Below are positions 1 through 64,000 of a stretch of DNA of 64,000 nucleotides, piece by piece. The notes under the pieces were generated by a model. It was not told the DNA's origin and did no database searches. It was given only the letters and a program-made list of their open reading frames with translations. The position numbers and the translations under genes were made by a program. The first letter of the stretch is position 1, and every line of letters begins with the position of its first letter. The stretch comes from Macrocystis pyrifera. Taxonomy: Eukaryota; Sar; Phaeophyceae; Laminariales; Laminariaceae. The DNA lies in assembly GCA_031763025.1 (NCBI GenBank), contig JASSKH010000029.1, positions 5,974,362 to 6,038,361 of the forward strand, given 5' to 3'.

Positions 1-19
1 GGGTGCCTCGCCATATTTA

Positions 20-235
20 CACTACGTGATACGATCATTCCCCTTGTGTGCGGAGGAAAGGTTCTCCCCGCACAAAAATGATATAACTTGACCACCAGCC
101 GTGGTAACCGCCAAAAACAAAAACAAAAAAACATTACCCTGGCTGTCAATGGATAGCGCATGCAGTGAGAGGCGTGTTCCACAGCGTCGTCGCCAACCGA
201 CGCCAATCCAACCTATATATATATACCATGTATGA
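20..235. repeat. Dispersed repeat, copy 1 (pairs with 3595-3790)
   Basis: The stretch from CTACGTGATACGATC to the short TA-rich run near 220 matches 3595-3790 in the same orientation. Shared blocks include the GTGATACGATC start, a CCCCGCAC block, a CAGCCGTGG block and ACCCTGGCTGTC. The two copies differ by substitutions and small indels, so they are old. No coding function is recognised. Confidence 0.75.
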
Positions 236-446
236 AATAGGGGGATTGGGGGGGGGGGGTGGGAGAGCCTACTGTGTGACCCCGGATCTGAGATACTACT
301 AAGAGAGAGAGAGAAAAGGAGGGAAGAAATAATATATGGGATGGAAAAGAAACCGCCTCCGTTGCCGTCACTACGGAAATTAGGATGAGGAAGGCGACGG
401 ATTCCACGTCGGCGCGACGAGAATAGGCGCGTGAAGTGTTCTGTGG

Positions 447-765
447 TGTCCGTTGGTTTTACCTGAGCAATGATCCAGTCAATGTGTTGTGGGCCTATTG
501 GAAGGCGCATGTTGCCCTGCGGAAGATATTTCGTACCTCAGACGGATCAACGATTCCCATGGGAGGAACTTGATATTTGAGGGCAGATACACGCATATTC
601 CCTATTGTCCGTTGGTTTTACCTGAGCAATGATCCAGTCAATGCGTTGTGGGCCGATTGAGAGGCGCATGTTGCCCTGCGGAAGATATTTCGTACCTCAG
701 ACGGATCAACGATTCCCATCAGAGGAACTTGATATTTGAGGGCAGATACACGTATATTCCCTATT
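447..765. repeat. Tandem duplication, two units of 159 bp
   Basis: TGTCCGTTGGTTTTACCTGA starts at 447 and again at 606. The two units are nearly identical through the CCCTATT end near 606 and 765; the few differences include GGGAGGAACTTG versus CAGAGGAACTTG. High identity suggests a recent duplication. No ORF spans both units convincingly. Confidence 0.9.
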
Positions 766-781
766 TTGTGCCATCTCTCGT

Positions 782-892
782 TACAGGGAACCGTAGTAAA
801 TAGGACCATATCTTGTCAGTACAAATAGTTATTGAAAAAATATTTCGATTTTTGTGTTTACCGTAGGTCCTATTTACTGTGGTTCCCAGCAG
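782..892. mobile_element. Palindromic MITE, copy 1
   Basis: About 110 bp whose left arm GTAGTAAATAGGACC is the inverse of the right arm GGTCCTATTTACTGTGG, with a short AT-rich centre. The same element recurs at 899, 1598, 19579 and 37453. It has no coding capacity and is probably a non-autonomous DNA transposon. Confidence 0.8.
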
Positions 893-898
893 TAGTAC

Positions 899-1001
899 CA
901 CGGGGGTCCATAGTAAATAGGACCAGATATTGTTTTTAGATATAGAGAAATATCAAGGTTTTTTGTGTTTACCGTAGGTCCTTTTTACCGTGGTCCCCCG
1001 T
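899..1001. mobile_element. Palindromic MITE, copy 2
   Basis: It begins CGGGGGTCCATAGTAAATAG and ends with the inverse arm ending GTGGTCCCCCG. Flanking TA dinucleotides suit a Tc1/mariner-type target. It lies directly beside copy 1, separated by a few bases. Confidence 0.85.
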
Positions 1002-1597
1002 AGTAGTAGTTGCTCTCGTGCTGCCGTCTTCACCACGTAATATAGCCTGCATTATCTAACAGACGCACGCTTCTCCCGAGTTGGATAGAAACCCTTCCAG
1101 CACAAACCTCTCACAACGACAGGTGGCGATATCGAAAATCTAGATCATGAGTCGTCCGAGGTGTGAAGAGGTTGGAGGACAATCCGGTTTGAAGGAAGAC
1201 AGCAACCGTGCGTGGAATTCGTAGACGTAGCACTGTAGGGTTGGCAAGGACGACTACTAATACTACATTCGCTTTCGCTTGTATACTGGGGGGCCCGAAA
1301 AACACTCCCGAAGTGTTTTTTTGTTATCTGGATTCTGTGGCTTAGACCATGTTTCAGCATTTTGCAAAACCTCTATTTTTGTACTACAGAGGGGAAGTAT
1401 CGAACTAGCTCACAATATTTGAGACATCGGCGACACAAATCAAGGCAGTTCGGGCTCCTCGGGGTCAACGCTGTTTGTCCTTGGTAAGTGAAACAGAAAG
1501 GTCTGTGCAGCACAGACACGCTTAACACTCTCTTCTTAGAAGGTTGGCATCGCAGTTTTTTCACAGTTTTTTTTTGTTTAGGTTGATGTATCATCTA

Positions 1598-1701
1598 ACA
1601 CGGAGGGGCATAGTAAATATGACCAAATATTGTTAGTAAAAATAGGAAATATGTAAGTTTTTGTTTGTACCGTAGGTCCTATTTAACATGGCCCCCCGTA
1701 A
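1598..1701. mobile_element. Palindromic MITE, copy 3
   Basis: It starts ACGGAGGGGCATAGTAAATA and ends GGCCCCCCGTAAT. The arms are more diverged than in copy 2, but the AT-rich core with TTGTTAGTAAAAATAG closely matches the copy at 37453. Confidence 0.8.
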
Positions 1702-3594
1702 TACCACTTGGGTCCGAAAGGAGATCATGAGGGTGACCTGCTCGGAAGAGGCGGGCGTGAGGAAGCTGTCGGCAAGGGCCGAAGGCAACGAGTGTACCTA
1801 CACAATGCACTTCGAGTAGCGGGTGGGCTGAACCGCTACGCTCGCTCACAGCAAAGAACGGAAGGTGACAGATGGTCCGTACTACTAGGTGCAAACAGGT
1901 GACTTGCACATGCCAAGATTTCCAGCCTACATCCAGCGAAACAACCAGAACGCCGCATGCATGCACGTACGTACATACTTCTTTTATCCTTTTGATATAT
2001 ACGAAAGAGAAAACACAACACGCTACAGCACCGCAACATAACAAAAACAAAAAATGAAAACTCGAAGAAAAAAAAGCCATCCTCGCCCCGCTGGTGTAAT
2101 TAGTTCCCGCCTGATTGAGACACCTTGCGCCGGTCGAAAATAAAGATCGAACAACAGAGCTTTTCTCATATTTGTACGTTGTCTACCGCTCTCGCGACCA
2201 TCTCGCCAACGAATCGATCCGGGCAAAGCTTTCGTTGATCTATGCCCTAGTGGGCTCCGTCGCGCGCTTGTCGTGAAGCCCGGGGCTAATCGTGGTCCTC
2301 GTTCGCCAGCTTGACGCGTTCGAGGCCAGACTTAATATGCTCTCTCTCTGAAATTCATCTGGGTCGCCAAAAAATAAGTACCACCTGAACATTCGTTTGC
2401 AACTACAACCGATCCTTATAGACTAACACACATGATGTCCACTCCGGCATCAGGAGGCCAGATAGATCCCATTTTTGCTTCCCTCGTGTCTCGATGCCAC
2501 GCGCGACGTATCGCCTCGAAAACGGTGACTGCGCTCCTTTCATCCCCCCCTCCACCCTCCAGCGCCGGCTGACACACGCGGTGGCGCCAAGCTCGCCCGC
2601 GTTTCCGCGCTCTGGGTACAAGCTCGTACTAACCCCAACGTAGAATATAAGAAGAAAGGAAAAAGGTTCTCGCCGGGAAGTACCAGGAGGAGCCGGTGTC
2701 TAAATGGGATGTATCAATCGAGCACGCTCAGGAAAATTACAATAGCAACACATCTTTAAATGCTTTGCTTGGTGTTCGGATGATGAACCTCAACATGGAT
2801 GAATGCAGAGAGGGCATTTTAAAAGGGCAGAGAATCACGTCAACATTTAGGTAAAATATCTTCGTACTGCAGATTATTCATATACCTATCCACCCCCGGA
2901 GACCTGTCCGACATCATGGCGATTTTTCTGCCACCAGGGCAAGAATACGAGCTGAGCCATACGCATCAGGAATCGACCTTCCCTGGCAGATCCACTGTAG
3001 ATCACGAAGCTAAAAATGATCATCTGCCTGAGGTGTGATACGTATTCCGCCGTTGTACCTCGGAAACACACTGCGGGCGTCGTTTGCTTTATCTTGAATT
3101 GTGGGAACCGCCGGGAATGGAGGTGTGTGCGAGGGAGAGGAGATGCAACGGAGGACGTCTCGCATTAAGCGTGGTGGAAGGAACCTCGTATTTGATCAGT
3201 GTCGTAGTGATGGAACTTGAAATGCCAGTGACAGTATGCCAGCGATGGTAGTAGAGATGAAAGGGGGCAGCTGGTCTAGAGGGAGGGGGGGTGTACTCAT
3301 TGTCATGCATGCCCGTAGTGGTGTGATTGTAGACCCTTGTACTCCTCTACCGCCGGGACGGACCACGTCGGGCTCCAATTGACCAGGTAGATGTTGCTTG
3401 CACCAAGAGCGAAGCGCCGTTAAGTGTTGAGTGGGGCGCATGAAAAGTGATCTGCATCCTACCAAGAACCGCTTCACCGGCAGTTTTTCGTGCATGTGGA
3501 TGACAGCGTGAACTAATTGTTTTTTTTTCTGGCGTGGTCGCTACCCAAGACAGCAATGCGTGTACCACGTAACGGCCACGTGGGTGTCTTACAA
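1702..3594. other. No gene recognised
   Basis: Only short overlapping reading frames on both strands, without recognisable domains or convincing splice-linked exons. The composition is ordinary and no repeat match was noticed apart from the flanking elements. Confidence 0.5.
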
Positions 3595-3790
3595 TAAAAT
3601 CAGTACGTGATACGATCGTCCCCCTTGTGCAGATGAAGGTTTCCCCGCACGCGAACATGATTTAACTCGACCTCCAGCCGTGGCGATCGCAAAACGAACG
3701 AACGAAGACCAGGTACCCTGGCTGTCTGGCTCACGCAGTGAGATGCGTGATTTGCAGCGTCGTCGTCAAGCACTGGTGCTAACTTAACGA
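3595..3790. repeat. Dispersed repeat, copy 2 (pairs with 20-235)
   Basis: Same-orientation match to 20-235. It starts ACGTGATACGATCGTCCCCC and ends before TATTTATAGAGG. It may be the terminal part of a larger element, but no matching coding region was found between the two copies. Confidence 0.7.
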
Positions 3791-4889
3791 GTATTTATAG
3801 AGGGAGAAGAGGGCGTGGCGGTATTGATGCGAGAGGGTAGTTCACTCGCCGTGCATTGAGTGGGTGGTGGCATTGTAGTGAGCCGGGGGGGGGGCTCAGT
3901 GAGAGGGTGATAACGATGGGTGCGGTGAAGGCGAAAAAATCCGTAGATCATGGTCGGTGTACTTTCTGTTGGGTATTTCCAAGTCAACCGCGCGCGTGAA
4001 AGTGCATGATCATAGCACACGATCATAATCGTATCATATGTACCTGTCACAACGACTTCTTCGTTAGCGGCGGACTCGGTAACTTTTGCAACACTGACTG
4101 CGCCGTGCTGTTTGCACATGGACGTTGAGATCCGTAGGTATATATTGTGGTGTGCAGTGAATACGCACTGATACGAAAATACGAGTATCTTAGTTTGGAT
4201 ATTCTGGTAAATACAATATGCCGATAACTTACTAGTCTGTCTTACTCGTAGTACGGTATATTGTGTGTTCAACTTACCTCTGTCGAGACGTTGACCATAC
4301 GTATAGCAGGGCAGCTAGCTTACCGTTAGGATAGGACGCTCACCATTAGGAATGTTGCTACTGTTGTTGTTGTTGTTGTTGTTGTTTTCTTCACATTATA
4401 CCGTTCTTGCTACCACTACCCGTCGACAGCACAACCAGTGTCCATGCCGATTCGTCAATCCTAGAGATATACAAGTTCTGTGGTCGAAAAAGCTACGCAA
4501 CAGAGATCCTACGTTGCCACGTATGCAATGCAATGCCATGTCATCATACTGCGTACGACAGGCACGACATAAACATTCCATGACTTTGAGAAACGAAATG
4601 AAACAAAGAGAAAAAAAAAAAACAAAACAAAGAAGACAATTCGAAAAAAAGGAAAAGAAATAAGAAAAACATATAAATATATATATATTATATATACCAG
4701 TATATATATAACAACAAACCATCGTGCCCCCCCCCGCACGGGATCTGGCAGACACTTGAGAAGAACGAGCTGGAAAATATGGAAAAAGAAGAAAACACCA
4801 CTAGACGTCGTCAAGAGAGTAAGACTAAGAACCAAGGGAAAATAACAGGCAAACCAAACAAAGCGCAAAGCATCCTCCAGGTAGCGTCA
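3791..4889. other. No gene recognised; (TTG)n microsatellite at 4362-4387
   Basis: A minus-strand reading frame of 162 codons covers 3784-4272 but has no recognisable domain, no signal peptide and no neighbouring exon. The (TTG)n run and the poly-A-rich stretch at 4600-4680 are low-complexity sequence. Confidence 0.5.
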
Positions 4890-6270
4890 GCAGTATATGG
4901 TTAGAGTAGCACAGCCAGGGTCTCCCTGCTGGCCCGCCTGGTACCTTGCAAAGCCACCTTCGTCCAGCGGTCGTCAACTATGCCCGGCCCCTCGGCGTCA
5001 GACAATACAAAACAAGCAAAGCAGGCTCGTCATCGACCCACACCACACGACTCCTTCAATATGGCTTATCAATCGGAGAAAGGAAGAGAACTAAAATAAA
5101 ATAAAAATCACGTAGGGTCAGCGCAAAAGAATAAAATAAAATGAGAGAAGAATAAACAAAAACAAAAGGAAGACAAGGGAAGACCACGTTCGAACCAGCT
5201 GCACCAGTTGGTAGTACGAGTAGTACAGGCATGTTCTACTCCTTGGTCTGCCCGGTACCTTGCTCTCCTGTCTGCCATCGCCTTCTTACTTTTGTCCACT
5301 GCAGTTTCCCTTCTACTCCTCTTCCCCCCCCTCTCTGCATTCCCTTGGTCGGGTTTTCTGCTACTCCTCTTGTTGCCCCTCCTCCCCCCATTCCCTTGGA
5401 CACCACCCACGGCCGATTTGCGGCGTTGCCTACTCAGCTCAGCCTCAGCCTCGTGCCACCTCACCATGAACCGTTCGGCTGCTTTGAAGATCCCCCGGTA
5501 CCACGTCCCCGCCTTTTTTGCAGCAGTGGACCACAGCGCGGTCTCAACTCCAAACACCAAGGGAGCAAGTTCCGTTGACCCTTCACTGGCTCGGAACTCC
5601 CTAAGGTCTTCGACTATGCATCTATGCCAAGTCTTAACCTGTCCGCCAGGTCTCGGGTTCTGCCCACCAGCAATCGCCCCGAACTTTACCCGACTGGGTA
5701 ATCGATCCTTGCTTTGCCGTGCCACCCCCCCCCCCGAAGAAGAGACGCCGTTGGCGGATGGTCGTTTCGATGCTCTCGCAATGTGTCATCTTGAGGGCCT
5801 TCGCGTACGAGAGGGTGGTATGGTCAGTACGAAGTCGGCGCTGGAAGCCATTGACTCGCAACAGGACGTGGTGGTGAGCCGTTCGAAGCATGGCGAAGTG
5901 TTCCGCTCTGAGGGTCCACGTCACACACCCGTACAGCAGGGTCTCAATCACCTCGTCCTTCAGCATTCGGACTTTCAGGCAAAGGGGGGTGGTCGTCCTA
6001 CCTTACAGCTCCGGGTCCAACCGTGTGAGGCTTCCTCGCATGAGACGGATCCGTCGGTCGATTTCGAGCGAGAGGTCAGCGTTTTCGCGGATAATGCCGC
6101 CTAGGTATAAGAACTGGGCCGTCTGCTTATACCTCTGATCTGCTGCTCCCAAAACGAGTGGTGGTGCGAGGGTTTTCTGGTCTGGCGTTTATTAAAGCGT
6201 AGTATCTGTCTTCTTGTCCGACACCGTAAGGCTTGCTGCTTCGAAGACAGTCACGATGACTGTCATCATT
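4890..6270 (-). pseudogene. 5'-truncated LINE copy (3' end of an APE-type LINE)
   Basis: Read on the minus strand, homology to the larger LINE at 37840-41900 begins abruptly at 6270, at the sequence equivalent to about 40706 (ATGATGACAGTCATCG). It runs through the end of the reverse-transcriptase ORF, so the endonuclease and catalytic RT core are absent. The C-terminal domain is recognisable as ETLLYGCVTWTL and GFQRRLRTDHTTLSYAKAL at 5966-5634 and as GGQVKTWHRCIVEDLREF at 5725-5108. The reading frame breaks at a G-rich run near 5730, where the two frames overlap. A second short 3'-end fragment of the same family lies at about 4890-5000. Abrupt 5' truncation is typical of target-primed reverse transcription. 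Confidence 0.85.
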
Positions 6271-6579
6271 TGTAGGAAGGACTAGCTGACCATTAGGAAT
6301 CTTGCTGCAGAACGGACTAGCGTTCATGGGCTATCATATCATGCCTGTCATAAACAAGGGCCCAAACGATCGGTCGATCAAGACGAAAGACAGGATGCCG
6401 CAACGAAAAGCAGCGACATGGTGAGAATAAATAAAGGGTTGTTTGCTCGTTGCGCGTGGAATTTTCGCACGCTGGGAAAACCGTCTTCTACAAGCGGGGG
6501 GTGCCACGACACGACACGTCTCGTGCGGAGTCCTTGGTGGCATACAGCCCATCGTTAAGACAAGTACAAGAAGACGAAA

Positions 6580-6885
6580 TACAGCATTGCGTAGAAATAC
6601 GGAGTTTGTGCAGGCGTGTAACTGGGATTCAAATCATGGCGGTAGGAAACGATCGACGTACAGTAAACACATATTTCGCCGACGCAGTCGCGTGTTCGCC
6701 TCAGACTCGCTCCACGTAGAAGGTGAGACCTATGGCGTCCACGACATCAGTGGCTCCGCAGAAGCCTAGAAGGAGAGGAGAGTTGGTTCTCAAACGGCTG
6801 CCGGCCTCGGGTCGGTGTACATCGTGCACAGCGGCGCAGTAGTACGGTACAGCGCGTCAACTAGACTCTGATTGACCTTCAGCGG
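6580..6885 (+). repeat. Split direct repeat A1 of the retrotransposon
   Basis: It matches 13315-13640 (A2) and 42375-42700 in the same orientation. Shared landmarks are the AATGCGGA-like start, GTAGTCGCG/TTCGCCTCAGA in the middle, GGTCGGTGTA, and GCGCGTCAACTAGACTCT near the end. No B repeat follows here, as expected for the left end of a split-direct-repeat element. Confidence 0.75.
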
Positions 6886-7127
6886 AAACCGCGCGAGCGG
6901 ACCGCCAGAGCATGTCTCCTGCCGGCCTCGGCGCAGGTCGGGACAGCCACGGCACCCCTAACTGACAATTGGTGCCCTGTCACCAGGCAGAGAAGACCAC
7001 GGGGAGGGGGGGAGCAAACGCGGTTAGCAGGGGTTTCGCCGACGCCACGAGATCCTTCGGACTTCATAGGGCGCCTACTCACGGATCTATTTGGCCGATC
7101 CTGTTTTCACGGTGAGGATGACAAAAA

Positions 7128-7420
7128 CAATGACAGGCACTCACACAGATGTACAGACAGACAGACAGCCAGACAGACAGTAATACATACAAAACGAATG
7201 AATCAGATAGATACACAGGCAGACAGGCAGACCGACAGACAGACAGCCACACATGCAAATACGCACAAAGACATGTAGACAGACAATGATACACACAAAA
7301 AAGTATAACACATAGACCCAAAAAATAAAACAGACAGCTAAACAGGCAGGCAGACAGCTGACGGGCACACAGTCGCACATGCAGACACGCACACCGACAG
7401 ATAGACAGACGCATATACAA
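7128..7420. repeat. (ACAG/GACA)n-rich minisatellite
   Basis: Interrupted tetranucleotide array such as ACAGACAGACAGACAGCC, repeated with variation over about 290 bp. It lies inside the retrotransposon between A1 and the gag-like region. The long reading frames across it are products of the repeat. Confidence 0.9.
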
Positions 7421-8199
7421 AGGGACAAGGCACGCACGCCGCACGTTACGCACGTGCCGACTACGCCGGTAGACCAGCGCGAGTGCCGGGCAGCAGCAGG
7501 GTGATTGGGAAAAAAGGGATCATCGGCAGAACTCGAACTATGTGGAAAGTGACAGGTCGATCGTTTCAGCTTAACAGGGGAGCAGTTACCCCGCTTCGGG
7601 CCAATGGGGACAGTACCAAGGTCGCACAAAGTTCAGGACAGGATGCGAGTGTGACTAGAGGACCAGACTACCCCGTTTCAGACGTACTTGCCAGAGCAGT
7701 CCCCCGTGCGTGAAACGTTCACACCAAATCGCATTAGCAGGAGCAAATAGCCAGTTACTTCAGATGCAGTACCCCACTTGTTCGTAGCTTCAGTCAACGG
7801 TACTCCAGACCTCATGACAGTCTGTGGATGGATTTTTTCAGGTCATGATTTTTTAGCCTGCCACTGGGAAGGGCCGGAGAAGAAGTGAGCCTCGTGCGTC
7901 ACCACTTTCAACCTCAGATGTGAAGAGTCACATGATCCGCAATAGGCAATGGTGCCAACCGGCACGTAACTGTCAGTGAAAGAGACCAAACGAACACCAT
8001 GTCACGCGTGCGTCGTCCATTGCGCCCTAATCTAAGGCTCGTTCTCAGGGGGGGCCGTCTGCCCCAGGCTTTCGATTCAGCAGACAGAGCACCCGCTAAA
8101 CGTCGTCATTCCAGTTCAGCTTCATTCCGCCGACTGTCGAGCCGGGGGAAATTCCCCCTCTGATCGCATGCGTAACGCAGGAGCGAATGCGGGGTCGTC

Positions 8200-8607
8200 G
8201 TGGCAGTTCGTCGGGCCGATACGCGAGGGGTTAGCGGGTCAGCGTGCGCACGGCGTTTCACTTGGGAGTGGTGCCGTCGACCCCTGAACGCACATACGGT
8301 AAGGAAGGGGCACGAAGAAAAGGCCAACCTCGGACAAGGTAACCTCGACGCTCAGACCAGAAAGACAATCCTTTACCGGCTCGCCGATATCTGTACTAAG
8401 TTGCTGAGGCAGATCGCGACGACACAATACCCACACCTCATTAGAGACGTCTCCCGAGCGTTGGGAGGCGGTTTGGTAGCCCCTCTGACAGACCCCGCCC
8501 TGATTCAGAGATTTGTCGGTGATCAGAAACGATTTGAAACCTTTGACGAACTTTTCACGACAGTTACTGCGGGGGGGTGCCGGTGCATGCAGCAGCAACC
8601 AGGGTAG
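8200..8607 (+). pseudogene. Gag-like or N-terminal region of the retrotransposon
   Basis: An open stretch of 135 codons ending just upstream of the reverse transcriptase. Its part RDVSRALGGGLVAPLTDP resembles EDVARSVGGFRITLRDTP at the matching place in the minus-strand copy (about 47.25 kb). That conservation between two copies supports a real ancestral coding region. No domain family is recognised, so its role is assigned only from position. Confidence 0.5.
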
Positions 8608-8639
8608 AGCTTAAACACGACTTATAACATGGTAATCGC

Positions 8640-9400
8640 CGCAGTGTCCTTATTGAGCAATTATCGGTGATAAGAGAAAAGCTCGGCGAAGACGTACGGC
8701 GTGAAAAATGCCTAGTAGTGATACAAACGTCCTCCGGTAGCATGATCCCAAACTTGAGGGTGTCTCCCCTCCGGGCCGTTGTCACCCGCGAGTCTACGAT
8801 AATTAACGACCTATCGTTCGAAGTGCGGTACCGAGAAAAAAATGTACACCTGAACGGTGACACCGACCTGGACACCGTCTGTCAGTGGCTGTGCGCGTCA
8901 GTCCTACGGAAGGTCGTGGGATAATCGTGAGCCTGCCACAGAAGTACCCCGACATTGCGCATACTGATGAGCAAGGCAGGGGTATCAGACGCGTTTCGGA
9001 ACATTAGGGTCGACCCAGACAATAATAATATTTCGGCCATATACGGTAGGAGGCCGTGTGGTGATCAATTTCCGGCTGATGATCGGGTTGTCGCGGTCCC
9101 CGGGGTTCTGGGGGGTCATGGCCTCGGCAGATGAACAGTAGCACTGTTACACCTCGGTGAACTCAGCCCGGTTACTCAGTGAAGGGCATCGACGTTGGCT
9201 CACGTCAAGATCGTAGACCATTGGGATATAGGAAAGTAAACCCTGGTATCCGCATACATTAGAATCAGAGCACACCGCGGGGGAGGGAATTTTGACGCCT
9301 TATATACTATGGTGTACGTACGTAGACGACTACCTGTTACTGCGGGTGCAGCACTCAGACGACCACACGACCGCCCCGATAGCGCCGCACAGGTGGCCAC
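8640..9400 (+). pseudogene. Reverse transcriptase, N-terminal and palm part
   Basis: Recognisable blocks in three frames: NLRVSPLRAVVTRESTIIND and LSFEVR (about 8748-8830), ILMSKAGVSDAFRNIRVDPD (8961-9020) and TYVDDYLL (from 9316). The YVDD catalytic motif (9319-9330) is intact, but the first catalytic Asp, expected before VSDAF, is Gly. Frameshifts separate the blocks and a stop follows ADEQ near 9137. It is therefore a broken RT of the tyrosine-recombinase retrotransposon type. Confidence 0.75.
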
Positions 9401-9507
9401 TAGAGTAAAACCCCTTGAGCCACATATCTCCAGGTCAGTCATTGGCCGATGTAGACGTTCACAACGTCCTCGGATTGTCGAATGTACGCGTCACAATGTA
9501 CTCGGAG

Positions 9508-10475
9508 TTTGGGAAACGTACCAGGCCAAAGTGCTGTTTTTTTTGTTACGGTTGTAGTATCCGACATCACAGTTGCAAAAAGAAAAAGAGAAGTCGAACG
9601 GAGAAACAAACACAAAATGAAAAACGACAGCAGCTAAACAATAACACGAAATGCGGAAAAAAACGGAAAACGAAATAAAAATAATATTTGAAGTAATAAT
9701 CGGAAAATAAACGATACTCACACGAAAACAACGAAAAAAAAATAGAATTAGAGAAGACAACATGGCGCAATGCATACACCCACAACAACAACTCACAAAT
9801 TGTTGAATGGTCAACGATGCGTTCTTTTTCTCTGTCTCACTCGTTGGTTCGCACCGCACAACACCGACGCCCTATGCAAAACATGCTCTTTACATGAAAA
9901 ACCGCTCGAAACTTACGTCAAAATTAAGCGAATGATATGAGACTTCGACACATACCACGGTCGGGGCAGAAGAATGTTTTTACGTTTTCAAAACAATATT
10001 TTCTTCATGAATTCCGTAGTATATTCTGTATTAAATGAAAAATGGCCAAAACTCAGACTGCCAATATTTTGGTCAAACATTGCGATCAACACAAACTCAC
10101 CTCTTGTGCGATGCAAACATTGTTGCAAATAACTAGTAGACAGCAACAATTCGCATTTTGCTGCACCCATAGTCAACTTCATGTCCATCTTCTCCATTTC
10201 CTCTTCTCAAATATGCCAACGATTCAGTGCCCCTCCACAAGCCCCAGATTTCTCTCGTTCAATATTCCATGTTATATTTTGTCACTATGTATGTTGATAA
10301 CAACGTATACGGTATACAATTAACCGCAAAGTTTGTCACGCGTATTGGAGCAAAAACAAACTCAAACAAACGTTACGAGATCATCCACAAACCTAACGAC
10401 AACATCACACGTTATGAAAACTTCACGACAGGAAATCCAACAATCGAGGTGCGTTTGGCACGTTTCTCAAGCGTT
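9508..10475. mobile_element. AT-rich block inserted in the reverse transcriptase
   Basis: Retrotransposon coding similarity stops near 9400 and resumes near 10505 with LAPDYVRVFGQGEE. The block between is markedly AT-rich. Its ends are imperfect inverted copies: TTTGGGAAACGTACCA at the left, and the inverse of GGCACGTTTCTCAA at the right. No transposase or clear target duplication is seen. It is probably a non-autonomous DNA element, but this is tentative. Confidence 0.4.
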
Positions 10476-10504
10476 GCGGTATACGTTTTTCCAGTCCCTG
10501 CAAC

Positions 10505-10905
10505 TTGCTAAGGTCGTGGTTTGGCCGCAACGTCTTGCATCGTACCCATGTGGCCACCCGTGCGGCCTCTCTGGCGCCCGACTACGTGCGCGTGTTCGGA
10601 CAAGGGGAGGAGAGAGTGGCCCCGATTCTGGCGGCGGAGAAGAGCACAGATTGGGACTCTGCTATCGACGCATTGGATTTCACCGTCACCTCACCATCGT
10701 TTAAGAATTTTTCACCAGCACCAAAACCCGAGACGAGGAAGAGACTTCTACTATTATAGACCAATGGCCCGCGAGCAGGAGGGACGAGGGAAAGTTGAGG
10801 AGGCGATTAGCGTCGCGGGAAAGCTGTGGAAACTCACGCATGACGAGGTTTTCGATAGAGGTAGCGCGTTTCAGCTGAAATGCTTTCTGAATGACGGAGC
10901 TCCTT
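10505..10905 (+). pseudogene. Reverse transcriptase, C-terminal part
   Basis: Contains LAPDYVRVFGQGEERVAPIL and STDWDSAIDALDF, typical of the segment after YVDD in this RT lineage, followed after a frameshift by a segment around AGKLWKLTH. The matching region of the second copy is at about 45.9-45.5 kb. It was separated from the palm part by the inserted block. Confidence 0.7.
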
Positions 10906-11336
10906 GACCCAAAAATCGTCGGAATGGCAGTCTTGTTTCAAAAAATGACTTATCTGGGGTATGTTTATTCTTGGGCCATGGGAGTAGGTATCGGTAAGCA
11001 ACTTGAGTTTTGCTGAAGTCAGTTTTCGAGTGAGATGTGGAGTTCCTCAAGTCAGGAGCCCCAGAACAAAGATGGTGCCCCTCTACTGTAGCATGCGTCG
11101 TACGTAGTCAGAGCCGGCAGGTATTTCATAAGGAAGGTTTTTACACCGCACCGGCGTCCACCACGCGCAGGAACAAAAACGTCAGAGCCACACTGTGAGC
11201 CTCGGTCGAGAGTTTCATGCCGACCATCTCTTTTGCAAATAGACAATAGATCAAGAGCTCATCCGAGTCCGAGCGTACCTCAGCACGCCATGTTAATCAT
11301 CGATCAAGCGTCCATCGAAAAATCATTTCGTATTGT

Positions 11337-11780
11337 ATGGCAATTGCACGGCGGTTATCCGGATATCGAGTCGAGAGGAACGTGTACTGGCGATACGATT
11401 TACCGACTGAATTGACAGTCGAATTAACCCGAAACACTGAGCCCCACGAAACATGCACCATCACGATCAACCTGCTCGAACTTCTCGGGATGGTGGTGAC
11501 GGCCTGGGTGATCATGCTGGGGTTAGGAAGTGACACACCCGGTTGTGCTAGGAACTCGGGTTTGACTCACGCAGACACAACGCGGCGGCAGCGTCGTGGG
11601 TCAGGCGGTGCGGTTTGGCAAGAGACTGGCGCGCGGGCGTACTCATGAGGATGATGGGTCGCCTCCAAATGAAGGCGCGGTGGGGCCACATTGTCATGCT
11701 TATCCCGAGCGTTCGGAATACTCCAGCAGACGGAATATCGCGGTGTCCTCGCGTTCTTTTAGGTAGCAGAAGCCAAGGAG
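11337..11780 (+). pseudogene. RNase H-like region of the retrotransposon
   Basis: INLLELLGMVVTAWVIMLG is the conserved glutamate-containing block of this RNase H-like domain. After a frameshift, LMRMMGRLQMKARWGHIVML and PSVRNTPADGISRCPR (about 11640-11760) complete the C-terminus, where the intact family has an ADGISRWP-type motif. The block that normally reads R-G-D-N-V is degraded here. The frameshift near 11620 makes it non-functional. Confidence 0.7.
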
Positions 11781-12659
11781 CTGATAATCACAGACCACCT
11801 TCAGAACAAGTGATCGGAAGGCGAGGGGGAGATGTTGGTAACGTCGTGCAAACAACGAGATTAGTTCCCAACAGTTACGATGTGTTTTCAAGAAGGTTCA
11901 CGGAAAATGAAACGGACGACGCGTGATCCACTGCCACGGCGGCGGCGCACATTGGAATCCCCTAACTCTGGAACTTTTTCGCCCGGCTGTGTCTCCTCGG
12001 GCCGTACGAGCAGGACCAAGAAACGAGGATGCCTTTAGTGGGAACACTCTGGGTTGGGGATCAGTGTGGGAAAGTACCCAGAAAAACTACTGGGGGGCGT
12101 GAAACATGTGGGAGAAGGAAAGGAGGTCGCCGGGGAAGGGGCCGTGACTGCACGCCCACACGGACTCGGATCAGGTTCTTTGGGAATATAATGTTGAAGG
12201 TGTCTAGGAGTTATGTGCATACCGACCATCAGTCGACGGCCAGGGGGTAGTTGGCCGCGATCAAGTACTTTCTCAGCGTTTGATCGTGTTGAGAACTGCC
12301 GTAGGAAAAGGGGTCAACTGAGCGCACGGTATGACTCCGAATTGAACGACCGTCCGGTCGCCCTCCACTAAGTCGATTATGTCGCGAGGCTACTGAGTAG
12401 CGACAACCATGGTTGACGGGGGCGGTATCATGTGGTTGGATCTCGTCCTGGCATATTTTGGTTGCGTACAGCGTCACAGATGTGGGCGTACGCGGATGGA
12501 ATACTTTACTCCGAGTTCTGCTTGACACGAACCTTCCTTTCCTCTGGCAACCAAGCGAGTCGCATTCGAGAACAGAGATTGCCCAAACACCGTGCAGGTC
12601 CGTTTCCGGGCGTCGAAACGCAACCAGAGTCGAGTGTGTGTGTGTTTCACTACTCAATC

Positions 12660-13060
12660 AAGAGTGATGGATGGCCCCGCGGGCGCAGGAGGCCTGATGG
12701 GTGTATTTTTGAAGCACTGCTTGATTCCTCAATGAACGTGCACCCCCAGTTCCTGAGGGAGGTCAACCTCACTGCCCAATTCACGGCGTTCGGATGGAAT
12801 TTTTTCACTTGGACGGAAGCGTTAGGAGCTTCGAGGGTGATTGCCCGGAGCTGCAGCCGAGACCCAACCCTGTACGCGTTGCAGTCAGGAAAAATCGAAG
12901 AGGCAACCCAGTTGGCCGCGCAAGGGATCTTGGAGTTACAAATCCAACGGGCAGGTAGATGAAAGTTGCGAGCTTTCATGGCCAACGTGCTGGACGCAAA
13001 GGAAAGCGCAGAGTCACTGTCAGGCAAGCGTAGACGGTTCCAGGCCGCTCATATGATGTG
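12660..13060 (+). pseudogene. Tyrosine recombinase C-terminus of the retrotransposon
   Basis: The string ALQSGKIEEATQLAAQG then ELQIQRAGR (about 12876-12960), followed in another frame by KLRAFMANV (about 12965), matches the box II region of tyrosine recombinases. The expected His of the H-x-x-R box is Gln (codon 12882-12884), the Arg is Lys (12891-12893), the Trp after RAGR is a TGA stop, and the nucleophile Tyr position reads Asn. All active-site positions that can be seen are therefore lost. The domain places the element in the DIRS-like order rather than among LTR retrotransposons. Confidence 0.7.
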
Positions 13061-13310
13061 AGAGTTGCATAGCCCCGCAAGGGAAGGGAGCAGAGGATAC
13101 GAGTATCGGATTAGCCTGAGATAGCTCATTTAGTTTGCGTCTGGGAGCGGGGGTTTCGAATTTATTCTGGGCAAGAATAACGGCGCCCTGCTCATCGGGT
13201 TTTGGAGGCGTTGCGCGAGGTGCCCCTGCACTTGCAGGTTTTAGGTGCAAAGCCGAAAACGTGCCCGCATTCGAAAACTGATCATCCTCAAAGCTCTTTA
13301 GCTGCATAAA
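13040..13310 (+). repeat. Split direct repeat B1
   Basis: It matches 13656-13925 in the same orientation. Shared landmarks are ATAGCCCCGCAAGGGAAGG, GTTTGCGTC/GTTTGCGCC, TATTCTGGG, GAATAACGGCGCCC, CCCCTGCACT and CGAAAACG. It directly precedes A2 and follows the recombinase remnant. Confidence 0.8.
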
Positions 13311-13314
13311 AAAA

Positions 13315-13640
13315 TATTTGCTTTAGAATGCGGAGTTCGTGGAGGCGTGATTGGAATTCGAATACTGGCTCTAGGTATCGATTATATTAGAGTGAGCATG
13401 AATTACGCCGGCGTAGTCGTGCGTTCGCCTCAGATTCGCTCCAAGGGGCAGGCGAGACCGTGGGCATCTACAGCAATATTAGCGCAGCAGAAATACACAG
13501 TTTAGGGCGAGCTGGTCCCAAGCGGCTACCCGCCTGAGTTGGTTTATATCGTGCACAGCAGCGCAGCAGTGTCATACAACGCGTCAAACTAGACTCTGGG
13601 AGACTTTCTCACACGCCCGCCCTGTCGCTCAAGAAAGGGG
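13315..13640 (+). repeat. Split direct repeat A2
   Basis: Same-orientation match to A1 (6580-6885) and to the solo copy at 42375-42700. It is flanked on both sides by B repeats, as expected at the right end of a PAT/Ngaro-type element. Confidence 0.8.
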
Positions 13641-13655
13641 CGGAATCAGGTTGCC

Positions 13656-13925
13656 ACAAGTCGAGACGATGTATAGCCCCGGAAGGGAAGGAGTGGGGAA
13701 TGTACATGTATCGGGTTCTCCTGACATCGTTTGTTGGAGTTTGCGCCTAGGTGGGGGGGTAGTGAATATTCTGGGTACGAATTACGGCACCCCGCTCGGT
13801 GGGTTTGTGTAAGCGTTGCTAGAGGTACCCCTGCACTCGAATGTTTTTTTAGCAGGACCGAAAACGCGCCAGCATCCGAAAACTAAAATTTCCAGAATTT
13901 CTTGAGCTGCAACAAGCAAACCTTC
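13656..13925 (+). repeat. Split direct repeat B2 (right end)
   Basis: Same-orientation match to B1. It ends near CAACAAGCAAACC, where similarity stops, marking the probable right end of the retrotransposon. Confidence 0.75.
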
Positions 13926-14104
13926 TTGCCTAAGGCTGTTTTCTACTCGTATGCGGTGCAGATTTGGCAGATTTTTTCCTGATCCCTGTTTCAGCTGCGG
14001 ACTTCGCAGATCCAAAAAGTCGTCGAAAGCGCAAAAATTGGATTCATGTTGAGTGTAGAGATTGGAGCAAACACCGAGACAAACTGACGTTGTTGAAATA
14101 AATG

Positions 14105-14340
14105 TCTGACGCCGCGAAGCACCGCGCTGGGTGCGCTGCACTGCGGGCAGGACCCAAGCGTCCGAGCCAACGCTGGCTGCCTTTAGCCTGACGGCGAAGA
14201 GACGTGCCGAGTGCGCTAGCGTAAACCTGTTTCGGTATTTTGTATTTCACAATGTGACTGGCTGCTGCTGCTGTATAAGCCTACAAGTACGTATCCACGA
14301 AGAGGTGCGTGCCGAGTGCGCTTATCTCGTGCCGAGTGCG
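14105..14340 (+). repeat. Dispersed repeat with a (GCT)n core, copy 1
   Basis: It matches about 35080-35330 in the same orientation: GCCGCGAAGC start, GCAGGAC-C-AGCGT, CTGCTGCTGCTGT, then GTACGTATCCACG versus GTGCGTATGCACG and GTGCG-GCCGA-TGCGCT. Possibly a short non-coding element. Confidence 0.6.
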
Positions 14341-14558
14341 CTAATCTTGGTCAATAGGCACGAGCCGGCGCCAGCCGACTGTAGCTTGGTCACGGAGAGA
14401 TGCACTGCTCGCCGACCACGCGTCGGGCGCAAAGCAACGTCGCTATACAGCTGTGTCACCATCCAACTCATAGATCGTTCTTCTGCGGCTTTTTGCTGTC
14501 GTGGATGACATCTTGAATTTGGAAACCGTACCTTCTTTCGTTTTGAAAATATGATTAT

Positions 14559-14597
14559 CCCAGTCGTCGGATTTTGGGCTAAAATCTGACGACTTGG
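14559..14597. other. Short hairpin
   Basis: GTCGTCGGATTTT at 14563-14575 pairs with AAAATCTGACGAC at 14581-14593 with one mismatch, around a GGGCT loop. CCC and GGG flank the stem. It may be an element end or a chance palindrome. Confidence 0.5.
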
Positions 14598-14599
14598 GC

Positions 14600-16476
14600 C
14601 ATCGAATTCTCATATCATTTTTTTCTCCCTGGTCAGATTTGTGCATTCATCAGACTGCATATGCAGATGCTTTCATTTTTCGTGTTCGAAAAAAACAAAT
14701 TTGAAGGTCGAAATCTAACAGCACAGGAAATAGACTACAAACAAAAAACAAGGGGTTACAGTAGTGGTGCTAAATCAAGCTGCCAGACGCCGAGCGACTG
14801 ACTGATAGGGTTACCCTCCTTGTATGTGTGATCGAACTCGATCAGGTCCAGACGAGTGGCTGCTGCTATGCTCTAACCAATTGTTTAATTGTCATTTATT
14901 TTGTGTTATACGCTTGTTTTACTCAGTGAAACTGTGACGATGCCATATCGAAGGCAAACAAAGCGAACTTCGTCGGGACTCAGTCTATCTATCTGACGGA
15001 TGAAGACCTCGAGATATGAAACAAACGAAAAAAACGAGCCACCATCCACAGTGTATACGTGTACACGTTCGTGTTTACGTTCACGAAATTTGCTTCATCA
15101 CACTCACGGGAAAAGTTACAAACCATGCCCGTTAAGATGATGTTATAGCTATACACCAACAACTTCGGGACGCACAACCTAGTCGTACACAACTACTTTT
15201 TCACACTCGCTTTTCGACGGCATGTATATGCGCCATACGAAAAGATGGGGCAAGGAGCTTCCCCGCCGCTGTCCATCTACTTTCTAACCTATACCCGGTA
15301 CCGCTCGTACTCCGCACAGAAAAAAGAAAGCGATCGGAAAAGTAAGCATGCAGGGCAACCTCACACATGGTGTGCACCCAACCTGGGTCATGACGACGGC
15401 GAGCCTCCACTCCAGGTGGCACTAATAAGAAGCATTAGGTAGTTTGCATCGAAACCGCTCCCTCAGTGCTTGCTTGGGAGACATAGCTACTGGCAATACC
15501 AAGCAAGTGATTCCTGCGTCCTAACTGTTGTGCATCCAGACTAAATCTTCAGGATTCAGCTGCAGTCCGACGACCCCATCACGCGTCTATATCCCCGCCT
15601 CCACTCCCCGGTAACACTCAGGTCAACCCTATCTGCCTGGTTTATGTCTGGAGTTCCAACATGTACACCGCCCACGTTGAGACAGAGGGGAGAATCATCG
15701 GCAACTTTACTGTAGTGGGACTACAATCCCGCTATGGTGGGTTGTGCATTGATAATACCGAGACTACCCGCCAGCACAGAAACCAGGCGAGAGAAGCGTG
15801 AATGCCGTCCTGAGAACAGAGTAGTTGAACTAAAAAGAAATGCACACCCGCCAAACGGTGTAGGGGCTATGCCTGTGAGCACATCGATGGGGATATGCCT
15901 TTATGCACGTCTACCACAACAGGCCGAACAAAATTTATCAAGGGAAGGCAACACAACTATTCGTACAGACGAACGGCCAACAACCACTGCTACAACATAC
16001 CGTTCGGAAATCACGCCGCTTATTCAGACTAGACTACGAGTAGGTAACACTTCTTAGCTATTGATGCTATCCCCTGTTCAGAAGTCACGCCTCTCCTCCA
16101 GGCTAGGAATAAAGGTAAACCCTCGTCACGATGATGACTCAATGTAATTCCTGTTAGGAAAAAAACACTTCTCCTGCGTACTATGTACACAGGTGCCTAT
16201 ACACTCCACCACACGCAACGGGACTGCGGCCTGGAAGCTCTCGTCAAGACTTTATCCTCCATAGAAACCGACAGCCACACACAGCATGCATAGATATGAC
16301 TGGATGGTTGCACATGCGAGCGATGACCATAGCGTATGCAGAAAAATTCATGTCCTTTGAGGCGTGAGAATAGCTTAGTATTCACATACAGCTCATGGGT
16401 TCGGCTCGTCTGAAGATATTGACACCCAACGAACACACATAAAATGCGTACTGGTACGTGTTGGTCTGCACGTTAG
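14600..16476. other. Downstream flank of the metalloprotease gene; no gene recognised
   Basis: This is 3' flank (and presumably 3' UTR) of the minus-strand gene that stops at 16477. The longest reading frame, 107 codons at 15734-16057 on the plus strand, has no recognisable domain. No clear polyadenylation signal could be assigned. Confidence 0.5.
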
Positions 16477-16605
16477 TTAGTGCTTGTACACGCTCATGGC
16501 GTCGCGACCACCGCAGATATCGTCCATGTTGCCGCCACACTCGTATTCGCAGTCGTGTGATTCTCCGTGGGTCTTGTAATTGGTGTCGGCATCGCCGCAC
16601 CAGCA
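16477..16605 (-). CDS. Exon 16: end of WSC domain 5 and stop
   Basis: Forty-two codons and TAA: CWCGDADTNYKTHGESHDCE, then DDICGGRDAMSVYKH. The protein ends right after the last WSC domain, with no membrane anchor or tail. Confidence 0.9.
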   Translation of the reverse strand, partial: CWCGDADTNYKTHGESHDCEYECGGNMDDICGGRDAMSVYKH

Positions 16606-19600
16606 CTGCCGACGACAACAAAAATGGCGGGGACGCACGGCAGCTTCAGTGACAGCTGTTTGTAGGGCGCATGGCATAGCTCTCGCGTACGTACATTTGT
16701 ATGGAAAGCGTAGAGACGAGAACCGTGACATGGCCCGCATAGCGTCTACCGCGAAGTTTTTATCTGACCCAGCGAAGGCGCGATTGTGAATCGACTCCCC
16801 TTCAGGTCGGCCCTCAACAACCTGGACTTAGCTACCTTCGAACTGAAAACCCGTGAAAGGTGCCGTCGTCGTCGTCATCCCTGCGTCTGGCACATCGCAA
16901 CCTGATGTCAATCATCTAGATCGTCTTTGATCATTCAGCACACGTATCGTACAGATCAAGCTCAGAAAAAGTGCGTCCTTGATCATTCAGATATTTCGAC
17001 TCCCACCTTACTAACATTATGTTGACACAACCAGTTGTCGGGGGCAAACCTTCCCAGAAGTGTAGTTATATATCGTTTTTTTTCCCATGTTCGGGCCATG
17101 GTATCAGATGGGACAGACAACTGGTGCCGTCAACGTTTCGTCGACGCCGCGAAAACACGGCTTACCTCCACTGCAAACCGGGTTCCGTAGTAGGTGTAGC
17201 CGTTGCACTGCGTGTGACAGAGCTATTGGTAAATTCACCGCGAGCAGGCCGACGAAGACAAGCGGAAAAGGGCAAGGAGCGAGTGTCGGGACGTACGAAG
17301 ACAGTCAGTCGATAGTCGTACGTAGGGAACATGTGATGGATACCGTGGAGTTAACCAAGAATAAAGCGGTCTGTGTCAGACGGCAAACTCCTCGGGGGTA
17401 GTGTTCCTGGGAGAGAATTAGCGATCTGCGCGCGGGGGATAAAACTAGCGGTGCTGCTGTGGCAACCGATGCGATGCAAGACTCTTATGACACGAACCAC
17501 ATAAATTATCTCGTCAATAAGCGTGGGTTAATGGATATCGTCGGTAGACACATACATATCAACCTTCCGGCTTCAACCACACCCACGCGTTTGGGAATAG
17601 GCTACGGGAATTTTGCCTAGGACCGTTTTCAACCGTCGGACAGCCTCATTTAAGATCATTCAGAAACAAGAATACAAGCTTGGTCCGCGAATTCGTATGT
17701 GTGAGTTGGTACTGAAGCTACATTCGGGCCACACAGTTCTAATGATTAGCACAATGAAATACACACCGACTACGTGCGGCGTTGCTGCTGGTACAGGGAC
17801 ACAGCAAACTAGTAGTCGTACTGGTACGTTCGGGCATCCAACCATTGCGCACCGTGTGTCGAGCACAAACAACAGAGGAACGGAAACGTGTAATGGTACG
17901 TCAGCACAAACAAACCGATTGCAAGAAGAGTCGCGTGATGTCCGCTGAATAGCGCAACATGCACGTCAAAAGATAGGATGGAAGCCGAACGATAGTGCCT
18001 CACGTCTGTGGTCATGTTGCGGTTGGTTTCCATGTGCCTCATGATGCGTTGATGCTTGGAGTCCGCCCAGCAGCCCAAAGGGGTAGGAGCGGGGTCCACG
18101 ATGGCGTCGGCGTACTCGTACACGCTGATCGCGTTGTACCCGCCGCACCTCACGGATGCGTCTCCGGTGCAATCGTGATCGCAGATGGCATGTTCGTCGC
18201 CGAGCCTGGCGGGGTCGTCGGATTCCACGCTGCAGAAGCACTAAATATAGAGAACAGCGAAAAGGACAGCGGCGCGAAAAAAACAAAATACGAAAGCGAA
18301 CGCTTTATAAACGTTTGAAGCCCGTCCACCCCGAGCGTTTTGAAACGGGAAACAAAGCGAACATGACACGGGAAGATACACTGCCTCTGGTTGGTCTCAT
18401 GGGGAAAACAAGCGCCACGTGACCCGCGTGTCCGGGTTTTATTCTCTTTCGTTCAGGACCCGTCTTGACGAGAAAAAACAACAAAATAAACGAACCGCAG
18501 ACCTAAAGAGCAAGTAAATTTTCCTGATGAAATTAAGCGAAATGGAAACAGAGATCCCGATACCTCCGTTTTCACATTTCGCTTGTAAAGTCCCGTAGGA
18601 CATAAAGTTTACGAAGTAAGTGTCAAGTAAACGAGATACGGGTTACCCAGGGGTGAAAAGGAAAATAGAACTAGCGATAAATTTTCTCCGACCGGGTGGA
18701 AAGCGCACGATGGCCGAGGTAGTGCATGTGGCTGTCACGTGGCTTGTCTGCTGTCCGCACGATCGTGCATAGTTAGGGTATGACCAAGCGGTGCCCTCGC
18801 AAGAAACCGGGGGACAAAAAAATGTTTGTGGTGGTGTATGTTTCGAGATGAGAACCGTTGAACATGCGAACGTCTGCCATTAAACAGCGATGATCGATGC
18901 ACAACTTCTAGAGCGCACCGGAGGGAGCGGGTTGGGCCACGAAAACCTCCAGGTGTGAAGAGTGCTTCGGGTGTGCGAGTTGAGCGCTACGACCGAGAAT
19001 CACGTCTGTGGTGTTTTTAGGCATGCTTAACAGTGGCACTACGTACAAATTCGACTCGGCTTCCTGTTCATGTTCACTTTTTCATTAGAAGCTAACAAGC
19101 TGTTACTTTACGAAAAGGCGAAAAAAATCTGCTTCTGAGTAAACGAAGAAAGCCAGACAACGGAGAAAAATGCAAATAATTGAGACGGAACAAGCAAATA
19201 ATTGAGATGAAATCAAATACCAGGCACCTTGTAAAAGGTAAACATATACATTTTTGTTCTTAGCCGCGAAGTACACCACGGTCACACTGCCCCTCACCCC
19301 CACCCCCCCCACCCTCGACATACCTGTTTTCCGTACTCTGTACCGAAGTAAGCGGATCCGTGGCAGTGGCTGGCGCACATCTGCGAAAGCCCAACACAAA
19401 CCACGGTCAAACAAGTATGGGATGATGTCAGAAAGGAGGAAGTATAAGAAGAAGGAGGAGAAGGTTGATGCACGCAAGTTCTTCATTCGTCAGTCCTTGC
19501 TCTGAACAAATACAATTTATCGTGATGGCATGACGGTCGACGAGCATGTATGATACAATGCTCGCGCAGTATCTACTATTACGGGGAACCATAGTAAATA

Positions 19601-22600
19601 GGACCTGCGGTACAAACAAAAAATTATATATCAGACTATTTTTACAAACCATATTTGTTGCTATTTTCTATGGCCCTCCGAAATAGGAGTAGAACTGGGT
19701 ACGAGTCAATATGATCAGTCGACAGGACACACCTCTGTCGTCATTCCTCTGTCCTCGAACATCGTTCTGGTGAGCACGCGGTCGTCCCTGTCGTCTGCGT
19801 AACAACCAACGCCGGTGTAGCCGCGGGAGGTTTCTTCGCCGTAGGGTGGCATGGTTGTGGGCGATACGGTAGGAGGCGGGGTAGGAGGGTCGGTTTTGTG
19901 GACATACGTGTAGACGCTGTTCGCGTAAAAGCCACCGCACATCTCGTTCTCGCCTTCGTCGTCTCTGCCGGTGACGTCGCCTTCTTGTTTGGCGCACGGT
20001 GTGTCGCAGTGGCCGTCGCCGTGCCGCTCGGGTTGGTCACTATCCGCGCTGTAGTAGCACTGATAGGGTATGACAAAGAAATGACCAGAATCAAATTTTG
20101 GAAACGTGTGAGATCACGAGTTTCACACACATATACAACGAACCACTAAGGCGCGGGGACTAATGGTCTCGTGTGGAATCTAATGTGATCTCAAATGAGG
20201 TGAAAAACGATAATTCGATTGTTTGTTCAGATGCATATTAATATAGTTTGTAAGGATAGGACGACATGAATAGACTCTCTCGCAGAGTCGTAAGGTTAGT
20301 TTGTTTTTTTTTCAAATCGAGTTGTTGATCATATATTGCTGCTCTCGAAAGGCGGTAAGGTATTAAAACAACGGGTAGAACGCAGAAGACTATGCTGTGT
20401 CGGAGACGCACGCGCATTCCGGCTCACGACCCAAACCAGCACGACAAATCAAGCTTACTCCTCGTTATCGCTCTTGAAAACGACTGCAATATCGTACCAT
20501 CGATCACAACGGCAAACGATGTGCTTACCTCTTCTCCCCACTGGGTTGCGAAGTAAGTAGACCCTTCGCACCTGACCGAGCATATCTGACGCGCGAGAAA
20601 GCAATGCAACCCCAAAGACGACGGCATATCGCATGGGTTTGGGATAGAAGATGAACTGTAGATCAGTGCCACCAGAGAGATTGTGGTGCCTTACTCTCTG
20701 AGATCAACCACAAGGTACTCAATCGATGGGTCACAACATGACGTCCATGGAGTTTAGTCGGACAGAAACCAGACCAACAACACCATGCCCTAGTCTTGAA
20801 CCAAAATAGCTAGTGTGACCAACGGGTCGTGCATGACTAAGCGCATTGCCGTCTGCGCGGTGTGTGAATTTGGCGGGTTTTGTATTGTTCGACACAACGG
20901 TAACGTTCCAAAGGAGAGCGTCACAGGCCTAAAGTGGGCGTTCTAGCTCAATTATGTGGAGCTAATCATGAGTGATTCGGAACGGACGTCTTCGGAACAA
21001 CTGTACAGAAGCCTTCCGATGCAGGAACTGATTCAGATTTTATGGTCTCTTGAGAAACACCCCCATGATTGATGTGTTCGATATTTTCCTTCTCTTCAGT
21101 ATCTGGTACAAATAGCGTGTACCAGTGCACGAAGATTGCCGGTAAATCGACTGACATGCTGGGAAGGCGGACGGGGAAACACAGAGGAGCAACGTATCGT
21201 TCACGAACTCCTTGTGACACCACGTATAGTGTCATCTCCGACAGCATTTACTTACGTTGATCACTGTTTGACGATACTCTCGCACCATGTCTGTAGGTAT
21301 ATGACGTATCAACAGTCCACTCTGTAGCGAACGTTTTCGCAGGGTCACTGGATATTCAGTTAGTGATCGTTTTCAGGTTCACACGTTTTATTCTTCCAGC
21401 ACCGTGTCCTGGTCTAAGCAAGTCCCACCCTGCGGGTATATTGAAGCATATCCCGATCCCGTCAGTGTATGTATATAGCCCCTACCACACGTACCGCGGC
21501 CGACATAACGTCTTGATGTGTCAGATAATCCCCGGAGAAGGTTCGGTTGGGGTCGGCCATATCCTTGTAGCATCCTACAAAGTCGTAGTCGATGGGAGGC
21601 ATCTCGTCGTAGGGCGACATGGTTGTGGGCGACGTGGTAGGGGACGTAGGAGATTGGGTGTTGTCGTCGTAGTCGTATAGGCTGATGGCGTCATAGCCTC
21701 CGCACGTCCGCTCGTTGTCTCCGCCACATCGGAAGTGGCACGTGGCGTTTCCCTTCCTCATGGGGTAGTCTGTGTCGTATCCGCAGAAACACTTTTTGGG
21801 CAGGGATGAACGGCGGAGGAGCAGTTGCAAGGAGCCACGTCGGTGAAGTAGACTATCGTGGTAAAAACACACATGGCATTCAACGAATTTTGTCTATGAA
21901 CACAAAAACCGGACACTTTGTTCAAAGCGATACCTGTATACCTGGTGGATTGAACAACTTTCTCTTGCCGGCGAAACCACCGCTGTCAACCAGCCCCCCC
22001 CATCCTCTCCCACAATTGGACCCCACAAAAACATACATGTCGTGTGAACTCTGTACCGAAGTAGGCGAATCCATCGCAGAGGCTGGCGCACATCTGTCAA
22101 ATCCATGTACAAACGACGTTCAGCGATGTATGGGATATTGTCAGAAGCGAAAACGGCACAAAAGAACACAGAGAAGGCTGATGCATACAGGTTTCTAATC
22201 ACTCAGTCCACGCTCTCAACAAAAATAATCCTGCGATGGCCTGATTATGAAGGGATATGTGTCGTACGACCCTCGTGCAGTACCAACTTAGAGTAAATTC
22301 GGTACTAGTCAATATGACTAGTCGACAGGACACACCTCTGTCGTCATTTCTCTGTCCTCGAACATCGTTCCGGTGAGCACGCGATCGTCGCTGTCGTCTG
22401 CGTAACAACCAACGCTGGTGTAGCCGGGGGTGGTGTCTTCGCCGTAGGGTGGCATGGTTGTGGGCGATACGGTAGGAGGCGGGGTAGGAGGGTTGGTTTT
22501 GTGGACGTATGTGTAGACGCTGTTCGCGTAAAAGCCACCGCACATCTCGTTCTCGCCTTCGCCGTCTCTGCCGGTGATGTCGTCTTCTTGTTTGGCGCAC

Positions 22601-25600
22601 GGTGTGTCGCAGTGGCCGTCGCCGTGCAGTTCGGGTTGGTCGCCATCCGCGCTGCAGTAGCACTGAAAGGATATGATCAAGAAAAGTGCAGAATCGAATA
22701 TGTGTGCTGGGTGTGGGATCTCGGCAGTCATATGCAGGAGCAAACCACTCAGGCGGGGGCTAATGGTTTCGTGTGGAATCTGATGTGATCTCCAATGGAG
22801 TGAAACAATATGATCGAGTAGTTAGTCGAGAAGTACATCAACATGATTTTTAAAATATTTCATTAGATGACATGCACGGACTCGCTCACAGAGCCTCAAC
22901 GTGTTCCGCATTGCCTGTGTAGGCCAGCCGAAGACCGATCTATGAAGTCAACTGAGTCGGGATGTTCTCTTGGTTGCCTTTTTTTGTTGGGCTCCTTCTC
23001 TAGTATTCCTCCTTCACTTTATCTCTAATGGTTCGCAAACGTGTGGCAACTATGCACATTTCAGTACGTAGTGGTCTAATCGTTTCTATCATAATCGGGC
23101 AATTGCTTTGCGTTCGTACGACGTGTCCGCAATAAGGCATTTGCTTCGAGTAGGCATTGTATGTCGTTGCTTTAGACTTACGGGATTGATCTTGGCGATG
23201 CCTTGGTTCTAAATTGCCCCACGAATATTCGGTTTTGTGAATGTCGAAGCGCTACAGTACATACTCCCGACAACATCGATGATAGATATTACGCCCGCTG
23301 GTGCGAAAATCTATTCATGCACGAGTGTAGCGTACGATTGCCCGCACGTACTATCGATACAATTTTTTTGTGAATGACAAGAAATTCATCATGATTAGAC
23401 ATAAACTTTTGTCAAGCATGAAGATATCTGATCTTGAACAAATTTTTTAGCTATGTGGATTGTAGTACTGTACACTACACGGTTGACCCAAAATAGTAAC
23501 GGTTGTTTGCGTCAAGACACTAAAATTCCTTTAAAAGGTAAATAAACTGTAGGTTACAGTGTGCCATACTAACCGCCATAAAAACCAAACTATCAACGAC
23601 CGTAAGCACAACCAACTTACCGCCATAACCCGATAATACGTAATAGTCAACAGAGCACTTTTGACCTTGTGGATTCACATCAATGCGCACTAGAGTATTC
23701 GAACAGCCGTTAGAATGTGGATGACTATGCTGTGTCCGAGATGCGTGCGCATCCTGGCTGACGTTCAAAACCAGCGCGCGACCAAGCTTGACCTTCATAA
23801 TGTTGACCGCTCTTGAAAGCGACCGTAATAATCTGTCATCGATTACAACGCGAAACGATGTGCTTACCTCTACTCCCCACTGGGTTCCGAAGTAAGTAGA
23901 CCCTTCGCACCTGACCGAGCATATCTGATGCGCGAGAAAAGAGCGAAACCACAAAAACGACGGTCTTTCAATCGGGCTTAGGAATAAATATGAACTGTAG
24001 ATCCGTCCTCACACGAAGAGCTCAGTATTCATCCCACAACATGACGTCGAAAGGGTTTATTCGGAAGGAAACCCGACCAACAATATAATGCTCTGGTCCT
24101 CAACCTAAAATGGATCGTATATTATACGGGTCGTGCATGGCGAACTGCTGTATGTGCAATCTGTGATCTTGGCGCGTGTTCTATTATTTAACACAACGAA
24201 GACATTCATGCAAAGAGCTGTACAGGCCGCACCCACGCGTTCTTACTCATTTGGTTAGCGCAACACAGGCGTGGTTGGGGACGGATTGCTTGGGAATAGC
24301 AGTACGCAAAGCATTCCGGCGTAGGAAATGATTCAAATGTTGTGGCTTCCTGTGAAACGTTCAACTGATTGACATGTGTTTTAATATCCTGTTCCTCATG
24401 CTCTGATACAAGTACTAAGTGCCTGTAAATGTGTTCAAGATCGTCGGAATCTGAACGGACATACTGGAGAGGTGGGCAGGGAAATATGGCGGGGCAACGC
24501 ACACTGCAATACCTTCCTGTGATACCGTGTTTAGTATTCCCTCCGACAGTATTTACTTACATTGATCACTGTTTGACGATACCCTCGCACCATGTCTTTA
24601 GGTAGTTCAGGCGCAAATAGACCACTACGTCGCGAACGTCAACGCAGGGAGAGGCTCATTGGATTAGCAGTTCGTACACGTTTCCAGATTCACAACCTCG
24701 TCTTCTTCCAGCACCGCTGCCTGGTCTGAACAACTATCACCCTGCGGTTTAATTGAACAAAACCCCAATCTCGCCCGTGGCTGCCCACAGCTCCTACAGC
24801 ACGTACCGCCGCCGACATAATATGCTGATGTAAGAGGTAATCCCCGGACAGAGTTCGGTTGGGGGAGGCCACGTCCTTGTAGCACCCTACAAAGTCGTAG
24901 TCGACGCGCGGCATCTCGTCGTATGGCGAAATGGTCGTGGGCGACGGGGTAGTGGACGGCGTAGGGGACGGTGTAGGGGGCACGGACACGGGGGGGTGGA
25001 CCGGCATGCCTCTGTAGGCCGCGACAGTGCCCTGCAAACAGCCGAGGGTTACAGTATCGGAAAGAACAACAGGATAACCAATCTTTAGCGGGTGTGTCTG
25101 TCAGCTTCCGAGAGACGAGTGGGCACGTTTCGTCGGCATTGCCCAAAGGTGAGAGACAGGCGGGGGTGAGAGGCGGGGGGTACTGAATGTTGTTGATGGG
25201 TGCTGTCGTCGACCATATATCCGCGTATGCCTTCACTGCCGGAATAGAGGGCGGCGTGGTTTTACCGACAATGAAAACGTTGAGTGATTGATTAGGGGGG
25301 AGGGATTGGGAGTTGAACTCAACAATTTGCCTGTTTCCTGCGTGATTATGTTTGTTTAGGATTGGATAAGATTCTGTGTCCATCTTCGGTTGATAAACCG
25401 GAGGTATCAGCGATACCTTTCAGGTTCAGAGTCTCTTCGAGGGGTATCCAGCGAAACGATTCGATTCTCCGTAAGCGTACTACCCCCTGTGCAATAATCC
25501 GGCGACTTGTAAACTATATCCTTCGCTCAATGATCCGAGAAAAGTTCAAATGTTTATTGGGAGTTACCTTGGATTGTTATATCTGATGCTGGCTGATCGG

Positions 25601-28249
25601 CCGGCAATAAACTGCGTAGGTGGAGAATCGAGTTATCGAGCTGCGTACCTCTGCAAGCACGTTGACCAATTTCGAAAAGGACACGGCCAACTTAGTGGCT
25701 TCGCGGGTGTAATACGACTGTGATTGACTGAAAAATACAAATCGAATCGCGAACAAATATATCGCAGACGAAGAAGCATAGGGGAGTTCGGGGGGGGACG
25801 AGGCAGGCGGGTGTGTAATTATGTAATACGTGACCGTTGTCGTATGACCAAACTCCCTGCCGATCCAGCAATTCAGGGACCAAGCGCGTTGTCTTTTGAC
25901 GACATTATTTCACCAAGCGCGAAGCTCCGTGCAATGTTTAATGAGTTTCATGTGAGGTTGATCCATATATGAAACTCTGGCGAAGTGGACTTTCTTGGAT
26001 ATGGATTGTGGTGTCGTCGAGTCGATCGATGACTACTTCATGATATTTGTTCTTGTTTAGTGGTATCTTTCACATATTTGAAGTCCAGGAGTCGTACATC
26101 TGCATGATCTAGAACAACACGTTCTATGTTGGACACGCACTGTGCATGTTGATCCTGCAGAACATCTTGTGACAGCAGGTTGGAAATTTCTTTGTCTAGA
26201 TCGTGATCGGTCAGAAGACACGGGAAACGTTTAAACGCATTTGGTCTTGCGTTTGTACTCCCTAGTTCTCACCATGTTCTCCTTGATGGTGCGAGCGTTG
26301 TCTTCAGTCTCGGTACCCGTTGACCTTTCTTGGTAGATCACGTTCGGGTTCGAAAAGTAGTTGGCGTAGGGAGACCGGGGGAGGCCAGACGCGCAGTCGT
26401 AGCTCATGATCGTCCGGTACCTGAACTGCAAACGGCCGCCGCACGGCCCAAGCCATCAGACAAATACCGCCAGAACCTAGCGTGATCTGAGGCAACCTTT
26501 CAGAATGAACCCTTACCCTTCTTTGTCAGAGAAATACAATTGGAATTTGAGTCAACCCTATTTTTTCGATAGTAAGAAAATGGTTTCACGATGCTCGCGG
26601 CTTAAGACCTGTCCGGTACCCTACCAAAACAAATGTCGCGGGCTCAGTCCGTCTAACGGCGACAAACGATAAAACAAATGACCACAGGACAGCGCTAGCC
26701 AAATGAGACCGCACGTTATGGAACCACGTTGTGTCTTCTTCGCCTTCTTGGTATTTGTTTCACGACCTACAGCCTAAACGCTGTGCAGCAGCAGTGCGTA
26801 TTGTGAACATGAACAGTGCCCGTAGAATGTCTAATGTTATACGCATCGCTCTCGTATATATCACCAAGTAAACGTCACACGTACAACTTGTATGTATCGT
26901 TCTCGTATATAGCACCATAAGGTTTATTTTCGTACATGCGGAATTAAAAAACGCTGCAACAACATAGTGTGGCGTATTGTCCCCGCCACTCTTTAGGGCC
27001 GGTCCGAAAAATAAAAACGAAATATAGAAACGAAGAGCAGAACTAAAGAGCACGTGAGTTTTATTGGTCAAATCAAAGAAAAATAGAAGTAGAGATCCCG
27101 ATATATCCACTTTTAAGTCGCAGAGGACTTAATCAAAACGAAATAAGCGCCCAAATAAACGAGATATAGGTTGCCCAGGGTCGAAGTGGAACATAAGAGG
27201 GGCTCTAAGCATTGGGATTAAGTCCCGATAACGTTTCTTCGACTGGTTGGCAAGCGCATGATGGACTAGGTAGTGCATGTGGCTGCCACACGGCTTGTCT
27301 ATTGACGGCGCGAGTTTATATGGGTAGGGAAACATTAAGGGGTGCCCCCGCAATAGAAGGGGGGATCCGGAAGAGGCTGTAGCTGTATATGTTTCGACAT
27401 GAGTTCCTCTGAACATTCAAACGTCTGACATCAAACAGCGATGTCAAACAGCGATGGCCGACACACAAGTTCTAGAGCACTCTTGGAGGGAGCGTGTTGC
27501 GAACCGTCTGATGTACAGGGTGCTTCTCGTGAGCGAGTTGTGTCTATCCACCGTCGCTGTCGAGCGCTATCGCCGGGAATCACGTGCTGCGGCGGTTGAG
27601 CCATTCTTAACAACCGCACAAATTCGACTCCGATTCTCCGTTTTATTTCATTTTTTTTTGTTTGTTTTTCATTTTCGTCCTCGTTGGGACCGGCCCTCGG
27701 GGGTGAGATAGTGGCCAGAACTCATTTTCGTCGGATTTTCACATATGAAGAACTTAACAGAACAACAGAGTGTTTGCGATAGAGGTAAAAAAAAAAAAAA
27801 TTACTTCCGCTAAAATAAGTGAATTTCCTTCCCTTCCTGATTTCGGTGTGTTTGCGAGTGAGGTAAACCAAATCCTGCGGGCGACGCCTCCGAAAATAAG
27901 AAGGGAAGTGGGGAGGTGAGGCAACGCGGCAAACAAACAAAAAAAGAAGAACGGAAAAAAACAGTGATAGCCCAGCAACGGTTCGGCGGCAGGGTTGACC
28001 GCGAAGCCATCATTGCCATCCCACGACTACAAGCCGCAGCACAGCAAGCAGCAGCTAGCTGGCGATAGCTGCAGCTAGGGGCAGCTTGGGCAACAAAAAT
28101 AAACAGCGTCAGCACCAGCACCAGCACCAACCAGCTTCCGTTTTGGGATTGCTGTTGCTGCTGCTGCTGCTGCTGTTGCTGCCCTCGGCCTACGCACGCC
28201 ACAGCGCCGGCGCGCTCCGCTCCGCCGCCGCCGCCGCCGCCACCGCCGC

Positions 28250-28302
<53 letters not shown>

Positions 28303-31300
28303 ATGTTGCTGCTGCAGCCGCAGTATGGTGAAATCAAAATAATACACGAGCTGTCATGCTGTCGCGCTCTGTACGAGTACGAGTACGAGTACGAGTGAGT
28401 ACGGGTCCATTTTTGGGACGACGCATCCTCCACATCGTCACCAAGCGGGCGAAAGCGTGTACCGTAGCAGCGGCGGCGGCCCGCTGGCACAGTCCGACGC
28501 CGCTGGTGCGCGCTATACACAAGCTACACATCTCGAGCCTCTGTGCTCCCAGCGGTTGTCGTGATGCGTACAGCAAGCAGCATGGTGTCATGGAAGATGC
28601 TCGGTGTTTTGATCCTTCGAGATTTGAGTTGCGTTCTGCATCGGGATAATGCTCGGTGCGTGTAGGCCAATGAAACAGAGAGCCAAAAGTTACCGTAACT
28701 TTCGCTGAAATCCTTACTTCGCTAAAGTACTTTTCGGCCGATTTCTCAGAAATTTACCTCACAAATTTACCTAGGGAGAATTTTTAGAGAAGTAAAAGTA
28801 AAAAAAAAAAATCGCAAACACTCCGACATTGACTTTCACACGGGGTGTAAATCACTTTTGTCTGCCACCACGTTGCTGAGGTGATGAAGATCAAACAGCA
28901 GGCAAAGTGGTACCAAAATGTGCAGTCTAACCGGTACGTTGAGGATATTGATATTTTCCGTTAAGGGTCAGTATCTCCGAAGGCAAACCTCAACGGCCTT
29001 GTGTTAATGAAAAGGACTGCACTGTTTATTCATCATTCTTGTGCACAGGACGGTTTACCAAAATGCGTTGAAACGGCCTCATTTGCGAAGAGGCATATTT
29101 TTTGTTCAAAAATACAAACGACGGCCTTACATTAAAAATATGTTACTCTTTCACTGCTTCACCATAACCAATCAATACACTCACGGGTTATCGCCGTCGC
29201 AGTAGCGGAGACCATGCGAGTACTTGGAGTCGGAGGAGGTGTTCTCCCTGTTGTGGCCGCATCCCAAATTGTGGCCGAACTCGTGGGTATGGATGTAGTT
29301 GCTGAGGCATGTCGGCTTCACCAGCGAGTAGGCGTACGCCTCGCTGTGGAAGGTGTATCTGTGTGGAGACATAGAAGAATGGGACCGGGTGGAACGAGGT
29401 AGAAGGAAATATAGTTTGGGTTTCACGTACTATCATCGACAAGCTGCCGCTATTCCCGCAATTAAACTAAGGGCCATTCCTAACAAAGAAAACAAATCAC
29501 GATTCGTGAGATTTTTGTCCTGAATCACGACATGAAAGCTCACGATTCATGGCGCCATTTTTGATTAGCTTTTCCCTAAAAATCCGAAAATCACGACTCG
29601 TGACATTTGTGGTGTCTCGAACTACGCCTGATCAAGACACTACGCAACCCACACGCACCAACGGTATCCGAAGGTCCGTGTAGGGGCATGGCAGACTGTA
29701 CTTCGTTCGCCGCTTGTGGACAACCGGCGGCTACCAAAGGCACCACTGCGCGCGGGCTCACGAGGAGGTCGTGGTCTGGATATGTCGATGAGGAGGAGCC
29801 ACGGCTCGAAGACAAACGCGAAAATGGCCCGAGAATATCACTGGCCAGGCGGGGCGGACGCCCTGGGATATAGAATCTCTCGAACCGGGCTTGGCCGACG
29901 GTCGGTGAAATTGGTATCTCGCAGGCTGGTTCAGGCTTGGGCCCGTGATTCGAATATATCACGGGCTGGGCTAGGTGCGGCCGGCCCGGCACGGCCTGGC
30001 CGTGCCTCACTCGCGAGAGTTGGCTCCACTCCCAAAACTGGGTTTGAAATATCGTATTTTTTACAACTTGAAAATATCACGAAACGTGACGTTTTCAGGC
30101 TTTTTTCGCCAGAACTGAAACGTCGTGATCTTTCGGCATGATAAAAAAGAACGAATGGTGATTTTTGGTTCGGTTCGTTAGGAATGGCCCTAAGTGTCAC
30201 ACACCGGATAACCTGCAATACCCCCCCCCCCCCCCTTTTAAGCTGGGGTTCTTCGTAACGGGGAAAGTCCAAAAGCCATACGACGTGCCTATCGAAAGGT
30301 CTCTACAGCATATTTCAATGGCCACCCACCTTCGTTTTTAGCAATCGCCTTGGATTGGCACATACGATTCGACAACGAGGGTGATTGATATTTCGTGTTG
30401 TACGGTACTGCTGTACGTGGTTCTTGATGTCGTCCTCATCACCCTAGTTTCCCTACCTCGTAGTCAGCGGATAGAGGCACATGATATTGAGGGATAAGGC
30501 ACTCCGCATCCCAAGGTGTGACATGGAGCGAGTACATTCCGCCGCCAAAAGACATGCTCGAAACCCTCTAGAAGGGGGGGACGAACATATAATTGGAGGA
30601 ACCTCCGCCAAACCTATACGCAAACTCGTCGCGGCGGACACATATCATCGAATTCCTCTTCCTGATATTGATCTTCAATAAAGAAAGATCTATGATAGGC
30701 ATGACCTAGCTCATGCTCCTGGGGGGGAGCCTTGAACTCTGCATTTCTGATGACACGTCCCCAGATCCTGCGTTGCAACTCACAACGGTGGGTTGGTATT
30801 GCATAATCATTTATAGTATATACCAGGTACCACGGTACTGCGACCAAGTTTAGCCCCGCGGCGGTGAGGCCATTGCGCTCACCCCCATCCGCAGTAGCCG
30901 TCGTCGAAGTCACTAATGACTTGGACCAGGTCGGCCTCGTTGTCGTCCCGAATGGCCATGATTTCCGCGCTCGTGCGGACTTGTTTCAGGGTCTCCACGC
31001 CGCTGGGGTTGCCCTCTACATAAGGGGCCTGGATGGAGCGACATATTCAAAGTGGTCATCGATCTTTGCCATTTTCAGTTTATCAAAGCTGGCCATTGTA
31101 CGAATTTCAGCCAAACACGAATACCTATGAAAATTCGCTTCAGCAGCTCGGCGATTTCGTGTGACACACACCCTTTCGCGCTGCAGTTAGGAAACTCTGC
31201 ACCCTGATGCGGTGTCCTGGCTTCCCTTGTCCGAGGGCCCAGCACCTTATTGAAGTCACAATATGCAGCACTCGCGTTACATCAGCTATAGACTACCAGT

Positions 31301-32985
31301 ATGTACCTATCATCACTTTCATAATAAACGAGCAAGACAAAAGCTAAATCATATGTCGGATAGATTAAAGGACAGCTGCGGTTGTGTTCGGGTCGCTGTC
31401 GTTGAAACCGATATTGCCCGAAAACGAGATTCCCTGAACAAGAATAGCTTCGCGAGGGTTCCTGATACTTTGATCGTTTTCGAATATGCTGATTGAGCAC
31501 ACACCCCTACTCCCATTGCTGTCTTCTGGGAGTGGCAACACCGGAACATAAACAGGCAAGTGGACCTGCCATCTATTGGCAAGTCCGCCTCGTAAGAAGC
31601 TGTCAGTAGGATGCAGCTCACCCTTCATGCGACTCGCCGAACACCTCACGGCGCTCCGCGATTGACGGAAGTTAATTCTTGTTGGTCGGCAACAACCCGA
31701 CGTTATCCGTCTCGGCATTGTAGGGATGCGAGGTGCTACAGTCATACAACTATTGCCATGCAGAATATCGAGTGCCTGCTCACCACGCCCACGCCCCCCC
31801 CCGCTGAGTCTCTTGCCCTGCCCTAAGCTTTTGTTCGAGAACAAGAAGATCAGCCCAAGAACAGCCTAACGACTTTATCGAATACATGATGGCCCCTATT
31901 GTCGAACGCCTCTTTCGAGTTTGACCTGTGCTAGCACCATCGGTCATGGCGTTGTTTGTAGGGGCCTGTATGGCGTGTAAAGAGAGAAGCAACATCTCAC
32001 CAAGCCGATATGGACGGGGTTGAGTTTGACGGCCACCTCGGAGTTGGCGAACGCCTGGTTGGTCCCGATGAAGCTCTCGCCCAGGACGGTCATCATATAA
32101 CCGTCCGTTTTTCCGCCCAGAACGTGCATGGATTTTTTGGTGTACAGAACCATGACATCGATCTGTCGTCGTTAAAGCCCGGGTAGCGGGGTTGGGCGCG
32201 GACCGACAAGGAGGGGTGCGGGGCAGGGTGGAAACGGGGGAAGATGACGGGAACGAGATCCTTTATTAGAGTGTTTGTGACCAAGTGTCTTCAGAAATTT
32301 ACTTTCCTTCCGCTACACAAACTGAATTCCGTCCCCATAATGACTTGGGTGTGTTGGTGGACGAGGTGAACAAGTACTGCAGGCGACGCCACCGAAATCG
32401 TGGGGATGTGCGGAAACGCATAAAAAACGAAAGATAGAAAAACAGCGTGCAGCTAGCAACGGCAGATCAGCAACGGTGTCTCACACCAGTGGCGATTTGC
32501 TCTTCTTTATCATACGCCTAGCCCGCTCACATCACATATCACCCACTATTGTGTGAACACGGTGACCCTATAGTGGGTCGGACCCTTCAACGAGCGAACC
32601 TTGTTCATCGTTGATGATGCACTCGTTTGTTTTGTGGAATGATGTCTGTCGAGGACTCGGGCTCTCGCCGCTTCAAACTACACTTGCGTCTGGGTTTTAC
32701 TGAAGATGATATTTGCCCAACGTTTGCCCAATAATTATTTGTTTAACCCTAATGTAGAAGGTCTTAGTCAAGACACGACGTTGTTGATCTTACCTCATGG
32801 TACTGCTATACCAAGTATATTGACCACAACGCAAAGCTTGGGCCTACTTCCGACGGACATACCCATACACTCACCACAGTGTAATCCGAGTCGTAGTCGG
32901 CCTCCTGCATCCGGCGAGCGGTCGGCTCCTCTGCCGCGTCGGTACTGCTCCACGCAAACGAGGCATAAGTGTACAAGGGATGAGT
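16477..32985 (-). CDS. Spliced gene: M12B-like zinc metalloprotease with five WSC domains (5' end not found)
   Basis: Sixteen GT-AG exons join in one frame to 855 codons and a TAA stop: 32985-32875, 32162-32001, 31028-30883, 29358-29185, 26420-26273, 25031-24807, 23924-23868, 22662-22336, 22093-22037, 21791-21495, 20585-20529, 20059-19733, 19380-19324, 18240-18004, 17222-17166, 16605-16477. Exons 2-5 form a reprolysin-like catalytic domain with zinc site HEFGHNLGCGH (residues about 165-175) and Met-turn IMSY (Met about 203). Pro/Thr-rich linkers and five WSC domains (carbohydrate-binding, Cys-rich) follow. The product is probably secreted or wall-facing and cleaves proteins while bound to polysaccharide; substrate unknown. 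The signal peptide and most of the prodomain must lie in exons upstream of 32985 that could not be identified. Seeing the reading frame kept across all 15 junctions makes the model strong. Expression is not shown. Confidence 0.85.
17166..17222 (-). CDS. Exon 15: 57-nt mini-exon of WSC domain 5
   Basis: Nineteen codons, phase 0: LCHTQCNGYTYYGTRFAVE. Acceptor AATAG, donor GTAAGC. Found by searching for the pattern of the other four mini-exons. Confidence 0.85.
18004..18240 (-). CDS. Exon 14: end of WSC domain 4 and start of WSC domain 5
   Basis: 79 codons, phase 0. CFCSVESDDP through VRCGGYNAISVYEY ends domain 4. Domain 5 opens PLGCWADSKHQRIMRH after a very short linker. Donor GTGAGG. Confidence 0.9.
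18430..19100 (+). repeat. Dispersed repeat of about 700 bp, copy 1
   Basis: It matches 26995-27680 and 33140-34075 in the same orientation. Shared landmarks are GATCCCGATA, TAGTGCATGTGGCTG, GGCTTGTCT, CAGCGATG, TTCTAGAGC, GGGAATCACG-type and ACAAATTCGACTC. It lies in the intron between exons 13 and 14. No coding capacity is recognised. Confidence 0.75.
19324..19380 (-). CDS. Exon 13: 57-nt mini-exon of WSC domain 4
   Basis: Nineteen codons, phase 0: MCASHCHGSAYFGTEYGKQ. Acceptor CGCAG, donor GTATGT. Confidence 0.9.
19579..19683. mobile_element. Palindromic MITE, copy 4 (intronic)
   Basis: It starts TTACGGGGAACCATAGTAAA and ends CTATGGCCCTCCG. It sits in the intron between exons 12 and 13. 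The duplicated intron between exons 8 and 9 lacks it and is shorter by about the element length. Confidence 0.85.
19733..20059 (-). CDS. Exon 12: end of WSC domain 3, linker, start of WSC domain 4
   Basis: 109 codons, the same length as exon 8. It starts CYYSADSDQP where exon 8 has CYCS, so one conserved Cys is Tyr. It ends with VGCYADDRDDRVLTRTMFED and the GTGTGT donor. Confidence 0.9.
20529..20585 (-). CDS. Exon 11: 57-nt mini-exon of WSC domain 3
   Basis: Nineteen codons, phase 0: ICSVRCEGSTYFATQWGEE, differing from exon 7 at two residues. Donor GTAAGC. Confidence 0.9.
21495..21791 (-). CDS. Exon 10: end of WSC domain 2, linker, start of WSC domain 3
   Basis: 99 codons, phase 0. CFCGYDTDYP and ERTCGGYDAISLYDY close domain 2. 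A short SPTSPTTSPTTMSP linker precedes VGCYKDMADPNRTFSGDY. Donor GTACGT, as in exon 6. Confidence 0.9.
22037..22093 (-). CDS. Exon 9: 57-nt mini-exon of WSC domain 2
   Basis: Nineteen codons, phase 0: MCASLCDGFAYFGTEFTRH. Acceptor GACAG, donor GTATGT. Confidence 0.9.
22336..22662 (-). CDS. Exon 8: end of WSC domain 1, linker, start of WSC domain 2
   Basis: 109 codons, phase 0 at both ends. It starts CYCSADGDQP, has ENEMCGGFYANSVYTYV closing domain 1, a PTPPPTVSPTTMPP linker, and VGCYADDSDDRVLTG opening domain 2. Donor GTGTGT. Confidence 0.9.
23868..23924 (-). CDS. Exon 7: 57-nt mini-exon of WSC domain 1
   Basis: Nineteen codons, phase 0: ICSVRCEGSTYFGTQWGVE. Acceptor CATCAG, donor GTAAGC. 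It supplies the central Cys pair and the aromatic TYFG core. Confidence 0.9.
24807..25031 (-). CDS. Exon 6: Pro/Thr linker and first part of WSC domain 1
   Basis: 75 codons, phase 0 at both ends. GTVAAYRG ends the protease part, a linker of PTPSPTPSTTPSPTT type follows, and VGCYKDVASPNRTLSGDY opens WSC domain 1. Donor GTACGT. Confidence 0.9.
26273..26420 (-). CDS. Exon 5: Met-turn
   Basis: 148 nt after a TTCAG acceptor. It encodes YRTIMSYDC (Met codon 26407-26405), then ANYFSNPNVIYQERSTGTET and EDNARTIKENM before the GTGAGA donor. The YFSNP and GTETEDNAR blocks are the usual end of this catalytic domain. Confidence 0.9.
26995..27680 (+). repeat. Dispersed repeat of about 700 bp, copy 2
   Basis: Same family as 18430-19100, in the intron between exons 4 and 5. 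It contains AGAGATCCCGATATATCCA, TAGTGCATGTGGCTGCCACA and GAATCACGTGCTGCGGCGG. It ends at ACAAATTCGACTCCG followed by a T-rich stretch. Confidence 0.75.
28150..28318. repeat. CTG/GCC trinucleotide tracts in an intron
   Basis: A CTG/TTG run near 28150-28180, a GCC/CCG run near 28224-28250 and 17 uninterrupted CTG units at 28252-28302. All lie in the intron between exons 4 and 5, so the poly-Leu, poly-Ala and poly-Gln reading frames here are not protein. Confidence 0.95.
28366..28396. repeat. (GTACGA)n hexanucleotide repeat
   Basis: About four tandem units of GTACGA followed by a variant unit. Intronic. Confidence 0.85.
29185..29358 (-). CDS. Exon 4: zinc-binding active site
   Basis: 174 nt, phase 2 in and phase 2 out. 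It contains HEFGHNLGCGH at 29285-29253: three His zinc ligands and the catalytic Glu in HExxHxxGxxH form. Flanks AYAYSLVKPTCLSNYIHT and HGLRYCDGDNP are typical of the family. Donor GTGAGT. Confidence 0.95.
29471..30190. mobile_element. 720-bp TIR element with TAA target duplication
   Basis: It begins GGGCCATTCCTAAC and ends with the exact inverse GTTAGGAATGGCCC. TAA flanks both ends (29468-29470 and 30191-30193). A 3-bp TWA target and a short GGG-starting TIR fit the PIF/Harbinger group. There is no transposase, so it is non-autonomous. It lies in the intron between exons 3 and 4. Confidence 0.8.
30883..31028 (-). CDS. Exon 3: catalytic domain middle
   Basis: 146 nt, phase 0 in and phase 2 out (donor GTGAGC). 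It encodes APYVEGNPSGVETLKQV through MAIRDDNEADLVQVIS and ends DDGYCGW. The split glycine codon is completed by exon 4. Confidence 0.85.
31610..31770. repeat. Dispersed repeat, pairs with 61185-61330
   Basis: Both carry CTTCATGCGACTCGCC, AACACCTCACGGCGCT, GGTCGG, ACCCGACG and ATTGTAGGGA in the same order and orientation. This copy is in the intron between exons 2 and 3. Confidence 0.7.
32001..32162 (-). CDS. Exon 2: start of the catalytic domain
   Basis: 54 codons, acceptor GACAG, donor GTGAGA. It encodes IDVMVLYTKK, then GGKTDGYMMTVLGESFIGTN and QAFANSEVAVKLNPVHIGL, the conserved first strand and helix of M12B-like proteases. Confidence 0.85.
32875..32985 (-). CDS. Exon 1 of the visible gene (probable prodomain end)
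   Basis: Thirty-seven codons ending ADYDSDYTV before a GTGAGT donor. Joined in phase 0 to exon 2 it gives DSDYTV-IDVMVLYT, the usual prodomain-to-catalytic transition of reprolysin-like proteases. The acceptor (GCAAG) is weak, so the start is tentative. Confidence 0.5.
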
Positions 32986-33139
32986 CTTGCTACAACAACC
33001 TCGACTGGTGCTGCTGCTGTTGCTGCTCTCCAGCCGTGCTCGTGCGTTTCATTTTCAACCATTCTCGTGTCTCTTGCGGGAAGTTTACTAGTGGTCAACG
33101 TTCTAGTTCACACACGTAAGGACACCCACAACATAAGCC

Positions 33140-34075
33140 TAAGGACCGGTCCAAAGGAGGAAAAACAACCAAGCCAAAACGTGCAAAATACAAAACCAAA
33201 GAGGGTGATTTTAGAACAAGGGAGTTTTATCGGTCAACTTCAATGTATAGGAAGTTGATATTTCGATATCTCCGTTTTTCGTTATCGTTCACGAAACATG
33301 GGTTACCCATGGCTATGACTTACAAAGGACTCACCCCACGGTAGATGTTGAATTTTCGATATACCAGGTATACGGTAATATTGTCTCACCGGTGGAGATC
33401 CTTAAGGTACGACACCGTTGGTATATCGACTAGTATGATCCTCCTACCACAGCAATTAACCTAAACGTTGGTCAGGTTTCTCGAACAAGCTTCTTGAAAA
33501 TCCTGTTTCTAGTGAGATCAGGATCTCCTCATGTGAGGCACCACCCCTCCAAGGAGATATCGGAAATTATGGCACCACCCCTACGGCGGCATTTCTCATA
33601 GGAAAAGCTCGGAGGGTTGGGATAAAGCATCAACAACGCTTCTACGACCGGATGACATGCGCAAGTTATCGGACGTAGCCGATATGGGTGCTACGCGGCG
33701 TTGCGTACGACGCGAGGATACATGATCAGGCAATAACCAAGGAGTGACCTCGCAAGAACCAGGGGAGTCAGGAAGTGGCTGTGGTGGTTGAGGTTTGGAC
33801 AAAGGAGCTACTCAACAATGAAACGTCAAACGTCATCAAACTAAAGTGTCCGAGACGAACCGTGCAAAGACACTCCGGAAGGTACGGGTTGGACCACTGT
33901 AAGGGGTGCCTCGCGTGTATAAGTTGTGCTTATCCACCGACTTTGTGGAACGCCATTGTCGGGAATCACCTGCTGTGGCGGTTGAGTCATTCTCAAACCA
34001 TGCACCGCGTATTTTCGACTTGGTTTCCTCTTTTGTTTATTTGTTTTTGTAATTGTTACAAGTCGTTACGCTAAT
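33140..34075 (+). repeat. Dispersed repeat of about 700 bp, copy 3
   Basis: It shares GGACCGGTCC, GGGAGTTTTATCGGTCAA, GGTTACCCA, GACCTCGCAAGAACC and GGGAATCACCTGCTGTGGCG with the other copies. It is longer by an internal stretch near 33310-33700. It lies upstream of exon 1. Confidence 0.65.
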
Positions 34076-34203
34076 TCTTACGCGGTCGGATTTGTCGATA
34101 AAAAAGACTGGCTTCAGTCAGGGACAGAATCGGACTTTCATTAGCCTGTTTTTTTATGCAGTTTGGGTTGTCAGCTTCATATTTCAAGCCGATCGTCATG
34201 TCA

Positions 34204-34968
34204 GGGTGTGTCTAAACATAATCTTAAAGCTCGATCGAAATCGAATTCATTTCGATTTCCGTAAAAAATTGCCGAGGTGTCTAAACAGAATCGAAAAGCA
34301 AAAAAAAAAGTCCAGGAGAAAAGCAACGGAGAGCACAATCTACTAGGCCGTTCGCATCTGTGCACACATGACGGCAATCTAGCGCTCGGTAACACAGATC
34401 CACCACACAAGCAGGCAAACGCAACGGCAATTCGATTTCGGGAGGTCGTTGGGCCTCCCATGGAGGTGGTGGCGCGTCCAACGTTGACATCCCGAGATCA
34501 AACTTGAAATTATACTGAGAAGGAACTTCCGACCTCGTTCTCGAGGGTATCATCCAGAATTTTCCTCAAACTATGTTCGCTCTGGCTCGAATGCCGGGAA
34601 CCAAAGGCCCGAGAATTCGGGGCTGGTGTTGTGGTTCGTCTGCTGGCTGTCTACGGGGGGTCTGTGCGGCTATGTTGCCGTGCTAGCTGTGGGTTGGATG
34701 CTGTGTACGGCGGTCCTGATGTGATATTTTGACGTGGCTGCGCTGACCAGTAGGGCGAGCTGAATTGTTGCTGTTCGTGCTTTCGATTTCCTTTTCGATT
34801 CCCGGCCGTCAACTTTATTGATTTTGGCATTGGGTTGTAAATCGTTCATTTTTTTGGAACCTAAAAAACGAAGGGGAACATGTTTTATTATCAATTCGAC
34901 CAATCAGCGCCTTGTTTATTATCAATTCGAATTTCGATTTTTGATTTCGATTCTGTTTAGACACACCC
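34204..34968. mobile_element. 765-bp TIR element with TCA target duplication
   Basis: It begins GGGTGTGTCTAAACA and ends with the exact inverse TGTTTAGACACACCC. TCA flanks both sides (34201-34203 and 34969-34971). Subterminal sequence is rich in inverted TCGAAATCGA-type motifs. No transposase is seen. By TIR and 3-bp duplication it resembles the element at 29471. Confidence 0.75.
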
Positions 34969-35079
34969 TCAGCGGTGCGGTTCGCGAATCGAAACAGTTC
35001 TCCGATGAAAATATATCTATATGTTTCTTGTTCTCGAAAAAATCCGAGCGAACGCCCATACGAACTGCTCTTGTGGTTT

Positions 35080-35330
35080 AGCGCCGCGAAGCGACGCACC
35101 CAGCGTGCTGAACTGGGCGCAGGACACGAGCGTTCGAGTCCACCCTGATTATCTCTGGTCCGTCGGCAAATCGACGTGCCGTGTGCGTTGGAATCAACCT
35201 GTCTAGTTATTTTTAGACTGATGCCGTGAAGCATCCGAGCCCTTAAACGCTGACTGAATGACTACTGCTGCTGCTGTAGTCTGTGAGTGCGTATGCACGG
35301 AGATGTGCGCGCCGATTGCGCTCCTATTCA
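35080..35330 (+). repeat. Dispersed repeat with a (GCT)n core, copy 2
   Basis: Matches 14105-14340. CGTTCGAGTCC at about 35131 resembles an RNA polymerase III B box, so a tRNA-derived SINE is one possible origin. The other copy does not keep that motif well. Confidence 0.5.
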
Positions 35331-35499
35331 TCTCTAGGACCGGGCACTCGCTAGGCTACTGTTGTCTGCTCATGAAGACGCGCGCCTACAGCCGACTAAA
35401 CGCCGGGAGTGATAGTAGTATATTTTAACTGCTCTACCAGGCTCTACTCGCATACGACACTATACTAGTAATTGGTGGTAATGAGGCGCGACCTCAGCA

Positions 35500-36730
35500 A
35501 TACCTGCAGTAGTCATATCTGCGATGCATCATGCACAACATTTGTGCTGAACCAACACGAACGAACATCTACTGCTGCTGTACCTACTACCTATATGCCG
35601 TCGTTGGTGAATCTCATAACCGTAAATATTCTTGGCATCATATATATCCTGCTCTTGAAAAACACAGACAGCACAGCAGTACGGACACACCTGTAACAAA
35701 TACCAGGCACTGGATTTGTTCTCCCCGAATCCGGAAAATAAATAATAAGCTAGCTATTATACGTTCAAAAACGCAAGGTGAATTAATGTACTTGTGGCAC
35801 AAAAAAAAAAGTCACAAATGGAAAAAAAAAAGCGCACACACACTCACAACTTTTATTGAAATAGTTTTTGTCGTGTGTATCCTGGTATTTCCACCTCGAA
35901 ATCCGGCATAATAATTTGCAGACGAAAATATGTACTACTGCTGTGTGACCACAGAAGTTATTACTTGTAATGAGGCGCGCGATGTTTCCTGGTCCCGAAC
36001 TCATAATAATCTTAATTTCAATCTGACGTGTGTCCAGCAGAGCTTCTAGCAGTGCCACCACTACTACTACTGCTGTACGAAAAGTATGCACTCTACTTGT
36101 TCTGTCCAAGAGAGAAATTATCGCAGCAGGTGCCACCACTACTACTACTACTGCTGTACACCAACAGCAGGTGCCACCACTACTACTACTGCTGTACACC
36201 AACAGCAGGTGCCACCACTACTACTACTGCTGTACACCAACTATACTACTGCTGTATACCAACTATACAGCAGATACTCTCCTGCTTCTCCGCCCCCCCA
36301 TCGGCAGGAGTGTGGGCCTGCAGCATGTCTCGGGGACATGGCCTGAACGCTCGTTGCTATCGTTTTGTGTGTGCGCGTCCACAGAGCCATGTGTTGTTGG
36401 TTGGGTGTTTTTTCAACATGGCCCAGCACCAAAATGTGCCTACACACGTTGCCACACCTAGCTCGAGCTGCTGTGAACGATTTACCACCGCACCAGCACC
36501 AGGAGGTCTGTTTTGTGTGTGCGCGTCCACAGAGCCCGCCGGGACTGGAATTGGTGCGGTGTGCGTCGAGGGCGGTGGTCAAACGTTGCCCAAAAAAATG
36601 TTGAATCACACACACATACACGCCTCACCACACACACACACACACACATACAGAGAAACTCAAAACAAGGCACCCCACGCTCGTATCCGAGCCGCTATAA
36701 AGAGGCTTTTTTTTTCTTGGAAAATTCCAA
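35500..36730 (+). repeat. Long dispersed repeat, copy 1 (pairs with 58200-59150)
   Basis: It shares CTGCGATGCATCATG, ACGAACGA/GAGCATCTAC, GTGCCACCAC-ACT with CTGCTGCTGTACG, and GTGTGTGCG-GT-CACAGA, then GGTG-TCAAACG/GAACG with TTGAATCA, in the same order. The copies differ by repeat expansion inside. Confidence 0.6.
36124..36260. repeat. Minisatellite, units of about 38-41 bp
   Basis: Three tandem units starting CAGCAGGTGCCACCACTACT at 36124, 36165 and 36203, each ending CTGCTGTACACCAA, then a degenerate tail. The number of ACT triplets varies between units. Confidence 0.9.
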
Positions 36731-36835
36731 GAAAAAAAAGGCTCGCCCGCTTTTAGCGCGCTTCGCGCGCCTCATTATAATACTATACAGCAGTATATAG
36801 TACCTGGTAGGCAATATTATAATACCTGCTATTTA

Positions 36836-37215
36836 TACCAGGTACTTACGTACGTACCACGTACGTACGTACCTGGTGGCACAACAGCATATATTTCGCA
36901 AGGCGCACATTGCTATAAGTAAGGTATTACGCACGCAACAACAATAATACACGTCGGGCCCGAGGTATGCACAGCAGCTATAGCTGTGCAACCACCAGTC
37001 AATAATGCTCGCAACAACTACAATTTCAGCCGCTTGTCCTTAAAATAGAGTATCATGAAGACTGCAATAATATAACACTGACGACACCACATACTAGAAT
37101 CTTCACCCTGAAATCAACAGCAGCACTCCGCCTTTCTTTATACTAATATTAAAACAAGCAAACCGAAATACGAAAATCATCGTTAGAAAGATTAAACAAT
37201 GACAACTCCAACTTT
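36836..37215. repeat. Inverted dispersed repeat, arm 1 (pairs with 56397-56793)
   Basis: This stretch is the reverse complement of 56397-56793: the ACGTACGTACCACGTACGTA core, GCACATTGCTATAAG/GTAAGGTATTACGCACGC, CTTGTCCTTAAAATAGAGTA and CAATGACAACTCCAACTT all recur inverted. Identity is moderate with small indels. Confidence 0.85.
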
Positions 37216-37452
37216 ATTGACTATGCGTAATGCGTGGGTAGGCACCAGGAATACATAATATATTATTTTTCCTTGTTTCTTGTACTCATTATCCTCCCTG
37301 AGACACATGTCGGTGTTACATAAAAAGAACAAAACGTCAGTTGAAAAAGGGTCGTTTCCTTTCGTTGCGAATATGAAGAATCCAACGGTCCATGTACACT
37401 ACTGGATACCACATGCTCCAAGAAGCGTTGGGTACCGTATTATACTATAACA

Positions 37453-37562
37453 TTACGGGGGACCATAGTAAATGGGACCAAAATTTGTTAGTAAAAATAG
37501 AAAATATATAGTTTTTTGTGTGCACCGTAGGTGCTATTTTCTACTACTACGGTCCTCCGTAA
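37453..37562. mobile_element. Palindromic MITE, copy 5
   Basis: TACGGGGGACCATAGTAAAT to ACGGTCCTCCGTA, flanked by TA on both sides. This is the clearest view of both ends of the family. Confidence 0.9.
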
Positions 37563-37997
37563 TATGTAGAATTCTTGATATGTCATGCGCTCTTATGTAT
37601 CGATCAATATGGAGATTGTTGTTGGGATATGTCGATGTATCGCATGTCATCGATACAATATCACGTGTAAAAATGTTAAATATACATACATCTGGTGGAA
37701 GTATTATTCGGTATCGTATCAAGAATTCTCGGCATATTGTGCGACATTTGCAGGATATAGTGATATCAATTTCGAAAACATATCTCGACATCAATATCGA
37801 AATTATATCTAAATATCAATATCGATAGTGTACCTCTACTCCCGCGGCCTGCCCCGTCCTTGGGGTGGGCCGAGGAAGCCCGCAAGGACTTACAGCGGTC
37901 TAGCAGCAGCCACACGGGCATCGAGCCTCGGGCTGGGTAGAGAGGGAACCTCGCGCGGTCTGGCGAGTGAGCTGTTCACTCTAAGGACCCGCGCGGG

Positions 37998-38573
37998 GTG
38001 GTGGTGATGAGTTTTATTTTTAACCCGGATGCCGAGGAGTTCATCCCCGAGGCAGGACGGGTACATCACCACAGCAGAGAGCGCTGCGTGGGTAACCTGG
38101 GGAGAGGAGAGGCTGGCCACCGCGTGGGTACGCAAGCGCGACAGGAAGGATGGGGGTGTCGGAGTTGGCTGGGACGGCTGCACCCAACCAACGGAAACCA
38201 AGGCGCGAACCGGGCTACAAAGCGGAGCGCCAATATTATCATAGAGAAAAAGAAGAGACAAAAAAAGCAAAAAAGGAGGAGGGGACGAGCCTCTCGTCGG
38301 CTGGCAAAAAAAGCAGCACGCGAGGCTCGTAAGAGGCGGAAGGCGGCACTTGTGGTGGTAGCGACCTACAATGTGCGTACCCTGGCCGTAAAGGGGAAGA
38401 ACGGGTACGGGCATGACGAGTGCGTACTTGCGAAAGGACGGCAACTCGGTTGTGACTTCATTGGTCTGCAGGAAACCCGACGGTCCGGCAACACGAGATT
38501 TCGTGCAGCTGGATACCAAGTTTTTTGTTCAGGTCAGGAAAAACAGCAGCGAGACAAGGGTTGTATGGGGTAG
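37998..38573 (+). pseudogene. LINE ORF, 5' part: basic leader and endonuclease start
   Basis: 191 codons. A strongly basic stretch (KKKRQKKQKRRRGRASRR and more, about 38250-38345) precedes VVVATYNVRTL and LGCDFIGLQETRR, the first two conserved blocks of APE-type endonucleases. The frame stops at KGCMG near 38573. Endonuclease homology continues in another frame from there, so this is the front half of one broken ORF. Confidence 0.8.
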
Positions 38574-38643
38574 GTTTAGCAGTAAAAGACTCAATATGCC
38601 GTACGTCTAAGTTCACTCAGCAGTTTATTGACGAACGACTTAT

Positions 38644-41600
38644 GTGTATATGCGCTTTGAGTTGGACGGTCGGTGCGATGCGGTTAATTTCGTCGTTGCG
38701 TACGCCCCAACTGATTGTACCAAAGACTCCAAGCAGAAAGGCATGTTCTGGCGAAAGTTGGAGGACCTGGTTGAGCAGATTCCTGCTAAACAGTGTTTGT
38801 TTGTGCTTATAGATGCCAATGGGCGAACTGGGGGGAGGATAGAAGGGTGCGGTGATGATGAATGTAGGGTGCTCGGAGCGTACGGACGAGATGTTCGTAG
38901 TGATAACGGCAAACGGCTTTTGTCGTTCGCTACCAGTTGTAAGCTAGCGCTCACCAACACATTTTTCAGCACGCGCAAGGGCGGAATATCGCATACATAC
39001 AACGGCACCAGCCTGAATGATCGTAAGCGAATCGACTACATCCTAACTCGTCAAGTCCACCGACCTAGAGTACATAATGTTACAGTCGTCCCACAGCCCC
39101 CACCACCTGCTAAGGCTGATTCAGACCATAACATCGTGTACATCAATGCCCGACTTAGTGGTCACTTTTCGTCTAACCGAAGATTGCTGAAACCCCCAAA
39201 ACGCCGAGAATTCGACAGGCAGCTTTTCTTATCCGATGGAGAGCGTCGACACCGAATAGTCGAGAGGGTCGTTTCCACTCTTAACCAACCTACCCAGCCT
39301 CGTAACACGTCTGGCGTGGTTGAGTTTTTCACCACAACTGTCATGAATGCTGTTGAGAAAGAGGTGCCACCTCCACCACGTCGCCACCACCGAAACGGTT
39401 GGTGTGAGACCCCCGAAACGGTGGCCGCTTTCAAAGTAGCATGGACAGCGAGGGAGGATGCGAGACAGCTCCTGCGTGTCTACCCCCGAGATAGTACAGC
39501 GTGGAAGAAGTTGAGATCCGCCTGTGCGAATCTGCAGGAAGTGGTCGCCGCAGGAGTCAATGCGTATTTTGAAGAGTACCTCGCTGAAACCGAGAAATTC
39601 CTCGCGAGTTCCGATCAACGAGGGTTCTACAAGCACCTGAAGAGTACGGTAGGGTTACAAGGCACGAAAGCGAGGAGTGAACAGTTTATCATGGACGAGG
39701 ATGGCACGCTGTTGCGAGATCAAGCGCGAATTCGTGAAAGATGGGCGGGGCACTACCACAAACTATTGAACACGAAATCGCTGAAACTTGACCCCACGAT
39801 CATCGACCTAGTGCCACCACGATCGCTGAAACTATCCCTTGGAAATGAACCATCCATTGACGAGATGATGGAAGCAGTGAAGGGTATGTCAAACTGGAAA
39901 GCCGTTGGACCAGATGGTCTCCCGGCCGAAGTACTGAAACTTGACCACCCCGCTTTCGTGCAGTATTTTCACAGTATCCTTGTTAACGTTTGGGTAACGG
40001 GAGAAGTCCCCCAGCAATGGAAAGATGCGATCATAAAAACCCTTCATAAAAAGAAGGATAGAACTGATTGCAACAACCACAGAGGTATTTCGCTTGTTGC
40101 TCACGCAGGCAAGGTGTTGCTGAAAATCGTTGCGTCCCGTCTAAGCAGCTACTGCGAGACCGAGCATATACTCCCTGAAGAACAGTGTGGCTTCCGCCCC
40201 GCACGGTCAACAGTCGATATGCTGTTTGTCGTGCGCCGGTTGCAGCAGCTCGGGCGGCAGAAGAAAATCCCCCTGTACATGTGCTTTATCGACTTGCAGA
40301 AAGCGTACGACTCTGTCGACCGAGAACTGTTGTGGGAGGTACTCACACGCCTTGGTGTACCAACCAAGATGCTCACAATCATTCGCAATTTTCACGAAGG
40401 CATGCGGGCTCGCGTGCGTGCGGATGACGGTGAACACTCGGACTGGTTCAATGTATCCCAGGGACTGCGGCAAGGCTGCGTACTATCGCCGTTACTGTTC
40501 AACGTGTTCTTCGCCGCTGCGATACACATCGTGCTGGTACGCTTCAGCAAAGACGAATGCATCGTAAGGGATTTGGTTCATCTCGAAGAGGACAGGGTTG
40601 TCGGAAAAGAGGAACCGTTGGCATGCGTGCAAAGGGCTGTGTGGGGCATATTGTATGCAGACGATGCAGGAATAGTCTCGAAGTCGGCGGAAGGCCTTGC
40701 GAGAATGATGACAGTCATCGTGACTGTCTTCGAAGCAGTAGGTCTCACGGTATCCGAGAAGAAGACAGAGACGATGCTCCTACGAACACCGGATCAGACG
40801 TTTACCACCTCACCGCTCGCGATCGAAGCTGCAGGCCAAAAGTATAAACAGACGACCCAGTTTTTGTACCTAGGAGGCATTATCCACGAGAACGCTGACC
40901 TCTCCTTCGAAATCGAGCGACGAATCCGTCTGATGCGGGCATGCCTCAAACGGTATGGTCCGGAACTGTACGATAGGACGAACGCACCGCTTAGTCTGAA
41001 AGTCCGGATGCTGAAGGCCGAGGTGATTGAGACCTTGCTGTACGGTTGCGTGACGTGGACCCTCAATGCGGACCACTTCGCCAAGCTTCGATCAGCCCAC
41101 CACGAAGTCCTTCTGCGAGTCATTGGTTTCCAGCGCCGACTACGCACCGACCACACCACCCTCTCGTATGCGAAGGCGCTCAGGATAACACGATGCGAAA
41201 GTATCGAAACGACCATCCGTAAACGGCGACTCTTCTTTGCGGGGGCTGTGGTGCGGCAACACGAGGGGCGATTGCCCAGTCGGTTGATGTTCGGGACGAT
41301 CGCTGGTGGGGGGGGCCCGAAACCAGGCGGGCAGCCTAAGACTTGGCCTAGGGCAATTGCTGAGGACCTTAGAGTGTTCAAAGCCTCAGAGGGATCAACG
41401 GAAGACTCCCCCTTAGTCTTTGGAGTTGGGACCGCACTGTGGCCCACTGCAGCAAAACAGACGGGAAAGTGGTACCGGGGAATCCTCGAAGCAGCTGAAC
41501 AGTTCATGGGCAGGTGGCACGAGGCTGAGGCAAAGCTGAGTAGACAGCGCCGTGCATCCGCTGCAGGTAGTGTTAGAGGGAATGGGGGGAGGGGTAACAG

Positions 41601-41733
41601 CAGGAGGGGTAGAGGGAACACCGTACAAGTGTATAGGGGCAGGGGGGGGAACAGGAGGAGTAGAAGGGAAACCGCGGTAGAAGAGAGTAGCAGAGAGACC
41701 GCAGATAGGGTAGCAAGGTACCAGGCCGACTAA
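38644..41733 (+). pseudogene. LINE ORF, main part: endonuclease and reverse transcriptase
   Basis: An open frame of 1029 codons. The rest of the endonuclease includes SDHN (about 39118-39129), with the His typical of its active site. The reverse transcriptase includes NWKAVGPDGLPAEVLK, HRGISLVAHAGKVLLKI, GFRPARSTVDM, FIDLQKAYDSVDR, GLRQGCVLSPLLFNVFF and ILYADDAGIVS (YADD at 40654-40665). The C-terminus has LLYGCVTWTL and GFQRRLRTDHTTLSYAKAL. RT catalytic residues are intact. It lacks its own endonuclease start, which lies in the frames upstream, interrupted by frameshifts near 38570 and 38643, so this copy is probably not autonomous. Confidence 0.9.
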
Positions 41734-41900
41734 TAGGTTGGACGTTTCTTTGCTACTCGTACCGCCAACTGCTGCGGCCGTTCGGTATGCATTTTGATTT
41801 TTTTCCCTTCTTATCCTTATGAAAGAAGTACTACATAGTGGGTGGGTGACGAGCGTATTTTGGCCCACTCACTATTGCTCTTTTACTTAGTTAAGTGTTC

Positions 41901-42374
41901 ACCGGGATGCATAGTCCCCTTTTTCCTTCTCGTATCTTTCCCCTTGCACGTCCCTTTTGGCTCATGCTCGGGGTAAGTATGTATGTGTCTGAGCTTTGGC
42001 TTCCCATTTTATTTATTTATTTGGGATTCTTCTCCTTTTCTTTTTCTTTTTCTTGTTCTTTTTCGGTTTGGTTTTTTCGTTGCTTCTCTTTCTTTATGGT
42101 GTATTTTGGTTGCTGGCGTATGTATGTATGTTGTGTCGGCCGCACCTAGTGCGAAGGCATGGTATTACGTAGGCTATTAATGCATTACGGTGTGTTATCT
42201 CTGTGTCGTAGTCTGTGACCACAGAGCTCGTATCTTTCTAGGGTGAAGAATCAGCACGGACACTGGGCTTGCTGGATGTCGACGAGTAGAAGAACGGTTT
42301 AATGTGAAGAACACACACACACACACATATCATCTCGTACCTTGTATCATGCAAGATATCGCGATAAACATGAA
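41901..42374. other. LINE tail region; no gene recognised
   Basis: T-rich sequence with a TTTATTTATTTATTT run and CTTTTTCTTTTTC runs follows the LINE. The TTTCTTTTTCTTTTTCTTG stretch is low complexity, and (CA)n occurs at 42309-42327. Confidence 0.5.
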
Positions 42375-42900
42375 GCTTTACGTAGAAATGCGGACGTTGT
42401 GGGGGCGTGGTGGGGATTCGAATGATGGCGGTAGGTACCTGTTTAAATGGAGTAAAAACGAAATCCACCGACGTAGTCGCGTCGTTGCCTCAGACTTGTT
42501 CCGAACACTAGACGAGACCGCGGGCATACATAACGACAGGGGCGAAACAGAAGCACAGAGTGAGAGGAGATCTGGTCCTGGAGAGGCTGCTCACCTGGGG
42601 TCGGTGTATAATGCGCACATCCGTGTTGAAGTAGGATACAGCGCGTCAACTAGACTCTAATCGACTTTCCCACCCACCCGCCATGTCGCTCAAGGTAAGG
42701 GGGAGATCAGGTTGACACAAATCGAGACGAGATGGTTGGCTGTGAGAGTTTTACAGCCCCGCAAGTGAAGGAGCGGGGCACACGTGCGTCGGGTTGTCGC
42801 CTGTGACACCCTATTTGTTTGCGTCGGGGGAGGGGGAGGTCGTACTTATTTTGGGTAATACTTAGGGACCATCTTAATGAAGACAGCGATAAGTCCATTT
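42375..42900 (+). repeat. Solo A-B terminal repeat of the tyrosine-recombinase retrotransposon
   Basis: It matches A2-B2 at 13315-13925 in the same order and orientation: GAAATGCGGA start, GTAGTCGCG, GGTCGGTGTA, GCGCGTCAACTAGACTCT, then CAGCCCCGCAAG, GTTTGCGTCGGGG and TTATTTTGGGTAAT. No coding part of a plus-strand element lies to its left. Confidence 0.75.
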
Positions 42901-44366
42901 AGGATAAAATAAGTAGAACTTGAATTGGGTTTCATGAAATATACGAGTTTGAGTCCTATCGAGGACGGCGTACTTTTTGTCAAACCAAAAAAAAAAACGG
43001 AATAACCTGAAATAGCGCAGCACGTTACACAACGCCCAGCCGACAAATACCGACGAGCGCAGACGAGAACGAAAGCTTGCGGTGTCGCGTGCGCGCCGCC
43101 ACCAGCCTCTTATTTTCTATATTGGCGTAGAGCAGGAACTCATCACTCTCAGGGTCTCTTAGGTGGACGGAGGCAAGCGCCACGAGCGAAACAGCAACGG
43201 TTATGCAGATATCGAGATCTCGAGCGTATCTTCTGTGTTATTTTGCTTGTTTGCTCCGTTTTAGCGATGGTTGGCCGATCGAGCAGACCCAAAAAAGTGG
43301 GGTTGCGGCCGCCGTGATGTTTTTTAAGGAGACACCGCCGGGGTATGATGTATTATGATCCGTTGGCATGGGCGCGACTATTGCTCCGGTCGCCTCTCGT
43401 TGAAGTTCGTGTTCTGCCGCCTCGGTCGTGGTCACCGAAACGGCCAAGAATCACCCCAGACTACACAGGGGGTGTTCACCAACCATCAACATGGTACATC
43501 AAGGCGGATCAACTCCCAAATTTCTAATTGAAATAAAAACAACCACACGGCAGAAGTCCCAGAAGACTTTTTCACTGAAATTGTGTTGTTTTAATTTTGC
43601 CGTAGAATGTCTGAACGGCATCTCTGCCGCAGCTTTTGACCATCAAAATTAACGCCGCTACTGCCTCGATCCGTGTGAACACACTCCACCTGAAGAACGT
43701 GAGGCTAGCGGTTCACGGAGTCCCTCCTGAAATATCGTGGTGTAGTCGCGTTCTACACGATAGAGGTAGAAATTGTTTGGGCTGAAATATTTTCATAAAA
43801 ACGACGGGGATTCCTAATCCTAAAATCTTCGCAACCGATGTGAACGTGTTGCAATAGTTTTCGTTGTACGCTTACTCTCAGGCCATGGGATAGTTCATAT
43901 TGTAGTAGTTTCACTTCTTGCAGAACCAATTTTTGGGTAAGGTACAGAACTCCATAAGGTCATGTGAGGAGTGAGGAGTCTAAAATAAACATTATTGCAC
44001 CTCTGCTCTAGCATGAGTCTGTACGCTGAGCAGCTTCGTCAGTGATTCGCAATTATTCCCCGGGCTTCCCGCGCCCTCTCTTTCCGTCTTCAACCCTTGG
44101 CGCTTGAACAATGGTCCGCATCCCTCTTTTCTTGTCGTTTGTTGACGTTAACAGGTGTACCTGCGCACCGTGTTCATGTTCGATCGGTTTTCGAACACGA
44201 TATGCACGTCTCCCACGCACAAGGCCAGGCAGTTACGTCACAGAAGTAGCTCAGGGTGGACTGTCCCGCCCTCGTTCCCCCTCAACTCCGGTGATCAAAG
44301 GGACCAGCAAGCGCGATAACGCAAGAATAAGCCACATGACACATCTTCTGTCCAGCGTACTTGCTA

Positions 44367-44654
44367 CTAGTCCCTGCCCTTGGGGGGAGGTTCGACCAAG
44401 TCAAAGGCCACCTGTGACGGTCCCGCTTTCTTCGGTTTCATCCGGTGCACGGTCCCTCTGCCAGCGGCTCCGATACTACAGTGCAAAGTGGGCATATTCC
44501 TAGCCAGCATACACATATTGTGGAAATGATTAATCCCGGTCAATACTCCCTTACAGTGGACTACTTGCTGTTGCGCAAAAAAAAAAAACGAAATGCCATG
44601 GGTTCTGAACAAGTCTCCTAGAACTTGCTTCGGGACTGCGAGAGCTTGCAGCAA
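44367..44654 (-). pseudogene. Recombinase N-terminal region of the second copy
   Basis: An open stretch following the RELTNS region, ending AFDLVEPPPKGRD. By position it belongs to the stretch leading into the tyrosine recombinase, but no catalytic residue is in it. Function assigned from context only. Confidence 0.4.
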
Positions 44655-44812
44655 CGGTTAATTTCCTCTCCTTCACGAGTGTGGTTCCACTGTCCACAAG
44701 TAGGTGTTGTTTTCACGGACTGGTCCCAGCACCAGGATCTTTACGAAACGCCCGATATCCTCCTTGTTTCGTGACCTTGATCGGGCGGCTGAGGGGAAAC
44801 CGATAGACAATT

Positions 44813-45235
44813 CTACACCTGGGAGCTGGGCTCGATGCGAGCAGCGAAGCAAGGGGATGAAGCGCCGTCCGTCTCTTTCTTCAGGAGGTATCGCCACCGT
44901 TCGTCGTGGTCGTGGGCAACAACCCATAGTGTTTCAAGCGTGACAGTGAAAAAAACATCTCCATCTCCCTTTCCCGTCGCCGGTCCTGACCAGTTGTTCG
45001 AGTTCGTCAGTTCCCTCACCTCTGCTACCTAACACGACACGGGGTCCTCACCATATTCAGTATGTAATAAGGCTCTCAACTCCGGAGATTTTCCTGGACA
45101 TGTTATTCGGCATGCCCTCAATCCTGAGCCGGTCTCGTGCTCTCCTGAGCAGGCCCGCCCTTTTTGTCCGTTGACACGCGCGAACCGACTTATCCACAAC
45201 ACTGGACTCGCGTTGTCCCCGCGTAGCAGGTCCAA
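44813..45235 (-). pseudogene. RNase H-like remnant and downstream region of the second copy
   Basis: LLRGDNASPVLWI (near 45220) is the conserved R-G-D-N block of the RNase H-like domain. MRELTNSNNWSGPATG (45019) begins the region between RNase H and recombinase. The two lie in different frames. Confidence 0.6.
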
Positions 45236-45508
45236 ATTCCCTTACACAACGCGGGCCTGTTCACTACCAAGTCCAGCATCACTCAGGCCATCACAACCCT
45301 TGCCAGCAGTTCGAACCGGTTGCTAATGACAGTTCAGGGTTCGTGACTATTTTTACTTTCAGTATTGTTAGGCTGTCAGTGCCTCCTTGCAACTCGTATC
45401 GTCAGTACTTTTTTCTCTCGACCCAATAGCCAATGACCGCTTCAAATATTGCTTCCGAGAAGTAGTCTTATTTAGCGCGGTGATTCATACCCGAGTAGCG
45501 TGGCGCGC

Positions 45509-45715
45509 TCAGCGCCTCTCAGGCTGGCACGAGGTCGTTGCTGATTTAACCAAATGGATGAGAAGAAGTCTGCATGAGACTTCGCGACCAAGGTTCACGA
45601 TGTGGCGGTGGTGATTTGATTTTTGAGGGTCGCGCAAGCCAGTGAGTGACTGGAGCCTCCACACAAATGTATTTCCTGGTCTGGCTGCCGCATCTACGTG
45701 ACCTTTCACAAACAT
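45509..45715 (-). pseudogene. RT connection region of the second copy
   Basis: FVWRLQSLTGLRDPQKSNHH followed by VNLGREVSCRLLL matches the post-RT segment expected in this retrotransposon lineage (FVWRL..LTGL....LGREF..DL). An open stretch of 68 codons without its neighbours in frame. Confidence 0.65.
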
Positions 45716-45849
45716 GACCGAGTTGCTGAGAATCTCCTTCGCGTTTGCGCTCCGTCTTCTCGCGAACCCGTGTCGTTGAAACGCAATTACTTCATCGCTT
45801 CAATTCTGCCTCGCGCGTCAATGAAATTCTTCCGGTGGGCGAGTTGACG

Positions 45850-46650
45850 ACATCCCTAAGTCGCACTTCGTGGTGTCCCTTTTTTGTGTTTCTCGGCCTC
45901 GAGGATCGGGGACATTCTTTCCTCCGAACAGGTGCACTTGGACCGACCCTGGATATGACGAGCAAACATGGGTATTATTGTCGGGGAGTCTGAATGTTGC
46001 AACCTGACTAGCCGGTTGTCGAGGATGCACACTGTCGTCCAAGGTAATAGTCTACTCCACCCCGCCCCCACCTCCGGATGTGTTCTGATATTGGCGTTTG
46101 CGGGTACCGGGATAGGCTTTCCTGCCCCCCAACGGTCTACGAGTTAAGCATGCGCTATCGATGTTTGCCCTCTGTTGAGTATCTGCATTCACCCTTCCAA
46201 GCTGTGAAAGTGCCAGTTTTTAGCAGCCGCGGCCATGACACCCCGAAGCAACCGGGGACCCAGACCTCCCGCACGTCAGCCGGAGATCGATCAACACCAG
46301 ATCTCCAACCGTAGGTAGAACGTATGGATTAGGGGTGGGTCTACCCTAACGTTCCGAGAAGCGTCTGACATATGCACTTGCTCCTCAGTATGCGTTCTGT
46401 TTGTCACCGGCCCATTACCTCCGGGAAGAACATCGAAAGGGCTGCCATACACTAAAGGGGGCGAAACGATGACTGGGTCTCACTCAATGATCAGCCCTCC
46501 CTCATTCGCGCGGTTCCGCACGTAGAACAAATCTCGCTGATAGTCTAAAAATTGTGGGCGACGACTGCCCCCGGGGGCTACACCTTCAAGTTCGAAACTT
46601 CGCGTGCGAACGACATTCGCACCACTAGGCATGTTTCTCGTCTGTGGTCT
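45850..46650 (-). pseudogene. Reverse transcriptase remnant of the second copy
   Basis: Blocks around CLVVRMSFAREVSNLKV (about 46630), a GFWGVMA-type stretch near 46240, then TVCILDNRLVRLQHSD (about 46035-45985) and ERMSPILEAEKHKKGT (to about 45870). The catalytic YVDD motif is ILDN here, so the enzyme would be dead even without the frame breaks. LQHSD after the catalytic motif is the signature shared with the first copy (VQHSD). Confidence 0.65.
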
Positions 46651-46867
46651 GTGGCAAGGTTTTGTGTCCAGATTGCCGATGTGCACTGTATAGCGCTGCG
46701 GTGGCTGCCATAATATCTCGCGTGTGTTGGCTCCACGTTTGTTTTTGCTGCTGCGTATACAGGTACCCCCAGAGCGACTTGAGCTACGGAACGCTTCCCA
46801 CCCTCCCACCCATTACCGCGCTCAGACCACAACAGGTGAGTGGCTCTGTGCCTCACACGGCGTCGGA

Positions 46868-47147
46868 CTCGACCACATTTTGCTGAGTCAGCAGAAATAA
46901 ACCTTCGATGGCGCCGTGCACGTTGTGAAAGCGCATGACCGCCTAGAAATAGGGTACTCGCTCTCGGCTGAGTGGCTCGGCATTGATGAAATAAAACAGA
47001 CGTTATCCTCGACCACATTTAGCTGAGGCAGCAGAAATAAACCTTCGATGGCGCCGTGCATGAGGTGAAAGCGCACGACCGCCAAGAAACAGGGTACTCG
47101 CTCTCGGTGGAGTGGCTCGGAATTGATTAAAACAAACAGACGTAATC
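46868..47147. repeat. Tandem duplication, two units of 140 bp
   Basis: CTCGACCACATTT starts at 46868 and at 47008. Both units contain AGCAGAAATAAACCTTCGAT, GGCGCCGTGCA and GGGTACTCGCTCTCGG. It lies between the gag-like and RT parts of the second retrotransposon copy. Confidence 0.9.
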
Positions 47148-47699
47148 GTGTCTCCCCTACAGAAACATGAGTCTGTCGCTAGAGGTTTGTGGATGGGACC
47201 TACCCAGTGACTGGAGGTTACCAACACGATAGCACCTGAATTTCGGCGGGGTGTATCGCGAAGCGTTATCCGGAAGCCTCCCACCGATCGGGCGACGTCC
47301 TCCAAGACACCTTGGTGCTGTATCTTCATAGTCTGTATTGTCAGTGTCTTGAAACTGTCAGCTAGCTCGTTAACAACTTCCTGTGTGGCTCGGGCGTCAA
47401 GCTTTTCCATACCCTTCCTGGCTTCGCTGTGTACGTGCGTCCGTATCGTACAACATCCTTCTGCGCACGACATCCAAACATCAGTGTGTCGAGCAAGCGT
47501 ACACACTAGTTGGAAAGTGTTTGTGCAGTCGTCTGTAAACTACAACGATTGTTCATGCCACAGGTGACTTTGGTTTCTGAACAAAGAAGCACGCGAAATA
47601 CATTGTGCGCAGTCCCTACACAACCACATTTATTAGATAGGTGACACATGTTTCGATGGGTGTGCGCTTTGTCCACGTACTCGTTGATGGGGGATTGTG

Positions 47700-48100
47700 C
47701 ATCACCCGAGCACTCTCTGAGAAACACCGAAGGTGCACCTAACGCGATTGCCTTGGTACGCAACACACAACATGTAACAGCCACACATAGTGTTCCAACG
47801 ACATTGGGTAGAATTCTTCAGATCCATCGAGGCTCTGCGGCAGCCACAAGCGTTTTGGCCAGCGAATGACATCCCTACAACTGAAGCGCGTTATTGCGCC
47901 GCACACAGCGACCGTTCATGTAGCACAAAACGCAAATTGCGCTACAGCAGTGACATCTGCATGCTCGCCTTAAAAGGCTCCCCGCTTGAGGAGCGTTATA
48001 CAATCAGCAAGTCACCCAAACATGTTAAAAAAAACACGGACGGCGCACCGAGCACGATGGCCTAGGTACGCAACGAGTGACAGGTTACAACACAAATAGT
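47700..48100. repeat. Diverged direct repeat, two units about 320 bp apart
   Basis: AAACACCGAAGGTGCACC with CGATTGCCTTGGTACGCAAC near 47720-47765 corresponds to AAACACGGACGGCGCACC with CGATGGCCTAGGTACGCAAC near 48032-48075. Similarity is moderate. It could be a terminal repeat of a retroelement. Confidence 0.5.
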
Positions 48101-49379
48101 GGTGGTAAAAATACATAAGGCATGCCTCATTGTGTAGTTCTTCCGTTGAGGAGCATCGGCAGTTACAAAACTTATTGGACTAATAAAAATCTCGATGCCT
48201 GCCGTATAGCAGGCGTTTGCATCAGGAGTTATATGGAGCGCTTCAAGTGTAGAGCGCCCCTGAAAGCATTTGGTATGAATTTCATCCGAAAACTAACAAC
48301 CTTCGCAAAAAAAAAAACGAAATGCACAACCGGACGGGACGATCCCATTAAAGGCTGGCCTAGGTGCCGTAAAGGCAACCTCATAGACCAGGATTCAGTT
48401 ATACATATTGGGCTAAGTTCGCCGTTGGGGGACCTTGACAACCCGAAACACGTTTTGCCCAAACCGTGCTACCTGTGCTGTAACAAGCATGACCTCGTAC
48501 ATGGGGCATCGACATTCTCACATGGGCACACGCTGGGACATTCCGTGCTACTCTTACCATAGCATTCATCGCCTAAACTGTCGGGTTGCGGAGAGATCGC
48601 GGTCGTAAGTGAGTATCGGGGGGTGCTTTCCACTCCCATACCGATATCGCTAAGAAGACTACACGGGCGTGACGTTCTGCTCAGATTAGTTTGCCTCCCC
48701 TGCGCCGCCATTGTTGTGGCTTTGGGCATGGACTAAAACCAACGAAGAAATCTCGCCCTGAAGAAGACGTCCTGGAGATCAACCTCACTTCTAAGCTTTG
48801 CCAAGCCGTTGGGCGTGTATTAGTGTGGTGTGTTCCCAGAAGGCTTTGGAAGACATATCCACGGCGGGAATAGGCTAGATGGCGAGGTTTGTTGCGCGAG
48901 TGCGGCCCACCTCAGGGGCAACGTTAATACAGGCGGGGCCGCGGCTGAAAAACAGCATATGACAACTATCGAGGCTGGTCCAGAGGCCCAGGTTGAGACA
49001 AATGTGCTGAGGTGTCGATCATTTATGTATAGTTGGTGCTGTGTTTGTTGATGCCGTCGGATGTAAACCCGCCTTTTTATTATTCGCGTATTCACGCCGA
49101 CAACAAAGCCGTTTGGCGGAGGCTACAACCCCATTGCCAACTGTGCGATATGTCCCCAACGACATACGCCCCTCATGCCGTGTTTGGCCATTCCTGCTCT
49201 GTTGATCGTGCCTCGAAGCATGTACTGCCTGTCGAGGGTGGGGACTCTTTAATCTAATACCCCTGGGTGTACCCTCTCGCGCACTTTGTGTTTTTTGCTG
49301 CATGCTTCCGACCACGAGACTCCATAATCAAACGGATAAGCAACCTGTGAAATATGTACCTGTGCATAGGTGTGACACG
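48101..49379. other. No gene recognised
   Basis: The longest reading frame (146 codons, 48122-48562, plus strand) has no recognisable domain. No convincing splice-linked exons were found. Confidence 0.45.
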
Positions 49380-51770
49380 TGTGCTACGATAGAGCGGTTC
49401 ACCTGTGTAAAGTACTCTTTCCGGTGCTCTTCGCTGTAGGAGCTTACTCTAATAGTAAGTCATAAGTAAAGTCACCCAGACTCACGACTGGGAAAACATG
49501 GCTAAACGTGCCATCCGATTGCCAATCGATCGTCCGACAATATTGGGTAGTGTTGGTCCATTGGGAAGGCATATCAGTGAGAAACGGTTGATCATAAAAA
49601 TGCTACGCCTAAGTTTGAAGGCGTCGTATACGACCGTAAAGAGCGTTGCGTTCACACAGGCGCGAGATTCTGTCAGCGCGCTTGTTTCTCTTGACAACGG
49701 TACTGCAAAGGTGTTAATGTAAATTATTCTGTTTCTGGACAGGCTTTCCGGCAAGATCTTTCCGATAACGCCTCGTGCGGTTCGGCGACCTTCCTTTTCT
49801 GAAACACCCGATTGCTGAGATAACCGATCGACATCGCTGCGAACTCAGCCCTCTTATCGGCAGTTGCGGACCAGCAGCTACTTCTGTAATAAGGTGACTT
49901 GTGCGCCAGTCCTGGCGTGAGTAGGTTTAGCAGACCTGATGGGCTGCCGACTCGCTGATGAGTGCTAGACGTCGCATTTTCCGGCCAAACCATATTACGA
50001 CTGACGGGGAATCCCAGCTGAGGAACTACACGCTCTTACGATCCACCATATACCTACCGTGCAAGCCGTGGGTTCATTCATCAGCTTTTTCTTGAACACC
50101 TCCCCCGACCCGGGTTCATTAGCGAGGGAGCTTTAGGCAAAGTAAGGAGGAGAAAAGAGTCTTCAGAGAAGGGCTGGTGCTGCTTTGACGGTAGTACGCG
50201 TCTTTAATCCAGTCCACAACTGCAATCCCGTATTTTGGACAAGCAGATCAAATTCAGAGTATTTGGTCCCTGAAACGGGACTAAAGTATTAAAAGCGCTG
50301 AGGATGGCTGACACGTTGCCCTCCGAGGCGTGCTACGATCGAGGTACCACTTTTAGGCCAAACTATTTCTCACCGACGAGGGGCTCCTCGAGGCTACCGA
50401 GGGATCGCTTGGATGTTACTTCTGGACGCATGCTAAGGTAGAGGAGCACCCATTTGGTTCTGACCATCCTCACTTAAAGGAGGTCTGAATTTTTGCTAAG
50501 TCACCCAATACCTGATTTTCGAAGCCAATTGAAACTGCAAGTCAAGTCGATGAAATATACCACGGTCTACTACGGGTAGGTGCAACGAGTACTACTATCG
50601 CAAACAAAATGCCCGGCGGTGCGTGGTTCGGGAGAGCGGCGTTTTTCTCGCCTGCTCTCGTGCCAAGGTTGTGACGAGCGGCGTTTGAGGTGCGGGCTCC
50701 CGACGTCGGGGAAGACGCCCCGAAGCTCTCCGGTAAAAATAGAACATAAGAAAAACAAGAAGCGTTTCGACCATTCTGAACGCTAAGGAGCCCGGTCGTT
50801 CAGAACACATTTGAGCCAAAACAACTGGTACAATGGCCCTATCGTAGAACGTGTCACGGCCCTAGGCAATGACACTGTTCGTCCGGTTACCGTTTCACGT
50901 TGTTCAAGGTAACGTTAAGGTTGGGGTGTGAGGATTTCCTAACGTATTTAGCCTCGTATTCTGGTGGGTGCATCTTCACCGTCAAGGGCATCTTCGTCAT
51001 TCACGCGCAAAATATATCGCCGGGCAATTCCTTTTGACGCGTGCTACGATAGCCGTATCTAGTTCTTTCTCGCCAAGATAGTTTTTTGTTGGTATTGGGC
51101 TCCCCAGGCGAGGAACTCCCAAACGTTCGTTAGTTTTTACAAAGTTGCTTTGTACAGTTGTTTCATTTGCCATCTGACAAATCGCAGCGGGTGTTCCATT
51201 CAGACCATCGACATATAAAAGAGTAATTGTAATCCATCGACTTAAGATATAGAAGGTGCTATCAACCAGACCTGATTCCTTGACAGAAACAGTCCATTAG
51301 TGCAGTCCTCCCTCGATAATGACTCTACTGCCTCCTAACCGACTATATGTACCGAAACATAAGGATTCACTCGGCGTAACCCCTTCATTTTTAATTCGTT
51401 TGTGGGTGATACTTGCCTGGTAGATCGATTAAAGAGGAGGGGGCTAATAACATGCAAGGTGCAGTACGAAAATGCATATTTCACTTCAACCGCCGGGATC
51501 ATCTTTACGGAGCGGATTCGGTCGCGCCATGTATTACAAGACTAGGGACTCGCGTGCTTGCAGGGAGACACGCCCCTGAACAAACAAAACGCGATATCCG
51601 GAGACGTAAAAGGCATCATTCCGCTCAGTTCGCACATGTGAGGTCGAGTATCGTGTAGAAAGACAGGACCGGTGACCCAACGCCGACAGCAGCTGTGAAA
51701 AATCGTGCTACGGTAAGGATTGACGAATTCGAGGCCGAAGTATTTTATCACTGACGGAGATATGTCAACC
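49380..51770 (+). repeat. Region with a recurring GTGCTACGATAG module
   Basis: Diverged copies at about 49381, 49966, 50331, 51044 and 51705 on the plus strand, and an inverted one at about 50830. Each keeps GCGTGCTACGATAG, or a close variant, followed in several copies by a GGCC-AA block, a TATTTTCTCA-like block and GACGAGG-ACTCC. Spacing is irregular (366-713 bp). No coding capacity is recognised. Confidence 0.55.
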
Positions 51771-54600
51771 ATTGCAACTCCCAATCTTCCCGGGATATTA
51801 ACATTTCATGTACCACCTGACAATGTGCCCCGCCGGTTCCAACCATCCGCAAACGTTATCCTGCGCGACACACATGTCGTCTTGAATCTCTCTGCATTGT
51901 CGTCTTGATGTATACCACCCGTTTGCTATCGCTGTAAAACCCAGCACGTGCTGAGGCAGTACACGTTAGACACCGGCTATCACCCTCGTTCTTACGTGGG
52001 TGCGATATCAGTGTCTGTCCAAAGTGCCAAGCTTATCCACCCGCTAATCTCCCCTATTAATCGTATGTATCATGTGCCATGTGTGCCTACAGTACCATCT
52101 GATGGATAGTCGATATGGGCGTCGACACCAGTCCCTGTGCAAACCGACGATAATCTCTGCGCCGCTTAGGCTGATGGCGTGGTTGCGGAACGAGTGGGGC
52201 CGCAGTTCGGTCGGCAATCCGCAGTGTAAGCATTCCTGTTTTCGTCTTACGTTCGTGTTCGGGCTTACCACTGCCTAAACTTTAATGTGGAACGCCGATG
52301 GGTGCACTCAACCTGGCTATTTTCCAAACATCATGCGATATGACTGGTGGTACGGCAGGGGCGCTAGACCATTTGTTTCCTCCGCATTTAGGTCATCCTT
52401 GTGAGAGTCGTTTGATACTTTAATGAAAACGTGTTCCCTGAGTTCGGCGTAATAAGCAATACCTTGTCGGTGCATACAGCGATATCTCAAGAGCATTTGT
52501 AAACGATTCAGACTGAAAATAGCCGGGGAGATCACACGGTGGAGATCACACGGTGGAGTGGCTCTGGGCGGCTGACAAAAAGCACATATAAATGACCCGC
52601 ACCTACCACAGCAGGTAGGACTCAAATTCAAGGAAGACGTCGGGCAGCCTCGAACTATCTGCGACCATGAAGGTCGACGACCGTGTTGTGCACTGCTACG
52701 TAGTTGAGCGATCGACTGCGGCAATACACCAGGTTTTCCTGGGGGCCGCGGGTAGTTCCCACTGAGGGCTGTGGCTTACAATAAATTTGTCTGCGTTCAT
52801 GGAACCACTCTGGGACGCCGCCAGACAAGCGGTCAGTCAGACGGGATAACCGTCGAGCTCACCCTATTCTGTTAAATAGTGTCCGTATGGATGCGTCGTT
52901 GTGTGATAATCGCCACTGTCGTGTTGTGCAGCACCGTAGGAGACTGCATCTTGGGGGTCTTTTTGTCAGTGCCCAAGAAATCTCCTATGACCCACCTCAA
53001 AGTCACGCTACAAAGCATAAAACGCCCGGGGGGGGGCTAACCGGCAAGGAGGCGACATTTCGTGAATCGTTGCAACAATCACCGCTTCATCTAGCCCTTC
53101 TTACGAGTGTCTTGTGTTCTTGCACTCCTCCTTCCCCTCGTTTGCTCGGCCCTCTGTAGGTCCACCACAATGACAACGAGGTGTCTCTCGTCAAAACGAC
53201 ATCCGTTTCGACGGCAATGTTCAAAACGCGCGCATGTCCGTCTACTAATAGGGAGCCTACAACAACAGTAGTGAGAACAACAGAAACATCGAGCAGGCGC
53301 GCGGTCTCCACAACCGCGACGACCCAAGCCCGATGGCGTCGAAACAGCGTTTGGTCTCCTATTAAATACCTGGTAGGCAGGATGGGCTAAGACGGAGAAC
53401 ACACGTATTCCGGAACCCTCCTCAAAACGGTAATTAATGGTATTTGAACAGCATAGTGAACGGTACGTTAGGCACCCCTGAGACCGAGACAACGCAAACG
53501 CTCCACTCTCCTATACTTTTGTGATGATTTCTAAAGTACACATGGCGGGGCACACAGTGTGCGCCTCGTGCCGCCAGGCGCTATATAACAATATCGGCGA
53601 AGTGGCGAAAAATCTACATGCGTCGCCCATTCAACCGGTACTGTTGTACAGGACTGGAAATAAAAGAAACAAAAGTATTGGCGGCAACCTGGCTCGTCAT
53701 TGCCGGTGCCACCTACCGCAGTACAATAATCGTTTCCTCTCCTGTTTCCTCCCTGGAGACGACTGTACTCTCATCCACAAGAATCTAGCTTCTTTGTCCC
53801 CGTCACAGTCGGGGGATACCACAACCCCTCCGCAATACATCTACATGCACCTTGCCGTTTTGCAACACGCGTGAGGCGGCCGTCTATACGGCGAACCGCG
53901 AGGATGCGGTAGTTCGGGCACCCATATAGGCACTGACTAGGGAGGCAATGGTCGACAAAATTGACCATGCCTCGCGCGATGGTGTGACCGGGAAGGTACT
54001 CCCACAAACGATTGTATGGAAAAGGGCCAGATAGTACGTGCTTGTCCACCGCTAGGGTGTACTATGGGCATGATGGGGTTAGGTTATTGTGTGTCGTCGA
54101 AGAGAACTCCTGCTATGTACACAAACGAGCGCGATCGCGAAGAGAGAAGCAGAGCGGCAAGGGCGAGGCACAACGTATAGACCTCAAATACGCTGCTATT
54201 AATAGTGTCCCCATCACCCCCGCCGGGTTGCAGCTCAAGTGTACGATCATACTGCGGGTACAGCAAACAAGGCCCAATACCCTCATACCAAAAGTGGACG
54301 CCCTTTAGAGCCGTCAAATAGACCAATCAACAGACACCAGACAGCAGCAGCTTTACTGTAGACGGGATGAAGGGCTATTGGTGTAGTTCAGACGGTAATA
54401 CACTACAACGCGTGCATATTATCCATGCCGGTTTCATGGGCCGCGGGACCGTGATTATCTTCATACCTACACCTACGATGTGATATCCCACAGTCATCCA
54501 TACATATCTTCATTCGTATCAATTACCTGGTGTCCAGTAAGTACTTTTGTGATGCAAGCGCAATGTCACGCGGCCTCTCAGCCGTTTTATCTCGTACGAG
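51771..54600. other. No gene recognised
   Basis: Scattered reading frames below 140 codons on both strands without recognisable domains. The frame at 53521-53874 has an isolated CASC but no known fold. A short direct duplication of GGAGATCACACGGT lies at about 52528-52556. Confidence 0.45.
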
Positions 54601-56099
54601 TGCTCAATACAGCAATATTTTTCCTGTTCTCAGTATAACACCACGTACCAGGTACATGACACCAGGTACCAGGTACCCTGGTACTCGGCGTAATGTACGT
54701 TAGACCTGTACTCTGTCGGTAAATATAGAAAATATCGTTGGTCAGTTCATATTCGAATCTAAACGAACCTTCTATTTCCGGATATATATTTGTGAAACAG
54801 CGGGCCTGTTCATACTCGTTTTGACATTGGCATGTAGGCCGAAATGTCAGATTGGGAGACTGCTATCAGGTACCAGGTACATATCACCAGGCAAGTTTGA
54901 CGCCGTACATACCCAAACATGTGTAGCAATGGAGGATCTACACCCAGCATCAATCTACCAACGGTTGCGATGGCGACGGAGTACCAATATGTAAGATATG
55001 GTATACCTGGTACCATTTTCAGGGTTCGAAGATCGGTATACTTGAAACAAGATGCGTAAAGAATCGAAAAAATTAACGTTCTAATAAAATTCTGACGGTC
55101 GCGAGAAGACAAAAAACTAAAAAGCAATAAACACCGACACGAAACGCGGCTGGAAACGAAGGTGATGCTGACATCTCTGCTGCAAACAGACATCGCGCAC
55201 CCACAGCAGTTCTTCACACACGAACACGCTCCGCCTCCAAGTCGCGCCAGCGACTATACATCTCCGATCACATCACCGACCTCTACAAAGAATGTGAGTG
55301 TTACAGTAGTAGCGCCATACCACGAGGGCCGATGGCGAGAGGTGCCTTCGGTAGGCTGCCTAATTTCACGTGAAAAAAACACTGGCGGTGTGTTCCACGT
55401 GAATTCGGCTTATATGCTTCGGCTTAACTACTGCACAGTACTACTATTTGTGGAGTTTTAATTTCGTTACACCGAAGGAATGTACAGGTACGAGTGCTCG
55501 CTTTCCCATCGGTGTACCTTTTTGCTTCCCCCTTCAAACCAGTTGTGAGAAACTCTGCAGTACTCCTCGCCATTGAAGACATCAAGTATCCATGCTATTA
55601 ATAATTTTCCATCCTAGAAATGCTTATGCTCGCAGCCGCAAACGACTGCGCGTGAGCGATGTCACGCCATATGTACAACGAATGGAAAGGCAAAAGAACT
55701 GTGACTGCGTACAAGAAGCAAAATTAATAAATTATTCTCTGTCTCGGATCTACCCCTACACTGTTTCACCGTTGTCGTGATGGTATCGGACCAGTTGCAG
55801 GCGCTGTGGGAAGCTCTTGTTACAGGGAGTATCACGTAGCACAGGACTGATGAACTATGGAGCGTTTTGCGTGCTTGCTGCTGAAGAATAATACAACAGG
55901 CCATTGAAGTTGTCTTTCCCACGTATTGGTTGTGCGACTAGATGCTACGGTGCACACTCGCGTACAAGTACCACCCTGGCATTTTACGTTTTTTATTAGG
56001 GACAAAAATAATCTAAAAACCACCAAGAGAAAACGGAAAGCAGCTAAAATATACTCGATGTACGTGCCAACTAGAGGTCGGTATCACTTCTGAAAACGC
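54600..56099. other. No gene recognised; clusters of ACCAGGTACC palindrome
   Basis: CCACGTACCAGGTAC, ACCAGGTACCAGG and ACCCTGGTAC occur close together at 54645-54685, and related words recur at about 54870 and 55000. A plus-strand frame at 55162-55461 contains a GTGAGT-like site after STKN, but no partner exon was found. Confidence 0.45.
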
Positions 56100-56192
56100 T
56101 CTGAAATGATATATGATATATTTGTAAAGAAAAGTGATATATGATATGATATTTATTATCATATCATATATCATATCATATCATATCATATG
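56100..56192. repeat. (ATATC/GATAT)n self-complementary microsatellite
   Basis: Blocks of ATATGATATGATAT are followed by their inverse, ATATCATATCATATC, so the stretch can fold on itself. A similar array lies at 57725-57895. Confidence 0.9.
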
Positions 56193-56396
56193 ACAGAAAA
56201 CCCTCCCAAGCGCCCGAGAATCTCCCGAGATCCACTTTTTTCTTCGAAGATCCGAGTTATTCGAAATACCCTGGCTCTAGCTAACCTAGCTCGCACACAA
56301 GGAGCCATCATAGCTAGAGAGAGCCATCATAGCTTGTCTGCTGTAGTCCACAGCAGCAGTCATTCTCACGGCATGGTCTTCTTTGTGGTTCGCGTT

Positions 56397-56793
56397 GAAG
56401 TTGGAGTTGTCATTGTTTAATCTTTATAACGATGATTTTCGTTTTTCGGCTTTTGCTTTTGTGTTAATATTAGCAATACTGTATATTTATAAAGAAAGGC
56501 GGAGTGCTGCTTGCTGTTGATTTCAGGGTGAAGATTCTAGTATGTGGTGTCGTCAGTGTGTTATTGCACAGCAGTGCAGTCTTCATGATACTCTATTTTA
56601 AGGACAAGCGGTTGAAATTGTCTGGTGATTGCACACAGCTAGCTGCTGTGCATGCCTTGGGCCCGAGATATTCCTGATTGTCGCGTGCGTAATACCTTAT
56701 AGCAATGTGCGCCTTGTTTATTCCGTGGAAGCGAAATACATGCTGTTGTACCACCATGTACGTACGTACGTGGTACGTACGTACCCCTGGTAT
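56397..56793. repeat. Inverted dispersed repeat, arm 2 (pairs with 36836-37215)
   Basis: Reverse complement of 36836-37215. Beyond 56793 the similarity is interrupted by a tandem duplication. It appears to resume near 57290-57340, where TACCAGGTACTCTGCTGTGC mirrors sequence near 36785-36815. Confidence 0.85.
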
Positions 56794-56813
56794 AGCTGGT
56801 ATTTTTTTAAAAA

Positions 56814-57246
56814 TAAATTTTGAAATACGTCAGCTGTGAGTTCTACTGATTAAATAGTTGATACTCAACTTTGCAAGCTGGGTGATACGCCTCGTCTATA
56901 TTCCATTTTTACCTAATTTTACAAGTATTGTGATAAACCGAGCGCGCGTATTCTATATGTGATTCCTTGTCAAAGATATAGGCCAGCGGTTCACCTGTGG
57001 ATGCTGCCCGGGTCAACAGGACAATTTTAACTAATATTTTTTATAAATTTTGAAATACGTCAGCTGTGAGTTCTACTGATTAAATAGTTGATACTCAACT
57101 TTGCAAGCTGCGTAATGCGCCTCGTCTATATTCCATGTTTACCTAATTTTACAAGTATTGTGATAAACCGAGTGCGCGTATTCTATAATAATATGTGATT
57201 CCTTGTCAAAGATATAGGCCAGCGGCTCCCTGGATGCTGCCCGGGT
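56814..57246. repeat. Tandem duplication, period 230 bp
   Basis: TAAATTTTGAAATACGTCAG starts at 56814 and 57044. Both units run nearly identically to GGATGCTGCCCGGGTC. Very few differences imply a recent event. Confidence 0.9.
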
Positions 57247-57724
57247 CTGCTGGTATTTTAAAAAAAAACTCGGAAAGCACGATAATAGTATCATGTAGCC
57301 TACCAGGTACTCTGCTGTGCTGTCTATAGTATAGGTGTTGTAGGCGAGTAGAGCCTGGTAGAGGAGTTGAAATATACCACTAAATACCATATTAAAAAAA
57401 TGTAAAGGTTTACAACAAAACAAAACTAATAACTCGGCCTCATGCCATTAATACATTATTATTACTGATGCTATACTTTATACTGCACTTCTCGCTGGCT
57501 GTGTGTGCATCTCATCATCACACCCACCTTTCGTCCCAGCTTGTGCTCGAAAACGTTATACGAGTAATATATACGGTTCGCCCTACTATTACTGACGCTG
57601 GACACATGTTTGACTATTGAAATATGTGCTTACCAGCAGTACAAGAAGAGCATTACACCCCACCCCAACCCAAGAACGTCCTTGGCTACTGTGTGGCCTC
57701 AAAGAAAGTTTAAATCGTGACTTT

Positions 57725-57895
57725 TATTCCATATCATATCACATATCATATCATATCATATCATATGATATATCGATATCATATCATATGATACGATACG
57801 ATATGATATATCATATCACGGGTTTTTTTGTGATATTGATACGCTTATATCATATCACATATCGTATAATATATCACATTTTGTGATATGATACT
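57725..57895. repeat. (ATATC)n self-complementary microsatellite
   Basis: Mixed ATATCATATC and inverted GATATGATAT blocks over about 170 bp. The reading frames made of SYHIISYD-like residues are products of the repeat. Confidence 0.95.
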
Positions 57896-58199
57896 GTGCC
57901 AACACAAGAAAAAAAACGTTATAAGCGATTACGCACACCGAACGGGAACATCCGTGTGATCAGGCAGTGTTCGCGATTCAACACGCTGCCTCGGGTGTGT
58001 TCTGGTGGCCATGCGGTTCGACAATAACATCGCTGTTCGATGGCGATTGTTGAAATGTAAATGCCACTTTTTTTACAGCAGTGTGAGAGTTCTTACTGTG
58101 TGGTAATCACATCCACATCGTGTCATATCCTGACCCCTCGGTTTCTTCCTGCGTCCACTGCCTGGTTACATGTTAAATGTAGTGGGTGATGGTAACTGT

Positions 58200-58324
58200 T
58201 CAATTTCATTACGTACAGGTATTCGTCTGCGATGCATCATGGTGCAAATTCGAATCGTGTTGAGCCCCCACGAACGAGCATCTACATATCCAGGCCGTTT
58301 AGGTTCTTTGTAGCAAAGCATCGT

Positions 58325-58367
<43 letters not shown>

Positions 58368-59150
58368 TATGGCTGCAGCAGCAACAGAAGCAGCATTGCG
58401 CAGCAGCAGCAGCAGTAGCAGCTGTCGCTCTGGCAGCAACAACAGAAGCAGCACAGGAGTAGAACAGCAGCAGCAGACGCAGCAGACGTAGCAGAAGGAG
58501 AAGCAGTAGGGTACACGAGGTCGGGGTCAGCGTCACTGTACGCCTGACTTGTCTACTGAACCCATGGACCTTTTGATACATACTTCGTTTGAAAGAGCTT
58601 CTCGTGGCAGGTGCCACCACGACTGACTGCTGCTGTACGATAACGACGGTGGGGCATGTCCGCCCTCTCGTAAGTAGGAGGGTGGGTCTGAAAGTAACAC
58701 CGGCCGAAACGTTGCCGTGGACAGAAACATTTTACATAGAGCTGGGTTACGTTCGTAAGAGTTTTTTAAACCAACAAAATGACGTTAATCGTACTGTAGT
58801 ATTTATATGTAGATACGTACCAGGTATGTTAAAACGAAAAAGACCCAGCCATGCGTCTTTTCAGACAGTCGTTGCTGCACCTGGCTCGACCAAGCTCAGA
58901 ACAACTTACAACAACACCAGCACAAGAAGGGTCCCATAGTATGTGTGCGTGCACAGAAGCCATCGGGGCTGGTATTGGTGCTTTGTCGGTTGCGGGTGGT
59001 GGACGAAGGTGGCCGAACGCTGTGTTGAATCAAGCACCCACACATGTACGAGTTTGCATAACTCATTGTGAAGACGCCTTTTGTTTCCTCAGAAAGTCGT
59101 TGCCAGAAAGTCTCACGCGCGCCTTATTCAACATACCCTGCAGACAGCAC
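58200..59150 (+). repeat. Long dispersed repeat, copy 2 (pairs with 35500-36730)
   Basis: See the copy at 35500. This copy carries a (CAG)n expansion and lacks the ACT minisatellite. Confidence 0.6.
58325..58366. repeat. (CAG)14 microsatellite
   Basis: Fourteen uninterrupted CAG units, followed by impure CAG/GCA sequence to about 58500. It lies inside a dispersed repeat, not in a recognised gene. Confidence 0.95.
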
Positions 59151-60548
59151 CCATGGTGGCTACGTGGTACTTCTACCCGACACTAGCACTCGACTAACCA
59201 AGCGGTGATGCTGTATTGCTCTGCGCCATTCATTTGAAAGTACGATAATATTATGCAGTGCAAGCGCACCTTTTGCTCGTGAAGGTACACGGATTGTCTA
59301 CAGCAGCAGGTGCAATTCAAATTCATGATGAAACATTCTGACTGCAATACCACATCAGCATTGTCCGATATTTGAGGGCCTGGAGGATAGAGAAGAAGGC
59401 AAACAGAGGCTGTGGTGCAGTCTTTTCTGGCTTCAGCTTTCAAAGCGCAAGAAAAATGGTGTTGGTGTAGGGTGGTGTGCTAGTTGGAGCTTCGTGTTAC
59501 CACGGTTCGATATACTCTGTAGATAGGATGCGGTGGGATGCGGTACGATGCTGTTAGCTGCCGTACTGTACCGTGCGGTCCGGGGCGTTAGGTTTCACCC
59601 TGATGCAGCGCGGAGTGGTGCGGTTTAGTGTGGTATGCTACGGTGCTGTGCGGTGCCGTGCGGTGCGGTGGGGTGCGGTGCGTTGTGGTGCGGTGCGTTG
59701 CATTGCGTTGCGGTGTGGTACGGTGCGATTCTGGTCGGTGCTGGTCGGTGCTGGTCGCTGGGGCGCGGTGTAGCGCGGCGCGGTGCGGTGCGGTGCAGGA
59801 AGGCGCGGTCTAACCGAATCCCATCATACTGTTCATGGTTTTCTCGAACCAAGCCGAATGGGCCCCACGTTACGAAAGGATCATCCTGACTGAACGTCTT
59901 CACCCCACGGTACGAGTGCAGCGAGAGGCGTTTACGGAAGTTGCTGTACGAACTCACTGGGATGAGAAGAACCGGAGTATTGGTTATCAGCTCGAGCTCA
60001 TCGCTTGAGGTTGTTGCCAGCGAGAACCAATTTGTTTAAGTGTTGCACCGTGCCGTACGATCTATAGGCGCTCCGCACCGTGCGATATACTTTGTGTTTT
60101 CATTTTTTGAGACACTTGCGAAGACCGCAAAAAGAGGGTGGGCATATTGTAACCTTCACAGGACGCTTGAACTGCAGTTCGAACCTCATCCTCGATGTAT
60201 CTCGCAACCAATATACATATTGTATACCCTCACGTATTTTTCATCATCGCAATCTCGAAAAGCCGTCGCTCCTACGGTGTGTGTATTTTGTTGGTTGCGT
60301 ATAGATGACTTCGGTATGTACTGTGGAACACGAATTCTGCATGCCGCGAAGATTTGAACTGACCGCCTCTGTACAACATGTTCCTGAAAACAGGTCTCAA
60401 GTCTAACTGGAACTCGCGAGTTTAGAAGTGTTTCGTTTATTAATGCGGTGGATCCTCGACATACATATCCCCTACTCCCGATGCGCCGTGTATACTTCGT
60501 CGGGCGTCGTACAAAACATCTCAGAACGTTCGTGGTGGAGCTGGAAGC
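59151..60548. other. Upstream flank of the second gene; G/T-rich minisatellite at 59570-59815
   Basis: 59570-59815 is built of GGTGCGGTGC-like pentamer units, strongly G-rich on the plus strand. The remaining sequence has only short frames. The 5' UTR and promoter of the gene starting at 60549 should lie at the right edge, but no core promoter motif could be assigned. Confidence 0.55.
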
Positions 60549-63363
60549 ATGAAGATAAAGACCACGAACATCGTTTTCCTGGCCGCTTCCCTAGTCGGTG
60601 GAGTGTCCTGCCAGAGGCTCCTGCAAGGTGTCCTGCAGGCGGGCCTCGACGTTACGGCTCCTGTTGCGTCTGCCGATCCTGCTCAGGTCCTAGATGGTAC
60701 AGGCGTTGAGGAACAGCTCGTGAAGTCGCTCCAGGCGGACCCGCAAGTTGCCGGTAAGACGAATCGCTTCAGTATCGATCATGTCATATCCACTGGGTAA
60801 AACAGTAGCGCTGTGCCTAATGCTGTGCCGTACAACGGGAATGGAAATTACCGGCGTGCTCAGTCCGCCTACGATAATCAGTTGGAACAATGCGTGCGTG
60901 CTTTTGCGTATGAATCAGAGATCGGTCCTCCGTCAGATACGCAATCATTGTTGCGGCCCACGCCGTCGTTGGCGAGATCGAAACCATCTTCAGAAACATC
61001 GAGGCTGTAGTTTTGTTCTGCTGCAACATTGTATAGTATTACTATACTTCAATGCTCGCCTGCACCTTGTTCCTTGGCTTGTGGAGAGCCATCGGGCATT
61101 GCTCGCGGAGACCTCTAACGCCACAGGCACGTTTGATTCGTACAGACCCCCCCCCCCCCGCGCCTCACACCCGTGAACTGGCGCGCCTTCATGCGACTCG
61201 CCCAACACCTCACGGCGCTTTGCGCTGGGTGCAAGCAATGTCTAGCTGGTCGGTGATAACCCGACGCGCTCCGTCCCACCATTGTAGGGACGCGAGGGTT
61301 TATAGTCATATGACTACGGCCATGCATGATAATGCGTACCCCCCCCCCCTGCCTCACACCCGTGAACTAGCGCCGCCTGTCGTAGGGGAACGTTTGAGTG
61401 GCTACTGTAGGATGACTACCTTCACAAGACCACATAACCATAAAACCTACAAGTACGTGCTGCAGAAACGACCTCGTATCACCCCTGCTACCCACAATTT
61501 GTTGGTGCGGCAGTCGTGGGATCAGTGGACCTGGGAGAGGTGATCTGCGACTCCCTGGTGGCAGCTGAGGATGCCCCCGCCCTGTCTTTCGTCGTCCACG
61601 AGGAAACCCTTGTTGCCGAGCGTTCATCCTACACATTCACCCCCGGAAGCATCTTCGAAGACGATGCTGATCGCCATGTAAGTCATAAGGAGGGGTGATG
61701 CCTGCGAGAGGCGGGCGTATTCTTATAGATAAGGTTACTTCCTCAGCCAGCTAGGCAGTCGGCGTGCGCGGTTAATTTCCTACAACGGATAGGTGGGCGC
61801 GCTCTACAAGCCGTGTGGCGGACGAACGGGGCTGTTGGAGATACTGTAGCTGTGAGCGGTACAGTGCAACAGCACGGTCGAGTGCAGCTGTTGTTTTACT
61901 CCAAGATGTCAGAAAAAATAATATTAGAGCCTTGACAACGCGAGCACAGCAGCACTGTGTTGGGCACGTTAAGATTGGTTTTGCGAGCCATCAAATGATT
62001 TCCACCTTATTACCCAGCGCGCATTGGAACGACAAATATGGTTAGTATAGCGCGCTGTACGCTGAACGCGTGTCGATGACGCGTGCCGCGACAGGGGTAG
62101 CATGGTTCGGGCAGAAACCGTCTAACCCATGGGTTTCCTCAACAATTTGGAGACTCTTAGACTGCGACCAATATGATAATATATGAAGTGCTATCAAACG
62201 TCTACGAAGAGGGTTAACAGGGGAAATCCCACGATAACTGGTCGAGAGCCACCTTGCGTAGGCGTTTTCTATTATATTCGTTGTGAGTATACACTGCCAC
62301 CGGGTTCCACATTCTGGCTTCACGAAGGCAGTGTACATGCGAAGCTCAGAGGTCCTCAAGCGAGAGGCCCCACAAATAAGTAGGTAACACTTAGTACGGC
62401 TAAGAGTTTGTAGCACCTTCTAGAGTTTCTGAGACCACAAAAACTGATGTGTTTAATAAGAACCCAGAGACGACTTTTGAGAGGATGTATAAGATTTCCC
62501 CGATTAACAGTCCCATGCCCTCGGTAAGGGTGGTGGCTTAAAATTGTGCAAGGATAATAGGCCCACGGTAGAGGCGGCGGCATATTGTTTGAGCTAGTCC
62601 CCAATCGTCTTACCCGAAACCTTGACTTCGCCACCGAGGCGTTCTGCTATAGAGGTTCACGCTAAATGTTCTGAGGCTCCTCACTTGACCTTAAGGAGGT
62701 CCATACCTCACCCGAAAACTGACTTGAGCAAAAATCAAATTGCATCCCGATGAATAACCCCATGGCCCAAGAACACCCAAACGGGATTATTGACCTTCCG
62801 ACGATTGTGGGTTAAGGAACATCGTCATTCAGAAAACAATTTGGCGGAAATATACTACCTCTATCGTAGAACGCGTCCACCCGACCAACGGTTTGGTGCG
62901 CTAGTCTTAAAACAAGCGTAGTAGTGCTAGTATCCTAGTAACCGATGTACTACTCGTCGCTCACTTGACGAACTCAACTGGTCAGAAAACGTTCGAGCCA
63001 AAAAGTGCAAACCGCTACCTTGGGATGAGTCGCAACACATATGGGGTACTGGGTGGTTCCTCATCGTGGGAGCCCAGGCAGTATGAACTATTGACTGGTC
63101 CGCAAACGTACTACCTCCATATCCTAGAACGCGCTGGATACAGGCTGTCCCAATCGAATTGATTTTTTTATCGCGGGAAGAGAGCGGTGGTCGGCCAATG
63201 GCACGCCTATTCACACCCTCCTGCCTTTCAGACAATGACGCATGCATGATGAAACTGTTGTTTACCAGGTTTGGGCGGGAGTCGTAACCAGCCCTGTTGA
63301 AACCGAAGACGAAGCCGCTCCTCGGACGGTCAGCATGACGTGGGACGACGCTGCAACGTCGAA
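60549..63363 (+). CDS. Probable second gene: N-terminal exons of a secreted protein (3' part outside window)
   Basis: Exon 1 (60549-60753) starts in a GAAGCATGAAG context with a clear signal peptide, MKIKTTNIVFLAASLVGG then VSCQ, a likely cleavage after the small residues. It ends in phase 1 at a GTAAGA donor. Exon 2 (61514-61677) starts in the matching phase after CGGCAG and encodes VVGSVDLGEVICDSLVAAED, then YTFTPGSIFEDDADRH, before GTAAGT. Exon 3 (63269-63363) continues in phase 0 with VWAGVVTSPVETEDE and ends at GTAAGT. Matching phases at both junctions support the model. A fourth exon may start at 63901 but could not be confirmed. The sequence is not a recognised family. A signal peptide followed by a short acidic N-terminal region could be the prodomain of another metalloprotease like the one at 16-33 kb, but that is speculation. 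Confidence 0.55.
61185..61330. repeat. Dispersed repeat, pairs with 31610-31770
   Basis: Same-orientation match to 31610-31770, inside the first intron of the second gene. Poly-C runs flank it at 61147-61159 and 61340-61350. Confidence 0.7.
62640..63150 (-). repeat. Further copies of the GTGCTACGATAG module
   Basis: CTACCTCTATCGTAGAACGC at about 62859 and CTACCTCCATATCCTAGAACGC at about 63111 are inverted relative to 49380-51770. GCGTTCTGCTATAGAGGTT at about 62640 is in plus orientation. All lie in the second intron of the probable second gene. Confidence 0.55.
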
Positions 63364-64000
63364 GTAAGTATGTATGTGATGTTTTCTGGCAGGCACGAAT
63401 TCTACAACAAAACACCGCTCGTGTCACAGTATTCATGAATACCTCAAACCAGGGGCGAACCTCTCTGCGAAACGTTTACTGAGAAATAGATGTTTGTGGG
63501 TTCGGATTGCGACAACTACGAGAAGCTGTGCGGCTCTTGTGCGAGGGATGTTCTATCGATAACCCTCCTTGCAGAAATTGTTGCTAACGACCGGTGCATG
63601 ATCTGTACCAACGAGTACTCACTAGAAGTGACAAATACCGTCGTGTGTTATTGAAACCTATTGCGAAAGAAAATTATTGCGAACGCTCAAGAAAGATCAT
63701 GGCACTTCTATGTTCTCACACTGTCATCTCTGCATATAGGTCGCAAATAAATAGCAATCGGCAAGGTCTCAACATACCGAAATTAGATAAGGCTCAAAGC
63801 CAGTAGATTTAGCATCCACCTTGCTTTTGATATGCCGAAACGAGCGCAGCGGATACAACCAGGCAGGCGAACACGTGGAGAGCGCGTATTGACCTTACAG
63901 CCACCGCAGCGTTACATACACGTTCGTAACCTTCCCCAGCAAACACATCATGTTTGCGCTGCAGCACCAAGATCAACCGATTATTTAGTTCCCTCTGACC
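63364..64000. other. Right edge; no confirmed exon
   Basis: A TTACAG acceptor at 63895-63900 is followed by an open stretch (HRSVTYTFVTFPSKHIM) in the phase left by the preceding exon. A stop follows at about 63987 without a convincing donor before it, so it is not called. Confidence 0.35.

Follow-up and report, generated by a model that had tools for sequence, protein, structure and literature searches.

The ADAM, ADAMTS and snake venom reprolysin metalloproteases (M12B) have in common with the protein described here (gene A) the HExxHxxGxxH zinc site and the Met-turn, and with the model of its relative P0001 the predicted metzincin fold; ADAM and ADAMTS differ from gene A in their disintegrin, thrombospondin type 1 and Cys-rich domains, none of which was matched in the joined gene A protein (Pfam, E up to 0.1). 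We know of no WSC domain in CpaA of Acinetobacter, which is bacterial, unlike the algal enzymes. Both the profile search (E 8.4e-9) and the fold comparison placed CpaA (PDB 6o38) first for the catalytic domain, and it is described as cutting at O-glycosylation sites with Pro before them (PMC7542363). That WSC domains bind glycans, as a first, sequence-only reading of this locus had stated, agrees with the account of Serendipita (Piriformospora) indica WSC3, a lectin of three WSC domains with affinity for long beta-1,3-glucan (PMC7816849), and in the same fungus a metallopeptidase is joined to a carbohydrate-binding module in LysM-M36 (PMC3192844). As described in these sources, both systems differ from the present one in being fungal, WSC3 consisting of three WSC domains and the fusion being built of LysM and M36. 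WSC is likewise appended to another domain in brown-algal PR-1 proteins (PMC12879055), the source describing a CAP domain in place of a protease. Brown-algal prodomain-M12 proteins without WSC (P0133-P0139, P0006, P0008, P0009, P0013 and P0014) resemble gene A and its relatives in the prodomain motifs, the R-x-L-Q border and the catalytic domain, and have other Cys-rich tails or none, with no WSC in their Pfam lists.

The nearest proteins are two gene models labelled Undpi1, which we take to be the kelp Undaria pinnatifida, and both have the domain order of gene A. P0001 (Undpi1/4357, 781 aa) was the best database match to gene A (E 2.5e-160, 39% identity over 73%) and shares its clade; it differs in having three WSC domains, a signal-like start, most of a prodomain (one prodomain exon seems to have been omitted from the model) and a zinc site changed to HWYGHNLGCRD, and its M12 domain is missed by Pfam. 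P0025 (Undpi1/12651), with one WSC, lies outside the clade of gene A and is the sole protein with both M12 and WSC Pfam entries among the 100 matches listed. The search for this architecture among brown-algal proteins, which the sequence-only reading had proposed, was thus positive, and its suggestion that the arrangement would be new if uncatalogued was not borne out, since these two proteins and at least six loci of the present genome have the same arrangement. The M12-WSC architecture is already in deposited kelp gene models and WSC-enzyme fusions are a known kind, and no paper describing an M12-WSC protein was recognised among the matches listed in the open-licence literature.

The window, i.e. 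the whole stretch of 64,000 nucleotides analysed, corresponds to contig positions 5974362-6038361 within the 537-Mb Macrocystis pyrifera genome of 223 contigs. A compact splice-aware program that had been trained with peptides of the window found most exons of gene A, and reading of the junctions by eye completed the model. Sixteen minus-strand exons were joined into a single open frame of 855 residues ending at a stop codon (Table 1); all 15 introns are GT-AG, 13 of the 15 junctions are in phase 0 and the other two in phase 2, and internal stops are absent, so that rebuilding from the DNA recovered the sixteen exons, 15 splice junctions and one frame originally proposed, with the same limits (32985 to 16477). 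The first automatic model also contained a 9-nt exon, a poly-Ser exon (28311-28198) and one at 18747-18709, all three of which were dismissed as spurious. A chance joining of the exons was ruled out by the repetition of their order, with equal or near-equal lengths, in the neighbouring genes D, B and C. Gene A is a real, well-read gene.

Table 1. Features of the M12-WSC locus (window positions unless the contig is indicated).
Feature	Position	Strand	Basis or remark
Gene A exon 1: prodomain tail, RRMQ motif 32916-32905	32875..32985	-	homologous acceptor probably 32944
Exon 2: M12 domain start (IDVMVLYT)	32001..32162	-	joined frame and paralogue comparison
Exon 3: M12 domain	30883..31028	-	joined frame and paralogue comparison
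Exon 4: M12 domain, zinc site HEFGHNLGCGH 29285-29253	29185..29358	-	
Exon 5: Met-turn IMSY 26410-26399	26273..26420	-	
Exon 6: M12 end, Pro/Thr linker, WSC1 first part	24807..25031	-	
Exon 7: WSC1 central exon, 57 nt	23868..23924	-	
Exon 8: WSC1 end, linker, WSC2 first part	22336..22662	-	
Exon 9: WSC2 central exon, 57 nt	22037..22093	-	
Exon 10: WSC2 end, linker, WSC3 first part	21495..21791	-	
Exon 11: WSC3 central exon, 57 nt	20529..20585	-	
Exon 12: WSC3 end (one conserved Cys to Tyr), linker, WSC4 first part	19733..20059	-	
Exon 13: WSC4 central exon, 57 nt	19324..19380	-	
Exon 14: WSC4 end, linker, WSC5 first part	18004..18240	-	
Exon 15: WSC5 central exon, 57 nt	17166..17222	-	
Exon 16: WSC5 end, stop codon	16477..16605	-	
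Two-WSC block, copy 1	22031..24958 (ends approximate)	-	DNA self-comparison and WSC tree
Two-WSC block, copy 2	19318..21646 (ends approximate)	-	DNA self-comparison and WSC tree
Gene B first exons (signal-like stretch, prodomain), gene running past the window	60555..63349	+	profile and paralogue peptides
Gene D	about 5951290-5968058 (contig)	+	home-made splice finder
Gene B	about 6033996-6057555 (contig)	+	home-made splice finder
Gene C	about 6073502-6099434 (contig), end within L026	+	home-made splice finder

Scanning of the joined gene A protein with the Pfam models (hmmscan; M12B reprolysin-like models PF13688, PF13582 and PF13583) gave Reprolysin_5 at 39.5 bits (cut-off 27), Reprolysin_3 at 27.0 (22.4) and Reprolysin_4 at 23.7 (22), and WSC (PF01822) at 201 bits over five stretches, each single WSC scoring 36-59 bits against a cut-off of 27.8. 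The M12B-like protease with five WSC modules first read from the letters was therefore found with all domains above cut-off, and the intact zinc site and Met-turn of that reading were both confirmed, the HExxHxxGxxH pattern being satisfied. Conserved cysteines number eight in each of WSC1, WSC2, WSC4 and WSC5 and seven in WSC3. A metzincin fold was predicted for the catalytic domain of the related P0001 in a structure model with pLDDT under 50 across the WSC part; the model of P0133 was of low confidence over much of its catalytic domain (mean pLDDT 60).

Examination of nine 10-kb pieces of the adjoining contig revealed that gene A lies in a tandem array with D, B and C, which share one plan, prodomain - M12 - three WSC, in models where some exons, the first ones above all, are wrong or uncertain. 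The central WSC exons are 57 nt long in all five cases in A and in all three in both B and C; in D this holds for three of three in the unguided model, one being lengthened in the guided model. The three histidines and the glutamate of the zinc site are kept in A, C and D, and B reads RFFGFSLGG there. A conserved R-x-[LM]-Q motif stands directly before the catalytic domain and is less strictly kept in B, where the stretch is GGRLQ. Elsewhere in the genome M12 exons followed by WSC exons were found at the loci L023 and L025, so that M12 precedes WSC in six of the 11 WSC places whose flanks were examined (A, B, C, D and L019-L025); the genome holds at least 46 WSC matches, most of them outside these 11 places.

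The tree of 28 catalytic domains (18 algal rows and ten outside proteins, presumably bacterial) placed A, B, C, D and P0001 in a single clade (support 97/93) and separated the algal rows from the outside proteins at 99/97, with P0025 falling outside the remaining algal rows (97/91 for the rest). Among the 14 other brown-algal proteins, 11 named as such by their source and three (P0134, P0135 and P0139) assigned by likeness, the zinc site retains its three histidines and its glutamate in 12 and is changed in P0001 and P0008. In the poorly resolved tree of 77 WSC domains, from which L025 was left out, the WSC of P0025 clustered with L023 and L024 (100/100, long branch) apart from those of A-D. 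L025 is linked to P0025 by tblastn, and the exon layout of the WSC in the P0025-like loci differs from that in A-D. Judged from these comparisons, P0025 and the loci L023 and L025 look like a separate M12-WSC fusion, two fusions being the simpler reading. The second homologue search, which omitted known brown-algal proteins, samples incompletely and no absence was drawn from it.

The five WSC domains of gene A include a duplicated block of two, the repeat being seen in the DNA at a spacing of 2.6-3.3 kb. In the same 77-domain tree the first WSC of A pairs with the third (100/97) and the second with the fourth (100/95), and WSC5 groups with the third WSC of B, C, D and P0001 (94/84). Three WSC would be the older state, from which gene A probably reached five through duplication of the two-WSC block. 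Exons 7 and 11 are 96.5% and exons 8 and 12 94.2% identical, against about 70% for most of the flanking intron, an exception being the 37 bases past exon 8, which reach 89%. Since synonymous sites are equally conserved, selection on the protein alone is insufficient to account for this contrast, behind which exon-wise gene conversion is possible.

Whereas D, B and C lie on the plus strand, gene A is inverted and lies on the minus strand. The brown-algal profile detected three prodomain exons (18-61 bits) in each of these three genes and, for gene A, nothing over 7 bits on either strand near the gene; among matches above that score there were thus no prodomain exons of gene A that an inversion breakpoint could have left nearby. 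Paralogue peptides compared with positions 32951-64000 revealed no recognisable signal or prodomain exons of gene A in these 31 kb upstream, in a single assembly whose window contains no N: on the minus strand the best match reached 21 bits in the wrong order, and the plus-strand matches were the exons of gene B, including its signal-like start (27 bits). Repeats at 35.0-35.4 kb, considered as a surviving 5' flank, have several copies elsewhere and were read as a dispersed repeat.

Exon 1 probably starts at about 32944 (counted by hand) rather than at 32985, because the exon of gene D has an acceptor there in the same phase. Alignment with this prodomain-ending exon of D, matching in acceptor and phase, implies an upstream coding exon that has been lost. 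Within the part of exon 1 that is homologous, the first in-frame ATG lies at 32910, inside the R-R-M-Q motif, so that translation of the assembled exons on their own would give a product without signal that begins at the mature protease. As no exons for a signal or a prodomain turned up in the upstream assembly, gene A is most likely an inverted copy that is truncated at its 5' end and no longer a normal secreted zymogen, although a first exon that has diverged or was newly acquired could have escaped detection. Of the secreted protease originally proposed, the M12B-like domain fused to WSC stands and the claim of secretion is weakened for this copy. The absence concerns whether gene A works, not the family of its catalytic domain.

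We favour, with a probability of about 0.62, a family of wall-docked secreted proteases, with gene A as a five-WSC copy that is truncated at the 5' end and perhaps decaying. That gene A is instead a fully functional five-WSC wall protease, served by a divergent or distant first exon or by a new promoter and start, is possible but doubtful. Its 16 exons are free of stops and frameshifts, of the 37 M12 columns that hardly vary it keeps 35 (against 34 in D, 32 in C and 28 in B), and when stretches of the window are ranked by coding likeness, nine of the top 11 are its exons and the other two microsatellites, in a ranking that is partly circular because A, C and D served to train the codon model. 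Against it weigh the prodomain exons, plain in D, B and C and not found over 31 kb upstream here, the missing cysteine of WSC3, and the comparison of exons 7-9 with 11-13, where dN (0.076, 24.5 changes) equals dS (0.077, 7.5 changes); dN/dS between the two blocks was 0.61 (231 aligned codons). In neutral simulations at the intron distance of 0.355, 23 of 5000 runs were free of stops and none was free of both stops and frameshifts, a result not counted as proof of constraint since the true clock may be the exon distance of 0.077. A recent loss of constraint fits best, long-standing decay being disfavoured by the intact catalytic residues, and gene A is probably the least typical member of its family.

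Two readings bear on the family as a whole. It is unlikely that its members mainly bind, as pseudoproteases or decoys with catalysis secondary: the altered zinc sites of gene B and P0001 point in this direction, but A, C and D, like 12 of the 14 other brown-algal proteins, keep the zinc residues. Far less probable is the merging of two adjoining genes, a protease and a WSC lectin, by our joining of exons. Five of the 11 WSC places lack an M12 match in the flanks examined (none over 12 bits for L019-L022; none over 9 bits for L024, with 7.7 kb upstream covered), but exon 6 alone runs in an open frame from the M12 end through the linker into the first part of WSC1, the Undaria gene models link the domains, and the order M12 then WSC is found again in D, B, C, L023 and L025.

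In the favoured reading of wall-docked proteases, the protein of intact members would enter the secretory pathway with its zinc site held shut by the prodomain, and would be cut at the conserved R-x-[LM]-Q just ahead of the catalytic domain. The three Cys-rich WSC domains may, by analogy, hold wall glucan through several weak contacts, and the enzyme would then cut nearby wall or surface proteins, perhaps O-glycosylated ones. More tentatively, kelps may have fused prodomain-M12 to glucan-binding WSC twice and amplified one fusion in tandem, with live and zinc-dead copies, for in-place trimming of O-glycosylated wall proteins; such enzymes could be a brown-algal counterpart of matrix-anchored ADAMTS with unrelated anchors.

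To the first reading of this locus the present analysis adds that gene A sits inverted in a tandem array and has an internal duplication, and that its signal and prodomain exons are missing. Tissue-level multicellularity and a glycan matrix arose independently in brown algae, and to our knowledge little is known about the proteases that remodel this matrix. A protease family with probable sugar-binding tails, unlike the animal ones, offers a testable handle on matrix remodelling, and gene A offers an example of a tail that grew exon by exon, probably from three modules to five, in an array where dead and live copies adjoin.

Analysis of the duplicated exons of gene A revealed that exons 7 and 11, and likewise exons 8 and 12, were 94-97% alike, while the introns beside these pairs were mostly about 70% alike. 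The high likeness was confined to the exons, synonymous sites included, and exon-wise gene conversion is perhaps behind it. A long triplet microsatellite within intron 4 was mistaken for a poly-Ser exon by automatic joining.

Features located in the window (loci L010-L011 lie beyond it)
Feature	Position	Strand
Gene A exons 7 / 11	23868-23924 / 20529-20585	-
Gene A exons 8 / 12	22336-22662 / 19733-20059	-
Intron 4 microsatellite	28188-28325	
Dispersed short repeat	37452-37564	
Gene B, prodomain + three WSC	60555-63349 and L010-L011	+

The dispersed short repeat had >20 matches among the fetched loci.

Since the zinc-binding motif is gone from gene B, a paralogue in the same array as gene A, it is a likely pseudoprotease. 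M12-WSC genes of a second type were identified at L023 (contig C202) and L025 (contig C221); both resembled the Undaria gene model P0025, and their WSC domains were distributed over the exons otherwise than in the first type.

The motif R-x-[LM]-Q was found at the junction preceding the catalytic domain in 14/14 M12 proteins examined (P0001, P0006, P0008, P0009, P0013, P0014, P0025 and P0133-P0139; 11/14 named brown algal) and is likely a processing site.
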